NCBI RefSeq assembly: GCF_015207665.1
Contig: NZ_JADEWL010000032.1
Span: 1-53,277 of the forward strand
DNA length: 53,277 nt
DNA from: Plectonema cf. radiosum LEGE 06105
GTDB taxonomy: Bacteria; Cyanobacteriota; Cyanobacteriia; Cyanobacteriales; Nostocaceae
Reading direction: 5' to 3'
Shown: positions 1 through 53,277 of the stretch, one piece after another
Layout: each line of letters begins with the position of its first letter
Numbering within the stretch: position 1 is the first letter of the stretch
Program-made: the position numbers and the translations under genes
Notes under the pieces: model-generated
The model's input: the letters and a program-made list of their open reading frames with translations, nothing else
Databases searched by the model: none
Told to the model about the DNA's origin: nothing

Positions 1-86
1 GGATGGGGGGATGGGGGGATGGGGAGAAATAAATATCAACCAACAACCATCAACTAACAACTGTCAACTGTCAACTCACTCCCTTT
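1..86. repeat. STRR block and left arm of a 32-bp inverted repeat
   Basis: Short tandem repeats of the kinds ATGGGGG and CAACTGT fill the first 86 bases. Positions 18-49 (starting GATGGGGAGAAATAAA) are repeated exactly, in inverted orientation, at 3063-3094. The two arms enclose the activase gene and the following peptidoglycan-binding gene. No gene is visible in this stretch. Confidence 0.8.
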
Positions 87-166
87 TCACACAAAAATAC
101 ATGAACAATAGTAGCCATAAAAAATTACCATGGTGTTGTATAGTTTTAAATTTTTGATTTTACTAC

Positions 167-2380
167 ATGAGCTACTATATTTCTCCGCGTTTTGAAGATA
201 AACTTGCCGTTCACATTACTAAAAATTATCTTGACCTTCCGAATGTACGAGTACCTTTGATTTTGGGTATTCACGGACGTAAGGGTGAAGGAAAATCTTT
301 TCAATGTGAATTAGTTTTTGAAAAAATGGGTGTTGAGGTTACTCATATTTCTGGTGGTGAATTAGAAAGTCCGGATGCAGGAGATCCAGCACGTTTGATT
401 CGGTTGCGCTATCGGGAAACTGCGGAATTAATCAAGGTGCGCGGTAAAATGTGTGTGTTGATGATTAACGATTTGGATGCGGGTGCTGGACGTTTTGATG
501 AAGGTACTCAGTACACGGTCAATACTCAATTGGTTAATGCTACCTTGATGAATATTGCTGATAATCCTACCGATGTACAGTTACCCGGTAGTTATGATTC
601 TACTCCTTTGCATCGCGTTCCCATTATTGTTACAGGGAACGATTTTTCTACTTTATATGCCCCATTGATTCGTGATGGAAGGATGGATAAGTTTTATTGG
701 GAACCCAATAGAGATGACAAAATTGGGATTGTGGGGGGAATTTTTAGCGAAGATGGTTTATCACAGCGAGATGTAGAACAACTGGTAGATAATTTCCCCT
801 TTGCTGCTGTTGATTTTTATAGTGCATTGCGATCGCGAATTTACGATCAACAAATTCAGCAGTTTATCCACAATGCTGGAATAGACAAGGTATCTTCACG
901 GGTAGTGAACAGCAACGATGTTCCATCATTCAAAAAACCCAATTTCGGTTTATCAGATTTGATGGAAATGGCTAATTTAATGGTTAACGAACAAAAATGG
1001 GTCGATGATTCGCGGTTGGTTGAAGAATATAATCGCGGTGCATTAAGGCATCAAAAGCATTTTATCCCAACTGCTGCACAAACACCCGTCTATGAAGCCA
1101 GACCAACTGCAAATTTTGATGGGGAACCAATATCTACTTATCATGCCAGACCGACTGCTAATTTTGATGGGGAACCAATCCCAACTTATCAAGCCAGAGT
1201 AAGTTATCAAGCACAAGCAGAAGCAGTTAAAATTCCCCAACTTCCATCTTCTCATCAATCTGTAAATCAAGGTACAAACCCTATGATTAAAGATACATCA
1301 ACTGCAACAACCCATGTTGGACCTGAAATACTCAGTTATATGCAGAAAATTTTGGCATCGGGTAACCATTTGAGCATAGAATATGCAGATAAAGACAGCT
1401 TTAGCAAGGGTGATTGGCAAAGATTTTCAAATCACGAAATAGATGATATGGCTGATGCGATTGGAGATTTGGAACGATGTCTAGTTAGTCATAATGAAGA
1501 TTATGTAAGGGTTGCTGGAATCGACTACAAAACCAAGCTGCCAGTCATGGAAACCATAATTCAAAATCCTAATGAAAAAAATAGCGGTTCGACTTTCCGT
1601 TATCCACCTACTCAACATCAGAAACAATTAAGTAGCGATTCCACTTTCCGTTATCCATCTACAACTCAACATCAACAGCAATTAAGTAGCGATTCGAGCT
1701 TCCATTATCCACCTACAACTACTCAACACGAGAGCAAACAAAGTAGCGATTCAACTTTTCGTTATCCAGCTACAACTCAACATCAACAGCAATTAAGTAG
1801 CGATTCGAGTTTCCATTATCCACCTACAACTACTCAACACGAGAGTAAACAAAGTAGCGATTCCACTTTCCGTTATCCAGCTACAACTCAACATCAACAG
1901 CAATTAAGTAGCGATTCGAGTTTCCATTATCCACCTACAACTACTCAACACGAGAGTAAACAAAGTAGCGATTCCACTTTCCGTTATCCACCTACTACTA
2001 CAGTGTCTCCCTTCCCTGCTCCCCATACAGCTTTCCAATCTGGAGAAAACCGTACCTTAAAAGATGCGAATCAATATAATCCAGGGATATCTACAGCCCA
2101 TGTAGAGCTAGAAATTTTAGAACAAATGCGGGAAATTTTGGCATCAGGAAACCATATTGGTATAGAATACGTAGACCAACGTCGATTCTACACAGGTTCA
2201 TGGAAGAGTTTTGCCGGACATCAAATAGAAGATATGGCAGACGCGATCGCAACATTGGAAGCTTGTTTAGTCGAACATAACAATGATTATGTGCGTATTT
2301 TCGGAATTGAACCCCAAGCCAAGCGACGGTTAAGAGAAATCATCGTTCAGCGTCCAAATGGTAAACTTGTTCACAAGTAG
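167..2380 (+). CDS. rca: Rubisco activase with two C-terminal SSUL domains
   Basis: AAA+ Rubisco activase. In cyanobacteria this family removes inhibitory sugar phosphates from Rubisco and is linked to carboxysomes through a small-subunit-like (SSUL) domain resembling those of CcmM. Visible: Walker A GRKGEGKS (37-44), Walker B LMINDLDA (98-105), and the AAA+ core to about residue 290. A 16-residue repeat (ARPTANFDGEPI core) stands twice at about 311-342. SSUL domain 1 covers about 382-470, a Ser/Thr/Gln/His-rich repeat linker 473-612, and SSUL domain 2 about 644-737. Both SSULs have the YVR and GI core of CcmM modules. Each keeps only one cysteine (in LERCL and LEACL); the position of the partner cysteine in CcmM SSUL1 is occupied here by F or F/A-type residues, so an intradomain disulfide is unlikely. 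At 737 residues it is far longer than the usual single-SSUL protein of roughly 410-430. The ATG at 167 is the first in frame. The usual rbcLXS genes are not in view. Confidence 0.95.
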   Translation: MSYYISPRFEDKLAVHITKNYLDLPNVRVPLILGIHGRKGEGKSFQCELVFEKMGVEVTHISGGELESPDAGDPARLIRLRYRETAELIKVRGKMCVLMINDLDAGAGRFDEGTQYTVNTQLVNATLMNIADNPTDVQLPGSYDSTPLHRVPIIVTGNDFSTLYAPLIRDGRMDKFYWEPNRDDKIGIVGGIFSEDGLSQRDVEQLVDNFPFAAVDFYSALRSRIYDQQIQQFIHNAGIDKVSSRVVNSNDVPSFKKPNFGLSDLMEMANLMVNEQKWVDDSRLVEEYNRGALRHQKHFIPTAAQTPVYEARPTANFDGEPISTYHARPTANFDGEPIPTYQARVSYQAQAEAVKIPQLPSSHQSVNQGTNPMIKDTSTATTHVGPEILSYMQKILASGNHLSIEYADKDSFSKGDWQRFSNHEIDDMADAIGDLERCLVSHNEDYVRVAGIDYKTKLPVMETIIQNPNEKNSGSTFRYPPTQHQKQLSSDSTFRYPSTTQHQQQLSSDSSFHYPPTTTQHESKQSSDSTFRYPATTQHQQQLSSDSSFHYPPTTTQHESKQSSDSTFRYPATTQHQQQLSSDSSFHYPPTTTQHESKQSSDSTFRYPPTTTVSPFPAPHTAFQSGENRTLKDANQYNPGISTAHVELEILEQMREILASGNHIGIEYVDQRRFYTGSWKSFAGHQIEDMADAIATLEACLVEHNNDYVRIFGIEPQAKRRLREIIVQRPNGKLVHK
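1097..1192 (+). repeat. 48-bp direct repeat inside rca (two copies)
   Basis: Two 48-bp units, 1097-1144 and 1145-1192, each encode a 16-residue peptide beginning ARPTANFDGEPI. They lie in the linker between the AAA+ core and the first SSUL domain and keep the reading frame. Confidence 0.85.
1583..2001 (+). repeat. 111-bp tandem repeats coding the inter-SSUL linker
   Basis: Three nearly identical 111-bp units begin at 1631, 1742 and 1853, with a partial unit from 1964 and a degenerate one before 1631. Each unit encodes 37 residues made of two related halves, SSDSTFRYPATTQHQQQL and SSDSSFHYPPTTTQHESKQ. The near-identity of the DNA, including synonymous positions, points to recent in-frame expansion. 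Confidence 0.9.
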
Positions 2381-2395
2381 TCAAATAACAACAAT

Positions 2396-2423
2396 GTAGA
2401 GACGTAGCAGTGCTACGTCTCCA
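2396..2423. repeat. Dispersed palindrome between convergent genes (possible terminator)
   Basis: GAGACGTAGC (2399-2408) and GCTACGTCTC (2412-2421) form a 10-bp stem around AGT. It lies between the convergent rca and the minus-strand gene ending at 2492, so it may act as a two-way terminator. Related palindromes occur at 18281 and 39858. Confidence 0.6.
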
Positions 2424-2491
2424 AAATGTGTGTAGAATTCCTACAACAAACCACTATTGGGGATTTGATCAACTTTTGTATAAACTATTAA

Positions 2492-3022
2492 TTAAACCAA
2501 TCCAAAAACGTTGTTAAGAACAATTTGTTCGGGTGAATAGTCAAAGGTAAGTATTCCAGACAAATTATCCCAAGTTTTACGACCTACAATTCCATCAGCC
2601 GTAATCTTTTCATAATTTTGATATTTAACCACAGCAGCTTTTGTTTTTGCTCCAAAATCACCATCAATTGCACCAATATCTAACTTTATTGGCTTTTCTA
2701 ATTGCGGTGAAATTTCTTCAGTTTTTTGTAATAAACTCTGTAATCTTTTAACTTCTTCACCTTTGGAACCTTGTTTTAAAATAGGTCTTTGTGATACCCA
2801 GATACCCCGTTGTATAGCTGATTCTGTTTCCATTCCGACAACACCATCAACAGCAACAGCATTGTTCTTTTGAAAAGCAATTACAGCAGCTTCAGTTTTT
2901 GCACCAAAATCACCATCAATGCTAGCAGAATAATAACCGAGAGTTTTTAAGCGTTGTTGTAATCTGGTAACAGCAGCACCTTTGGAGCCTTTTTTTAGTG
3001 TTACGAAATTAGAATTTGTCAT
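2492..3022 (-). CDS. Protein with two peptidoglycan-binding (PG_binding_1) domains
   Basis: The 176-residue protein is almost entirely two PG_binding_1 modules, at about residues 6-70 and 80-155. Each has the family pattern of G-S-K-G-x-x-V-x-x-L-Q, then IDGDFGAKT, then DG(V/I)VG. This fold usually binds cell-wall peptidoglycan. No signal peptide and no catalytic domain is seen, so the exact role and the route to the wall are unknown. It is a close relative of the larger gene ending at 3825, with the same start pattern (MTNSNFV versus MTTSFIV), which supports the chosen ATG at 3022. Confidence 0.85.
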   Translation of the reverse strand: MTNSNFVTLKKGSKGAAVTRLQQRLKTLGYYSASIDGDFGAKTEAAVIAFQKNNAVAVDGVVGMETESAIQRGIWVSQRPILKQGSKGEEVKRLQSLLQKTEEISPQLEKPIKLDIGAIDGDFGAKTKAAVVKYQNYEKITADGIVGRKTWDNLSGILTFDYSPEQIVLNNVFGLV

Positions 3023-3039
3023 GATATTTACCTATTTTT

Positions 3040-3110
3040 GATAGTTGATAGTTGATAGTTGTTGGTTGTTGGTTGATATTTATTTCTCCCCATCACCCCA
3101 TCACTCAACC
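3040..3110. repeat. STRR block and right arm of the 32-bp inverted repeat
   Basis: Heptamer repeats (GATAGTT, GTTGGTT) directly precede the minus-strand gene at 3022. Positions 3063-3094 are the exact reverse complement of 18-49. Confidence 0.8.
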
Positions 3111-3126
3111 CTACTTTTGGGAAAAA

Positions 3127-3597
3127 TTAATCGGGTAACTTAATCTTTCCCGGGCCAGTTTCTTCGGAAACCCTTTCAATATTAAAATTCTCAATATTGC
3201 TTTCAAAGCGATTGAAAACAACTCTAATTTCGCTATAACCAATTGCACTCGAAGCACCTCTAGGAGTTTTACATTTCACCCGCATTAAAGTTTGAAAACC
3301 ACCATAAGGTTCGTTAATATAAAAGCTGCGATTACAATCAAAACCAATAAAACCTTCTAATGCTAACTGGTTGAGAGCAGCTACACCCATACGACTATCA
3401 ATCAGCGATTTTATTTGATCGATTTCGTCTTTTTGACTCATTCGCAGCCATTTATCTTTTGGTTGTCTATTCTGAGAATAAGTAGATTCGGGAATCGTGT
3501 TTTTGGGGGTTGCCAAGACTTGATTATTCAACAACCATAATAATGGAGTTGCTATCACAATCGATGCAATCGCTAACTTTTTCATAGAATGATTCAT
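3127..3597 (-). CDS. Small secreted protein of unknown function
   Basis: Hypothetical protein of 156 residues. A hydrophobic N-terminus after KK (LAIASIVIATPLLWLL) ending near VLA-TP looks like a signal peptide. The mature part has two cysteines (in FDCNRS and RVKCKT) that could pair outside the cytoplasm, and ends in KIKLPD. A second methionine at residue 5 is an alternative start. It lies between two peptidoglycan-binding genes on the same strand, which is compatible with a cell-envelope role, but no family was recognised. Confidence 0.6.
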   Translation of the reverse strand: MNHSMKKLAIASIVIATPLLWLLNNQVLATPKNTIPESTYSQNRQPKDKWLRMSQKDEIDQIKSLIDSRMGVAALNQLALEGFIGFDCNRSFYINEPYGGFQTLMRVKCKTPRGASSAIGYSEIRVVFNRFESNIENFNIERVSEETGPGKIKLPD

Positions 3598-3672
3598 AGT
3601 ACTTTTTTCATAAAATAGGACTCAATATTGAAAATTGAAATTTTGCAGTACACTTAATTATTCCCTACTCCC

Positions 3673-3770
3673 TAAGTAGTTAGGCGTAATTAAATGTAAG
3701 ATCAAACCTCAGCCCTTCCCCTCTCCTTGCCAAGGGGGGGTGAGGTTTTATATTTAATTTCACCTACTTA
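3673..3770. repeat. MITE-like imperfect inverted repeat (about 98 bp)
   Basis: The ends TAAGTAG (3673) and CTACTTA (3764-3770) are inverted. AAACCTCA (3704-3711) pairs with TGAGGTTT (3741-3748), and the centre holds CCTTGCCAAGG. The left arm and the reverse complement of the right arm are alignable for about 45 bases. It resembles non-coding dispersed elements common in Nostocales genomes; mobility is inferred only. Confidence 0.6.
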
Positions 3771-3824
3771 CTTATTCCCTATTCCCTACTTTCTACTCCC
3801 TTGATTAGAGAAAAGTTTTTCCTA

Positions 3825-4892
3825 TTAACAACCAACTATCGATTCTACCTTTAATTGATAGGTAGTATTACCGCGAGTTGCACTTACATTAATAGAATAT
3901 TTACCAGCTTCCAGGAAAACCTGAGAATTGCTAGCTTCAGTTAGATAAACTTTACCATCTCCAACTCGAATTAATTCAAATACTGCATTACTTTCTACAG
4001 AAGTAATTATAATAAGAAAATTTTGTTCTGGTTCTACTTCAAGTCTGTGAATAACTGTTTCACCTCTTATGGCTGCATCTTCTACAACTTCAAATTCTTT
4101 GCCTTGAGTAAAATTCAATAATTTACCATAACGGTAACTTAAAAGTTCATCTATTAACTGCTGATTTAAACCTTGAGAAATCATAACTTGATAAGTTTTC
4201 ATTCCCACAACTCCATCAATCACTAAACCTTGACGTTGCTGAAAGTTTTTGACAGTTTGTTCAGTTGCTTGTCCGAAATTGCCATCTTCTAAAATACCAC
4301 TTGTACTACCAGAAACATAATTGAGGAATTTTTGTAAAATTAAAACATCTCGTCCTTCATCACCCTTTTTCAGTGGTAACTTAATCAATATTTCTGTTTC
4401 TAACTCACCAAAAAAAGCTTTGATTCTATCTTCGTCAGGTATATCATGCCGAGCTAAAGTATATAAAGAACTCCAAGTTTTTTGTCCGACAATACCATCA
4501 GCTTTAAGTGCTCTGGCTTTTTGAAAATCGATTACAGTTGTTTTGGTTTTCGCACCAAAAACACCATCTACAATCAGCGAGCCAAAATTACTATACTCCA
4601 ACATACCTTGTAATAACTCAACTTCATCACCTCTAGAACCTTCTCGGAGAGTTTCTCTTTGTGATAACCATACAGCTTCATCCAACTGTAAAATAGTTTC
4701 TGCATCAACAATTCCATTATTAGGAAGATGACTGTAAAGCTGTTGAAACTTAATTACTGCTGCTTTTGTTTTACCACCAAAAATGCCATCAATTGCACCC
4801 AAATATAAATTGAGTTGTTTTAAAGCTTGTTGTAACTTTGTTACTTTTAATCCAGTTACACCTGATTCGAGAACAATAAAGCTAGTAGTCAT
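3825..4892 (-). CDS. Protein with three peptidoglycan-binding domains and a C-terminal beta-rich domain
   Basis: Counting from the ATG at 4892, the protein has 355 residues. Three PG_binding_1 modules lie at about 4-70, 75-140 and 172-245, with motifs such as IDGIFGGKT, VDGVFGAKT and IDGVVGMKT. The last 90 residues (from about 265) form a separate, probably beta-rich domain of unknown type. A longer reading frame runs to 5000, but the ATG at 4892 has a GGAG eight bases upstream and matches the start of the paralogue at 3022, so it is preferred. No signal peptide is visible from this start. Wall binding is family knowledge; the cellular role is unknown. Confidence 0.85.
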   Translation of the reverse strand: MTTSFIVLESGVTGLKVTKLQQALKQLNLYLGAIDGIFGGKTKAAVIKFQQLYSHLPNNGIVDAETILQLDEAVWLSQRETLREGSRGDEVELLQGMLEYSNFGSLIVDGVFGAKTKTTVIDFQKARALKADGIVGQKTWSSLYTLARHDIPDEDRIKAFFGELETEILIKLPLKKGDEGRDVLILQKFLNYVSGSTSGILEDGNFGQATEQTVKNFQQRQGLVIDGVVGMKTYQVMISQGLNQQLIDELLSYRYGKLLNFTQGKEFEVVEDAAIRGETVIHRLEVEPEQNFLIIITSVESNAVFELIRVGDGKVYLTEASNSQVFLEAGKYSINVSATRGNTTYQLKVESIVGC

Positions 4893-5127
4893 GGTATTCT
4901 CCACTGTTGTATCTTTTTTGCTCCTATAACTACATATCTCCTTTGAAAGTTCCGGAAATATACATTGCTTTAAAATACATAGGGAACACAGAAGAATCAA
5001 ATCTTACTCCCAACACCCTCTACAATTACGATTCACCCGTAGTGTGCGGTTCATTTCTATGAAAGCTCTTTCCAAGCAGCTTCTTTGTGTCTAATAGTCT
5101 ATCTCATTAAATTTAAATATTTCTAGT

Positions 5128-5171
5128 AAATGTTTGTAGTTGGGATGCACGCCCTTGTTTTGAGCGATAAA
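5128..5171. repeat. Dispersed repeat, copy 1 (inverted relative to 25678-25721)
   Basis: The 44 bases 5128-5171 match the reverse complement of 25678-25721 with few mismatches (shared cores AAATGTTTGTAGTT and TTGAGCGATAAA). Similarity extends further on both sides. This copy carries an extra GC-rich segment just after it (about 5169-5196, GCTGCTACGCAGC), absent from the other copy and looking like a small nested palindromic insertion. Confidence 0.7.
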
Positions 5172-5258
5172 AGCTGCTACGCAGCCGCTTCGCTAACGCA
5201 ACTGGGAACACATCAAAATTAATCACATGAACCATCAGTGATTATCTAATTATGTTAT

Positions 5259-5801
5259 TTAAAAGACGAAATCAAACTCTTTCCTTACATTCCATCTTTG
5301 ATTTTCATGCCTTAACAACGTTAAATTTCTCGCAGTAAACTCAAAATGCAATTCCCGGTTTTTAAAATCCATCCAAGCTGTTTTAAAATGTTTTAACTTT
5401 AAATCTTTAAAAGCGACTGTCATGTGAGGAGTAAAACCGCGAGATTTACCAATTTTGTTAACTATCCCCAAATGCTTCTCCAAATAAGTCATTAAATCGA
5501 CTTGTAAATTTATTAATTCTGGAGTTTGAACAACATCAATATATATTACGCGAGGAACAAACGCATTATAACCCTCAAGAGTAACTGATATCGAATTTCT
5601 TCCCATAACAAACTGCTGTAAACATTCTTCTAAATCAGTTAATTTATCGCCATCCCATTCAAAAGGAGGTTGTAAAGTAATGTGTGGTGGCGATTTTTGA
5701 GCGTGCTTGCTGTCGTAGTTATCCGCAAAATACTGCTTCACTTTGTTAGCGTAATCTTGAATTGATTGCGGTGGTAATAAAGCAATGAAGTAAAGGCTCA
5801 T
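5259..5801 (-). CDS. 2H phosphoesterase, 2'-5' RNA ligase (LigT/ThpR) family
   Basis: The 180-residue protein has the two HxT signatures of the 2H superfamily: H40-I-T42 in PPHITLQPPF and H126-M-T128 in FTPHMTVAF. Members hydrolyse or ligate 2',5' or cyclic phosphodiester bonds in RNA or nucleotides. The length fits a stand-alone LigT-like protein. No clear Shine-Dalgarno is present at the ATG. It is an isolated gene with no operon partner, so the substrate cannot be told. Confidence 0.85.
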   Translation of the reverse strand: MSLYFIALLPPQSIQDYANKVKQYFADNYDSKHAQKSPPHITLQPPFEWDGDKLTDLEECLQQFVMGRNSISVTLEGYNAFVPRVIYIDVVQTPELINLQVDLMTYLEKHLGIVNKIGKSRGFTPHMTVAFKDLKLKHFKTAWMDFKNRELHFEFTARNLTLLRHENQRWNVRKEFDFVF

Positions 5802-6173
5802 GAAATGAAGAAATAGAGGAGACTGAATTTAATATTTTCTTTATCTTGTCATTTCTGTGTCACATTTATTTGTCATACTCTACACTGAATATCGCTGATT
5901 ATATGTACAATTTGCCCAAGTTGTACTGGTATTAGTTAGAGTCAAAAATGACTTGAAAATTCTTCAAAAAAAATTGCGAAGTTAAGGTCAAAGGTTAAAG
6001 GTTAAAGGTCAAAGTAATTATTTTGTAATTAAAAACTCTTTCTTTCCTCATTCCCTCTCCGCGTACTTTGCGTAAACCTCCGCGTACCTTTGCGTTTCAA
6101 AACATCGAGAGATAAAGCGCTTCAGGATATGAATGATTATTAATCCCCAATGCCCTATTCCCAATAATTAATT
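5802..6173. other. Intergenic region with STRRs and a degenerate dispersed repeat
   Basis: This holds the heptamers AGGTCAA/AGGTTAA at about 5983-6014 and, at about 6056-6105, a stretch built from CCGCGTACTTTGCG and CCTTTGCGTTTCAAAA. Similar text recurs at about 11690-11735 (opposite strand) and 11970-12013. No gene was seen. Confidence 0.5.
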
Positions 6174-7343
6174 ATGAGTTTAATCAAAACAGCCGTCCGT
6201 TGGCGACATGGAACTTTTGTATTATTTTGTATTCTGGCTTTATTCGGTGTTTTATCATTATTAAGTTTACCTTTGGAATTGCGACCGGGGGGAGATAGAC
6301 CGGAAATTACAATTAGTACTACTTATTCTGGTGCTAGTCCTTCGGAAGTTGAGGAATTAATTACTCGTCCGATTGAGGAAAGATTGGAGGAAGTTCAGGG
6401 AATCCAGGAAGTTACTAGTAGCAGTGCTTCTGGTATCAGTACTATAAATTTAGAATTTAACTGGGATAGCGATATAGATCGACGGTTGGTGGATGTTTTA
6501 AATAAACTCCAGCAGGTAGAAGCATTACCACCGGAAGCAGGGGAATCTAATGTAGAAATTGTCAGCGGTAGCAGCAGTCCGATGATGTGGACAATACTGG
6601 TTGCTAAGGAAGGATTTACACCCGATGACGAACAACCCGAAATCATGCGGAGTCTTTTAGGAGCATTAATAGACCAAACACAACAGCAAATTATCGCACC
6701 GCTACGGCAAACATTACCAACAGGTTTCCGCGTAGAATTAGCTGGCTCTGCCGATGTGCTATCGGAAACATTATTACAATTGGCTTCAAGTTTCGTTTTA
6801 TCTTTAATAATTACCTATTTACTCTTAGTTGCTTTATATCGTTCCTTCTCCTTCCCTCTATTAATCATGGCAACAGTACCAATGGGAATATCGGGAGCAT
6901 TATTAAGCTTAATTCTGGCAAATTCAATTCCCGGTGTATTGGTTCCCCTGGATATGATTACCGGATTAGGATTTGTAATTTTAACCGGAGTAGTAGTTAA
7001 TAACGCAATTTTACTTGTAGATCGGTCGCTACAACTACAAAACGAAGGTAAAAGCTACGACGATTCCCTTTATTTAGCAGTAAAAGATAGATTGCGTCCC
7101 ATATTCATGTCAGCAGGAACCAGCGTCTTAGGTATGCTACCTTTAGCAGTAATTCCGGGAAAAGGAGCGGAATTATATCAAGGATTGGGGATTGTTTTGA
7201 CCGGAGGTTTAGCATTTTCTACAATTCTTACACCAACTGTAGTCCCTGCATTAATGGGATTATTGCAGGATTATTCTGGTAAGAACAACGTTGAAACAAA
7301 ACAATTACAACAAATCGATAAAATACCCACAGCAAGGACATGA
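6174..7343 (+). CDS. RND-family efflux protein lacking its central ~600 residues
   Basis: The N-terminal part is a normal AcrB/HAE-type start: TM1 (FVLFCILALFGVLSLLSLPL) and the first porter subdomain with SGASPSEVEELITRPIEE. Near residue 160 (about base 6650) the sequence switches to the C-terminal half of an RND pump: IIAPLRQTLPTGFRVELAG, then the last membrane segments with VVVNNAILLVDR and RPIFMSAGTSVLGMLPL. Full RND permeases have about 1000-1050 residues; this has 389. Membrane segments 2-7 and most of the periplasmic domain, including the central proton-relay region, are absent. The frame stays open, so this is either an in-frame deletion derivative or a decaying gene. No membrane-fusion partner gene is adjacent. 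It is unlikely to act as a drug pump. Confidence 0.85.
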   Translation: MSLIKTAVRWRHGTFVLFCILALFGVLSLLSLPLELRPGGDRPEITISTTYSGASPSEVEELITRPIEERLEEVQGIQEVTSSSASGISTINLEFNWDSDIDRRLVDVLNKLQQVEALPPEAGESNVEIVSGSSSPMMWTILVAKEGFTPDDEQPEIMRSLLGALIDQTQQQIIAPLRQTLPTGFRVELAGSADVLSETLLQLASSFVLSLIITYLLLVALYRSFSFPLLIMATVPMGISGALLSLILANSIPGVLVPLDMITGLGFVILTGVVVNNAILLVDRSLQLQNEGKSYDDSLYLAVKDRLRPIFMSAGTSVLGMLPLAVIPGKGAELYQGLGIVLTGGLAFSTILTPTVVPALMGLLQDYSGKNNVETKQLQQIDKIPTART

Positions 7344-7872
7344 AAATCTAAGCTATATGTAAATAAATATCATAAAGTAACTGACAAATTCTCAACTATC
7401 AAGCCGTTTTTTTATCTTCTATTTTGATCAAAATTAATAGGTAAAAAGCTTTGTAGTCAAGCACTCAGCGTTCTACACACTCGACGATGCTATCAATTCT
7501 CCGCTCTGTCTTGTAGTCCGCAATCTTTCTGAGCATTAACTGTCAATGTCTAACTTAATTACTATTGTAACTGAAGGAATCTTCAGAAATTTTACGCAGC
7601 GTTAGGGCTATAACCGCCGCAAAAGATTGATTTATCCCCAAAAATATCGAGTCGAATCCTCTACTACATACTTCTTCCTAACAGCTCTTAACCGTGAGAA
7701 TACTGCTGAACAACAGACTCAAAGAACTTGCAGTAAAGATTGAGGGAGTAGTCTTTTCAATTCATATTCGGGTTGTTTAGAGTGTGTACATAAGAGAAAA
7801 ACACGCCGCTGAGTTTAGAAACAAACATCGATAAGCGGTTAAGACAAAAGTATTTTAAAGGGAATTAAAAAA
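7344..7872. other. Long leader region upstream of the PEP-CTERM gene
   Basis: These 529 bases hold no open frame of note and no recognisable RNA. The gene that follows starts at 7873 behind AAAGGGAATT. The region probably holds its promoter and a long 5' leader, but no element was identified. Confidence 0.3.
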
Positions 7873-8811
7873 ATGAAGTTTAAAGAGATTGGTTTGGTTT
7901 TGACTTCCTTAACAGTCACCATGATTGGAATGGGTATCAACAGTTCTTCTGCTCAAGCAGCCTCATTTTTTGGTGAAGACCTTCAGCATTTCAACGTCAA
8001 AACGGTTACAGACGCACCTGACCTTTCAACATTACAAAATAGCTACGCTGCTGAGCAGTTATTTTTGAAAGCCCTTGTTGGCAGAACGGTTGGAAGTGTT
8101 AATTTTGAGCACTCAGAAGGCTTTACCCAACTCAACCAAACAAACAAAGCATTCAATTATAACTATGACCTGAAAAAAGCTGACGGCAATATTGTCACGA
8201 TGAATATTTCCGACCCTAACAAAAAAAACAATCAAGGGTTGTACACAACAATACAAAGAACCGGCGGAACTAGCGGCGGCAGTAATACAAACGTTGCTGG
8301 TGGTCGTTACGGCATCAGCGATGCTGGTTTAACCAAGCAAGAGCGTTTGGATAACCAATTCCTCAATACCAATGCAGGAAAAGATAGCAATCTGGTATTT
8401 AGCTTCTCTGAAGCAATATCTGCCTTTGGTTTTTATGGTACAGACTTTGAACGTGGTGCTTTGATGGGTGTTGAGTTTACTCGCGTCGATGGCAGCACAA
8501 AGTACGTCAATCTGAATCTGACCGATGCTCAAGCTTATAAGGATAGAGGAGAAACTATTCGAGGAACAGCTTTTTATTCCGGTTATGTAGCTGATTCTAA
8601 AGAAGATTATTTCACCAAAGTTCGGTTCGATATCAAGGATGCTCAAAAGGGAACCAATGATATAGTTGCCTTCGACCGCATGACTTTTGCCTCTGCACCA
8701 ATGACGAATCGTTTCTCTCAAGCTCAGGCAGTACCCGAACCTAGCCTAGGATTTCTTGCTCTAGGTGCTGTTGTATCCGGTGCTGCTTTCAAGCGACGCA
8801 AAAAAGCTTAA
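7873..8811 (+). CDS. Secreted PEP-CTERM sorting-domain protein
   Basis: The 312-residue protein has an N-terminal signal peptide (hydrophobic to about residue 27, cleavage near AQA-AS) and a C-terminal PEP-CTERM tail (about 287-312): VPEPS, a hydrophobic helix, and KRRKKA. Such tails are recognised and cleaved by exosortase, and the proteins usually end in the extracellular matrix of polymer-producing bacteria. The middle part is rich in Asn, Thr and Gly and not recognised as a known domain. The signal fits a cell that makes exopolysaccharide, as the locus at 21-34 kb also shows. The start has AAAGGGA upstream. Confidence 0.85.
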   Translation: MKFKEIGLVLTSLTVTMIGMGINSSSAQAASFFGEDLQHFNVKTVTDAPDLSTLQNSYAAEQLFLKALVGRTVGSVNFEHSEGFTQLNQTNKAFNYNYDLKKADGNIVTMNISDPNKKNNQGLYTTIQRTGGTSGGSNTNVAGGRYGISDAGLTKQERLDNQFLNTNAGKDSNLVFSFSEAISAFGFYGTDFERGALMGVEFTRVDGSTKYVNLNLTDAQAYKDRGETIRGTAFYSGYVADSKEDYFTKVRFDIKDAQKGTNDIVAFDRMTFASAPMTNRFSQAQAVPEPSLGFLALGAVVSGAAFKRRKKA

Positions 8812-8820
8812 TTGAATTAC

Positions 8821-8848
8821 TGCTGACAAGCAAAGTTGTTTGTCAGCA
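8821..8848 (+). terminator. Hairpin after the PEP-CTERM gene
   Basis: TGCTGACAA (8821-8829) and TTGTCAGCA (8840-8848) form a perfect 9-bp stem ten bases after the stop codon. It is not followed by a clear T-run, so it may be a weak terminator or a 3'-end stabiliser. Confidence 0.55.
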
Positions 8849-9661
8849 AATTCAATATTTACCGATTGTCTCCGATAAGTTACTATCAAAATGGTCTATG
8901 GTGCGTGACGCTATAAGTCCTATTACTACGTTCAAATTATCTCTAAACTACACACCCTACAGTCTCAACTACAAATAAGTTTTTATTTTTTATATTTATT
9001 TTTTATCTCAACTGGTAATCGAAGAATTGAAAAAAGGTTCGAGTCTGAAAAAATTGCTGATTTAATCAAAAATTAAGTCAAAAAAACTAAAATAAGTCCA
9101 AACAGATTATATCTAAATTTTATTTTACACTAAAATGTGACCTATATCACGTCCAACAAACAACGTAATTTCGTTATGTAAATGATTCTATTCTCAATAA
9201 TCATAAAATTGTTCTTAGAATAAGCGATTTTTGTATATTTTTATCACAAAATCCTGGAAAAAGATGTATTTGAGTATAGATATTTTGATTTTTGTTAAGC
9301 CAAACAATTATTTTTTACAGTTTTATAATTGCAAAAACAGTATTTAGACGTATATAAATTTATTTTATATAAAAAATATAGATTGATAGATTGTGAAATT
9401 AATAGTAGATAAAAGTATTTAATATCACGATAAAAAACAGAAAGCCGTATTTTAACTGAGAAAAAGCGGGTGTTATATAAACGTTGCTAGTAAAAATGGC
9501 AACAAACAGCATATAAATTGGGTTTAATGCAGCAAAACCCCAGAATATAATTGATATCAGAGTCGTGAAAGTATTTAATTGCTGTAGGAAATTGAAGTCT
9601 AATTGAATCTCCCTGCTTAAAATCCAATAATTAAATTAGAGATAGGAGGAAATAGAAATAA
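8849..9661. other. AT-rich intergenic region
   Basis: About 800 bases, very AT-rich, with stop codons in every frame. A GGTTCGAGTC near 9036-9045 recalls a tRNA T-arm, but no cloverleaf can be built around it. The last bases (GATAGGAGGAAATAG) hold the strong ribosome binding site of the next gene. Confidence 0.4.
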
Positions 9662-9928
9662 ATGCCGTGGTTTGTAAAGATAGAAGAAGGTAAAGTCGAT
9701 AAATCTATTTTTGATCAATATGTCCCCGCTCATAAAGCTTATGTGAAAGAGTTGAAAAACAAAGGACATCAAGCAAAAACAGGTTATTGGGCGCAATTCG
9801 GTGGCGGAATGTTGCTGTTTGAAGCCGCTTCCATGGATGAAGCACAAACCATTGTCGATCGCGACCCTTTGGTTGAAAATGGGTGTGTGAACTATAAGTT
9901 ATATGAATGGCGAATTGTGGTTGAATAG
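9662..9928 (+). CDS. YciI-like protein
   Basis: The 88-residue protein matches the small YciI family (dimeric alpha-beta fold): it begins MPWFVKIEEGKVD, has a His in YVPAHKAYVKEL, and ends with SMDEAQTIVDRDPLVENG and the typical EWRIVVE strand. Function is poorly defined in the family; an enzymatic role has been suggested for some members. A strong AGGAGG lies about nine bases before the ATG. It stands just upstream of the SRP RNA gene on the same strand. Confidence 0.85.
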   Translation: MPWFVKIEEGKVDKSIFDQYVPAHKAYVKELKNKGHQAKTGYWAQFGGGMLLFEAASMDEAQTIVDRDPLVENGCVNYKLYEWRIVVE

Positions 9929-9985
9929 TTAAAAAATCCCAATTGCCCATTACGCATTTAAACAATTTAGTGCTATCCTATGAAT

Positions 9986-10081
9986 GGACTCGGATCTATG
10001 CAACTGCAACGCCCAAACCTTGTCAGGACCGGAAGGTAGCAGCAATACGGGATGCTTACAGTAGGCGTAGTCTCCGGGTCT
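9986..10081 (+). ncRNA. ffs: Signal recognition particle RNA, small bacterial type (4.5S)
   Basis: The conserved SRP helix 8 is plain: GTCAGGACC, GGAAGGTAGCAGC and the matching ATACGGG. The ends pair as GACTCGG (9987-9993) with CCGGGTC (10074-10080), with one G-T wobble. This RNA forms with Ffh the particle that targets membrane proteins. The length of about 96 bases is usual. Exact ends are estimated from the closing helix. Confidence 0.95.
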
Positions 10082-10109
10082 GCCCTGTTTTTAGGAGTAT
10101 CCCCGCGTA

Positions 10110-10490
10110 ATGCCTGGCTTTGGAGATATTGTAAAAAAAGCTTTTTACCTCGGTGTTGGGTTAGCTTCTTACGCTAGCGAAAGAGCAGGTGGAACTTTAT
10201 CCGAATTGCGATCGCAAGTGCAAAAACTGGCAGATGAAATGGTCGCAAAGGGCGAAATGACAACTGATGAAGCCCGTCGGTTTGTAGAAGATATGATGAA
10301 TCAAGCCCAATCCCAAGCGAGCGATGCAAGCGGTGAAGCCACAGTTCGGACAGAACCCCGTCGCATAGAAATTTTAAGCGATGATGAGCAACCAACTTCT
10401 AAAGATTCTCCACCTGAAGATGTTGATCAATTACGCGACCAAGTTAGACGGATGCAAGAGGAATTGCGTCGCTTACAGCGCGATCAATAG
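10110..10490 (+). CDS. Phasin-like coiled-coil protein
   Basis: The 126-residue protein opens with MPGFGDIVKKAFYLGVGLASYASERAG, followed by amphipathic helices (QKLADEMVAKGEMTTDEARRFVEDMM), an acidic variable middle, and a C-terminal coiled coil (DQLRDQVRRMQEELRRLQRD). This arrangement resembles phasin/PHA granule-associated-type proteins widespread in cyanobacteria; binding to storage granules is not shown here. It starts 28 bases after the SRP RNA with AGGAG upstream, so it may be cotranscribed with it. Confidence 0.65.
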   Translation: MPGFGDIVKKAFYLGVGLASYASERAGGTLSELRSQVQKLADEMVAKGEMTTDEARRFVEDMMNQAQSQASDASGEATVRTEPRRIEILSDDEQPTSKDSPPEDVDQLRDQVRRMQEELRRLQRDQ

Positions 10491-10726
10491 TTAACGAGTC
10501 TTTCGAGGTAATGCCTAGAAGTTGTTAACAAATATTCACATATGATTTTTATCAAATATCCTAAAGGGGTGTAATTTTAGTATTTGAAACCATTTAGCAT
10601 CAAGTATTCACTGAAATGCTTGCTCTAAAGCTAAATTGTTGCGATGGTTAATTGCCACCCTCCGGAATACGCAGTCAAAGCGTTGAAATAAATGTCCTAT
10701 TATTGAGAAAGTGAGGACTATTTTTT

Positions 10727-11125
10727 ATGGATGAGTGGCAAAAAGATTTTTCGGATGCAATAAAATCAGTATCAGAAGAAGTAGAACGCTTTTTTATCGG
10801 TATGACAGAAGTAGTAGATACTTTTATCGAACTGACTGAAGAAATTAGCGAACAAGTTCAAAGTACGTTACTTTCTGAAGTTGACCAGTATTTGCAAGAT
10901 TTAGCTGAACCATTTTTGGAAGTTTACTGGGATTTTGAGGATGTTTTGGGAGATGATTTAAATAGTCATTTTCCTTATCCTGTTGAACCAACAGCACAAA
11001 CAAATCCTGCTTGCATCGGTTGTCGTAACTACCACGGACAAGTTTACAACGGTAATTTATTAGTTTGCGGGATACATCCTCATGGATGGGAAGATGAAAG
11101 CTGTCCTGATTGGGAACAAGAGTGA
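10727..11125 (+). CDS. Conserved protein with a C-terminal four-cysteine motif
   Basis: The 132-residue protein has an acidic helical N-terminal part (residues 1-75, possible coiled coil) and a compact C-terminal segment with C96-I-G-C99, then C114 in LLVCGIHPHG and C126 in ESCPDWE. Four cysteines with nearby histidines (H103, H117, H119) suggest bound metal, zinc or an iron-sulfur cluster. That is inference from spacing, as I do not know a characterised family member. A GAGGA lies about ten bases before the ATG. It lies 99 bases upstream of queF on the same strand, with STRRs between. Confidence 0.7.
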   Translation: MDEWQKDFSDAIKSVSEEVERFFIGMTEVVDTFIELTEEISEQVQSTLLSEVDQYLQDLAEPFLEVYWDFEDVLGDDLNSHFPYPVEPTAQTNPACIGCRNYHGQVYNGNLLVCGIHPHGWEDESCPDWEQE

Positions 11126-11222
11126 GGAGTTAAGAGTTAAGAGTTAAGAGTTAAGAGTTAAGAATTAGATATTGTCAATCAATATCCAATTACCTATTAC
11201 CTATTACCTATTACCTATTAAT
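11126..11222. repeat. STRRs between the four-cysteine gene and queF
   Basis: Tandem GAGTTAA copies (about 11126-11166) and tandem TTACCTA copies (about 11189-11221) fill the gap right up to the queF start codon, leaving no Shine-Dalgarno. Confidence 0.85.
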
Positions 11223-11224
11223 AA

Positions 11225-11611
11225 ATGACTAACAATAATACTGAAATTAAATATGGCGAGCGCGAGATAACGGAAGGAAACTTAATTACTTTTCCTAATC
11301 CGCGTATAGGAAGAAAATATAATATTAATATTACGTTGCCGGAATTTACCTGTAAGTGTCCGTTTTCTGGTTATCCTGACTTCGCGACAATTTATGTAAC
11401 TTATGTTCCCGATGAGAAGGTTGTAGAACTCAAGGCAATCAAGCTGTACATTAATAGCTATAGGGATAGATATATTTCCCATGAAGAATCAGCCAATCAA
11501 ATTTTAGACGATATCGTTGCAGCTTGCGACCCTTTAGAAATTACCGTCAAAGCTGACTTTACACCACGGGGTAACGTACATACCGTTGTTGAAGTGAAGC
11601 ATCAGAAGTAA
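11225..11611 (+). CDS. queF: NADPH-dependent preQ0 reductase (QueF)
   Basis: QueF reduces 7-cyano-7-deazaguanine (preQ0) to preQ1 in queuosine synthesis, in the cytoplasm. The 128-residue length fits the single-domain (type I) enzyme. The catalytic cysteine is in CKCPFSGYPDFA (Cys45, with Asp52 as the matching acid), and the NADPH-binding region VELKAIKLYINSYRDRYISHEE is characteristic. It ends with the usual FTPRGN and EVKH. The start codon directly follows heptamer repeats with no ribosome binding site. No preQ1 riboswitch was recognised upstream. Confidence 0.95.
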   Translation: MTNNNTEIKYGEREITEGNLITFPNPRIGRKYNINITLPEFTCKCPFSGYPDFATIYVTYVPDEKVVELKAIKLYINSYRDRYISHEESANQILDDIVAACDPLEITVKADFTPRGNVHTVVEVKHQK

Positions 11612-12059
11612 AGTTAATATTATCGCTCTGCAACGTTTCGCTCGCAATGACGTACCTTGATTTTTCTACGCTAAGCTACTTAATAACTTTGAAACGCAGA
11701 GGAATGCGGAGGTAAGCGCAAAGTTACGCTGAGGTAAAAGTATAGCTGTTAGCCGTTTTCTGTATACCTAAATCTTGATATTATAAATTCTGCCAAACGA
11801 CTCAAAAAATTTCTAGGGAAAATGGCAAGATATAGTGATTATGCAATTAATATTCCCTGAGATACCAGCCTTTCCTGTATAAAAATATCGCGGTTTTGCA
11901 CAGAGGTTGGACAATGTATTATATCTTCTCCCCTTGCTTTGGAATTATTAAATACAAAAGTAAAAAAACTCTGCGCTCCTCTGCGCTTAACCTTGCGCTC
12001 CTCTGCGTTCTAAAATATATAATCCCGATACCAACGGATTTGATATTACTCAAAATTTT
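11612..12059. other. Intergenic region with degenerate dispersed repeats
   Basis: Two runs of the CTCTGCG / GAACGCAGAG type lie at about 11690-11735 and 11970-12013, in opposite orientation and related to 6056-6105. No gene was seen otherwise. Confidence 0.45.
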
Positions 12060-12227
12060 CTAATGCAGAAAAAATTGTCCTAACTCAATTTGTAAAGTGC
12101 TATGTTTTCCCTGTGGCATAGGTTTTTGGTAGATTCTCCCATCAATATATTCACTTGCTGGTTTTGTTTCTGGTAATTCTAAAAACTCTTTTAGGGTGAG
12201 TACTGAAGGCTGAATAGATAATGTCAT
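12060..12227 (-). pseudogene. Truncated Uma2-family (DUF820) endonuclease-like gene
   Basis: The minus-strand frame of 55 codons reads MTLSIQPSVL, then LKEFLELPETKPASEYIDG and QKPMPQGKHSTLQIELG, the typical N-terminus of Uma2 proteins, a very abundant restriction-endonuclease-like fold family in cyanobacteria. Full members have about 190-200 residues, so the catalytic core is missing here. After the stop codon no frame continues the similarity, and the flanking DNA is dispersed repeat. It is a gene remnant. Confidence 0.8.
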
Positions 12228-12310
12228 AAGCTATATTTCCTTAAAGATTTGGGTTCTTTTGCATTATAAAATCAGCATCAAAAATAGTTTACCAATCCCC
12301 CATGTCCAAC

Positions 12311-13714
12311 TTACAAACTCGAAACCAAAGACTTCGTAGCTTCACCCGTCGATTGAGAATTTATCTGCTCAAATATCTCGATCATTTCTCCTTCAAAAGC
12401 AACTTGAGCGCGATTGGTTTTACCACCAATGTACAAATTACCTTCCTCCTGCAATACCCATACTTGGGAGTGAGAAAAATAACTCATGACTACTGCTATC
12501 ATTAATATGGCAAAACCTGTGTAAACTACTGGTATACCTGGGTCTGCTTTGATTTGTAAACCAGTAGAACCAACTACTTGCAAAATCTTTAAGGTAACGC
12601 CGTTAACCTCTGCGGACATTCCTTCGCGGACAGTATTTACTAATTTACCTTGAGCATCGTAAATGATTACGGTTCCTTGTAAATCTTTAGCTAGTAAAGA
12701 AACTCCTTCACTTAAATCTGGTTTGGTGGGAATCCAAGTTCCCCACAGTCGTCCTTTTCCTTTCGTGTCAAGTTGAGCCATGGGTAGTTTAAAAATCGGG
12801 CTTTTGTTGACTCGAACTTTTACTGCTGCAATTCCCCAATCTGTTTGATAAAGGGTAACTCCTTTGTGTCGTAAGGGATGGTTGACGTAAATCGTGTCTT
12901 TGTCTATTTCTTTGCCTTCTTGATCTAATACCGACATATCCGAGTAAAATTGGTCGATATCCCCACTTGATGTGTAGTCAATCCAGAAACGATTTACTTT
13001 TACAGCCCAATCTTTAGTCACTTGCGGCGTTGCCCAAGGTCCAGCATCTATGATATTTTTAATTTGGAATGTTTCGCCGCTGGGAACCATTTCTTGAGCC
13101 GTAAATCCCGTCATTGCACCCAAAATTGAGCCAAGTAAAATAACTACGATACCGATGTGAACTATTATCGGACCAATTCTACCAATAATTCCTTTACGAG
13201 CGTAGAGTTTGTTGGTATCTTCTTGAAAAACTTTGTAACGACGCTGTTGGAGAATTTGGGTAAGATTTTCAATAGAGGTTAAATTGTCTGCTTGAACATC
13301 AAATTCTGCACTTAAGGCTAACTTTTGAAATCGCTGGGGTTTATCGTAGAATTTCCAACGACGTGCAGCTTTGAGCGCTGGAAGTTGTCGGGTGAAGGTA
13401 CAAGCGATTAAACTAGTTCCGAAAAATATTAGTAAAGCTAGAAACCACCAAGTACGATAAACATGGTCTAAACCCAAAATTATTATAACTTTCCAGGTAA
13501 GAAAGCCGAATAAAGCCGGACTTTCGGGATAATTTTCTTGATAGAAAGCAATAGATTGCCCTTGTTCAATCACCGTACCAGCGATACTAAATAAGGCGAT
13601 CGCCAACAGCAGAATAATCGCTAACCTTAAATCTGTGAGTACGGGTAGAAATTCTTTACGGATAAAACCCGTAAATGCTGTTAATGGTGTTTTTAATGAT
13701 TTTTCTAAAGCCAT
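12311..13714 (-). CDS. ccs1: Cytochrome c biogenesis protein Ccs1 (ResB family)
   Basis: Ccs1 works with CcsA in system II cytochrome c maturation, delivering and attaching heme on the lumenal or periplasmic side. The 467 residues match the family. Membrane segments are near residues 30-50 ([20 protein letters not shown]), 90-110 ([19 protein letters not shown]), 180-200 ([20 protein letters not shown]) and 410-425 ([17 protein letters not shown]), with a large soluble domain between the last two. A His in IIVHIG is a likely heme-related residue. It lies downstream of ccdA on the same strand, a known functional pairing. The ATG at 13714 is followed upstream by STRRs. Confidence 0.93.
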
Positions 13715-13753
13715 TAGATTTTAGATTTTAGATTTTAGATTTTAGATTTTGGA
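13714..13753. repeat. STRR (TTAGATT)n
   Basis: Five to six copies of TTAGATT directly adjoin the ccs1 start codon on its upstream side. Confidence 0.85.
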
Positions 13754-13859
13754 TTAACCCCATATCTCAAGGTAAGGGTTTGAAATAATCATACAACTTT
13801 GTATTTTTGTATCTACGATAAATTCTGGGATTTATATCCAGCTTATTTTGAGTAATTTT

Positions 13860-14600
13860 TTAGAAGTTTCCCAAGGGAATCCGAGAAATCAATGAAAATA
13901 CCCCAAATCCGACTAATAAAGCACCACTTACCGGGTTAACCCAGCCAGAAAACCGCCGTATTTCGATTATCTTTTTAATTGAAGCAGTAAAAGTACCGGC
14001 TAAAATTAACGGTGTAACGTAACCAGCGGTGTAGGAAAGCAGCAAAGCAGCACCTAAGATTAAATCTTTGGTATTGGCTACCCATCCCAGTAAACTTGCT
14101 AAAACAGGAGTACTGCAAGGAGAAGCTACCAAACCGAAACTTAAACCTATACAATATGCTCTCACACCTTGGGGTAGCTCTTGAGAAATCCATTCTGTAC
14201 CACCCCAAGAAGGAAGTTGTAATGGTAAAGCTTCAAGTAGATTTAATCCCATCAAAATTGCGATGATGCTGACAATAATCGGTAAACCTATACCAATTTG
14301 ACCGTAGACTTTTCCTACCGTTGCTGCTATAATACCAAATCCTGCCAAAGTAGTCGCTAATCCGAAAGCAAACCAAGTAGATTGTGCAGCAGCTTGGATA
14401 CGACTTTTGGTTTCATAACCGCCAATATAACCAATAGTAATGGGTAGCATGGAAAGCATACAAGGAGTAAGACTAGTTAGCAATCCAGCCAGAAAAATAA
14501 TGCCGATGCTTAGTAAACTGAGGTGAGTTAATTGGTTAGAAACAAGCGTGTTAGCGAATTGCTCTAATTGATAAAGTTGAGTTTGCAGGGTTTCGAGCAT
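13860..14600 (-). CDS. ccdA: Thiol-disulfide transporter CcdA
   Basis: CcdA moves reducing power across the thylakoid or plasma membrane so that apocytochrome c cysteines stay reduced. The 246-residue polytopic protein has about six membrane segments and the two conserved redox cysteines, Cys47 in LTPCMLSMLP and Cys162 in ASPCSTPVLA. Downstream lies ccs1 and further upstream ftsW, all on the minus strand. The length is usual and the ATG at 14600 begins MLETLQTQLY. Confidence 0.95.
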   Translation of the reverse strand: MLETLQTQLYQLEQFANTLVSNQLTHLSLLSIGIIFLAGLLTSLTPCMLSMLPITIGYIGGYETKSRIQAAAQSTWFAFGLATTLAGFGIIAATVGKVYGQIGIGLPIIVSIIAILMGLNLLEALPLQLPSWGGTEWISQELPQGVRAYCIGLSFGLVASPCSTPVLASLLGWVANTKDLILGAALLLSYTAGYVTPLILAGTFTASIKKIIEIRRFSGWVNPVSGALLVGFGVFSLISRIPLGNF

Positions 14601-14654
14601 GATTCAGATAAAAAGTAAGACGGGGAATGCTTGCACTGCTTCAATTTTAACGCA

Positions 14655-14776
14655 ACAACAGGTATCAGTTATCAGTTAACAGTTATCAGTTATCAGTTAA
14701 CAGTTATCAACTATCCACCATCAACCATCAACTAACCACTATCAACTAACAACTAACAACCATCCACTGTCCACCA
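14655..14776. repeat. STRR block (CAGTTAT, CAACTAA, CCATCAA types)
   Basis: More than 110 bases of heptamers of several related types between ccdA and the EamA gene. The repeat block reaches the 3' end of the EamA gene. Confidence 0.85.
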
Positions 14777-15649
14777 TCAACTGATTTTCGATAAGGTTAT
14801 AACAACAACTCCAATAATCATAATTATTGAACCAGCGATTCTTTCTTTAATACCAAGTTCTTTAAAAATTAACCAACCCCATAATACATTAAATAAAGCG
14901 CTGGTACGTTTGACTGCAATTACATAAGATACAAGAGTGAGTTTTAATGCAGTCATTTGACATAATATCGCAAAGGTATTGATTAAACCAATTAAAATTA
15001 AGTTTCGACCATTAGATGTAATATTTTGAATATTCGGTTTAGATTTGAGAAATAGTATTGGTAAGCTAAATACAGCTACACTCAAATGTCCGGCAATTGT
15101 CCAGATAATCGGAGAGGAATTTTGTACACCGATTTTATCAACATTGGCGGTAATACTCCAGACTAATACCACCAAAAACATTAATCTTGAAGCAGTTTCT
15201 TTGAATAATGATTTAAAAGGAACTAGATATCCTCTACTTTTATCTTGAAATTTTAATACATAAGCTCCAATTACAATAATAAATATTCCCAAAATGCCGA
15301 TGGGGTTGGGAAATTCACCGACAATAAACGGAGATGTAATTAAAAGTAAGAGTGGACTAAATGTAGTGATTGGAGCAACTAGTGATAAATCAGAAGCTCT
15401 GATGGCTTTGAAAAAAAGTAAGAAGGCGATGGTGTTGAAAAAACCGATAACAATTACAGCATACCAAAAATTATTTCCTAAACTTGGAATATCGTTAAAT
15501 AATAATAGCGGTAGGGAAAACAATGCTGTTAATAAGTTTAAAGAAAAAGTAATCAGGTATTCGTCTATCCTGGAAATTGTCTTTTTATTGAAAATATCTC
15601 TGACTGATTCTAGAAAAGCTGTAGAAATTGCGAATAAAAACCAAGACAT
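14777..15649 (-). CDS. EamA/DMT-family transporter
   Basis: The 290-residue protein has about ten hydrophobic segments in two repeated halves, as in the drug/metabolite transporter superfamily (two EamA domains). Examples are LVAPITTFSPLLLLITSP in the first half and AVKRTSALFNVLWGWLIFKE in the second. The substrate cannot be inferred. It lies between ftsW and ccdA on the same strand, bounded on both sides by STRRs; the start has no clear Shine-Dalgarno. Confidence 0.85.
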   Translation of the reverse strand: MSWFLFAISTAFLESVRDIFNKKTISRIDEYLITFSLNLLTALFSLPLLLFNDIPSLGNNFWYAVIVIGFFNTIAFLLFFKAIRASDLSLVAPITTFSPLLLLITSPFIVGEFPNPIGILGIFIIVIGAYVLKFQDKSRGYLVPFKSLFKETASRLMFLVVLVWSITANVDKIGVQNSSPIIWTIAGHLSVAVFSLPILFLKSKPNIQNITSNGRNLILIGLINTFAILCQMTALKLTLVSYVIAVKRTSALFNVLWGWLIFKELGIKERIAGSIIMIIGVVVITLSKIS

Positions 15650-15728
15650 ATCAGGGAACAGTTGACAGTTGACAGTGGACAGTTATCGATAAAGATAAAT
15701 AAAATGTTTGTGCTAGCTACTTTTTACT

Positions 15729-16946
15729 CTAAAATTTGTTTTTATGTAAAAACCGGGATTCGCGTCGAGTTTTTGTCGGCTGTCTTCGTAATGGAACTAC
15801 TTCAGCTTCATTACTTTCTCTAGCAACTCGAATTAATAAAGCTGTAGCAACTAATGTAGCTATTATCGAACTTCCACCGTAACTAAAAAATGGTAAAGGT
15901 AAACCAGTGGTGGGTAATACTCCAGTGGCAACACCGATATTTATGAATGATTGTCCTGTAAGTAAAGTTGTAATACCAATTGCCGATAATCTGTGTATGC
16001 TATTTTTCGCTTTGAGAGCTACCATTAATCCTAAAGTTGCAAATACAGCTAACATTACCAACAGTGCCACACTACCAACAAAGCCAAATTCTTCAGCAAA
16101 TACAGCAAAAATAAAGTCGCTATCTTGAATTGGTAACCAACCAAGCTTTTGTTGAGAAAATGTAAATCCTGAACCCCAAGTATTACCAGAACCTACTGCT
16201 AATAAACTTTGAATTAATTGATAACCTGTAGTTTGAGCTTTATCCTTAGCCCATGGATTCAAAAAAGAGGTAATACGCAAGAGTTGATATTTATTAATCG
16301 TAACACTCAACAGCGCTAATACTACCCCAGCAGCAGCAGTTCCTCCCAAATATGTGTAAGGTAAACCACTAGCAAGCGCAATTAACCAAATAGTCATACC
16401 ACAAAGGGCGGTGGTACTCAAGTTGGGTTGTGCCAGAATTCCTAATAATACGAAACCAAAAACCACTAACCAAGCAATACGAATTCCCCAACTGAGTTTT
16501 TCCCAATGTCCAAAAACTCGCGCACTTTGCAATACTAAAAAGGGTTTAATCAGTTCTGAAGGTTGAATGGGGAATCCTCCAATCGATAACCAACGACTTG
16601 TACCGTAAACTCCCCTAGTTCCCAAACCTGGAACTAAAGTTATGAAAATGAACCCCAAAAACAATATTAGCAACCAATGGGATACCCCGATTATTTTACG
16701 GAATGGTAAATTAACAATGATGTTAAAGAGTATTAAGCCTAAGAATACAGTTATCAGTTGACGTTTGAAAAAGTAAAGCCCATCACCGTACTTCATGTCA
16801 GCGGCTGAGTAAGAAGCCGAAAACAACACCGCTAAACCTACAAATAACCAGATTAACGTTAACCAGCGTAACAGACGTGCTTCCAATGCCCAACTGGATA
16901 CAGTTTCATCGAATAATGGAATTAGATTTTTTAATTTAAATTTCAC
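15729..16946 (-). CDS. ftsW: FtsW/RodA/SpoVE-family lipid II polymerase (SEDS)
   Basis: SEDS proteins polymerise peptidoglycan glycan strands together with a class B penicillin-binding protein. The 405-residue protein has about ten membrane segments and family hallmarks: RWLSIGGFPIQPSELIKP, AQPNLSTTAL, QSLLAVGSGNTWGSGF, DSDFIFAVFAEEFGFVG and the C-terminal GLPLPFFSYGGSS. These favour FtsW (septal) over RodA. The start at 16946 is GTG, behind weak initiation signals. It is the first gene of a minus-strand run toward ccdA and ccs1. Confidence 0.93.
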   Translation of the reverse strand: MKFKLKNLIPLFDETVSSWALEARLLRWLTLIWLFVGLAVLFSASYSAADMKYGDGLYFFKRQLITVFLGLILFNIIVNLPFRKIIGVSHWLLILFLGFIFITLVPGLGTRGVYGTSRWLSIGGFPIQPSELIKPFLVLQSARVFGHWEKLSWGIRIAWLVVFGFVLLGILAQPNLSTTALCGMTIWLIALASGLPYTYLGGTAAAGVVLALLSVTINKYQLLRITSFLNPWAKDKAQTTGYQLIQSLLAVGSGNTWGSGFTFSQQKLGWLPIQDSDFIFAVFAEEFGFVGSVALLVMLAVFATLGLMVALKAKNSIHRLSAIGITTLLTGQSFINIGVATGVLPTTGLPLPFFSYGGSSIIATLVATALLIRVARESNEAEVVPLRRQPTKTRRESRFLHKNKF

Positions 16947-17339
16947 AGCGATTCGTTAAGTTAATGGTTTTTGTTTTGGAACTTTTTAGTTTATACCCCA
17001 ACCTTGATAGATTTTAATGGGTAATGAGTAGTTTCGCATAGATGTATCGGCTTCATTTATCTTAAGATTTTGATATCAAATAGACTTGCATGGATAGAAA
17101 GGACGCTCAGTAGTTGCTCAAACTGATAATAATTAATAATAGTTAAAAATTCTTGAGTTCCCAATTACCACTCACCGTAAATGGGAGTATCCCAATTACC
17201 AATTACCAATTACCAATTACCAATTCCCTATCTTTTGACAGAAGCCAAATCTATCTTGTTAGAGAGGTGAGGATAAATTGAATTGTTCACCATATATGTA
17301 AGAGTTCAAAAAAACGATTTTTGTTTTTAGGTAGAGATT
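16947..17339. other. Divergent promoter region with STRRs
   Basis: Region between ftsW (minus) and the holin-like gene (plus). It must hold both promoters. ATTACCA heptamers run at about 17186-17226. No other element was identified. Confidence 0.5.
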
Positions 17340-17735
17340 ATGTTAGGAATATTTTTAACCACCTTAGCAACAGCATTAAGTTTGCTAATTGTAGATATAG
17401 TAGTACCAGGTGTGAACATTGCTAATTTTCCATCAGCTTTAATTGCTGGGTTGGTAATTGGTTTAATAAATGGTTCAATAAAACCTGTGATATCTACACT
17501 TTCGTTACCAGTAAATTTGGTGACATTGGGAGCTTTTTCCCTTGTAGTTAACGGACTTTGTTTCTGGTTAGCGGCTGTTTTAACTCCTGGATTTGCAGTC
17601 AAAGGAATTATTGCTTTCTTCATCGGGCCAGTAATTCTGTCTTTTGCTAATACCTTCATCAGTAACTACTTCGTGGAAAGGAATCTTCTCAAAGGTACTG
17701 AAACAAACAGTAAAGCAGAATTACCTTCTAATTAG
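17340..17735 (+). CDS. Phage holin family (YvlD-like) membrane protein
   Basis: The 131-residue protein has four hydrophobic segments: residues 1-20 with LLIVDIVVPG, 30-50, 60-80 (LVTLGAFSLVVNGLCFWLAA) and 90-115. It matches the PF04020 pattern (SLLIVDIVVPGV, NGSIKPVISTLSLPVNLVTLG). Despite the family name, these are chromosomal membrane proteins of unknown role. Just downstream lies another small membrane protein on the same strand. Confidence 0.85.
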   Translation: MLGIFLTTLATALSLLIVDIVVPGVNIANFPSALIAGLVIGLINGSIKPVISTLSLPVNLVTLGAFSLVVNGLCFWLAAVLTPGFAVKGIIAFFIGPVILSFANTFISNYFVERNLLKGTETNSKAELPSN

Positions 17736-17840
17736 TAGTTAATCAATCTTTAAATCAAAATCTATCTTTAGATAGAGTCGTAAATTTTGGTTTATCTCGA
17801 ATCAAATCAATCAATTGTAATTCAAAGAATAACGAAAAAT

Positions 17841-18017
17841 ATGAAACTTTTACTTGGTATACTTTTACCTCCCGTTGGTATTTTCTTAACTTATGGAGTT
17901 GGTCCCACTTTATTTATTAATATAGGATTGACTTTATTAGGTTGGATTCCCGGAAGCATTCATGCTGTATGGGCAATTTCCAAACGTAACGAAATGAATC
18001 GAGAAGGAACTTTATAG
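17841..18017 (+). CDS. YqaE/Pmp3-family small membrane protein
   Basis: From the ATG at 17841 the protein has 58 residues with two membrane helices (LLGILLPPVGIFLTYGV and FINIGLTLLGWIPGSIHAVW), the standard layout of YqaE/Pmp3 stress-related membrane proteins. A longer frame begins at 17787, but its extra 18 residues are polar and not part of the family, so the inner start is preferred. Confidence 0.88.
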   Translation: MKLLLGILLPPVGIFLTYGVGPTLFINIGLTLLGWIPGSIHAVWAISKRNEMNREGTL

Positions 18018-18055
18018 TTTGCTGTCTTAAGTGAGTGAACATTTTGTGTTGAAGA

Positions 18056-18082
18056 AAGGGGGGTGGATGATGTCCACCCTTT
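18056..18082 (+). terminator. Intrinsic terminator-like hairpin
   Basis: GGGTGGA (18061-18067) pairs with TCCACCC (18073-18079); the stem extends to AAAGG/CCTTT and is followed by TTGTCCAATTTTT. It lies about 40 bases after the YqaE-type gene. Confidence 0.7.
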
Positions 18083-18097
18083 GTCCAATTTTTATAG

Positions 18098-18125
18098 AAG
18101 TCGAGTTTTTTTAGAAACCCGACTT
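18098..18125. repeat. AAGTCGAGTTTTT hairpin repeat, copy 1
   Basis: AAGTCGAGTTT and AAACCCGACTT form an imperfect hairpin. Related copies lie at 34861, 35706 and 39782. Confidence 0.7.
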
Positions 18126-18280
18126 GTTAATTATTGCTAGAGCATATTTCATCTTTATGAGGCACATTTGGATGGGGGAGAATGCCTATCTCATAAGAGC
18201 TTCATCATATAATGCTGTATATTTGTGGAGAATTGCAAAATATAAAAAACATAAAAAACATAAAAAAACGTAAATTAAAA

Positions 18281-18303
18281 AGACGTAGCAATGCTACGCC
18301 TCT
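18281..18303. repeat. AGACGTAGC palindrome repeat, copy 2
   Basis: AGACGTAGC, AAT, GCTACGCCT: a near-perfect hairpin of the family at 2399 and 39858. It lies at the 3' end of the minus-strand gene at 18343. Confidence 0.7.
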
Positions 18304-18342
18304 ACATTAATATTCATCCTAAAAGAGTAATTAATTTTTTAG

Positions 18343-19107
18343 CTATTTTTCTTTTAACCATTCAGCAGTTGTTAAAAGTAACTCTCTTAATTTTTGTTTT
18401 AGCTGACGTTCTTTCTTAGCAAAGGATGTACCGGCTTCACCAAGTTTAGTTTCCATATCAGAATGCTTTTCTTTGACTTGAGAAACCATCTCTGTTGCTT
18501 GGGGACGAGCTTTTTCGTACCAGGTTTTAGCATCATTCAAATAAGTTTGTACATCAACGGAATCTCCACCATATCGTGCAGCTAAATTAGCTTTGACAAC
18601 AGCGATTTGCGCTTGTAATTGAGCATAACGTTTCTTTAATAAAGAGACTTCTTCGCTATTTTTTATATTCTCAACCGCAGATTGAATTGCACTTTGAGCT
18701 TCTGTTGATTTTTCTTGAGTTGTGTCTTGAATTTCTGTCAAAATCCCTTCAACTTCTTGCTGAATTTTATCTTCTTCATCATCCAATTGAGCTTGTAATT
18801 GCTTAACTTCTGTCTGAGTTTTATTTAAAGCTTCCCGTCGCTTACTATTAATAGCTTCCACAGCACCTTCAATAGATGCTGTCACTTCTTCTTTAATTTC
18901 ACTACCTTTACCTTGTACATTTTCAACTACAGCAGAAACAGCATCTTTGACAAGTACCCGAAGTTCAACAGAACCTTCTTTAAATTCCGAAACAACTCCA
19001 CCAACGGCAAGTCGAACAATTTCTCTAATTCGATCAATTCTTTGTTGTCCAGTTTCTTTGACTTGCTGTAAATCTGTTTTAATTTGCTCTTTGATATTGT
19101 TAGCCAT
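18343..19107 (-). CDS. Amphipathic coiled-coil protein (LEA/apolipoprotein-like)
   Basis: The 254-residue protein is almost wholly charged amphipathic helix, rich in Glu, Lys, Gln and Ala, with no hydrophobic segment or signal peptide. Long coiled coils are likely in 90-180 and again near 205-245. Such composition resembles stress-related LEA-like or phasin-like helical proteins, but no family was firmly recognised. It is transcribed divergently from the cytochrome c6-like gene. Confidence 0.7.
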   Translation of the reverse strand: MANNIKEQIKTDLQQVKETGQQRIDRIREIVRLAVGGVVSEFKEGSVELRVLVKDAVSAVVENVQGKGSEIKEEVTASIEGAVEAINSKRREALNKTQTEVKQLQAQLDDEEDKIQQEVEGILTEIQDTTQEKSTEAQSAIQSAVENIKNSEEVSLLKKRYAQLQAQIAVVKANLAARYGGDSVDVQTYLNDAKTWYEKARPQATEMVSQVKEKHSDMETKLGEAGTSFAKKERQLKQKLRELLLTTAEWLKEK

Positions 19108-19340
19108 ATTCTATACCTATGCAAAATAATTTAGAAGTTTTTGTTGACATCATGTCTCTTCTATATAGTGACTTACTATTTTATCTAGTGGTACATCCTT
19201 TAGATAGAAAATGGTTGTCAAAATTAAATATTTATTTCATAAAAGATATCTTTAGTAGTTGTAAAGTGGTAATTGATGAATCACACCCTTTGAGTGATAA
19301 AGTTAAATATGACTTAAGCTTAAAGTTAATTTTGAGAAAA

Positions 19341-19676
19341 ATGATAACTGCGATCAAGTTTTTATTGTTAACGTATTTATTATTGATAATCGCTTTGCAA
19401 CAACCAGCTTTCGCGGATACAACTGATGGAGCAAAAATATTTGCAGCAAATTGCGCTGGTTGTCATATTAATGGTGGTAATATTATCCGACGCGGCAAAA
19501 ATTTGCAAATGAAGGCTTTAAAAAAATATAATATGGATTCTATAGAGGCTATTTCTGATATTGTGACCTACGGTAAAAACAATATGTCAGCCTACAAAGA
19601 CCGTTTGAGCGAATCAGAAATCCAAACTGTAGCCACCTATGTTTTAAACCAAGCTGAAAATAATTGGCGAAAGTAA
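19341..19676 (+). CDS. Cytochrome c6-like c-type cytochrome
   Basis: From the ATG at 19341 the precursor has 111 residues: a signal peptide (KFLLLTYLLLIIALQQ, cleavage at AFA-D after residue 25) and an 86-residue mature protein. Heme is attached at CAGCH (38-42) and the likely sixth ligand is Met82 in NNMSAY. SIEAISDIVTYGKNNM and the ending VATYVLNQAENNW are typical of cytochrome c6, the lumenal carrier between cytochrome b6f and photosystem I or oxidase. MSAY replaces the usual MPAF, so it may be a divergent paralogue rather than the main PetJ. An in-frame extension back to 19119 lacks cytochrome features and would bury the signal peptide, so it was rejected. Confidence 0.88.
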   Translation: MITAIKFLLLTYLLLIIALQQPAFADTTDGAKIFAANCAGCHINGGNIIRRGKNLQMKALKKYNMDSIEAISDIVTYGKNNMSAYKDRLSESEIQTVATYVLNQAENNWRK

Positions 19677-19683
19677 GAAGGAA

Positions 19684-19789
19684 TTAGTGGACAGTTGACA
19701 GTGGACAGTTAACCTTCGACCTTTGACCTTTGACCTTCGACCTTTGACCTTTGACCTTCGACCTTTGACCTTTGACCTTTAACCTATTT
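19684..19789. repeat. STRR (CCTTTGA/CCTTCGA)n abutting a start codon
   Basis: About a dozen CCTTTGA or CCTTCGA heptamers (about 19712-19787), after TGGACAGT-type repeats, end two bases or so before the P450 ATG. No Shine-Dalgarno is present. Confidence 0.9.
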
Positions 19790-19791
19790 AA

Positions 19792-21270
19792 ATGGCTACT
19801 ACTGTTAATCTACCAAAATTAAATGTACCCGGACCGGCTGTAAATCCAATTTTAGGTCGTTTACCCCTAGTTTTACGCTTTGGTAAAGATTCTATCGGAT
19901 ATACGCGCCGTTTATTTGAAACTTATGGTTCCATTGTCTCTATGACGGCAGGAGGTGGTACTAATATATACTCACCCCTTGCAGAATGTCCCGGTACGGT
20001 TTTTACTTGTGGTGCGGAAAATGTACGTACTGTCACTAGTCAGCACGAAATTTATTATAAATATCCGTTATCTGCAAAAATGTACAGGAAGCGGAATGAC
20101 TCACCGCGAACAGAACCTTTAAAGCATTTTGGTGTGGGTTTATTCGGTGTAAATGGTGCAACTCATCGCCAACACCGTCAACTTTTAATGCCAGCTTTTC
20201 ACAAGCAACGTATTGATTCTTACCGCGATGATATGATTGCTATTACTCAATCGGTACTTGAGAAATTAATTATTGATAACCCAATTGATATTGCTCAAGT
20301 AATGCGACTTCTTACCCTACGAGTAGCGACTAAAACCTTATTTGGTAGCGATGTTGGTGAACAAGGAGCAAAAAGTGGTGAAATTTTACAACAAGCATTG
20401 GGGCTGAATGGAAACTTGGCGATCGCTCTTTTACCTTTTGATATTCCAGGGCTACCTTATCATAAATTACTCAACTTATTCGCGCAACTTGATGAAGAAA
20501 TGCGTCAGCTAATTCGCCGCAAACGTGCTAATAATAAAGATGATGGAGATGTGATTTCGATGTTAATTCGAGCGCGAGATGCGGAAACAGGATTGACATT
20601 AAACGAAGATGAACTTTTAGGACACGCAGGGGTTATATTTGCAGCAGGACATGAAACTAGTGCAAATGCACTGACTTGGACGCTATTTCTTTTATCACAA
20701 CATCCAAAAATAGCCCAAGATGTAGTTGATGAACTGCAAAGCGTATTAAAAGGAGAAGCCCCAACCGTAGAACAATTACAAAAATTGCCTTTATTAGAAA
20801 GAGTGATTAAAGAAAGTATGCGGGTGTTGACACCAGTACCTTGGAATGGTAGGGTTACTTCCCAAACAACAGAACTCGGAGGTTATGAATTACCAAAAGG
20901 AACAGAAGTTTTTGTGAGTATTTACCAAACCCATCATATGCCTGAAATTTATTCCCAACCGGAGAAATTTGCTCCCCAAAGATGGGAAAAATTTGAACCA
21001 ACAATGTTTGAGTATAACCCTTTCAGCGCCGGAAGTCGTATCTGTATAGGGGCAGGTTTTGCCATGATGGAAATCAAAATTGTATTATCAATATTATTGC
21101 AAAAATACCGTTTAGAATACATACCCAGTCAAACAATAGACCGTTTTGGAGTAATTGTCATGTCACCTAAAAACGGTCTTCAAATGATTGTTCGCAAACA
21201 AGACCGTAATTTTACTCAAGGAGTCGGTGGAGTAAAAGGAAACGTGCGTGAAATGGTGGAAGTTAGTTGA
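19792..21270 (+). CDS. Cytochrome P450
   Basis: A heme-thiolate monooxygenase of 492 residues. The oxygen-binding I-helix motif AGHETS is at 285-290, the K-helix ExxR is E341-S-M-R344, and the heme loop FSAGSRICIG (411-420) carries the ligand Cys418. There is no N-terminal membrane anchor, so it is probably soluble. Substrate unknown; cyanobacterial relatives act on fatty acids, terpenoids or carotenoids. Its start codon directly follows heptamer repeats. Confidence 0.95.
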   Translation: MATTVNLPKLNVPGPAVNPILGRLPLVLRFGKDSIGYTRRLFETYGSIVSMTAGGGTNIYSPLAECPGTVFTCGAENVRTVTSQHEIYYKYPLSAKMYRKRNDSPRTEPLKHFGVGLFGVNGATHRQHRQLLMPAFHKQRIDSYRDDMIAITQSVLEKLIIDNPIDIAQVMRLLTLRVATKTLFGSDVGEQGAKSGEILQQALGLNGNLAIALLPFDIPGLPYHKLLNLFAQLDEEMRQLIRRKRANNKDDGDVISMLIRARDAETGLTLNEDELLGHAGVIFAAGHETSANALTWTLFLLSQHPKIAQDVVDELQSVLKGEAPTVEQLQKLPLLERVIKESMRVLTPVPWNGRVTSQTTELGGYELPKGTEVFVSIYQTHHMPEIYSQPEKFAPQRWEKFEPTMFEYNPFSAGSRICIGAGFAMMEIKIVLSILLQKYRLEYIPSQTIDRFGVIVMSPKNGLQMIVRKQDRNFTQGVGGVKGNVREMVEVS

Positions 21271-21336
21271 CAGTGGACAGTTGACAGTTAACCTTTAACC
21301 TTTAACCTTAAACCTTTGACCTTTATTTGACCTTTA
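21268..21336. repeat. STRR between P450 and wzc-like gene
   Basis: GACAGTT and CCTTTAA/CCTTTGA heptamers fill the gap between the convergent P450 and Wzc-like genes. No hairpin terminator was seen. Confidence 0.85.
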
Positions 21337-21338
21337 AC

Positions 21339-23516
21339 CTAATAATATCCATAAGGCTTAGTCGCTTTATCTCCATTAATCACCATACCCAAAACATTGG
21401 TTCGAGCCATTTCTAAATGTTCTATGGCTTGCATCATTGCTGAACGGTCTGTTTGATGTATTCTAGCTACAAGTACAACACCATTCGTATGAGGTGCAAG
21501 TAAATTAGCATCAGCTAAACCTACTAAAGGAGGAGTATCATAAATCACTAAATCAAAGGTGGAGTGTAAATCTTCCATGATTTGCTTCATTTTTTGCGAA
21601 GAAAGCAATTTGGTGGGGTCAGGAGGAATGGGACCTGCGGTGATTACAGATAATCCACCTAATGAAGATATTTCTCGAATAGCCGTTTCTCTCGGTATAT
21701 TCCCGGAAATTAAATTACTTAATCCCCAGAGATTGTTTAAATTAGCTAAATCATGAATTTGAGGTCGTCGCATATCTGCATCTACTAATAATACACGTCT
21801 TCCCATTGCACAAGCGGTTTGTGCTAAATTAAATGCAACTGTAGACTTACCGTCTCCGGACATCGCAGAACTAATAACTAAAGAATTAATCGCTTCATCG
21901 GAACTGAGTAATTGAAGGTTAGTATGCAGAACTCGAAATGCTTCTGAAAATCTGGATGATTCAACATATTGCTGAATAACTGTCTCACGACGGGGAACAA
22001 TTTTCGCAAAATCCGAGTTGCTTTGAGGAAGTACATTTAGTGTTTTTTCAACAAAATTTTCTTCTGAAGCAAGTTGTTTTTGACTATATGGTAATTGTTT
22101 TTCAAAAGGAATATTTGCGAGCAGTGGTAGTCTAATTTTTTCTCTAAAAGCTTCTATGGAATGGTATCGATTATCTAGCTTTTCAATCAATAGTCCGCTA
22201 CCAATTCCTAAGAGAGTACTCGCAACAAATCCTAAAATTAAATTACGTGGAATGCTCGGAGATATAGGAATTTCTGGCTGAATTGGTGCTTGAATTAATT
22301 GCCAAGGAACTTGTGTTTGTGCTGCTTCAATTTGCAGTTTTTCACGAGTAGCTAAAAACCGACTTAAACTATCAGTCGCTGCTTGTAATTCCGTATTTAG
22401 TTCAGTATATTTTCGATTAATATAGGGGGATTGCTCAATTTTTTTATTAAGTTGTTGTTCTTTTGCGCTAAGTGCTTGACTTTGCTGTTGTAAATTTTGT
22501 AATTCGGAAGCCGCTTGAGCGCGTTTTATATATAAAACTCGTTGTGCTTCTTGATTTAGTAAAGGTAATAATTTTTGCCGTTTCTCTTGTAGATTTTGAA
22601 TGGGAATGCTTTCCTCACGGAAACGTGTAGATTCATCAGCAATCTGAGTTTCTAATTGACGCAACTGGATAATCAATTGTTGATATACTGGTGCATCATT
22701 CAGTACTGCTAATGCTCCTTGTTGAGTTTGTAAGCTATTAAAATATGAGTAGGCTTTTGCTAATTCTTGGTCAGCTACTACTCGTTTTTCTGATAATATT
22801 TTAAGTTGGTTAGCAATCTGTTCCGATTGAGTTTCCGGCTGTAAAAAATCGTTTTTTTCTCTAAATATTTGTAATTCTTCCTGAATTTTATTTACACGTT
22901 TTTGGATAGGTGGTAATTGAGTTTCTACAAAATTAATACCCTGACGTAAGTTAGTTTGACGGTGTTCTAAACTGTATTTTAAATAAGCTTGAGCTAGTTT
23001 ATCTAATACAAATTTTATTTTAACTTTGTCGTTATCTTGGTAAACTACTTCTATAATTTTTGTTTCACCCAATCGAATAATACGAAGAGATTCGAGTAAA
23101 GTTTTATAGTCAATATCTCCATAAGAGGTTCGTAAATCCTCAACAATTTCTGTCATCAATTCAGGACTTTTAAGTACCTGAATTTGAGTTTCATAATCTA
23201 ACCCTGGCTTAGTTAAACTTCCTTCAAGAAGTGTAGGAACTTTATTTTCTTCGCTGTTTACAGGTTCGGCTAAAATTTGAAACTTAGCTTCATATTGTGG
23301 TTCTTGATTGAGAGTGAAAGTCACAACACCAGCCATTACCAGACAAGAAATCCCAAGGATTGCAAAACTTCGCCGCTTGAGAATAGTGAAGAATTGACGC
23401 AAATCCCAATCTTCTCCCTCAGCTTCCATCCAAGGTATAGATTGAGCTTGTAGCAACTGAGGTGCATAGTCTGTATCTCGATTACCAGATGAGGGCTTAA
23501 AAGAATATGTCTCCAT
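21339..23516 (-). CDS. Wzc-type polysaccharide co-polymerase / BY-kinase
   Basis: This inner-membrane protein governs chain length and export of exopolysaccharide and autophosphorylates on C-terminal tyrosines. In the 725 residues: Wzz domain with TM1 at about 50-70, a long periplasmic coiled coil (about 190-400), TM2 at about 425-445 just after the Pro-rich PIQPEIPISPSIP, and a cytoplasmic kinase from about 540. The kinase has Walker A SGDGKST (553-559), Walker A' VLLVDADMRRP (575-585) and Walker B LVIYDTPP (656-663). The C-terminus PYGYY supplies a short tyrosine cluster. Co-polymerase and kinase are fused in one chain. It stands divergently to the glycosyltransferase cluster. Confidence 0.93.
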   Translation of the reverse strand: METYSFKPSSGNRDTDYAPQLLQAQSIPWMEAEGEDWDLRQFFTILKRRSFAILGISCLVMAGVVTFTLNQEPQYEAKFQILAEPVNSEENKVPTLLEGSLTKPGLDYETQIQVLKSPELMTEIVEDLRTSYGDIDYKTLLESLRIIRLGETKIIEVVYQDNDKVKIKFVLDKLAQAYLKYSLEHRQTNLRQGINFVETQLPPIQKRVNKIQEELQIFREKNDFLQPETQSEQIANQLKILSEKRVVADQELAKAYSYFNSLQTQQGALAVLNDAPVYQQLIIQLRQLETQIADESTRFREESIPIQNLQEKRQKLLPLLNQEAQRVLYIKRAQAASELQNLQQQSQALSAKEQQLNKKIEQSPYINRKYTELNTELQAATDSLSRFLATREKLQIEAAQTQVPWQLIQAPIQPEIPISPSIPRNLILGFVASTLLGIGSGLLIEKLDNRYHSIEAFREKIRLPLLANIPFEKQLPYSQKQLASEENFVEKTLNVLPQSNSDFAKIVPRRETVIQQYVESSRFSEAFRVLHTNLQLLSSDEAINSLVISSAMSGDGKSTVAFNLAQTACAMGRRVLLVDADMRRPQIHDLANLNNLWGLSNLISGNIPRETAIREISSLGGLSVITAGPIPPDPTKLLSSQKMKQIMEDLHSTFDLVIYDTPPLVGLADANLLAPHTNGVVLVARIHQTDRSAMMQAIEHLEMARTNVLGMVINGDKATKPYGYY

Positions 23517-24220
23517 TGCTTCTTCACACTTACTAAAAATCTAAACCATACATGAGCATAAACACTGCTATTCCAAGTGCTTTAAAGCAAAATATTAACC
23601 TTATCTGTAACATAATGACTTCCTTGAATTTACGTAGATTTTTAATTTTTTTATAGTAGGGAATAGAGAGTAGGGAATAGTATCCGGCGGTTCAAACCGC
23701 AGCTATACAAACGAAACCCGTCTGCACGGGTTTAAAATTCATTAATGTTTAATAACTTGTTCCAAGACTCTGGCTTGGAATAAAGGATTGGAAGCGGAGC
23801 CTCGAAAATTTCTTCCCCAGGCTCTTCCTAGGGATGAGAACAATGCTGATATTTTTTTAACTCTGTTTAACGAAAATTAACGAATATCAAAAATATCAGT
23901 TTTTGAACCGTAGAATCTCAGAAAATATTTCTGTTTTTTTTGAAAAATTAGTATATTTACTGAAGTATTATTCATAACCAATCTCTATAAATAGTTAAAG
24001 AAAAATCTAATACTTGCGAATTTTTACACAGTTATCTTATCTACTATTTATAAAAGCAATTTGTTTTTACAGTTATTACTCAGGTGTTACGGGATTCTTT
24101 AAAATTATGTGAATTTTACAGAAACAAAGATATGTAAACTTTTCGTAATTTTGTGATAAATTATGTTTTTTTGGGCAAATTAAAATTAAGTTCCCAATAA
24201 TTTTTGGTAAAAAAAATAAG
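23517..24220. promoter_or_regulatory. Divergent control region of the polysaccharide locus
   Basis: Seven hundred bases between the Wzc-like gene (minus) and the first glycosyltransferase (plus), probably holding both promoters. No binding site was firmly identified. It contains GTAGGGAATAG repeats (23655-23680) and hairpin repeats listed separately; the last 350 bases are AT-rich. Confidence 0.45.
23687..23733. repeat. Paired hairpin repeat
   Basis: GCGGTTCAAACCGC (23687-23700) is a palindrome, and AAACCCGT-CTGC-ACGGGTTT follows within 20 bases with an 8-bp stem. Downstream, GTTCCAAGACTCTGGCTTGG (about 23760-23779) is a third, weaker inverted repeat. These look like small dispersed non-coding repeats of Nostocales type. 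Confidence 0.6.
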
Positions 24221-25531
24221 ATGACTAAATCTTTTGAAAGATTAAAAACACCTATTCTAAGTAAATATGATCAACTCCAAGATGTCACTCCGGATTTTCT
24301 AAAAATTGGACAGTTAATTAAATTATCTGTGATTACCCAGTTTTTTCCACCAGACTACGCTCCAACGGGACAGTTAATTGAGGAGTTAGTGACTCATTTA
24401 GGTAAACAGGGTGTAGATATCGAAGTTTTTACCGGACAACCTGGTTATGCTTTCGAGAATAATAATGCTCCTGTTGTTGAAGTTTGTGGAAAAGTCAAAA
24501 TCAAACGCTCCCGTACCACACAACTTTGGTCTAAAAGAATTCGCGGTAAAGCTGTAAATGGAGTGTTATTTACCCTGCGCTCAGCTTTGTATTTGGTTTC
24601 TGCTGCTCGCGATCGCAATACAATTTTGCTAACTACAGCCCCTCCATTTTTGCCTGTTTTAGGTTATTTAGCTCATATCCTATTCGGACTCAGTTATATT
24701 TGCATACTTTATGATTTGTATCCAGATATTGCTGTTGCTCTCGATGTAGTACCAAAACAACATTGGTTAACTCAACTATGGAAAGCTGTTAATAGAAGGG
24801 TATTGCGAAAAGCGTCCGGAATCATAGTTCTTAGCCCTGCAATGAAACGACAGGTGGTAGCAAATTATCCGGAGGTAGCCGATAAAATATCCGTGATTCA
24901 CAGTTGGGCAAATACCCAAAAGATTGTACCAATTGCCAAAGAAGATAATTGGTTTGCTCAAAGACACGCACTGGTAAATAAATTTACAGTCCTGTACTCA
25001 GGCAACATGGGTCGATGTCATGATATACAAACTATGTTAGAGGCTGCTAAATATTTGCAAGATGAGCCTATTCAGTTTGTATGTATAGGTGGTGGAGCAA
25101 AACGCGAACGGCTGATTAAACAGGTAAAACGATTAGGATTAAAAAACTTTTTATTCCTTCCCTATCAACAACGACAGGATTTACCTTACTCGTTGACAGC
25201 TTGTGATTTATCCTTAGTAAGCGTGGATGCGGGTATGGAGAGTTTAGTTGCTCCCAGTAAACTTTATCCAGCTTTAGCCACAGGAAGACCAGTAGCAGTT
25301 ATCTGTCCAGAGCATTCGTACTTAAAACAGTTGATTGCAGATGGAGATTGCGGTGAAACTTTTGAAAATGGAGATAGTCACGGTTTAGCAGAGTATATCC
25401 GTCAGTTGAGTCAGGATAGTATTTTAGCACATAAAACTGGAAAAGCTGCGCGTAAATACGTAGAGTCATATTTTACTTCTGAAGTGATTTCTCAGCAATA
25501 TTATGATGTATTATTGCAAGCGATAACCTGA
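24221..25531 (+). CDS. Glycosyltransferase family 4 (WbuB/WcaI-like)
   Basis: The 436-residue GT-B protein: N-terminal Rossmann half with FFPPDYAPTGQLIEELVTHL, typical of WcaI/WbuB-type transferases; C-terminal half with VLYSGNMGRCHDI, FLPYQQRQDLPYSLTACDLSLV and the donor-binding ESLVAPSKLYPALATGRP. It transfers a sugar from a nucleotide sugar to a lipid-linked acceptor at the cytoplasmic membrane. It is first in a plus-strand run of polysaccharide genes. An extra 30 residues precede the usual start of the fold. Confidence 0.92.
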   Translation: MTKSFERLKTPILSKYDQLQDVTPDFLKIGQLIKLSVITQFFPPDYAPTGQLIEELVTHLGKQGVDIEVFTGQPGYAFENNNAPVVEVCGKVKIKRSRTTQLWSKRIRGKAVNGVLFTLRSALYLVSAARDRNTILLTTAPPFLPVLGYLAHILFGLSYICILYDLYPDIAVALDVVPKQHWLTQLWKAVNRRVLRKASGIIVLSPAMKRQVVANYPEVADKISVIHSWANTQKIVPIAKEDNWFAQRHALVNKFTVLYSGNMGRCHDIQTMLEAAKYLQDEPIQFVCIGGGAKRERLIKQVKRLGLKNFLFLPYQQRQDLPYSLTACDLSLVSVDAGMESLVAPSKLYPALATGRPVAVICPEHSYLKQLIADGDCGETFENGDSHGLAEYIRQLSQDSILAHKTGKAARKYVESYFTSEVISQQYYDVLLQAIT

Positions 25532-25789
25532 TAGATATTCTGTAAAGGAAAAGTGCATCTGCCATAATAGATACCATTTAGTAGTTGTGATGAATTTAGT
25601 TTTAATTGGTTAGTTTCTCTTGCAAAATATATTTATAGTACTCCACCACATCAGTTATGACAGGTTCGTAGTTGCGATTTATCGCTCAAATCAAGGGCGC
25701 GCATTCTAACTACAAACATTTAAATTTAATGACACAGACCACTAGTAAGTTTAGTAGTAAATTTAGAGTTTGTTAATCGGAGTTAAATC
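25532..25789. repeat. Intergenic region with dispersed repeat, copy 2
   Basis: 25678-25721 is the inverted counterpart of 5128-5171. The similarity reaches to about 25740. The rest shows no element; CGGAG about eight bases before the cysC start is its ribosome binding site. Confidence 0.65.
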
Positions 25790-26341
25790 ATGAACAATAA
25801 AGGTGTAACAGTTTGGCTGACAGGTTTGAGTGGTGCGGGTAAAACGACAATTGCTAGACGTATCGAAGCAGAACTCAAAGCTCGAAATTATCAAGTTGAG
25901 GTTTTAGATGGTGACTTAATCAGAACTTGGTTGTCTCAGGGATTGGGTTTTAGTAAAAAAGACCGCGACATCAATGTGCGTCGGGTAGGATTTGTAGCTA
26001 ATTTACTTAGTCGTAATGGAGTTGTCGTAATTGCTGCAATGATTAGTCCTTATCAGGAAATTAGAGATGAAATCCGAGCTATTAACAAAGATTTTGTTGA
26101 AGTTCACGTGAATGCACCTTTAGAATTGTGTGAAGCGCGAGATGTCAAGGGGTTGTATGCTAAAGCGAGAAGCGGAGAAATCAAGGGTTTTACGGGTATA
26201 GATGACCCTTATGAAGTTCCTTTGCATCCAGAGGTTGTTTGTGAGAGTGGGGAGGAAACTGTGGAGGAAAGTGCTAAGAAGGTGATTGGTACTTTGGAAG
26301 AGTTGGGTTATGTTCGGGTTGCAGTTGAGTATCAGATATAG
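25790..26341 (+). CDS. cysC: Adenylylsulfate (APS) kinase
   Basis: APS kinase phosphorylates APS to PAPS, the sulfate donor of sulfotransferases. In the 183 residues: P-loop GLSGAGKT (12-19), DGDLIRTWLSQGLGFSKKDR, the ISPYQEIRDEIR active-site segment, and KGLYAKARSGEIKGFTGIDD. It is not fused to ATP sulfurylase, and no other sulfur assimilation gene is near. Its position between a glycosyltransferase and a flippase, with a sulfotransferase two genes on, suggests it supplies PAPS for polymer sulfation. Confidence 0.95.
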   Translation: MNNKGVTVWLTGLSGAGKTTIARRIEAELKARNYQVEVLDGDLIRTWLSQGLGFSKKDRDINVRRVGFVANLLSRNGVVVIAAMISPYQEIRDEIRAINKDFVEVHVNAPLELCEARDVKGLYAKARSGEIKGFTGIDDPYEVPLHPEVVCESGEETVEESAKKVIGTLEELGYVRVAVEYQI

Positions 26342-26377
26342 GTGGTTAGTTAGGGTTTTCTTTACAGTGGGAGTGTG

Positions 26378-27763
26378 ATGAGTTTAGGTTCAAGATTTTT
26401 CAGAAAAAAACACCCCATAGGTTCAGATGATGACAATAGATCGAATTTTTCTAGTTCTCATAAGGGGGGATTGCAAAGATTTCTGATCCGAGGAGCCGGA
26501 TGGTCGGTATTCGCTCGTATAACAACAACCGGACTCAGCTTTCTGATTAGCATTTTACTCGCTCGACTATTAAGCGTTAAAGATTACGGAGGATATCAAT
26601 ATATTATGGGCTGGAGTGCCTTGTTAAACGTTCCAGCAGGGCTAGGTCTAGCAGAAGTGATTACACGCGAAGTCGCCAGTTCATCTGGAGACAACCGATT
26701 AGATCGAGTAGAGGGAATAGTCAGATTCTCTTACATATCGGTTCTTGTTTCTTCATTTACTATTACTGCAATAGTCGCATTAATTATAACAGCATATCCA
26801 GGACGAGAATGGGAACTATTTCCCTATTTTCTACTATCGTTATTGTTCCTACCTATTCAATCTTGTTTGGGTGTATCCGGTGCTATTCAAACTGGTCAAA
26901 AGAAAATTGTTTTAGGCTCTCTTCCTCTCCTACTCAACTTCTTATTATTTGCTGGTACTTTAGGTACGATTTGGGCTTTCATTCCAGTAAATGATTTGGA
27001 AATTGATTCTATTATTAGAATCAAGATTATCTGTGCTATCGTCGCTCTAGCACTAGCATTAGTTTTAGCCTACCGTTCTCTGAGAATGAAGGAGATAACT
27101 GGTTACAAACCAACTATTGAAGCGGTAACATGGCTTAAAGGAGGATTATCGCTTGTTTTGATGGCTGAAATGCACACAATCAATAATCAAGCAGATATTT
27201 TAATGTTGGGGATTTCGGCAGGTTCAGAGAATGTAGCAATTTATCATGCTGCTACACGCTTAGCCTTTCTTTTGAACTTTGCACTTGGAGCCGTTCTCGT
27301 TCCAATGAAACCTTTAATATCTGAATTTTTTGCTTGTGGGCAAATGGAGAGATTGCAGACACTGGTTACGCGCACAACCAGGTTGGTTTTCACAATCACA
27401 TTGCTAATTGCCCTTGTCTACATTCTTTTCGGCAATAAATTGCTGACTTTACTTTACAATCCACAGTATGCTTCGGGTGCAACGGCTTTAAGTATGCTAA
27501 CTGTGGCTCAGCTTTTCAATGTCGGTATGGGACCAGTTGCCGCTATTTTAGTAATGACTGGAAATGAAAAGGTCGCAGCCCTTGGAGTCATGATTAGTAC
27601 AGGAATCAATGTTTCCCTTAATGCATTACTAATTCCTCGATTTGGCATTGAAGGAGCAGCTTTTGCTACGGGTACAAGTTTTGTGATATGGAATACTTTG
27701 TTAATGTGGGAGACTCGTCGCCGACTTAAGCTACATCCAACAATTTTTGGAAAGCTGTTTTAG
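26378..27763 (+). CDS. Wzx-like polysaccharide flippase
   Basis: A MATE/MOP-superfamily polytopic protein of 461 residues with about 12-14 membrane segments. It includes SVFARITTTGLSFLISILLAR near the start and the GPVAAILVMTGNEKVAALGV region near the end. Such proteins flip lipid-linked repeat units across the inner membrane. A GTG codon immediately before the ATG could also serve as start; GGGAG lies just upstream. The N-terminal 40 residues are polar and extend the family core. Confidence 0.9.
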   Translation: MSLGSRFFRKKHPIGSDDDNRSNFSSSHKGGLQRFLIRGAGWSVFARITTTGLSFLISILLARLLSVKDYGGYQYIMGWSALLNVPAGLGLAEVITREVASSSGDNRLDRVEGIVRFSYISVLVSSFTITAIVALIITAYPGREWELFPYFLLSLLFLPIQSCLGVSGAIQTGQKKIVLGSLPLLLNFLLFAGTLGTIWAFIPVNDLEIDSIIRIKIICAIVALALALVLAYRSLRMKEITGYKPTIEAVTWLKGGLSLVLMAEMHTINNQADILMLGISAGSENVAIYHAATRLAFLLNFALGAVLVPMKPLISEFFACGQMERLQTLVTRTTRLVFTITLLIALVYILFGNKLLTLLYNPQYASGATALSMLTVAQLFNVGMGPVAAILVMTGNEKVAALGVMISTGINVSLNALLIPRFGIEGAAFATGTSFVIWNTLLMWETRRRLKLHPTIFGKLF

Positions 27764-27821
27764 AGATATGGTACAAAAGATTCTCAGCTGTGAAGGCTGA
27801 TCTAAAAAGGATACTAACGAA

Positions 27822-28682
27822 ATGGTAGAATCATCACTCAATCGAAGTTTGACAAGCTTAAGAATTCGCAAAGCTCTGAGCAATCCCGTATTTGCCTTGC
27901 GAAATCTGAAATTTAACTGGGTTCGCAAAACGTCAACAGCTAACCATGTATTTGTGGTTGGTCCTCCCCGCAGTGGTACAACTTTAATGGTTTCTATGTT
28001 AAAGGCACATTCTAATCTGGCAGGGATTGACGGAGAAACTTGCTTCTTTTTCAGAAGAAATTTTACAGATATTAAATATCCAGAAATTGATGATCAGACA
28101 ATGAAGAAGCTTATTGCTTCAGCTACTGATATGGTGGATTTATTTGATATGATTGCGTCTGAAGTCGTTACTGCTCAGAATGCTTCCCGTTTTGTCGAGA
28201 AAACCCCTGAACATGCGTTGCGATTAAATTTTTTATTAAAAAGATTCCCGAAAGCAAAAATTGTCTTTATGATTCGTGATGTTAGAGATGGCTATCTATC
28301 TGCTCTGCGGAATCCAAAGGTCAAGGTAAATACTGTCTCTCTTTATGGAGAGATTTGGAAGCTATCTGTGAGAGCTTATTTGAAAGCGACTCAAAAAGAG
28401 CGTGTGAAACTTATTAGATACGAGGAGTTATGTTCTAATCCTGAAATCGTAATGACAGAAGTTATGTCATTTCTGGATGAATCTCTGCAAATAACTCAAC
28501 TAGCTTCTAATAGTTACTCAAAAACTAAAATGCGCTCTGTGATTGGACATCAACGGCTTAATGAGAAGATTTCTAATCAAACAGTTGGTCAATGGCGAGA
28601 AAAAATGAGTAATCAAGATGTGGAAATTTTCAACACCATAGCAGGTGAAGAATTACAAAAAATGGGCTACTCATTAGTTTAA
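27822..28682 (+). CDS. PAPS-dependent sulfotransferase family protein
   Basis: The 286-residue protein carries the 5'-phosphosulfate-binding loop GPPRSGTT (47-54) and the 3'-phosphate-binding segment IVFMIRDVRDGYLSALRNP (R152, S160). Sulfotransferases move sulfate from PAPS onto a hydroxyl or amino group, here possibly a sugar of the repeat unit. AAGGAT precedes the ATG. Being in the same run as cysC, it fits a sulfated exopolysaccharide. Stf-type proteins may also act on other acceptors, so the substrate is inferred. Confidence 0.88.
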   Translation: MVESSLNRSLTSLRIRKALSNPVFALRNLKFNWVRKTSTANHVFVVGPPRSGTTLMVSMLKAHSNLAGIDGETCFFFRRNFTDIKYPEIDDQTMKKLIASATDMVDLFDMIASEVVTAQNASRFVEKTPEHALRLNFLLKRFPKAKIVFMIRDVRDGYLSALRNPKVKVNTVSLYGEIWKLSVRAYLKATQKERVKLIRYEELCSNPEIVMTEVMSFLDESLQITQLASNSYSKTKMRSVIGHQRLNEKISNQTVGQWREKMSNQDVEIFNTIAGEELQKMGYSLV

Positions 28683-28704
28683 ACATCGTGAAGTTCAATC
28701 ATAT

Positions 28705-29928
28705 ATGAAAATAGCTTATTGCGGAATACCTCACACAGGAGGAACATATACAGTTTATCGCTTACTCCGCAAAGGATTGACCGAACAAGGTATTGACTTG
28801 AGATGGGTCGGTTTAGTCCCTCCTGGATATCAATTAAATAATGAATTCCAACCAGAAACTAACTTTGGTGAATTTGTTCAGTCAATCCCAGATTGCTCCC
28901 GTCAATCCGCTGAGGATTTCATCAAGCATATAGAAACAAATTATCGAGGAATAATTATCAACGTATTGGCTAATTCTATTCAAACTAATGCTGCAAGATA
29001 TATATCAAATAAAATTATTAAACTACAAATAGTTCATAGCATTACACCAGCTACATATCGAGCAGCAAAATCTATAAATGATTATGTACACGCTACAGTT
29101 TGTCCAACTCCTCGCATTGCTAAGGATTTAGTTCATCGGATGAATTTGTCATCGGACAAAGTTTTTACTATTCCCCACGCAGTTAATCTAAGTACCTTTA
29201 AAGAAGTTACTTCGATTTTTTCTAAAGATTCGCCATTAAAACTACTGTATCTCGGTCGTATAGAGGAAAATGCGAAAGGAATATTGTGGTTGCCTGAGAT
29301 TGTAAGAGAATGCCAAAAAAATGGATTAAATGTTTCACTTACCGTTGTAGGAGACGGTCAAGACTTATCTAAATTAAAGTTGAAAATAAGTCAAATGGGT
29401 TTAGAGCAAAACATTCATTTTTATGGAAAAGTAAACCATTCAGAAGTACCTAAATTATTCGCCGAACATCATATATTTGTAATGACATCTCGTTATGAAG
29501 GTTTCGGATACACTTTAGTAGAAGCTATGGCAAGCGGATGTGTTCCAGTTTGTTCACGTATTTCTGGCGTTACTGACTTCATCGTTTCCCATGGTAAAGA
29601 TGGATTTATTTTTGATGTAGGAAACACAAAACAAGCTGCTAACTTTATTAGCCAGTTGGTCAATGAAAATATATGGCAGGAATTTTCAGATAATGCAAAA
29701 CTTGCAAGCCAATCTCGTTTCGGTTTAAAACAACAAGCAAAATCTTATGGGGATTTGATTAAAGATTTGAGTCAAAATCCGCCCATAATTGCTCCTCCTC
29801 TACCTCTTGATAACTGGCAATTGCCACCCGGACTAAAGCCTCGCTTCGCTACCTATTTACCCGATTCAGTCAAGAATATCTTACGAGTTTGGCGGGAACG
29901 TTTAGTTGCTATCAATACAACTTTTTAG
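28705..29928 (+). CDS. Glycosyltransferase family 4
   Basis: The 407-residue GT-B protein begins MKIAYCGIPHTGGTYTVYRL. The C-terminal half has LLYLGRIEENAKGILWLPEI and the EX7E donor motif in SRYEGFGYTLVEAMASGCVP. It probably adds one sugar to the repeat unit at the inner membrane. It follows the sulfotransferase by 22 bases. The last 40 residues after SQNPP are a poorly conserved tail. Confidence 0.92.
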   Translation: MKIAYCGIPHTGGTYTVYRLLRKGLTEQGIDLRWVGLVPPGYQLNNEFQPETNFGEFVQSIPDCSRQSAEDFIKHIETNYRGIIINVLANSIQTNAARYISNKIIKLQIVHSITPATYRAAKSINDYVHATVCPTPRIAKDLVHRMNLSSDKVFTIPHAVNLSTFKEVTSIFSKDSPLKLLYLGRIEENAKGILWLPEIVRECQKNGLNVSLTVVGDGQDLSKLKLKISQMGLEQNIHFYGKVNHSEVPKLFAEHHIFVMTSRYEGFGYTLVEAMASGCVPVCSRISGVTDFIVSHGKDGFIFDVGNTKQAANFISQLVNENIWQEFSDNAKLASQSRFGLKQQAKSYGDLIKDLSQNPPIIAPPLPLDNWQLPPGLKPRFATYLPDSVKNILRVWRERLVAINTTF

Positions 29929-29965
29929 TATAAAAAAATAATTTTATTAAGCAATTAGTAAGTAA

Positions 29966-31222
29966 ATGTCGCAACCTAAAATTTTAGTAGCACAACTGGG
30001 TGCTAGAAGACACTATCAGCAACCTTTGCTTTTTCAAGAATGGGGTATTTTAGATAAGTTTTACACTGACTTCTACGCCGACAATAATCTAATTACTAAT
30101 GTATTAAGACAACCAATAATTTATAATCAACTACCGAATTTATTCAAAAAAAGTCTGGATAGATATGACCCATTACTTGATAAGCTAAAAATTGTTCACT
30201 TTCCTAGATTTGGATATCAATTCATTAAGCTGAGGAAAAAATCACCAATACAAAACCGAGCCAGTATTCTTATTTGGGCTGGAAAAGAGTTTGGCAAGCG
30301 GATTATTCAAAATGGTTTGGGAGATGCTAATACTGTTTATGGATTTAATGGTGAATCGTTAGAATTATTTGAATATGCTTCATCACAAGGTATTCGTTGT
30401 ATTCTTGACCAAACTATTGCTGAAAGGTCATTTTTAAATAAGCTCTTACTAGAAGAAGAAAAAGCTTGGGTAAACTGGTCAAAATCACCTTTTATGGTTC
30501 ATGATACTGACTTGGAACTATTAGAAAGAGAACAACGAGAGCAAAGCTTAGCTAATCATATTATTTGTGGTTCTAATTTTGTTAAAGACTCTCTAGTAGA
30601 CAGAGGAATTAATGCATCTCAAATTTCTGTAGTAGCATTAGGTCGTCAAAAAGAAAGTCAATTTAAAACTTCTTTTCCTGAACGCAAAACTCCTCAACAA
30701 AGAGGAGATGGACTAAGAATATTATTTGCCGGAACAGTTAATCTCCGCAAAGGAATCCCTTATTTATTAAAAGCTTTACGACAGATACAAGGAGAAATCC
30801 CTTTTATTTGTAAAATTGCAGGTTCTATTGAAATTAAATCTCAACGTGTTGCTGAATATAATGATTTATGTGACTTTTTAGGACGAGTTCCTCGCTCTCA
30901 AATGGCAGAACTTTATGCTTGGGCAGATGTATTTGTTCTTCCTTCAATTTGTGAAGGTTCCGCAATGGTTACTTATGAAGCCTTGAGTTGGGAATTACCT
31001 GTAATTACTACTCCCAATTCAGGTTCGATTGTTAGAAATGGAATCCATGGATTTATTGTGCCAATTAGAGATTCAGAAGCGATTGCAGAGAAGTTAATCA
31101 ATATATATGAGCAAAAAATTTATCAAAATTATTCTAGAGATTATCAAACGTATCTTAGCGAAATTTTTGATAATTATATAAATACACTAATGAAAGTTAT
31201 CTGTAATAGAGCGGGAGCTTAA
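29966..31222 (+). CDS. Glycosyltransferase family 4
   Basis: The 418-residue GT-B protein has an unusual N-terminal half (KILVAQLGARRHYQQPLLFQ) and a typical C-terminal half: ILFAGTVNLRKGIPYLLKAL and EX7E in PSICEGSAMVTYEALSWELP. The donor and acceptor are unknown. It is followed after four bases by the Wzy-like gene. Confidence 0.9.
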   Translation: MSQPKILVAQLGARRHYQQPLLFQEWGILDKFYTDFYADNNLITNVLRQPIIYNQLPNLFKKSLDRYDPLLDKLKIVHFPRFGYQFIKLRKKSPIQNRASILIWAGKEFGKRIIQNGLGDANTVYGFNGESLELFEYASSQGIRCILDQTIAERSFLNKLLLEEEKAWVNWSKSPFMVHDTDLELLEREQREQSLANHIICGSNFVKDSLVDRGINASQISVVALGRQKESQFKTSFPERKTPQQRGDGLRILFAGTVNLRKGIPYLLKALRQIQGEIPFICKIAGSIEIKSQRVAEYNDLCDFLGRVPRSQMAELYAWADVFVLPSICEGSAMVTYEALSWELPVITTPNSGSIVRNGIHGFIVPIRDSEAIAEKLINIYEQKIYQNYSRDYQTYLSEIFDNYINTLMKVICNRAGA

Positions 31223-31226
31223 AAAT

Positions 31227-32531
31227 ATGTACAATAAATTAATTGATGACTGTCTTTTATATGTTTTAATTATTATGAGTATAGGATTAATAATATGGGG
31301 ACTTCGTTATAGAAAAAGATTTTGTCAGTACCCATTTTTAATGGGTTTTACATTTATTACTTTTTTATTACCTCAAGCGATTGGATTAATCAATAATCCT
31401 GAAGTTGTTCCTCAAAGAGCAGTTCAGCAGACATTGATTATGTCTTGTCTTTGTGCATTGATGTGTTGGTTAGGTTATCAAATTAAAATACCTAAGAAAT
31501 GCTTACAAAAGCCAAGTTTACAAGTAGATAAAAATAAGCTGAAAATAGGAGCATTTATTTATGCTTGTATTGGTTATATCTTCTGGATACTGGTTTATAG
31601 TAGACCTGAAGCAGCTTCCTTAAATCAGTATTGGACAGGGATAATTACTGTTTATGTTTTTTTTGCTAACTTGCTAAACATAGGTTTCACAATTCTTTTA
31701 CTTGAAACTATCAAACAACCAAAAATATCCAATTTATTACTATTGTTCATTCCTAGCTCTATATTAATGTATCGAGTTATTTTCGCTGGAAGACGAACCA
31801 CAATGGTATTTATAGCTTTTAGTATTGTCTGTGCTTTCTATTTTATTAAAAACCAAACTACACCCCGTAAAATTATTATTTTAGGTCTATTAATTGGGAC
31901 ATTAATAATTTCTAGCATTCATGATTATCGGATGTTAGTTCGTGTCGGAGAATGGAATAAAATTACAGAGATAAATCCCATTCAAAATTTACAAGCAGTG
32001 GTGAAGCAAGAAAATCAAGGTATGACATTAGAACTGCGTAATGCAGCTTTAGTTATAGATACTGTTACCCAAACTGGGCGCTATGAATGGGGAAGCCGAT
32101 ACTGGAATACACTAGTATTCAAATGGATACCAGCTCAGTTTCTCGGTTCAGAATTTAAAAAGCAATTACAATTAAATCTTGATTTAGATTATTTTGATAT
32201 TTGGCATCAATATTATGGATATAAGCATCCGAAAGGCTCAACTTCAACAGGTATAGGAGATTCTTTTAGTCAGTTTGATTACTTTGGTTGTCTAATATTT
32301 GGCATATTTGCATACTTCTTCAAATATCTTTGGTACAGGTCTTGTAATGGAGACTACATATTACAAATTTTATATATTTTACTCATTCCAACAGCCATGA
32401 CTTCGCTGACTCACAATACCGCCAATTTTTTACCAGAATTACTCTACTACATGATTTTTTCTTCACCTCTAATAATATTTTCAATCAAAAAGAATCATTA
32501 TATTCTTAATGCTAAAAAATATACGAGTTAG
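31227..32531 (+). CDS. Wzy-like O-antigen/exopolysaccharide polymerase
   Basis: The 434-residue protein has about ten membrane segments and a large extracytoplasmic loop near 245-340 (around WGSRYWNTLVFKWIPAQFLG and STSTGIGDSFSQFDYFG). This is the layout of repeat-unit polymerases, which join flipped units at the periplasmic face. Sequence conservation in the family is low, so the call rests on topology and context. A GGGAG lies before the start. Confidence 0.8.
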   Translation: MYNKLIDDCLLYVLIIMSIGLIIWGLRYRKRFCQYPFLMGFTFITFLLPQAIGLINNPEVVPQRAVQQTLIMSCLCALMCWLGYQIKIPKKCLQKPSLQVDKNKLKIGAFIYACIGYIFWILVYSRPEAASLNQYWTGIITVYVFFANLLNIGFTILLLETIKQPKISNLLLLFIPSSILMYRVIFAGRRTTMVFIAFSIVCAFYFIKNQTTPRKIIILGLLIGTLIISSIHDYRMLVRVGEWNKITEINPIQNLQAVVKQENQGMTLELRNAALVIDTVTQTGRYEWGSRYWNTLVFKWIPAQFLGSEFKKQLQLNLDLDYFDIWHQYYGYKHPKGSTSTGIGDSFSQFDYFGCLIFGIFAYFFKYLWYRSCNGDYILQILYILLIPTAMTSLTHNTANFLPELLYYMIFSSPLIIFSIKKNHYILNAKKYTS

Positions 32532-32579
32532 TTGTTTTAAATAATGACATATTAATGAAAACATTACATATTTATCAAT

Positions 32580-33182
32580 ATGCTGTATACTTTATTCTCC
32601 AAAATTTTCAAATTATTTGATTTTGTAAAAGGCTATTTAATTGCTTATAGTTATTTCTTAATTCCACATATTTGGTTTCGGTCTTTAGGTGGACAATGTT
32701 GCTTTCAAAGTTTCCCTCGTTTTGGGTATGCCTTTCGTGATATAAGGATTGGACACAACTGTTCCCTTGGAGTAGGAATATTTTTTAATTGTGGTCCTAA
32801 TGGATATATACATATTGGAAAACATATTAGTCTAAATGACCATACTTATATTTCTTCTTTATATGGAGTTGAAATTGGAGATAATACAAGAATTGGAGAA
32901 TTCGTATCTATTCGTGATAACAATCACTGTTTTTCAAACCCAGAAATACCTATTCGCCTCCAAGGATTTTATGGTGATAAGATAAAAATAGGGTCTGATG
33001 TTTGGATAGGTAGAGGGGTATTCATTGGTAAAGGTGTTGAAATTGGAAATGGCGCAGTTATTGGAGCAAATAGCGTAGTTACTAAGTCTATCCCCGCTTT
33101 TGCTGTTGCAGTTGGTTCACCAGCAAAGGTGATTAAATATCGTACCAATAGAAATCAAAATCACTGTATTCTTTCAAAATGA
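32580..33182 (+). CDS. Left-handed beta-helix acyltransferase (hexapeptide repeats)
   Basis: The 200-residue protein has hexapeptide repeats from about residue 60, e.g. IGDNTRIGEFVSIRDNNH and IGSDVWIGRGVFIGKGVEIG, and the typical end SIPAFAVAVGSPAKVIKYR. The family includes sugar O-acetyltransferases (WcaF/MaaA-like); the His of RDNNH is a likely catalytic residue. It probably acetylates a sugar of the polymer. Its end overlaps the next start by four bases (ATGA), showing translational coupling. Confidence 0.9.
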   Translation: MLYTLFSKIFKLFDFVKGYLIAYSYFLIPHIWFRSLGGQCCFQSFPRFGYAFRDIRIGHNCSLGVGIFFNCGPNGYIHIGKHISLNDHTYISSLYGVEIGDNTRIGEFVSIRDNNHCFSNPEIPIRLQGFYGDKIKIGSDVWIGRGVFIGKGVEIGNGAVIGANSVVTKSIPAFAVAVGSPAKVIKYRTNRNQNHCILSK

Positions 33183-34375
33183 ATATTTTAATAGTTACAC
33201 CTTATCTCGGTTCTAATTACGGTGGTCCAGCAAAAAGTGTAATAGAGTTAGTACGAGAAACAGGGAATCAAGGAGTTTTTGTTGATGTTGTTACAACAAA
33301 TGCTAACACTTATGAAAATCTATCCGTTCCTCTAAACGAATGGATTTATGAAAAAAACTATCGGATACGTTATTTTGCTTGTTGGAATAAAAACGACTTA
33401 ATCATTAGTCAGTCTTTAAATATCTGGTTATTTAATCATGTAATTCAATATGATTTAGTTCATACCAATACAATTTTTGCACCCCTCATTTCATTCACTC
33501 ACTGGTCATGCCAATTTCATCAGATTCCTTATATAATAACTCCTCGTGGAATGTTGGAACCCTGGGCATTATCTTACAAAGCCCATAAAAAATACTTGTA
33601 TTACAACCTATTTGAAAAATTAGCTTTGCAACAAGCCAGTGCAATTCAAGTTTTAGCATCTTCAGAAGCAGAACAGGTTAAATCCCTTGGTTTTCAACAT
33701 TCTATTGTTGTTCCCAATGGGATTCACCGTCATGAATTTGAAGTCTTAACAAACCCAGAGATGTTTTATCAAAAGTTTCCTACAACACGGAATAAAAACT
33801 TGATTCTATTTCTTGGTCGCATCGATCCTAAAAAAGGTCTAGACTTACTTGCTACTGCTTTTGCAAAAGTCCACAATCAGTTTCCTCAAACCCATTTAAT
33901 TGTTGCTGGACCAGATAGTATCGACTTTCTTCCTACAGTTCAAAACTACTTTAAACAAGCAGGATGCTTAAACGCAGTTACTTTCACAGGTATGCTTACA
34001 GGCTCAATTAAACAGGCTGCTCTTGCTGCTGCAAGTTTATATGTAGCTCCTTCCTACTCTGAAGGCTTCAGTATGTCTGTTTTGGAAGGTATGGCTTCAG
34101 GATTACCCTGTGTAATCACCACAGGTTGTAATTTTCCTGAAGCTTCCACAGCTTCTTCTGCTCATGTCGTAGATATCAATGCTGATGCAATTGCGAATGC
34201 TTTGATTAACTGTTTAAAAAATCCTCAAGAAGCCCAAATAATGGGTATGAAGGCTCGTCAATTTATTTTTCAAAATTATACCTGGGAGCAAGCAGCAAAA
34301 AAACTGTTAAAGACTTATACGGAACTTACTCACAAAAAATCTATTCAAAATAATGTTAGTCGCGGCATGACCTGA
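33179..34375 (+). CDS. Glycosyltransferase family 4, 3' end altered by a junction
   Basis: The 398-residue GT-B protein: N-terminal LGSNYGGPAKSVIELVRE, C-terminal LFLGRIDPKKGLDLLATAF and EX7E in PSYSEGFSMSVLEGMASGLP. It is the last gene of the polymer cluster. The body of the family ends near TYTELTH. The final residues NNVSRGMT are read from DNA that, on the other strand, encodes a PIN-toxin remnant, so the natural C-terminus seems to have been replaced at a recombination joint around base 34349. Confidence 0.9.
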   Translation: MNILIVTPYLGSNYGGPAKSVIELVRETGNQGVFVDVVTTNANTYENLSVPLNEWIYEKNYRIRYFACWNKNDLIISQSLNIWLFNHVIQYDLVHTNTIFAPLISFTHWSCQFHQIPYIITPRGMLEPWALSYKAHKKYLYYNLFEKLALQQASAIQVLASSEAEQVKSLGFQHSIVVPNGIHRHEFEVLTNPEMFYQKFPTTRNKNLILFLGRIDPKKGLDLLATAFAKVHNQFPQTHLIVAGPDSIDFLPTVQNYFKQAGCLNAVTFTGMLTGSIKQAALAAASLYVAPSYSEGFSMSVLEGMASGLPCVITTGCNFPEASTASSAHVVDINADAIANALINCLKNPQEAQIMGMKARQFIFQNYTWEQAAKKLLKTYTELTHKKSIQNNVSRGMT

Positions 34376-34498
34376 CACATATCCTCGCGCTTGCGACTTC
34401 ATCACCGTATCCAATGCTCGTGCTGAAGAGGTAACAAATGGTTGGCGATGTGCTAATACATCTAGCAAAACATCACTGTCAAATAAAACCTGCTTCAA
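34350..34498 (-). pseudogene. PIN-domain toxin remnant
   Basis: From a TTG at 34498 that overlaps the stop of the antitoxin gene (TTGA), the minus strand reads KQVLFDSDVLLDVLAHRQP and then ALDTVMKSQARGYVSGHAATNI, a clear PIN-domain N-terminus. The similarity stops near 34350, inside the glycosyltransferase 3' end, and the remaining 80 or so residues are absent. The frame runs on to a stop at 34307 through antisense sequence. A longer frame starting at 34585 lies in the antitoxin gene and is not a real start. Confidence 0.8.
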
Positions 34499-34737
34499 CG
34501 ATACTTTTGCTCCAAATAATCTACGTAAGTTTCTGTGGAATTTTCTGCTTGCAGCTGAATCACACCCAGCAAACCTTGAGTCCAAGGATCGAGGTCAGTC
34601 AAAGGTTCTAAGGTCACACTTGGAGAAAAAGACACCTGTGTTTCTTGCTGAATTGATGTTAGCACAGACTGAACGAGCTGCCAGCGTTCATTAATTGGTA
34701 ATCCTAGGACTTGTCTGTATATCTCTTGTAACGTCAT
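34495..34737 (-). CDS. Putative antitoxin of the broken PIN pair
   Basis: The 80-residue protein begins MTLQEIYRQVLGLPINERWQ and ends YVDYLEQKYR. The helix LPINERWQLVQSVLTSI resembles small cyanobacterial antitoxins that partner PIN toxins. AAAGGA precedes the ATG. The gene itself looks intact, but its toxin is truncated, so it may survive as an orphan antitoxin. Confidence 0.7.
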   Translation of the reverse strand: MTLQEIYRQVLGLPINERWQLVQSVLTSIQQETQVSFSPSVTLEPLTDLDPWTQGLLGVIQLQAENSTETYVDYLEQKYR

Positions 34738-34860
34738 GAATATTGTCCTTTACAAAACAATATCATAATTAGAAATACCTAAAACTGAATTAACACAGAA
34801 GCTGCGATATGTAAAGCAGTTATGTTGAGTTCCTTAGAACTGGGATTTTCCGTGGTGCTA

Positions 34861-34935
34861 GAAGTCGGGTTTTTACAATGATTGTCTTGTTTTACCGATA
34901 TTTATGTTAAAAAACCTAAATTCTTTGGAAACTTA
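34861..34935. repeat. AAGTCGGGTTTTT repeat, copy 2 (left of vapBC)
   Basis: GAAGTCGGGTTTTT, then TTACAATGATTGTCTTG, TTTTACCGATATTTAT, and a degraded right arm AAAAAACCTAAATTC. The inner part (TTTTACCGATATTTAT) recurs at 35706-35762 in direct orientation, so the two copies bracket the VapBC pair. Confidence 0.75.
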
Positions 34936-34993
34936 GATTTGTGGTTGTAGTCTACTCACACATAAGGGTATTCACCTTATTTTAACTATTTAA

Positions 34994-35380
34994 TTACCAA
35001 ATTGTTTGACAATCGTAAGCCTTAAAAACATGATCTCGACTGACTAGCACTGCATTTTCACACCGGGATTGAGCGATTAGTAAACGATCAAATGGATCTT
35101 TGTGATACCAAGGAAGACTATCTAGTTCCAAAATATGAGTCAGCAAGATAGACAATAAACTCACCCCATTTTCGGCTTGCTGTCGCAAAATAATTTCTGA
35201 AAGAGAAGCTTGTAAATCTAACTTCCCAAGGTGAGTTTTGATCTGAATTTCCCAAACGCTAACTAAACTCACAAATATTTGGTTATTTGTTTGCGTCAGC
35301 AGAGAAAGTGTCTGTTCAGGAATTTGATTTGGAGAACTATTCCACCACATGAATGTATGAGTATCAAGCAAAAGTTTCAT
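34994..35380 (-). CDS. VapC-like PIN-domain toxin
   Basis: The 128-residue PIN ribonuclease has acidic residues at the expected places: D6 in LLLDTHTFMWW, E44 in SVWEIQIK, and D-P-F-D in YHKDPFDRLLIAQSR. PIN toxins cleave specific RNAs and are neutralised by a cognate antitoxin. The start overlaps the antitoxin stop by four bases (ATGA). It lies between two repeat copies. Confidence 0.92.
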   Translation of the reverse strand: MKLLLDTHTFMWWNSSPNQIPEQTLSLLTQTNNQIFVSLVSVWEIQIKTHLGKLDLQASLSEIILRQQAENGVSLLSILLTHILELDSLPWYHKDPFDRLLIAQSRCENAVLVSRDHVFKAYDCQTIW

Positions 35381-35676
35381 TCTTCACCTAGCCAAAAAGC
35401 ATCGGGTAATGGCTGGTCAAAATCATCATGAACTACGAAAGCACCAGGATAAAGTCCAGGTTTGCGCTCTTGTACAATTTTAACTCCGGATACCTGTTCA
35501 TTAGAAATATCTTCTGGGAACCGATTAGGTTCAGATTCTTGAATATCACTCGAAGGTGGACGAAATTGAAATGCCCGATACTGCTTTCTGGCTGATTCTA
35601 CCAGATACTCTGCAAGCCTTAACTGTTCATCTGGCGAAAGTTGCTCTGCTTGTCGAATTAATTCATCAATGTTCAT
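35377..35676 (-). CDS. Antitoxin of the VapBC-like pair
   Basis: The 99-residue protein begins MNIDELIRQAEQLSPDEQLR, a short helical N-terminus common in antitoxins linked to PIN toxins. It ends with a partly disordered acidic tail (DDFDQPLPDAFWLGEE) that probably wraps the toxin. A strong GGGAGG lies before the ATG. The gene runs directly into vapC. Confidence 0.85.
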   Translation of the reverse strand: MNIDELIRQAEQLSPDEQLRLAEYLVESARKQYRAFQFRPPSSDIQESEPNRFPEDISNEQVSGVKIVQERKPGLYPGAFVVHDDFDQPLPDAFWLGEE

Positions 35677-35705
35677 GATTCCTCCCTAAACAAGCAATTA
35701 ACAGC

Positions 35706-35762
35706 TATTTTACAATGATTTTTTTGTTTTACCGATATTTATCCTAAAAACCCGACTTCTTT
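35706..35762. repeat. AAGTCGGG repeat, copy 3 (right of vapBC)
   Basis: TTTTACAATGATTTT, TTTTACCGATATTTAT, then CTAAAAACCCGACTTCTTT. It is a direct copy of 34861-34935 with an intact right arm and a missing left arm. Confidence 0.75.
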
Positions 35763-35873
35763 ATTCAAGTAGCACTCCTATTCTGATTGCAATATACCCC
35801 ATTCACTTCAACAAAACTGGCAATCAAGCGATAACTGATCTACTATCAAAAAAACTTTGCTCTGACAACATTA

Positions 35874-36473
35874 ATGAAATGGCTCTACCCCATCCTTAAA
35901 TACGGATCGATCGCCCTATTCACATTTCTCCTAATTCTCCTCGCAACAATTCCGATCAAATTAGCCATTGCATCTTACCAAGCACCCAAACCCCAAGCTA
36001 TTCTCATGCTTGGTGGTGGTTCAGAAAGAGAAAAATTTACCGCGCAATTCGCTCAAAATTACCCAACTCTTGATATTTGGGTTTCTAGCGGTGTTTCCTG
36101 CAAGAAAGCAAACAAGATTTTCGGCGCTGCGGGTATTGCGAAAGAACGAATTCACCTCGATTACCGTGCTGTAGATACGGTCACAAATTTTACTTCCTTA
36201 GTCAAGGATTTTGAAAGACTTAATATCAAACATTTATATATAATCACATCTGAATTTCATCTGCCCAGAGCAATCGCGATCGCCACTATAGTTTTAGGCA
36301 ATCACGGCATAACATATACTCCTGTTGCAGTTCCTTCGCAAGTACCAAAAGAATCATTTCTACACATTTCTCGCGACGTATTTCGTTCTATATTTTGGAT
36401 AATTACAGGTCATACCGGCGCAAGTCTCAATCCCAACCTTCCTTCTAGTGATGGTAGAAAATGCAATAATTAG
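35874..36473 (+). CDS. YdcF/SanA-like (DUF218) membrane-anchored protein
   Basis: The 199-residue protein has one N-terminal membrane segment (residues 12-32, ALFTFLLILLATIPIKLAIA) and a DUF218 domain: AILMLGGGSEREKF, VSSGVS, AVDTVTNFTSL and ITSEFHLPRAIAIA. Family members are linked to envelope or polysaccharide functions, but the reaction is not settled. It stands alone between the toxin pair and tldD. Confidence 0.85.
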   Translation: MKWLYPILKYGSIALFTFLLILLATIPIKLAIASYQAPKPQAILMLGGGSEREKFTAQFAQNYPTLDIWVSSGVSCKKANKIFGAAGIAKERIHLDYRAVDTVTNFTSLVKDFERLNIKHLYIITSEFHLPRAIAIATIVLGNHGITYTPVAVPSQVPKESFLHISRDVFRSIFWIITGHTGASLNPNLPSSDGRKCNN

Positions 36474-36675
36474 AAGATAACCTCTTGATAACTGTTAACT
36501 CTCACCCATCAAAAACTAATCAAAAGCAATACTACCCTTGCTAGAAACTCCAAAAACCCAATAGATATTAGTTAAGATGATACACAGTCCCCTACGGTTT
36601 GCTGTATCTTCTCATATCATAATAAGAACTGCAATAACTAGTTTAAGATAACGCTCCTCAATCAAAAGGTAACTT

Positions 36676-38148
36676 ATGCAAACAAGTACTCTACTTCTTT
36701 CCCAAGAACTTCCCAATTTACAATACTCTTCCACAAAAGAGCATTTTGATGAAACTTGGGCAGCACCTTTATCTACTTTATTAGGTTTGGGACGTGCTGC
36801 TGGCGCTGATTTTATTGAATTCTTCTTGGAGCGCGTCAGCTATATCAGTTGCTTAGCGGAAGAAGACACTATTACTAGTATTACACCCCGTCTTTCTACA
36901 GGTGCGGGAGTGAGAGTATTTCGTGGTAAGGCTGATTGCTACGTCAGCACCAATGATATTTCTTTTACTGGTTTAAAATTAGCTTTGGAAAAAGCTTTGG
37001 CGATTGTTGGGTTAGAATTACCCGTACCGAAGGCTTTTATCCCAGAGATTAATCTGGAATTACTCAGAGATTACGCAACAAAAAGAACCAAAGATGCATG
37101 GCTGCCTTTGTGTGCTTCCATGCGGGAAATGGGAGAAGTGTTACTTGATAGTACTGCTCAACTAAATAAAAAAGCGAGTCACATTCAATCCCGTCGTGCT
37201 TCTTATTTCCGCGATTGGCAAGAAATTTTAGTTGCAGCTAGTGATGGAACTTTTGCTCGTGATATCCGCTTAACTCAATCAGTAGCATTAAGCTTACTCT
37301 GTGCTGATGGAGCGAATCGCAGTTCTATAGCCGAACGTGCCGGTAATACCAGTGACCCCAATTTTCTCAAAACTTGGGATTTTCAGCAAGCGGCGGAGCA
37401 AATCGGTGAATCTGCTGGTAAAATGCTTTATGCTGACTATGTAGAATCGGGTGATTATCCGATTATCATGGCGAATCACTTTGGTGGAGTTATCTTTCAC
37501 GAAGCTTGCGGACATTTACTCGAAACTACTCAAATTGAACGCAATACCACACCTTTTGCTAACAAGAAAGGTGAAAAAATTGCCCATGAAGCCTTAACTG
37601 CTTGGGACGAAGGACGTACTGATAATGCCTTTGGCACCATTGATATGGACGATGAAGGGATGCCAGCCCAAAGAACATTATTAATTGAAAAAGGCGTTCT
37701 CAAAAACTTCTTGGCAGATAGAGCCGGTTCAACACGTACTGGACATCCTCGAACAGGTAGTGGCAGACGGCAGAATTTTACATATGCTGCGGCTAGTCGG
37801 ATGCGAAATACTTACATTGCTACTGGTGAATATTCTACAGATGATTTATTCGCTTCCATTGATAAAGGCATTTACTGTAAGAAAATGGGCGGTGGTAGCG
37901 TTGGGACTACGGGTGAATTTAATTTTGGCGTAGAAGAAGCTTACTTAATTGAAAACGGTAAGATGACTAAGCCTCTAAAAGGAGCTATTCTAATAGGTGA
38001 AGCCCAGGAAATTATGACTAAAATTTCCATGTGTTCCCAAGATTTGTCTTTAGCTCCGGGTTTCTGCGGCTCGGTTAGTGGTAGCATTTATACTACCGTA
38101 GGACAGCCACATATCAAAGTAGATTCAATTACTGTTGGCGGACGTTAG
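36676..38148 (+). CDS. tldD: Metalloprotease TldD
   Basis: TldD forms a heterodimer with TldE/PmbA and degrades unfolded or modified peptides in the cytoplasm. The zinc motif H275-E-A-C-G-H280 is intact, and [19 protein letters not shown] and the C-terminal [14 protein letters not shown] match the family. The length of 490 is usual. The partner gene follows on the same strand after 264 AT-rich bases. AAAAGG precedes the ATG. Confidence 0.95.
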
Positions 38149-38412
38149 GGAGTTTTCGATTTTAATTTTTGGATTGTCAAAAAAAAATGATTTTTTGTTG
38201 GGTAACATTTATGCTTGACCCAGCAAAAAATCCGCAATCCAAATTGATCAATTTAATTTATAATTTATATTTTATAATTAAGAATTTAAATTTCAAATTT
38301 AAAAAAATTTCAAATTTAAAATTTATAGTTATAAATCTAAAATTATAAATCCAATTGTAAATTTAAAATCGTTTTCCTTCCTCCGCAGAAATCCCTCTAT
38401 CCAAAATTAACT
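38149..38412. other. AT-rich spacer between tldD and pmbA
   Basis: Made largely of AATTTA/TAAATT-type runs (38240-38360), with many overlapping inverted repeats. No gene or clear promoter could be defined. Confidence 0.4.
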
Positions 38413-39756
38413 ATGCCCAACATACAAGAAATTGCAGCTTCTGCTAAGGAAAGTGCCGAACAACTTGGTATCAAAAAATTTGATATTTACGGTTCTATAG
38501 TAGATTCAACTAGTGTTCAAGTAGATCAAGGAGAGCCGAAGCAAGTTAAAGCCACTAATCTTTCTGGTGTTACCGTCCGAGTCTGGAATGAAGATAATAC
38601 AATGGGTGTGACTAGCACTACGGATGTAGACTCCAAAGGATTAGAATTGGCTTTAAAAACTGCATTTGAAGCAAGTATATTTGGTGTAAAAGAAAATACA
38701 CCTGATTTTAGTCCAGAAGCTAAAGCTGAGATAAACAACGGTAAAACCGATCAGAAAGCAACTCCAGCACCTGTTTCCTCTTTAATAGATAGTTTATTAA
38801 CAGCAGAAAAAGAAGTACTCGCAGGTCATCAAGCGATTAAAGGTGTACCATATAATTCTCTATCCCAAAGAGATTTTGAGCGGTTTTATCTTAACAGTGA
38901 TGGTGCAATGAGGGCCCAATCCCATTCTTTAGCATCAATTTATCTATACAGTAAAACAGAGGAAGAAGGTAGAAAACCTCGTAGTGCTGGTGCTTTTAGA
39001 ATTAGCCATGGAGTAGAAAAATTAGATGTTAACGGCTGTATCAAAGAAACTATAGAGAAAACTATCAGCCACTTGAATTATCGAAAAATTCCCACTGGCA
39101 AGTACATGGTTGTATTCTCTCCGGATGCTTTTTTAAGTTTACTGAGTGCTTTTTCTAACTTATTTAACGCTCAAAGTATTCTTGACAAGCAAAGTTTATC
39201 TACTCCAGATGATTTGGGTAAACAAATTGCTTCTCCTTTGCTTTCGTTATACGATGATGCACTACATCCAGCAAATATTGGTGCAGAAACCTTCGATGGG
39301 GAAGGAACACCCACTCGTCAGGTATCATTAATTGAAAACGGAGTTTTGAAAAATTTTCTCCACAGTGCGGGTACCGCCAAACGGATGAATGCTAAACCAA
39401 CGGGTAATGCTAATATTGGGGCAAAAGTTACCGTTAGTCCTAATTTTTATCACGTTTTTGCGAGTGCAGCACCCGAACAACAATTCAGTTTAGAAACTGC
39501 TGAAAATGTAGTTTTAATTGATGATTTACAAGCACTTCATGCAGGAGTTAAATCTTTACAAGGTTCATTTTCTTTACCTTTTGATGGTTGGTTGATCAAT
39601 AAAGGAGAAAAAACCAGTATTGATTCAGCAACTGTTGCTGGTGATTTTCTAGAACTTCTTAAATCAATTGTTTTTGTAGAGAAGGAAGTAGAATTAACTC
39701 CGGGAGGAGTTTGTCCCCGTATTTGGGTTGAGGGTTTGTCAATTACCGGAGAATAA
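38413..39756 (+). CDS. pmbA: TldE/PmbA, partner of TldD
   Basis: The 447-residue protein is homologous to TldD but lacks the HExxxH zinc motif, as expected of the non-catalytic partner. Family features: DQGEPKQVKATNLSGVTVRV, GTPTRQVSLIENGVLKNFLH and FDGWLINKGEKTSIDSATVA. The N-terminal IQEIAASAKESAEQLGIKKF is typical. It pairs with the preceding tldD. Confidence 0.93.
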   Translation: MPNIQEIAASAKESAEQLGIKKFDIYGSIVDSTSVQVDQGEPKQVKATNLSGVTVRVWNEDNTMGVTSTTDVDSKGLELALKTAFEASIFGVKENTPDFSPEAKAEINNGKTDQKATPAPVSSLIDSLLTAEKEVLAGHQAIKGVPYNSLSQRDFERFYLNSDGAMRAQSHSLASIYLYSKTEEEGRKPRSAGAFRISHGVEKLDVNGCIKETIEKTISHLNYRKIPTGKYMVVFSPDAFLSLLSAFSNLFNAQSILDKQSLSTPDDLGKQIASPLLSLYDDALHPANIGAETFDGEGTPTRQVSLIENGVLKNFLHSAGTAKRMNAKPTGNANIGAKVTVSPNFYHVFASAAPEQQFSLETAENVVLIDDLQALHAGVKSLQGSFSLPFDGWLINKGEKTSIDSATVAGDFLELLKSIVFVEKEVELTPGGVCPRIWVEGLSITGE

Positions 39757-39781
39757 AACACAATTATATTTCGTAAACTAT

Positions 39782-39885
39782 AGAAGTCGAGTTTTTAGCT
39801 TTAATATCTGTAACAACAGATAATTTTTGTAAAAACCCGACTTCTTTTTTAACCAAAAGACGTTGCATTGCAACGTCTCTACATA
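39782..39885. repeat. Two dispersed hairpin repeats side by side
   Basis: 39782-39847: GAAGTCGAGTTTTTA and TAAAAACCCGACTTC form a long stem around an inner hairpin (ATCTGTAACAACAGAT). 39858-39878: AGACGTTGC-ATT-GCAACGTCT. The same two families also stand together at 18098 and 18281. They lie between convergent pmbA and the pentapeptide gene and could serve as terminator. Confidence 0.75.
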
Positions 39886-39911
39886 AATGTTATTCGTAGT
39901 AATTTAAAACT

Positions 39912-40388
39912 TTATTCTTCTTCTACTGATTCTCCACCAACACCAATTGAAGTATCAAATATGTCCGCACCACTCAAATTTGCACCAATTAATGTAGCGT
40001 CTTCTAATTGAGCGCTATAAAGTTGGGAATCACTCAAATTCGCATTTGTCAAATCAGCTTTATTCAATGTCGTACTATTAATAAAAGCACCAGATAAATT
40101 TGCACCTTGCAAATCAGCACCTGTTAAATCAGCACCTTCTAAATTAGCTTCTTCAAGATTTGCACCTGTTAAATTGGCGTTTCTTAAATCAACACCAATT
40201 AAATGAGCGCCTCTGAGATTAGCACCTCTTAAATCGCAAGCAAAACATTCTCCTGTTCGACTTAATCGTAATACTTGTCGTAATACCTGTGTAGAGACAG
40301 GTGCTTCGGCTTTAGCTGGAGCGCTTAAAAACATTGTAGTTAAAGCTGCTGCCGCTGCAATTATTTTAGTTTTCATATTAGTTTTCAT
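39912..40388 (-). CDS. Secreted pentapeptide-repeat protein
   Basis: The 158-residue protein has a signal peptide (after KTKII, cleavage near AKA-EA) and about 15 pentapeptide repeats A(N/D)LxX between residues 48 and 148, e.g. ANLTGANLEEANLEGADLTG. These fold as a right-handed quadrilateral beta-helix. Two cysteines (FACD) stand just before the repeats. Probably periplasmic or lumenal; function unknown. The ATG at 40388 has GGAGG nine bases upstream; another methionine lies at residue 5. Confidence 0.88.
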   Translation of the reverse strand: MKTNMKTKIIAAAAALTTMFLSAPAKAEAPVSTQVLRQVLRLSRTGECFACDLRGANLRGAHLIGVDLRNANLTGANLEEANLEGADLTGADLQGANLSGAFINSTTLNKADLTNANLSDSQLYSAQLEDATLIGANLSGADIFDTSIGVGGESVEEE

Positions 40389-41482
40389 ACTTTAATTCCT
40401 CCACCACTCAGCAATTATTTTCGATTTTCAGTTATATCTACAAAACATATTTGGATTTTCCTGAAATCATCAATAATTGTTGCCAAACTCTTTGTTTAAT
40501 CAACTGTTTACATCATCACTCAAATGAATCGTAATGTCTTCATCCTAACGATTGAAATCTCAGGGATGAATACTTGGTTTTGCCTTTTTTATATTTATTA
40601 AATAAAAAATTAAATCATAAATTAAACAATAAAAACCCTTTCCACCTGCATCAATAAAATGGAGCATCAAGACGAATTAACCGCAAAAATCCCAAATTAC
40701 TCACAAAATCCTCATTTATCGCTGATTACTGCTAAATTTGACCTCACTGCTGTTCTTACAATCCGAAACTCTATCCCTAGGTATAAAAAGAACTTCTTAA
40801 GATGCTCAACGCCATCAAAGTTTTGTAAAGTTTTGTAAAAGTTACACAATACCCTTGAAAAAGAAAATTTTGTCAGAAGCAAAAGTCACTATTAGATACC
40901 AAATACGACAAAAATACTGACGTTTTATGAAAATGCGTCGAAGATAACATCAAATAAAGTTAAATTATTGTAAGTCTAAAGATAGATAGATCGTAATTCC
41001 GTGCTTGAGAACTTAAACTATTAAATTGGAACTATTTTTATTTAAAATGCGTATTTTAGATATAACCAAGTCGGATTTTATGGCTGGAGGTATAAATCAA
41101 CGCTTAATTGTCAAGTATTAGAGATTTAGTATGGAAGTCAAAAACTGGTACCGTCATATCAGTTGTTGCTGATCAAAGAGCAGTTTTCCGAATACTAATT
41201 GAATTTTCTTGCCTATAGACTTAACTCAATGTATACAGTAGAGGGTTCAAAGCTTAATCATAGTCTTCGGAGGCTGTTCTAGTTTCGGATTGCACAAACA
41301 TTTATTTCGGTGGTAGTTAAAAGAGTAACGAAAATTGAAAATGAGATAACCGCAATTAATCTCTAAAAATGATGTATAGTTTACTCTACTTACCTGCGTA
41401 CAATCGCGATTCCGCTAAAATAACTAGGACATATCCGTCAAAACTCAACACAGCTTGAAAAGCGTTTAAATAAACGACACTC
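40389..41482. other. Long intergenic region without recognised gene
   Basis: More than 1 kb between divergent genes. No open frame is convincing; the longest candidate (from 40661, about 58 codons) has no family resemblance. There are tandem AGTTTTGTAA copies near 40820 and a hairpin ATCAG-TTGTTG-CTGAT near 41157. It presumably holds promoters for both neighbours. Confidence 0.4.
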
Positions 41483-42538
41483 ATGAATCAACTTAGCAAT
41501 GGTTTCACCATATTCCTTAGCCTATTAGTAGAGGCAATACCTTTTTTATTGCTAGGAGTTTTGTTCTCTAGTATGCTGCTATTTTTCGTCGATGAGCGTA
41601 CATTGCTGGAAAAAGCTCCCAAAAATCCCCTACTTGGAGCTTTGGCTGGTAGTATGATCGGCTTTTTGTTTCCAGTGTGCGAATGCGGTAACGTACCTGT
41701 AGCGCGACGATTATTAGTGCAGGGAGCGCCGACATCTATGGCAATTGGTTTTTTGCTCGCAGCACCGACAATTAACCCGATTGTCATTTGGGCAACATGG
41801 ATTGCATTTCGCGATCAGCCAGAAATCGTTGTATTAAGGGTAGTCTTATCTTTACTAATCGCTGTAATTATTGGCTACGTTTTTAGCTTTCAAAAAGACT
41901 TAAGCCCCATTGTTCAACCAACAATTGCTCGTTATTTAAAATTTAATCAACCCCGAAAAGCCGAACCTAAAGAAGTTTTGCAACTTTCTGGCTTAGAAAC
42001 ACAAACAGCGATACCAACTTTGCTCAAACCGGGTACTTATTTACTCGGTGGAAAACTCGGTCAAACCAGGCGGATGGAAACTATGGGGATGTCCGCTGCG
42101 ATCGCAACTTCTGCACCAACTAAACCTCTAGCCGATAAAATGCGACTAGTTGTAGATAATACAATACAAGAATTACGAGAATTGAGTGCCATACTCGTTC
42201 TAGGAAGTGCGATCGCCGCTGCGATTCAAGTATTAGCACCCCGCGACTTGATTCTGAGTTTGGGTGCAGGTCCAGTTAGCTCCGTAATTACAATGCTCAT
42301 ACTTGCTGCGGTTGTGTCGATTTGTTCCACAGTCGATTCCTTCTTTGCTTTATCTTTTGCTTCGGCTTTTACTAGCGGTTCGCTATTAGCATTTTTAGTT
42401 TTTGGTCCAATGATTGACCTCAAAGGTATTGGTTTAATGCTAACAATTTTTAAACCAAAAGCAGTTTTTTATCTGTTTGCACTAGCAGCACAATTAGCGT
42501 TTCTGTTCTGCTTAATAATCAATCTACATTTTATTTAA
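41483..42538 (+). CDS. Permease of the DUF318/ArsP_1 family
   Basis: The 351-residue protein has about eight membrane segments. The family signature PVCECGNVPVARRLL with a CxC is present early, followed by GAPTSMAIGFLLAAPTINP, and repeated in the second half as CSTVDSFFALSFASAF. The substrate is unknown; related permeases are linked to metal or organo-arsenic transport. The next gene encodes the usual TIGR03943 partner, supporting a two-part transporter. The start has no obvious Shine-Dalgarno. Confidence 0.88.
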   Translation: MNQLSNGFTIFLSLLVEAIPFLLLGVLFSSMLLFFVDERTLLEKAPKNPLLGALAGSMIGFLFPVCECGNVPVARRLLVQGAPTSMAIGFLLAAPTINPIVIWATWIAFRDQPEIVVLRVVLSLLIAVIIGYVFSFQKDLSPIVQPTIARYLKFNQPRKAEPKEVLQLSGLETQTAIPTLLKPGTYLLGGKLGQTRRMETMGMSAAIATSAPTKPLADKMRLVVDNTIQELRELSAILVLGSAIAAAIQVLAPRDLILSLGAGPVSSVITMLILAAVVSICSTVDSFFALSFASAFTSGSLLAFLVFGPMIDLKGIGLMLTIFKPKAVFYLFALAAQLAFLFCLIINLHFI

Positions 42539-42702
42539 AAAAATAAATATTCATCGCTTTGATTAATTAATGGAGTATTAAAAAAGTCCAATGTAATTTA
42601 TTTACAGCATTTCGATATTAGGGTAGCTTTCGAGTAAATTTGTTCCCATTGATGTTCCGAGCGCAACAGTCTTCGCCTCTTCACACCCATAAATAACAAG
42701 CA

Positions 42703-43479
42703 ATGAGTTCAAGAAAACAACGCCGATCAAAAATCTTAAATAATTTACTTCCTTGGCTAGATGTAATCGCCATTGTAGCCTGGGGATTTTTAATGTTGAA
42801 ATATTGGCTAACCCAAGAATTGTATTTACTTATTCATCCCAACTATTTCGCATTAGTTGTTGTAGCCGGTATCGTATTAGTAATTATTGGAATTGCCAAA
42901 GGAGTAGAGCTTTTACGACGACCTGGGGTTGCTGCAAACGTTCAGCACATGAACTTAATACCTCCTCGTTTGGGCAGTATTTTATTAATAGCAGTAGCAA
43001 TTGTCGGTTTTGTTGTTGCACCCCCAGTTTTTGCCAGCGACAAAGCATTACAAAAAGGTGTAACCGACTTATCAACAGGAAATTCTCGTCTTCAGCCCCA
43101 GTCATTTCGTGCTTCCATTCGTCCTGAAGAACGTTCCTTAGTAGATTGGTCACGAACACTAAGCGTTTATCCCGAACCTGATGCATATACTGGACAAAAA
43201 GCAAAGGTGACAGGATTTGTCATATATCCACCAGATTTAAGTAATGAATATTTATTTTTAGCAAGATTCGTGCTAACTTGCTGTGCCGCAGATGCTTATC
43301 CAGTAGGTTTACCCATCAAACTACCACAAGGTCAAACAAGAGAACAATTTAAAAAAGATAGTTGGCTAGAAATTGAAGGGAAAATGGCCACAGAAACTCT
43401 TTCTGGAAAACGCCAATTAACAGTTATTTCTAATTCTGTAAAACCAATTTCTCGTCCGAAAAATCCTTACAGTTATTAA
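42703..43479 (+). CDS. TIGR03943/DUF1980 partner of the permease
   Basis: The 258-residue protein has three hydrophobic segments in its first half (near 18-32, 42-66 and 88-110) and a soluble C-terminal domain with the conserved LTCCAADAYPVGLP, a possible metal-binding CC pair. Genes of this family regularly follow DUF318 permeases, as here. The function of the pair is not established. Confidence 0.88.
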   Translation: MSSRKQRRSKILNNLLPWLDVIAIVAWGFLMLKYWLTQELYLLIHPNYFALVVVAGIVLVIIGIAKGVELLRRPGVAANVQHMNLIPPRLGSILLIAVAIVGFVVAPPVFASDKALQKGVTDLSTGNSRLQPQSFRASIRPEERSLVDWSRTLSVYPEPDAYTGQKAKVTGFVIYPPDLSNEYLFLARFVLTCCAADAYPVGLPIKLPQGQTREQFKKDSWLEIEGKMATETLSGKRQLTVISNSVKPISRPKNPYSY

Positions 43480-43484
43480 ATAGT

Positions 43485-43550
43485 AGTTCATAGTTAGTAG
43501 TAATTTTAACAACTGTCAACTGTCCCCTGTCAACTATCAACTATCCACCA
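43485..43550. repeat. STRR up to a start codon
   Basis: TAGTTAG/CAACTGT/CAACTAT-type heptamers end three bases before the ATG of the next gene; no Shine-Dalgarno. Confidence 0.8.
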
Positions 43551-45044
43551 ATGACAACAAATAAGACATTTATTCAACCATTAGACCGAGTTGCTCTAGG
43601 GCTAATATTAGCGTTAACCGTATTAATTGGATTGATCATATTGCAAGGTGATGGGGTTAAACCAAGCGTCCGCAACTTTAGCTGGGAAAATTCCAAAATT
43701 GGAGCGGATGATATATCTTTTAACCTTAATTTTAGCCGTCCCATGGACATTCAAAGCGTAGAAAAAAATTTGAAAATCCAACCACCTTTAGCGGGAAAAA
43801 TCAGCTGGTCAGGACGAAGAATGGCTTATACGCTTTTGACACCAGCTCCCTATGGAGAACGGTATACAGTAGAATTACAGGGTGCTAAAGATAAATTTTC
43901 TGCTGCGAGGGGAGAAGAAAAATTTATCCAGCCATTTGTAGGTACTTTTCGCTCTCGCGATCGCGTTATCCTTTATCTTGGTATTGAGAAAGAAGAAACA
44001 GGAAGATTAGTTCTCTACAACTTAACCCAAGAACAAAAAACATTACTCACTCCTAAAGACTTGGTGGTATTGGATTTTGAAGCATTTCCGGATGGAGAAA
44101 GAGTTTTATTCTCTGCTCATAGTGCAAATAACCAAGATATTTTATCGGCTCAACTATATACAGTCACTACGGGTATTTCTGGAGAAACAGAACAAAACAC
44201 AAAACCACCAGCTAAGGTTGATTTAGTTTTAGATAGTAAAGAATATCAAATTCTCAAATTTGACTTATCTCCTGACGGTAAAACTATAGTTTTACAAAGA
44301 GCGCATAAAAACAATCCGAGTGATTTTGGACTGTGGTTTTTCCCAATGGGGGATAAGGGAAAACAAGATCAACCCAAACTCATTAAAAACGAACAACCAG
44401 CAGGAGATTTTTTAATTACTCCAGATAGTCAAGCTGTAGCAGTTGCTCAAGGTCAAGGAACAGCCATATTACCGATACAAACAGACGCTAGCAAACCCCT
44501 AGATTTTCTTCCACAATTTGGTTTACTGCAAGCTTTTTCAAAAGATGGCTCTCAAGCGGTTTTAGTCAAATTCAACACCGATTACACGCGAGATTTGTTT
44601 TTAGTCACCAATCAAGGTACCCAAAAACAATTAATCAAAACTACAGGTTCCATTATTAAATGCGAATTTGACCCAGCTTCACCTAATCTTTATTGTTTGT
44701 TAACCCAGTTATTACCGGGAGAAAGCTATGAAGAACAACCATACTTGGTAGCAATTAATCTGAAAACCGGACAGCAGAAGCCATTATTAGTATTGCCTCC
44801 CGACAAACGAGAATTACAAATGAGTTTATCTGCCGATGGTTTGGGGTTATTATTCGACCAAGTAGTATCAATCACAGATACCAGTAGTTCAGTACGAGGC
44901 AAAGTTTTAAAAACACAAGACGGACAGGAAATTAGTACAAGCAGCTTATGGTTAATGCCCTTATTACCCGTTGGCGAGAATAATGTTAATGCACAACCAG
45001 AAGAACTTCCTTTAATCGGTTTTCATCCCCGCTGGCTTCCTTGA
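43551..45044 (+). CDS. Membrane-anchored protein with Ig-like and beta-propeller parts
   Basis: The 497-residue protein has an N-terminal membrane anchor (residues 14-32, LGLILALTVLIGLIILQ), then a bacterial Ig-like (Big_5-type) domain with FNLNFSRPMDIQSVEKNLKI (about 50-125), then TolB/WD-like repeats (FDLSPDGKTIVLQR, ITPDSQAVAVAQGQ, LSADGLGLLF). It probably faces the periplasm. No enzyme motif is visible. It follows the DUF1980 gene on the same strand and may belong with that transporter. Confidence 0.75.
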   Translation: MTTNKTFIQPLDRVALGLILALTVLIGLIILQGDGVKPSVRNFSWENSKIGADDISFNLNFSRPMDIQSVEKNLKIQPPLAGKISWSGRRMAYTLLTPAPYGERYTVELQGAKDKFSAARGEEKFIQPFVGTFRSRDRVILYLGIEKEETGRLVLYNLTQEQKTLLTPKDLVVLDFEAFPDGERVLFSAHSANNQDILSAQLYTVTTGISGETEQNTKPPAKVDLVLDSKEYQILKFDLSPDGKTIVLQRAHKNNPSDFGLWFFPMGDKGKQDQPKLIKNEQPAGDFLITPDSQAVAVAQGQGTAILPIQTDASKPLDFLPQFGLLQAFSKDGSQAVLVKFNTDYTRDLFLVTNQGTQKQLIKTTGSIIKCEFDPASPNLYCLLTQLLPGESYEEQPYLVAINLKTGQQKPLLVLPPDKRELQMSLSADGLGLLFDQVVSITDTSSSVRGKVLKTQDGQEISTSSLWLMPLLPVGENNVNAQPEELPLIGFHPRWLP

Positions 45045-45511
45045 ATCAGTTAACAGTTAACAGTTAACAGTTAACAGTTATCAGTTGCCTCTTGCCTTTT
45101 ACCTCTTACCTCTTGCCTATCCCCCATCCCACCAAATCTTTCCTTGTTACGATTATTACTTGCTGAGAGGGGGGAGTCATTTGCTACATTAGGAGACAGC
45201 GCGCGGTCTTAACAGCTACTCTCGTGGGTTCCGATCAGAAACTGCTGTTAGTGCTGTATCTTCGGGAGGGTGAATTCATTAAAAATCGCTGTCGTGTAAA
45301 ATTGCTTGGGGTTGTATGGAGTTTATTAAATTTTTTCAAATGGTATTTTTTGCGCTGAAACCCGGAAAAACGACAAATTACTGTTACTGAATAACTTATA
45401 TCGGGGAAAGTATCTCTTGCCTTAAAGGGAAGATTTTGTTAAGACAGCATACATAAATGAATAATTATACCGTAGTGTCTGCTTTTAATCGAAGCTGGTG
45501 GGTGAAGAGTA
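45045..45511. promoter_or_regulatory. STRRs followed by a possible structured leader
   Basis: CAGTTAA and CCTCTTG/CCTCTTA repeats run at 45046-45120. At about 45155-45285 the base composition becomes GC-richer, and TAACAGC pairs with GCTGTTA across about 28 bases, followed by TCTTCGGGAGGGTGAA. This could be a 5' leader or small RNA before the coiled-coil gene; no known family was recognised. Confidence 0.35.
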
Positions 45512-47131
45512 ATGCATGAAACCCAAACCCCAGATGATGGGGCTTATATTGAAAAATTAAATTCTGTTGATTCGCTGCAATCGTCTGAAAGAGCTGCTAA
45601 TCCTTTTCATGGGATTTTAGCTGGTGAAAATAAAGCAATTGAAGTATTGTTATTAGCACCAGCCTCTGAGCAAGCGTCGCTAAATCAAACTGCGAGTTCC
45701 TCAGAAGATATTGATACAGCAGTAGAAATAATTATTGATTCTCAATTGAGTCAGTCACCTCAATTTGATCAAGAAACCAACTCAGAACACCCTCTAAAGG
45801 ATGACTGGGTTGCTGAACCCAACGCTCAACAACAAGCGATGGTAAATGCAGAATTTGACAAACTGCTGCAATTGAATGAAGAATTACGTTCTGCGAACAA
45901 TCAACTCTACGAGCAAGTGGAAGAACTAACCACGGCTTTGGGTGAGTCGCAAGCAGCTTTGCAACGACAAAAAAAGCGTTCAACCGTTGCAGAATCAATG
46001 TTTAAACAGCAAAGTCAAGAATTAAATGCTGCTCAAGCACAAATACAATCTTTGTTCGAGCAGTTAGAAAATACCCTAAAAAATGCTCAACGTCAAGAAA
46101 GTTTGGCTGAGTCTTATAAAGGACAGATCGAACTCAACCAACAACGTCTTGCTCAGATTGAACGCGAATCTGCCTTGATACAGACGAAATACAACGAACA
46201 ATCTCAGCTTTTATCCCAGTCAGAAAATGATTGTCGGGAGTTGCGTACTAGACTCAAACGTCAACAGCGTCAAACTTTACAATTTAAAGCTGCTTTGGAA
46301 AAAAGTCTAGAAACAACAATTCCTGGTTACGATACCCTTGATGATACCGACAGTAGTTTTTCCGATACAACAATTAATTCAAAATTAAGTAAATTTAAGC
46401 AAATTCAAACCATAAAGAGTATACAATCAATTCAACCTTGGTCGGCTCCGCCGGAATCATACGAAATACAAAATGACCTTTGGCAAGAAATTCTGACAAC
46501 ATCCGCAGCTAATGATAGTGAAAATTCAATTCCAGAAGAATCTTCTACTTGGGAATTTTCAGCTAATCCAGATATAGTGCCAAAAGAAGATTTAGCAAAT
46601 GATGCAGCAGCCGAGAAAACAACCGAACAGCAAATAGTTTCCCCCTCAGATTCATCGGAATTAGAAGAAAAGTTAGATAGCGTTATCCAAACATTTTTTT
46701 CTCAAACGGAATCTGGATTGCAAAAATCTCCCCCAAAAGAAGATGTAGAAAACTCATCCGCCATAATCCCTAATTGGAAAGCTGTTATCGAACCCCGTGG
46801 AACAAATAACGATGATAATAATCTCATAAATAATCTTGAAACCAATCAAAATTATTCTACAAACAACGAGCAGACGATAAGTTTTACCTCATCGATGAAG
46901 ATGAATGAGAATAGTGACAGCGAAACTCAAGATTATTGGGAAGAAATTTCTCATTTTCCAGCTTTTGACTTATCCGAAAATGCCGCATCTTTCGAGTTCA
47001 TCAACAATGATGAGTATCATACTAATTCTCCTTCCCCATTGATTTATCCCAAACGTCCACCTAAAGGACGAAAATCATTGTCATCCGTAGAATTGCCCAA
47101 ATTTACCGAAAAAAAGGACACTCATGAATAA
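45512..47131 (+). CDS. Large coiled-coil protein of unknown function
   Basis: The 539-residue protein has an acidic disordered N-terminus (1-100), a heptad-rich coiled coil at about 110-280 (NEELRSANNQLYEQVEELTT; ESALIQTKYNEQSQLL), and a long Ser/Glu/Asn-rich disordered C-terminal half ending in PKRPPKGRKSLSSVELPKF. There is no signal peptide or membrane segment. Such scaffolding-like proteins are common in filamentous cyanobacteria, but no family was recognised. Confidence 0.75.
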   Translation: MHETQTPDDGAYIEKLNSVDSLQSSERAANPFHGILAGENKAIEVLLLAPASEQASLNQTASSSEDIDTAVEIIIDSQLSQSPQFDQETNSEHPLKDDWVAEPNAQQQAMVNAEFDKLLQLNEELRSANNQLYEQVEELTTALGESQAALQRQKKRSTVAESMFKQQSQELNAAQAQIQSLFEQLENTLKNAQRQESLAESYKGQIELNQQRLAQIERESALIQTKYNEQSQLLSQSENDCRELRTRLKRQQRQTLQFKAALEKSLETTIPGYDTLDDTDSSFSDTTINSKLSKFKQIQTIKSIQSIQPWSAPPESYEIQNDLWQEILTTSAANDSENSIPEESSTWEFSANPDIVPKEDLANDAAAEKTTEQQIVSPSDSSELEEKLDSVIQTFFSQTESGLQKSPPKEDVENSSAIIPNWKAVIEPRGTNNDDNNLINNLETNQNYSTNNEQTISFTSSMKMNENSDSETQDYWEEISHFPAFDLSENAASFEFINNDEYHTNSPSPLIYPKRPPKGRKSLSSVELPKFTEKKDTHE

Positions 47132-47194
47132 TTGGGAGATGGGGGAGATGGGGAGTATTATACTTGTATCTGAACTCCATGAGCTATACCCCAT

Positions 47195-47232
47195 TACCCA
47201 TTACCCATTACCCATTACCCATTACCCATTAC
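47195..47232. repeat. STRR (CCCATTA)n overlapping a gene end
   Basis: Five to six CCCATTA copies. The minus-strand gene ending at 47215 takes its last codons (VMGNG and stop) from this repeat. Confidence 0.88.
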
Positions 47233-49305
47233 CTGATTGCTTTCAACTGTTAATTGATAATTTTGGTTTTGGGGAAGTGGTTTACCCGCGCTAAGTGCAT
47301 AATTTATAGCCAAAAGTCGTAACCATAACCCTGGAAAGCGAGATTCTAACTTTGGCTGTATTGAGCGGATAAATCCCTCAAACCATCTACCAAATACAGC
47401 ACTAACTATGCTGTGACGGGCAAAGTCAACATAGTTACCAACCCATCTCAGTAAATCTTTTGCTCCTGCAAGTTGCCAAATCCACAGCAGCAATGCGGGA
47501 TTTTTCTTAGCTGCTTTCAATGCGAGTCGGTTAAAAGTTGATAAATCGAATCTATCTTTGATAAAGTTATCCGCTACTTCTAATGGTTCATCTGCCAATA
47601 ACCCAAAGAAGTTATTTAGCATAGCATTGATGCGCTCTGGTGGGATAAATTTTCCGGTAGGAACCATCATACCTTTGGAAAACATCCAAGTTACGGCAAT
47701 GTTACTTTGAAAAGCGCGAATTTGATTTAAATGTCTGGCAGATAGTAAATCATGCTTGAGCGCAGTATCTAAAAGTTCCGTTAACCTGCCGAGATTGCGT
47801 ACTAAGGAACCGAAGCCGGTAAACACTAGGGGAGATTGAAGCGATGCAGCATCACCGATCGCGATTAAACGATTAACAGCAACAGTGCGATCGCGACTAC
47901 CAACACTGAAATGTCCGGGTATATATCCAAACGTAGGTTTCTTCCACACTAGTTTATCGATGTCGCAGCGGCGATATTCTGGCAAAATGGTGAAAAAGTC
48001 TTCGTACATTTCCATTAAGGAGCCAGGATTTTCAGGGTTTACTTGATGATAATGAAATAAGTAAATTGTCAGTTCTTTGTTTTCTCCAGGGAATAATTCC
48101 CAAATCAACTGTCTTCCCCGTGAAATATCCCCGTGACTGTTGAGAACATCACCGTATTGAGAATCCCAAACTTGGGGTTCAAATCCACTTTCGACGACTG
48201 CTCCGACTGTCGGACATACGCTGTCAAAAGCCCGTTTGGGGTTGAGTTGCCATGCAATCGGTGACGCTGTTCCCATGGCATCTACCAGCAATCTGCCACT
48301 CACAAGATGTTGACTTTGTGATGATAAATCCTTGAGTGTCAAAACAACTTGAGATGCATCAATATCTGCTTTGATAAACTCCGTTTCATCCCAAATTTCA
48401 CCACCTGCCGATCGCAGTTTATCGCCACATAAAGCCAGTAATTTTTCTGAATCTAAAGCTATATTTAGTACGGTTGGTGTGTGAAGAATCGGCGATTTGA
48501 GTTGATCGGGAATATAAGCATCAAAAAATTTATTAAATCCGTCTTTATACTCGCGGGCAATAATTGATTCTACTTCAGCAGCAGTCAGCAAACCCAAATT
48601 TACCAAATTTTGAATTTCCGAGCGGGAAATATTCCATTCCCGATTCATCTTGCCAAAAGGTAAGCGTTCCACCAACAGTACTTTATAGCCTAATTTAGCC
48701 ATTAATGCCGCATGAATCACCCCTAAAGCACCGCCGATATAGATTAGGTCGTAACTAGAAGAGGACAAGGGAAATCCGCTTGTAGCCGCTTCATGGTGCG
48801 AAAATATAACTTGCTTTGGCTGCTGGGGATTTCTTACACCTTCGCGCCAACGTTGTTCCCACCAGTAGGCACGGTTTAAATCGTATTCTCCGTTAGGCAT
48901 TTTCTGGAAATACTTAACGGTAAGGGGATAATGAGCAGCTAGCGCTGCAAAAATTGATTGTTTGGACAAATCAATTGCTGGTGGTTCAGGATAATTATGA
49001 GGAAAGCGATCGCGTAGCTGCTCCGTGAGCTTTCGTAAAATTTGTATCTCTTGGGGAAATTTATCCCCCCATCGAAACACCTTTAAATACGTGGTTCGCT
49101 GCACATTCCACACAAATACAGATAATTCGTTTGGTAACTTTTCCGTAATATCTGAAACAACAGATGTAGTATCAGACGACTTCAAGCGAATGCCATCAGA
49201 CGTTAATATCTTGTCACAAGTTCCCGGCTCAAAGGAATTTTGCAACCAGTCTCTTACCCCTGCTGTGTCTGGAGTTGGGATTTCTAAATAAATAATTTCT
49301 TTCAT
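47215..49305 (-). CDS. cruP: FAD-dependent lycopene cyclase-family protein (CruA/CruP type)
   Basis: The 696-residue flavoprotein has an N-terminal family-specific part (1-180), then an FAD-binding fold: YIGGALGVIHAALMAKLGYKVLLVER (glycine-rich, residues about 195-220) and LIAIGDAASLQSPLVFTGFG near 490. Carotenoid cyclases of the CruA/CruP group have this size and layout; NGEYDLNRAYWWEQRWREG suggests the CruP branch, whose activity is less clear than that of CruA. The ATG at 49305 is preferred over a TTG at 49326. The last residues come from a heptamer repeat, so the extreme C-terminus is not conserved sequence. Confidence 0.8.
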   Translation of the reverse strand: MKEIIYLEIPTPDTAGVRDWLQNSFEPGTCDKILTSDGIRLKSSDTTSVVSDITEKLPNELSVFVWNVQRTTYLKVFRWGDKFPQEIQILRKLTEQLRDRFPHNYPEPPAIDLSKQSIFAALAAHYPLTVKYFQKMPNGEYDLNRAYWWEQRWREGVRNPQQPKQVIFSHHEAATSGFPLSSSSYDLIYIGGALGVIHAALMAKLGYKVLLVERLPFGKMNREWNISRSEIQNLVNLGLLTAAEVESIIAREYKDGFNKFFDAYIPDQLKSPILHTPTVLNIALDSEKLLALCGDKLRSAGGEIWDETEFIKADIDASQVVLTLKDLSSQSQHLVSGRLLVDAMGTASPIAWQLNPKRAFDSVCPTVGAVVESGFEPQVWDSQYGDVLNSHGDISRGRQLIWELFPGENKELTIYLFHYHQVNPENPGSLMEMYEDFFTILPEYRRCDIDKLVWKKPTFGYIPGHFSVGSRDRTVAVNRLIAIGDAASLQSPLVFTGFGSLVRNLGRLTELLDTALKHDLLSARHLNQIRAFQSNIAVTWMFSKGMMVPTGKFIPPERINAMLNNFFGLLADEPLEVADNFIKDRFDLSTFNRLALKAAKKNPALLLWIWQLAGAKDLLRWVGNYVDFARHSIVSAVFGRWFEGFIRSIQPKLESRFPGLWLRLLAINYALSAGKPLPQNQNYQLTVESNQVMGNG

Positions 49306-49463
49306 TTTTGGTGGCAATATACCCAAAATCTACTCATTAAGACAGATTTAAGAAAGTTGTAAATCGCGGTAAACTCCGCCCTATCAGTTGAATAAATATT
49401 CTGTAAAGAAAGTTTAAGAGTTCGCAAGTTTTTTTTGTTCCTTTAATTATTCACACACACGCC

Positions 49464-49697
49464 ATGAATTATCCCATCCCAGATAACCCCCAACAAATCT
49501 TTGCGATGAGACAGCAGCCAGTTAACGAAGAACTAGTTGCTGTTGCCATCGCAGGCGTAATAAAATTAGTCCGTTCTCAAGGTCAATCATTAGAAGAATT
49601 GACTTCACAACTTTTAGCAGAAGATGCCGTACTTGATAAACAGCAACGTCGTTGGCTAAGCCAAGTCGTAGCCCAAGCTTGGGAAAGTTTAGCTTAA
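49464..49697 (+). CDS. Small conserved protein, function unknown
   Basis: The 77-residue protein is soluble and helical: NEELVAVAIAGVIKLVRSQGQ, SLEELTSQLLAEDAVLD, QQRRWLSQVVAQAWE. It looks like a conserved cyanobacterial family, but no function is known to me. It is transcribed divergently from the CruP-like gene, 158 bases away. Confidence 0.7.
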   Translation: MNYPIPDNPQQIFAMRQQPVNEELVAVAIAGVIKLVRSQGQSLEELTSQLLAEDAVLDKQQRRWLSQVVAQAWESLA

Positions 49698-49799
49698 ATC
49701 CTCAATCCTAAAAATTGGGAGAAATAATACCCCAATTAAGCAAATAATCGGTTTTAAGCCTGCTAAGCCAATCATAAATTAGGTGTGAGAGTGTTTTTA

Positions 49800-50037
49800 A
49801 TATTTTGCCTGAAATTTGGTAATTGGTAACTGGTAATTGGTAATTGGTAATTGGTAATGGGTAATTGGTAATTGGTAATGGGTAATTGGTAATTGTGAAC
49901 AGGGTTTGGGGGTTCGGGGGAGATCGGGGAAAATGAATAATAACTATCAACTAACCACCAACCACCATCAACTAACCACCATCAACTAACCACCAACCAC
50001 CAACCACCATCAACTAACCACCATCAACTAACCATTT
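49800..50037. repeat. Two long STRR arrays before the cimA 3' end
   Basis: GGTAATT/GGTAATG heptamers at about 49815-49893, a GGGGGTTCGGGGGAG stretch, then CAACTAACCACCAT-type repeats at about 49945-50035. The second array reaches the cimA stop. Confidence 0.88.
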
Positions 50038-51626
50038 AATTGCGAGTGTTTCATTAAACCGTATTCCAATCCTTGTACTACTGCTTGATAAGAAGCTTCT
50101 AATATATTGTTAGAAACTCCTATGGTTGTCCAGCGCTGCTGTCCGTTGCCGATTTCAACCATTGCGCGGGTTGTGGCTGAGGTGCCGCTATGTCCGTTGA
50201 GAATCCTGACTTTATAATCTGTAAGTTCAAATGTATTGATTTGCGGATAAAATTTGACTAAAGCTTTGCGTAAAGCCGCGTCCATTGCTGCAACTGGTCC
50301 GTTACCTTCGGCTGCTTCCCAAATATCTTCACCAATGACTGCGACTTTAACTGTTGCGAGGGCTTTGGTTGTTTCCAAAGATGAACCTAAATCGCAATGA
50401 ATTTGAAAACCTTTAACTTGGAAAAAAGAGGGACGAGTTTGTAAAACGGAACGCATCAACAATTCAAAACTAGCTTCGGCTGCTTCAAACTGATATCCTT
50501 GACTTTCTAATTCTTTGAGACGCTGTAATATTTGCCGCGTTGCTGGATGATTTTTCTCAAGTTTGATCCCAAATCCACTGGCTTTAGCTAAAACATTGCT
50601 GATTCCTGCTTGTTCGGAAATTACTATACGACGAGAATTTCCGACTTTTTCCGGTTCGATGTGTTCGTAGGTGAGGGGATTTCTTTGTACTGCTGATACA
50701 TGAATACCACCTTTGTGAGCAAAAGCCGAACGTCCCACAAAAGGAGCGTGTTCGTCAGAAGCCAGGTTAACTACTTCACTGACAAAATGGCTGGTTTGTG
50801 CGAGATTCGATAGCCGATCGGGAGAAATGCACTTGTACCCCAGCTTTAACTGTAAATTTGGAATTAAAGAACAAAGATTGGCATTACCGCAGCGTTCCCC
50901 ATAGCCATTAATTGTACCTTGTACCATTGTTACCCCCGCCATTACTCCAGCCAGAGCATTGGCGATCGCCGTATCCGAATCATTGTGAGTATGAATTCCT
51001 AGTTGAATATGTTCGGGAAAGTTTTTCTTGACATCGGTAACAATTTGTGAAATTTCGTGAGGTAAAGTACCACCATTTGTATCGCATAAAACTAACCATT
51101 CCGCACCGGCAGCGACAGCAGTCTTTAAAGTTTGTAGAGCATAATCTCGATTGTGCTTGTAACCATCAAACCAGTGTTCAGCATCGTATATAACACGACG
51201 ACCATGCCCGTGAAGATACGTAATCGTATCGCGAATCATTTCTAAATTTTCTGCTAAACTGGTTTTAATACCTTCGGTGACGTGTAAATCCCAGGACTTA
51301 CCAAAAATAGTTACCCAATTAGTACCCGCAGCAAGAATAGCTTGCAGCATTGGTTCGCAACTTGCTTGTTTATTGGGTCTTCGAGTCGAACAAAAGGGAA
51401 CAATTTGGGCTTGCTTGAGTGGTTGTTCTTTCAACTGCCAAAAAAGCTCTACGTCTTTAGGGTTAGCTCCGGGCCAACCACCTTCAATAAAAGGAATTCC
51501 CAGTTCATCTAATCTCCTAGCGATACGTAATTTATCTTCCAGGGAAACTGATAAACCTTCACGCTGAGTACCATCTCGTAGCGTGGTATCGTATATCCAA
51601 AGTTGATGTGAGGAATTTACGGTCAT
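50028..51626 (-). CDS. cimA: (R)-citramalate synthase
   Basis: CimA condenses pyruvate and acetyl-CoA to citramalate, opening a threonine-independent route to 2-oxobutyrate and isoleucine. The 532-residue protein has the DRE-TIM barrel (YDTTLRDGTQREG near residue 10), catalytic HTHND near 210, NGYGERCGNANL, and a C-terminal regulatory LeuA dimerisation-type domain. Conserved FVGRSAFAHKGGIHVSA is present. The size and EGGWPGANPKD favour CimA over 2-isopropylmalate synthase. A TTG at 51650 is possible, but the ATG at 51626 fits the family. Confidence 0.93.
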   Translation of the reverse strand: MTVNSSHQLWIYDTTLRDGTQREGLSVSLEDKLRIARRLDELGIPFIEGGWPGANPKDVELFWQLKEQPLKQAQIVPFCSTRRPNKQASCEPMLQAILAAGTNWVTIFGKSWDLHVTEGIKTSLAENLEMIRDTITYLHGHGRRVIYDAEHWFDGYKHNRDYALQTLKTAVAAGAEWLVLCDTNGGTLPHEISQIVTDVKKNFPEHIQLGIHTHNDSDTAIANALAGVMAGVTMVQGTINGYGERCGNANLCSLIPNLQLKLGYKCISPDRLSNLAQTSHFVSEVVNLASDEHAPFVGRSAFAHKGGIHVSAVQRNPLTYEHIEPEKVGNSRRIVISEQAGISNVLAKASGFGIKLEKNHPATRQILQRLKELESQGYQFEAAEASFELLMRSVLQTRPSFFQVKGFQIHCDLGSSLETTKALATVKVAVIGEDIWEAAEGNGPVAAMDAALRKALVKFYPQINTFELTDYKVRILNGHSGTSATTRAMVEIGNGQQRWTTIGVSNNILEASYQAVVQGLEYGLMKHSQLNG

Positions 51627-51736
51627 AATTATAGAAGAGTAGAACAACAACCAGAGAAGGCAATATGTGAATGTATAAGAATAAAAAGCCAGTTTGGTAA
51701 TGAAAGATGCCTGTTTTTTAAGCTCAACCTAAGACA
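51627..51736. promoter_or_regulatory. Upstream region of cimA
   Basis: Probably holds the minus-strand cimA promoter. No specific element was recognised. Confidence 0.35.
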
Positions 51737-52111
51737 GTCAACAACCCAGGTCTAAAGATACGCTCGCTTCTAGCTTATAGATTTAGACATTAGTTGACCA
51801 GACTAAGGATTAAATTCCTACGTTACTGGCAAGAGTTAAAGACCTACCAGTGGATGCGAAGCTAGTCTACTGCTCTAGAATCAAACAATTAAACATCTTT
51901 ATAGGGTTAAGGAAGTGTTGTTTGAAAAGTACGGACCAGTAACATTGTCGAAGCTAACATCACCCCGAAAGGGAGGCTCCTCGGAGCAAAACCATTATGT
52001 GTACAGGGTTGTAAGGTTTGAAACAGTAATTGTCCTGTTGAAAGTACATTACAAAAGTACACCGAATCAAACAACTCCAAGGCAGTAATGGAACAAAGTG
52101 GTTAAAACCAC
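51737..52111 (+). ncRNA. Candidate structured RNA in a gene-free region
   Basis: No open frame, but many nested complementary segments: GTCAAC 51737 with GTTGAC 51793; GTCTAAA 51750 with TTTAGAC 51782; ACTGG 51825 with CCAGT 51847; GTTGTTTGA 51917 with TCAAACAAC 52067; GTGTAC 51999 with GTACAC 52057; ACAGG 52003 with CCTGT 52034; CCC-GAAA-GGG at 51964 (a GNRA-type tetraloop in plus sense); and GTGGTT-AA-AACCAC at 52098. It matches neither RNase P RNA, tmRNA nor intron cores that I know. The strand is suggested only by the GAAA loop. It may be an independent RNA or the leader of the next gene. Confidence 0.4.
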
Positions 52112-52483
52112 ACACGGCGTTTTTCCTCTCAGCTTTAAAAAGACTGAGTTTCCAAACTACCGAGATTTTTTTATGATTATATATGCAATTCCGGCGTTGC
52201 TGTTCCCAGGCACAAGCTGATATTTTTATTATTTGTTTTGCAACAAAATGCCATTGACCTTTATAAGAACAGTGAATACAGTAATTAACGATTAGCTGTT
52301 AGTAATATTGGTAAGTCTACCGATACAACCGTTATATTGTTCAAATGCGAAAAGACGCACATTTTCCATTTACTTCGCTGAATAGTTTTTGACAAAAGTC
52401 AAAGCTTTAGTTTTAAGTAAGAAAATGGAAATATCGAAAGTTAGAAAAGATACCATTCAGTTTGAAAAGGAGATAAAACAAAA

Positions 52484-52828
52484 ATGGGTAGATGGACACC
52501 GTTAATTTTGATGGCAGGAGGCTTGGCGATTTTGCTAGGTACATTGTTGGGGATCAATTTTCCTATGGACGGACGCAATGCTGAAGTTCCGGCAAGGAGA
52601 AGAGAATCCCAAGTTCTTCCAGCGAATATTAATGTTAATAGTACTGCCACTGGGTCTTCAGGAGAAAGCAGCGTTGCCCAAAATAATAACAATAACCCAA
52701 GAACTGTTCGGAGTGCGCCCACAACAACCGCTCAAGGTAGTACAACAGAATCTACTACACCATCAACTAGTGTAGGTCAAAGAAGAAGTACATCTGGCAA
52801 TAACGCACCAATTCGGGCTTTATGGTAA
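52484..52828 (+). CDS. Small membrane-anchored low-complexity protein
   Basis: The 114-residue protein has one N-terminal membrane segment (residues 6-25, PLILMAGGLAILLGTLLGIN) followed by a Ser/Thr/Asn-rich, probably disordered tail (NNNNNPRTVRSAPTTTAQGS) ending PIRALW. AAGGAGAT precedes the ATG. No known family. The 860-base region upstream may carry a structured RNA. Confidence 0.7.
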   Translation: MGRWTPLILMAGGLAILLGTLLGINFPMDGRNAEVPARRRESQVLPANINVNSTATGSSGESSVAQNNNNNPRTVRSAPTTTAQGSTTESTTPSTSVGQRRSTSGNNAPIRALW

Positions 52829-52849
52829 AAAATGCTGGTTCTTAGCAGT

Positions 52850-52925
52850 CGATTATCAGTTGGGAGTTATAAGATATAAGTTAGTAGTTATTTGTTACTA
52901 GTTAATAATAACTAACGACTAATGA
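52850..52925. repeat. STRR-like block before thiO
   Basis: TAGTTAT / TAGTTA / TGACTAA-type short repeats fill the gap before the next start. Confidence 0.6.
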
Positions 52926-52936
52926 CCGGCTGACTA

Positions 52937-53277
52937 ATGACTAGTGACATTTTAATTATTGGTGGCGGTGTTATCGGCTTAGCAACAGCCATTGAGCTCA
53001 AACTACGCGGTGCAAAAGTCACCGCGATAAGCCGAAATCACAAAGCAGCAGCAGCAACAGCCGCAGCGGGAATGTTGGCACCTTCTGCCGAACGAATTTC
53101 CCATCGGGCTATGCTGGAATTATGTAATCGTTCCCTATATTTATATCCAGATTGGACGAGAAAATTAGCTGAAATAACGGGTTTAGATACTGGTTATTGG
53201 GCTTGTGGTATTTTAGCCCCGGTTTATGAGGGACAAGGGGACAGGGAGACAAGGGGACAGGGAGACAAGGGGACAAG
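52937..53277 (+). CDS. thiO: Glycine oxidase ThiO, N-terminal part (cut by window end)
   Basis: ThiO is a flavin-dependent oxidase supplying dehydroglycine for the thiamin thiazole ring. The first 113 codons are visible: MTSDILIIGGGVIGLATAIE is the FAD-binding GxGxxG region, followed by AAAATAAAGMLAPSAE, characteristic of glycine/D-amino acid oxidases, and YPDWTRKLAEITGLDTGYW. The frame runs open to the edge, but the last 46 bases are a 16-bp minisatellite, so the protein downstream may be frameshifted or carry a repeat insertion. Confidence 0.85.
   Translation, partial: MTSDILIIGGGVIGLATAIELKLRGAKVTAISRNHKAAAATAAAGMLAPSAERISHRAMLELCNRSLYLYPDWTRKLAEITGLDTGYWACGILAPVYEGQGDRETRGQGDKGT
53232..53277 (+). 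repeat. 16-bp minisatellite inside thiO
   Basis: Units of GACAAGGGGACAGGGA start at 53232, 53248 and 53264 and continue beyond the window. The unit length is not a multiple of three. Confidence 0.9.

Follow-up and report, generated by a model that had tools for sequence, protein, structure and literature searches.

A genus-wide Rubisco activase with two SSUL modules, the first of which has lost most of its conserved basic surface

Positions 167 to 2380 (+ strand) of a 53,277-nucleotide stretch of the Plectonema cf. radiosum LEGE 06105 genome (the window) encode a form IB-type (green-type) Rubisco activase that carries two SSUL modules, each preceded by a disordered linker containing repeats. 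This layout is a real variant, present throughout the genus of the window and rare elsewhere. SSULs are Rubisco adaptors that are also bound by the γCAL domain of CcmM, and the two modules differ sharply in the basic surface conserved in this family. The reading we prefer, at a probability of about 0.6, is that each hexamer would have six canonical SSULs that dock Rubisco through long leashes, and six more that have been repurposed for a different contact.

The open reading frame has an ATG start, is intact, and encodes 737 residues. It matched the Pfam profiles AAA (PF00004) and RuBisCO_activase_AAA_helical (PF21228) above their cut-offs, giving the AAA+ domain and activase helical subdomain of a form IB activase, and RuBisCO_small (PF00101) in two stretches. 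The activase core, defined by Pfam, the structure 6z1d, and aligned activases, spans residues 1 to 290 (positions 167 to 1036, +), and over residues 2 to 290 it aligned with 6z1d, an AAA structure of Nostoc Rca, with an E value of 3.1e-159. Conserved nucleotide-binding residues are present: GRKGEGKS and INDLDAG, which we take to be Walker A and Walker B, fall within residues 34 to 45 and 100 to 106, where columns are invariant or nearly so among 47 aligned activases. Although the window starts at the first base of its contig (C292), the rca gene is complete, as its N terminus aligns with that of Nostoc Rca. The short region just upstream, at the contig start (positions 1 to 76), contains short tandem repeats (GGATGGGG, CAACCAA, and TCAACTG units).

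SSUL1 occupies residues 382 to 471 (positions 1310 to 1579, +) and SSUL2 residues 644 to 733 (positions 2096 to 2365, +), with bounds taken from HMM envelopes minus a 3-residue ORF offset; a genome scan with PF00101 placed two separate domains at positions 1313 to 1570 and 2099 to 2356 of the contig. Queried alone against the PDB, each module matched the Nostoc Rca SSUL 6has (E values of 8.7e-18 for SSUL1 and 8.7e-28 for SSUL2), and each also matched CcmM SSULs. The AlphaFold2 model of the full-length protein contained two folded SSULs, with pLDDT below 50 at residues 285 to 382 and 471 to 643 and in two short stretches of the AAA core; at a mean pLDDT of only 58.6, the placement of domains in this model is uninformative. 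The SSUL1 model superimposed on 6has with a target TM score of 0.96 and an rmsd of 1.0 Å, and SSUL1 is thus an SSUL by fold as well as by sequence family (PF00101). Pfam, PDB matches, and predicted structure therefore agree with the original prediction of one AAA+ core followed by two SSULs, and the spans it had proposed, about 382 to 470 and 644 to 737, were right to within a few residues.

Both linkers are predicted to be disordered. Linker 1 (residues 291 to 381, 91 residues; positions 1037 to 1309, +) contains tandem YxARPTANFDGEPxPTY units and a 48-bp tandem repeat array of 2.2 copies at positions 1091 to 1198 (+). Linker 2 (residues 472 to 643, 172 residues; positions 1580 to 2095, +) contains tandem repeats with periods of 54/111 bp and eight [ST][ST]F[RH]YP motifs at positions 1582 to 1999 (+). 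Across the clade, linker 2 ranges from 72 to 225 residues and has 2 to 11 copies of the [ST]F-x-YP motif, against 8 in the window. This motif was found in none of the other ORFs longer than 120 residues in 110 loci, and its absence from the seven same-genus CcmM proteins among them rejects the idea of a linker motif common to CcmM. At the DNA level, its pattern occurred 8 times in rca and at 5 scattered places elsewhere in the genome, compared to 9 for a backward control. An internal start yielding an SSUL-only isoform, as in CcmM, was also rejected, since by eye the methionine before SSUL1 is unconserved in the clade.

All eight of the examined genomes in the GTDB genus of the window (Rivularia-type) encode a two-SSUL activase, with lengths of 636 to 793 residues from stop to stop. 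Named members of the genus with this layout, identified through their ORF lengths and domain positions, are Rivularia sp. T60_A2020_040, Rivularia sp. MS3, an uncultured Calothrix, Richelia sp. SL_2_1, Richelia sp. UBA3308, and Calothrix parasitica NIES-267, the genome of which is nearly complete. In a survey of the order, an activase was detected at E values up to 1e-60 in 212 of 388 genomes. Among named loci (the best 80 of 164 confirmed), 73 activases had one SSUL and 7 had two, these being six from the genus plus Hassallia byssoidea VB512170. Open-frame lengths in the order survey are a rough guide, several frames proving shorter when read (one, from genome G146, was listed at 681 residues and read as 447). 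Among the matches listed, 12 ORFs of at least 505 residues from outside the genus were fetched, and each had one SSUL, as did the one further long ORF (G091, 518 residues) among the matches listed for a second order query. The case that could have made the layout commonplace, with most Nostocales activases carrying two SSULs, is thus rejected by the 73 single-SSUL loci among the best 80 of 164 and by 13 long ORFs of the order outside the genus, all single among the matches listed.

A query with SSUL1 only reached an E value of 1e-24 in 2 of 388 genomes of the order, both from the same genus, and the Hassallia tandem, used as a query against the order, returned among the matches listed mostly CcmM-like ORFs as judged by frame length. 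At the level of the phylum, an activase was found in 71 of 386 genomes; outside the order, the longest ORFs were two of 535 residues, each with a single SSUL. The proteome survey suggested by the original prediction thus places the layout across the genus, with few occurrences elsewhere (one, in Hassallia, among the best 80 of 164 loci).

Several single-SSUL activases from these surveys are of separate interest. In Rivularia sp. T60, an ordinary rca with one SSUL (431 residues; G005:C10:71312-72601; loci L012 and L128) lies some 12 kb upstream of the dual-SSUL copy. It forms a long branch in the core tree, was perhaps acquired by transfer, and makes with the dual-SSUL gene a natural pair for comparison. 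Calothrix PCC 7716-type activases (L111 and L112, from G386 and G359, and L087) have one SSUL and linkers of roughly 160 to 265 residues, that of L087 containing repeated segments of its own. In one genome (G175, locus L130), the core is in one reading frame and the SSUL in another, owing to either a frameshift or a sequencing error.

The genome that contains the window (7.6 Mb in 323 contigs) yielded one rca; the second, ordinary copy that had been considered was not found. The rbcL and rbcS genes lie on contig C144, and a single ccmM, looked at for its length in SSULs and encoding three of them, lies on C124. PF00101 domains number six in this genome: RbcS, three in CcmM, and two in Rca. A second match to the RuBisCO_large family at a contig end (G000:C111:3-824) is perhaps a Rubisco-like protein. 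Adjoining rca on the opposite strand (positions 2492 to 5000 of the window) are two ORFs with PG_binding_1 domains, in two and three stretches. Further along, a 389-residue AcrB-family ORF (positions 6174 to 7343) has two PF00873 stretches, one of which is the C-terminal end of the profile (833 to 1017 of 1021), and resembles a transporter from which a large internal part has been deleted.

The two modules have diverged and share 53% identity in the window and 49% on average between groups. According to PMC8580825, changing R251, R252, R298, R367, or R481 of CcmM to Asp essentially abolished homodemixing, and the R251-R252-R254 area was involved in Rubisco binding too; contacts of the R251-R252 area with both Rubisco and the CcmM γCAL domain are reported. 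Our column numbering agrees with R251, R252, R254, C261, C279, D249, E246, D294, and E303 as they appear in PMC8580825. At the position of R251-R252-x-R254, SSUL1 has DSFS (residues 410 to 413; positions 1394 to 1405, +), while SSUL2 keeps the equivalent of R251-R252 as R672-R673 (positions 2180 to 2185, +). The same held across the eight same-genus activases, where the pair was present in none of eight SSUL1s and all eight SSUL2s. In the SSUL1s, the R251 column contained D in five, H in one, and a gap in two, and the R252 column K (2), S (2), R (1, locus L005), Q (1), or a gap (2); two SSUL1s have lost three loop residues. R254 was absent from all eight SSUL1s and present in four of eight SSUL2s, and SSUL2 is more acidic than usual.

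Outside SSUL1, the pair is close to universal. It occurred as RR in 149 of 155 other SSULs, SSUL2 included, and all 155 had at least one Arg of the pair, the six exceptions reading RH (3), IR (2), and R-E (1). Among the 89 activase SSULs in the alignment, 84 were RR, 3 RH, and 2 IR. All 53 CcmM SSULs were RR (21 from seven same-genus CcmM proteins and a further 32, of which 31 were different, from ten loci), as were both Hassallia SSULs. Since the same-genus CcmM SSULs keep RR in 21 of 21 cases, the Rubisco site itself is probably unchanged in the genus. Excluded from the SSUL counts are identical rows, the fragment from L130, and hits scoring under 60 bits, namely RbcS proteins, L135, and L122, which ends ahead of the loop; the tally of 155 combines 152 SSULs (147 RR) with three further rows (L155 and the L130 piece, both RR, and L135, non-RR), and the nine-column statistics that follow use 112 other SSULs.

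The loss extends well beyond this pair. Nine columns hold a basic residue in 85% or more of the other 112 SSULs; SSUL1 keeps 29% of these residues and SSUL2 93%. Conserved hydrophobic columns are kept at 93% in both modules alike, and conserved acidic columns at 82% in SSUL1 and 99% in SSUL2. Mean net charge is −5.1 for SSUL1, −3.1 for SSUL2, and −0.7 for the SSULs of single-SSUL activases. K298 and R289 remain in all eight SSUL1s; the retention of K298 is a point against complete loss of the surface, and some Rubisco contacts of SSUL1, as at the Nostoc Rca SSUL interface (6z1g), might survive. Partial loss of the basic pair also occurs in sole SSULs: those of Mastigocoleus are without R251 and R254, and an activase from outside the order (L135, genome G607) has a strongly diverged sole SSUL (30 bits) that keeps R251 and has E at 252 in an ungapped reading, another possible change of function.

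Each module has exactly one cysteine, C438 in SSUL1 and C700 in SSUL2. The columns of C261 and C279 read FC in SSUL1 and FC or YC in SSUL2, so that only the C279-type cysteine is kept and neither module has the two cysteines 18 residues apart of the CcmM-like redox switch; both are present in 34 of 89 single-SSUL activases. The absence of a C261-C279-type intradomain disulfide, anticipated from the single cysteine per module, is thus borne out, and by sequence neither SSUL has an intradomain redox switch, although a disulfide between modules or between chains may form.

Despite its altered surface, SSUL1 is under strong purifying selection and keeps its fold. Median dN/dS was 0.064 for the core, 0.085 for SSUL1, 0.091 for SSUL2, 0.236 for linker 1, and 0.433 for linker 2, calculated by Nei-Gojobori with Jukes-Cantor correction over 28 pairs of eight species (27 for linker 1), a simple counting method applied at pS near 0.5. 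Among 90 columns, 62 were invariant across the eight species in SSUL1 and 61 in SSUL2, and a number of residues are fixed in SSUL1 alone, several of them within helix 1 (e.g., Y in the column of 232 and Q in that of 234).

Trees were built without a mixture model from 69 SSUL rows (90 columns, including 30 of the 89 activase SSULs) and from 78 activase cores after thinning. The SSUL tree united SSUL1, SSUL2, and the single SSUL of Mastigocoleus (support 99/95) apart from the CcmM SSULs, leaving a derivation of SSUL1 or SSUL2 from CcmM unsupported, and activase SSULs of Rhizonema/Scytonema adjoined the Rivularia group (99/91). In the core tree, the genus formed one clade (100/99) with Mastigocoleus as its sister (99/82), and Rhizonema/Scytonema grouped with Cylindrospermum (99/90), a conflict with the SSUL tree that 90 columns cannot settle. 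Together, these trees indicate that the SSUL duplicated inside the activase lineage before the genus diversified. In the SSUL tree, SSUL1 and the Mastigocoleus module were sister groups (98/78), which may point to an older duplication with a subsequent loss.

The Hassallia byssoidea VB512170 activase (locus L051, 3501 to 5171) also joins two SSULs to one activase. It lies apart from the genus in both trees, its two SSULs being each other's nearest relatives and its core falling elsewhere, and the dual layout therefore arose at least twice. Unlike the modules in the window, the two Hassallia SSULs share 92% identity, both have RR, and neither contains a cysteine. Of the dual-SSUL activases found, this is the one with RR in both modules, and it appears the likelier candidate for a genuine double Rubisco dock.

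Compared to known systems, the protein in the window resembles Nostoc-type Rca or ALC (6z1d to 6z1f, 6has, and 6z1g) in its AAA+ core, its C-terminal canonical SSUL on a linker, and a host with ccmM. It differs in the diverged SSUL that separates the core from the canonical one, in its linkers (91 and 172 residues, with tandem motifs), and in having a single cysteine per SSUL. It resembles CcmM (M58/M35) in having several tandem SSULs on flexible linkers. However, where a CcmM scaffold has γCAL followed by three to five SSULs, this protein has an AAA+ core in the place of γCAL and two SSULs of activase descent, the first without the basic pair kept in 53 of 53 CcmM SSULs, and its linker repeats are missing from seven same-genus CcmM proteins. 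In published accounts, Rca engages the side of Rubisco, pulling on the N terminus of RbcL (PMC9951593), CcmM SSULs occupy the groove between RbcL dimers (PMC11973430), and a single SSLD is fused to Rca (PMC5853843). Among the papers listed by full-text searches of the open-access literature, titles and the beginnings of abstracts contained no description of a two-SSUL activase, and a phrase search retrieved nothing beyond CcmM work and unrelated papers.

These observations suggest a division of labor between the modules. By homology to Nostoc Rca and CcmM, the C-terminal SSUL2 would remain a canonical dock, bringing the hexamer to Rubisco within the matrix of the carboxysome. Linker 2 would serve it as a long flexible leash and may also contribute multivalent binding or spacing. 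SSUL1 has lost most of its basic surface yet keeps its fold under strong purifying selection, and is therefore most likely repurposed for another partner or another site; candidate contacts could include a further chain of activase, some protein of the carboxysome, or a Rubisco face other than the usual one.

The original prediction was that a hexamer with twelve SSULs could condense or bridge Rubisco as CcmM does. Its structural half stands, as each chain has two folded SSULs, on long flexible linkers reminiscent of CcmM, and the retention of K298 and R289 in SSUL1 also favors two canonical docks per chain, as does the higher Rubisco affinity of M58 than of M35, ascribed in PMC8580825 to the larger number of SSULs. 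The equivalence of the modules is doubtful, with the basic surface kept in SSUL2 and mostly gone from SSUL1, which lacks the R251-R252 pair in eight of eight species. A second SSUL would also be unneeded for cross-linking, because an ordinary activase-like protein already aggregates Rubisco, as stated in the Introduction of PMC7059596, citing Lechno-Yossef et al. The inference of twelve Rubisco docks is probably wrong, and we regard it as doubtful that both SSULs enter the canonical groove and that the hexamer, besides repairing Rubisco, condenses it as a scaffold in the manner of CcmM.

It is unlikely that SSUL1 helps to position the hexamer by binding Rubisco in a different manner, at an RbcS-vacant site, at the face next to the repair site, or on the inhibited form only. 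The strongly conserved helix 1 region of SSUL1, with its own fixed differences, would suit such a mode, but SSUL1 is no closer than SSUL2 to RbcS of the same genome (18% and 20% identity), figures that also reject SSUL1 turning RbcS-like. A folded spacer or decaying relic with no binding role would explain the lost surface and the two members without three loop residues, but seems very unlikely when 62 of 90 columns are invariant in eight species and dN/dS is no higher than that of SSUL2, since a relic would drift as the linkers do. An assembly or annotation artefact has negligible probability. The gene does begin at a contig start and contain tandem repeats, but its SSULs are just 53% identical to each other, and the identical layout in seven further genomes, including assemblies of 6 and 3 contigs, rejects the assembly duplication that the original prediction had named as its possible undoing.

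We therefore keep to six Rubisco docks and six repurposed SSULs per hexamer. As a tentative and more specific proposal, held with less confidence, the partner of SSUL1 would be neither Rubisco nor γCAL, and the hexamer would be a two-faced connector, with six arms on Rubisco, six on a different carboxysome component or on other activases, and the [ST]F-x-YP repeats as extra weak contacts. If this is true, the activase would be a built-in organizer of the Rubisco matrix of the genus. The divergence of SSUL1 is also a caution that SSUL domain annotation alone does not equal a count of Rubisco-binding sites. With its fold and selection kept and most of its contact surface lost, SSUL1 is a natural separation-of-function variant that could show which residues hold Rubisco, and it may lead to an additional partner within the β-carboxysome.
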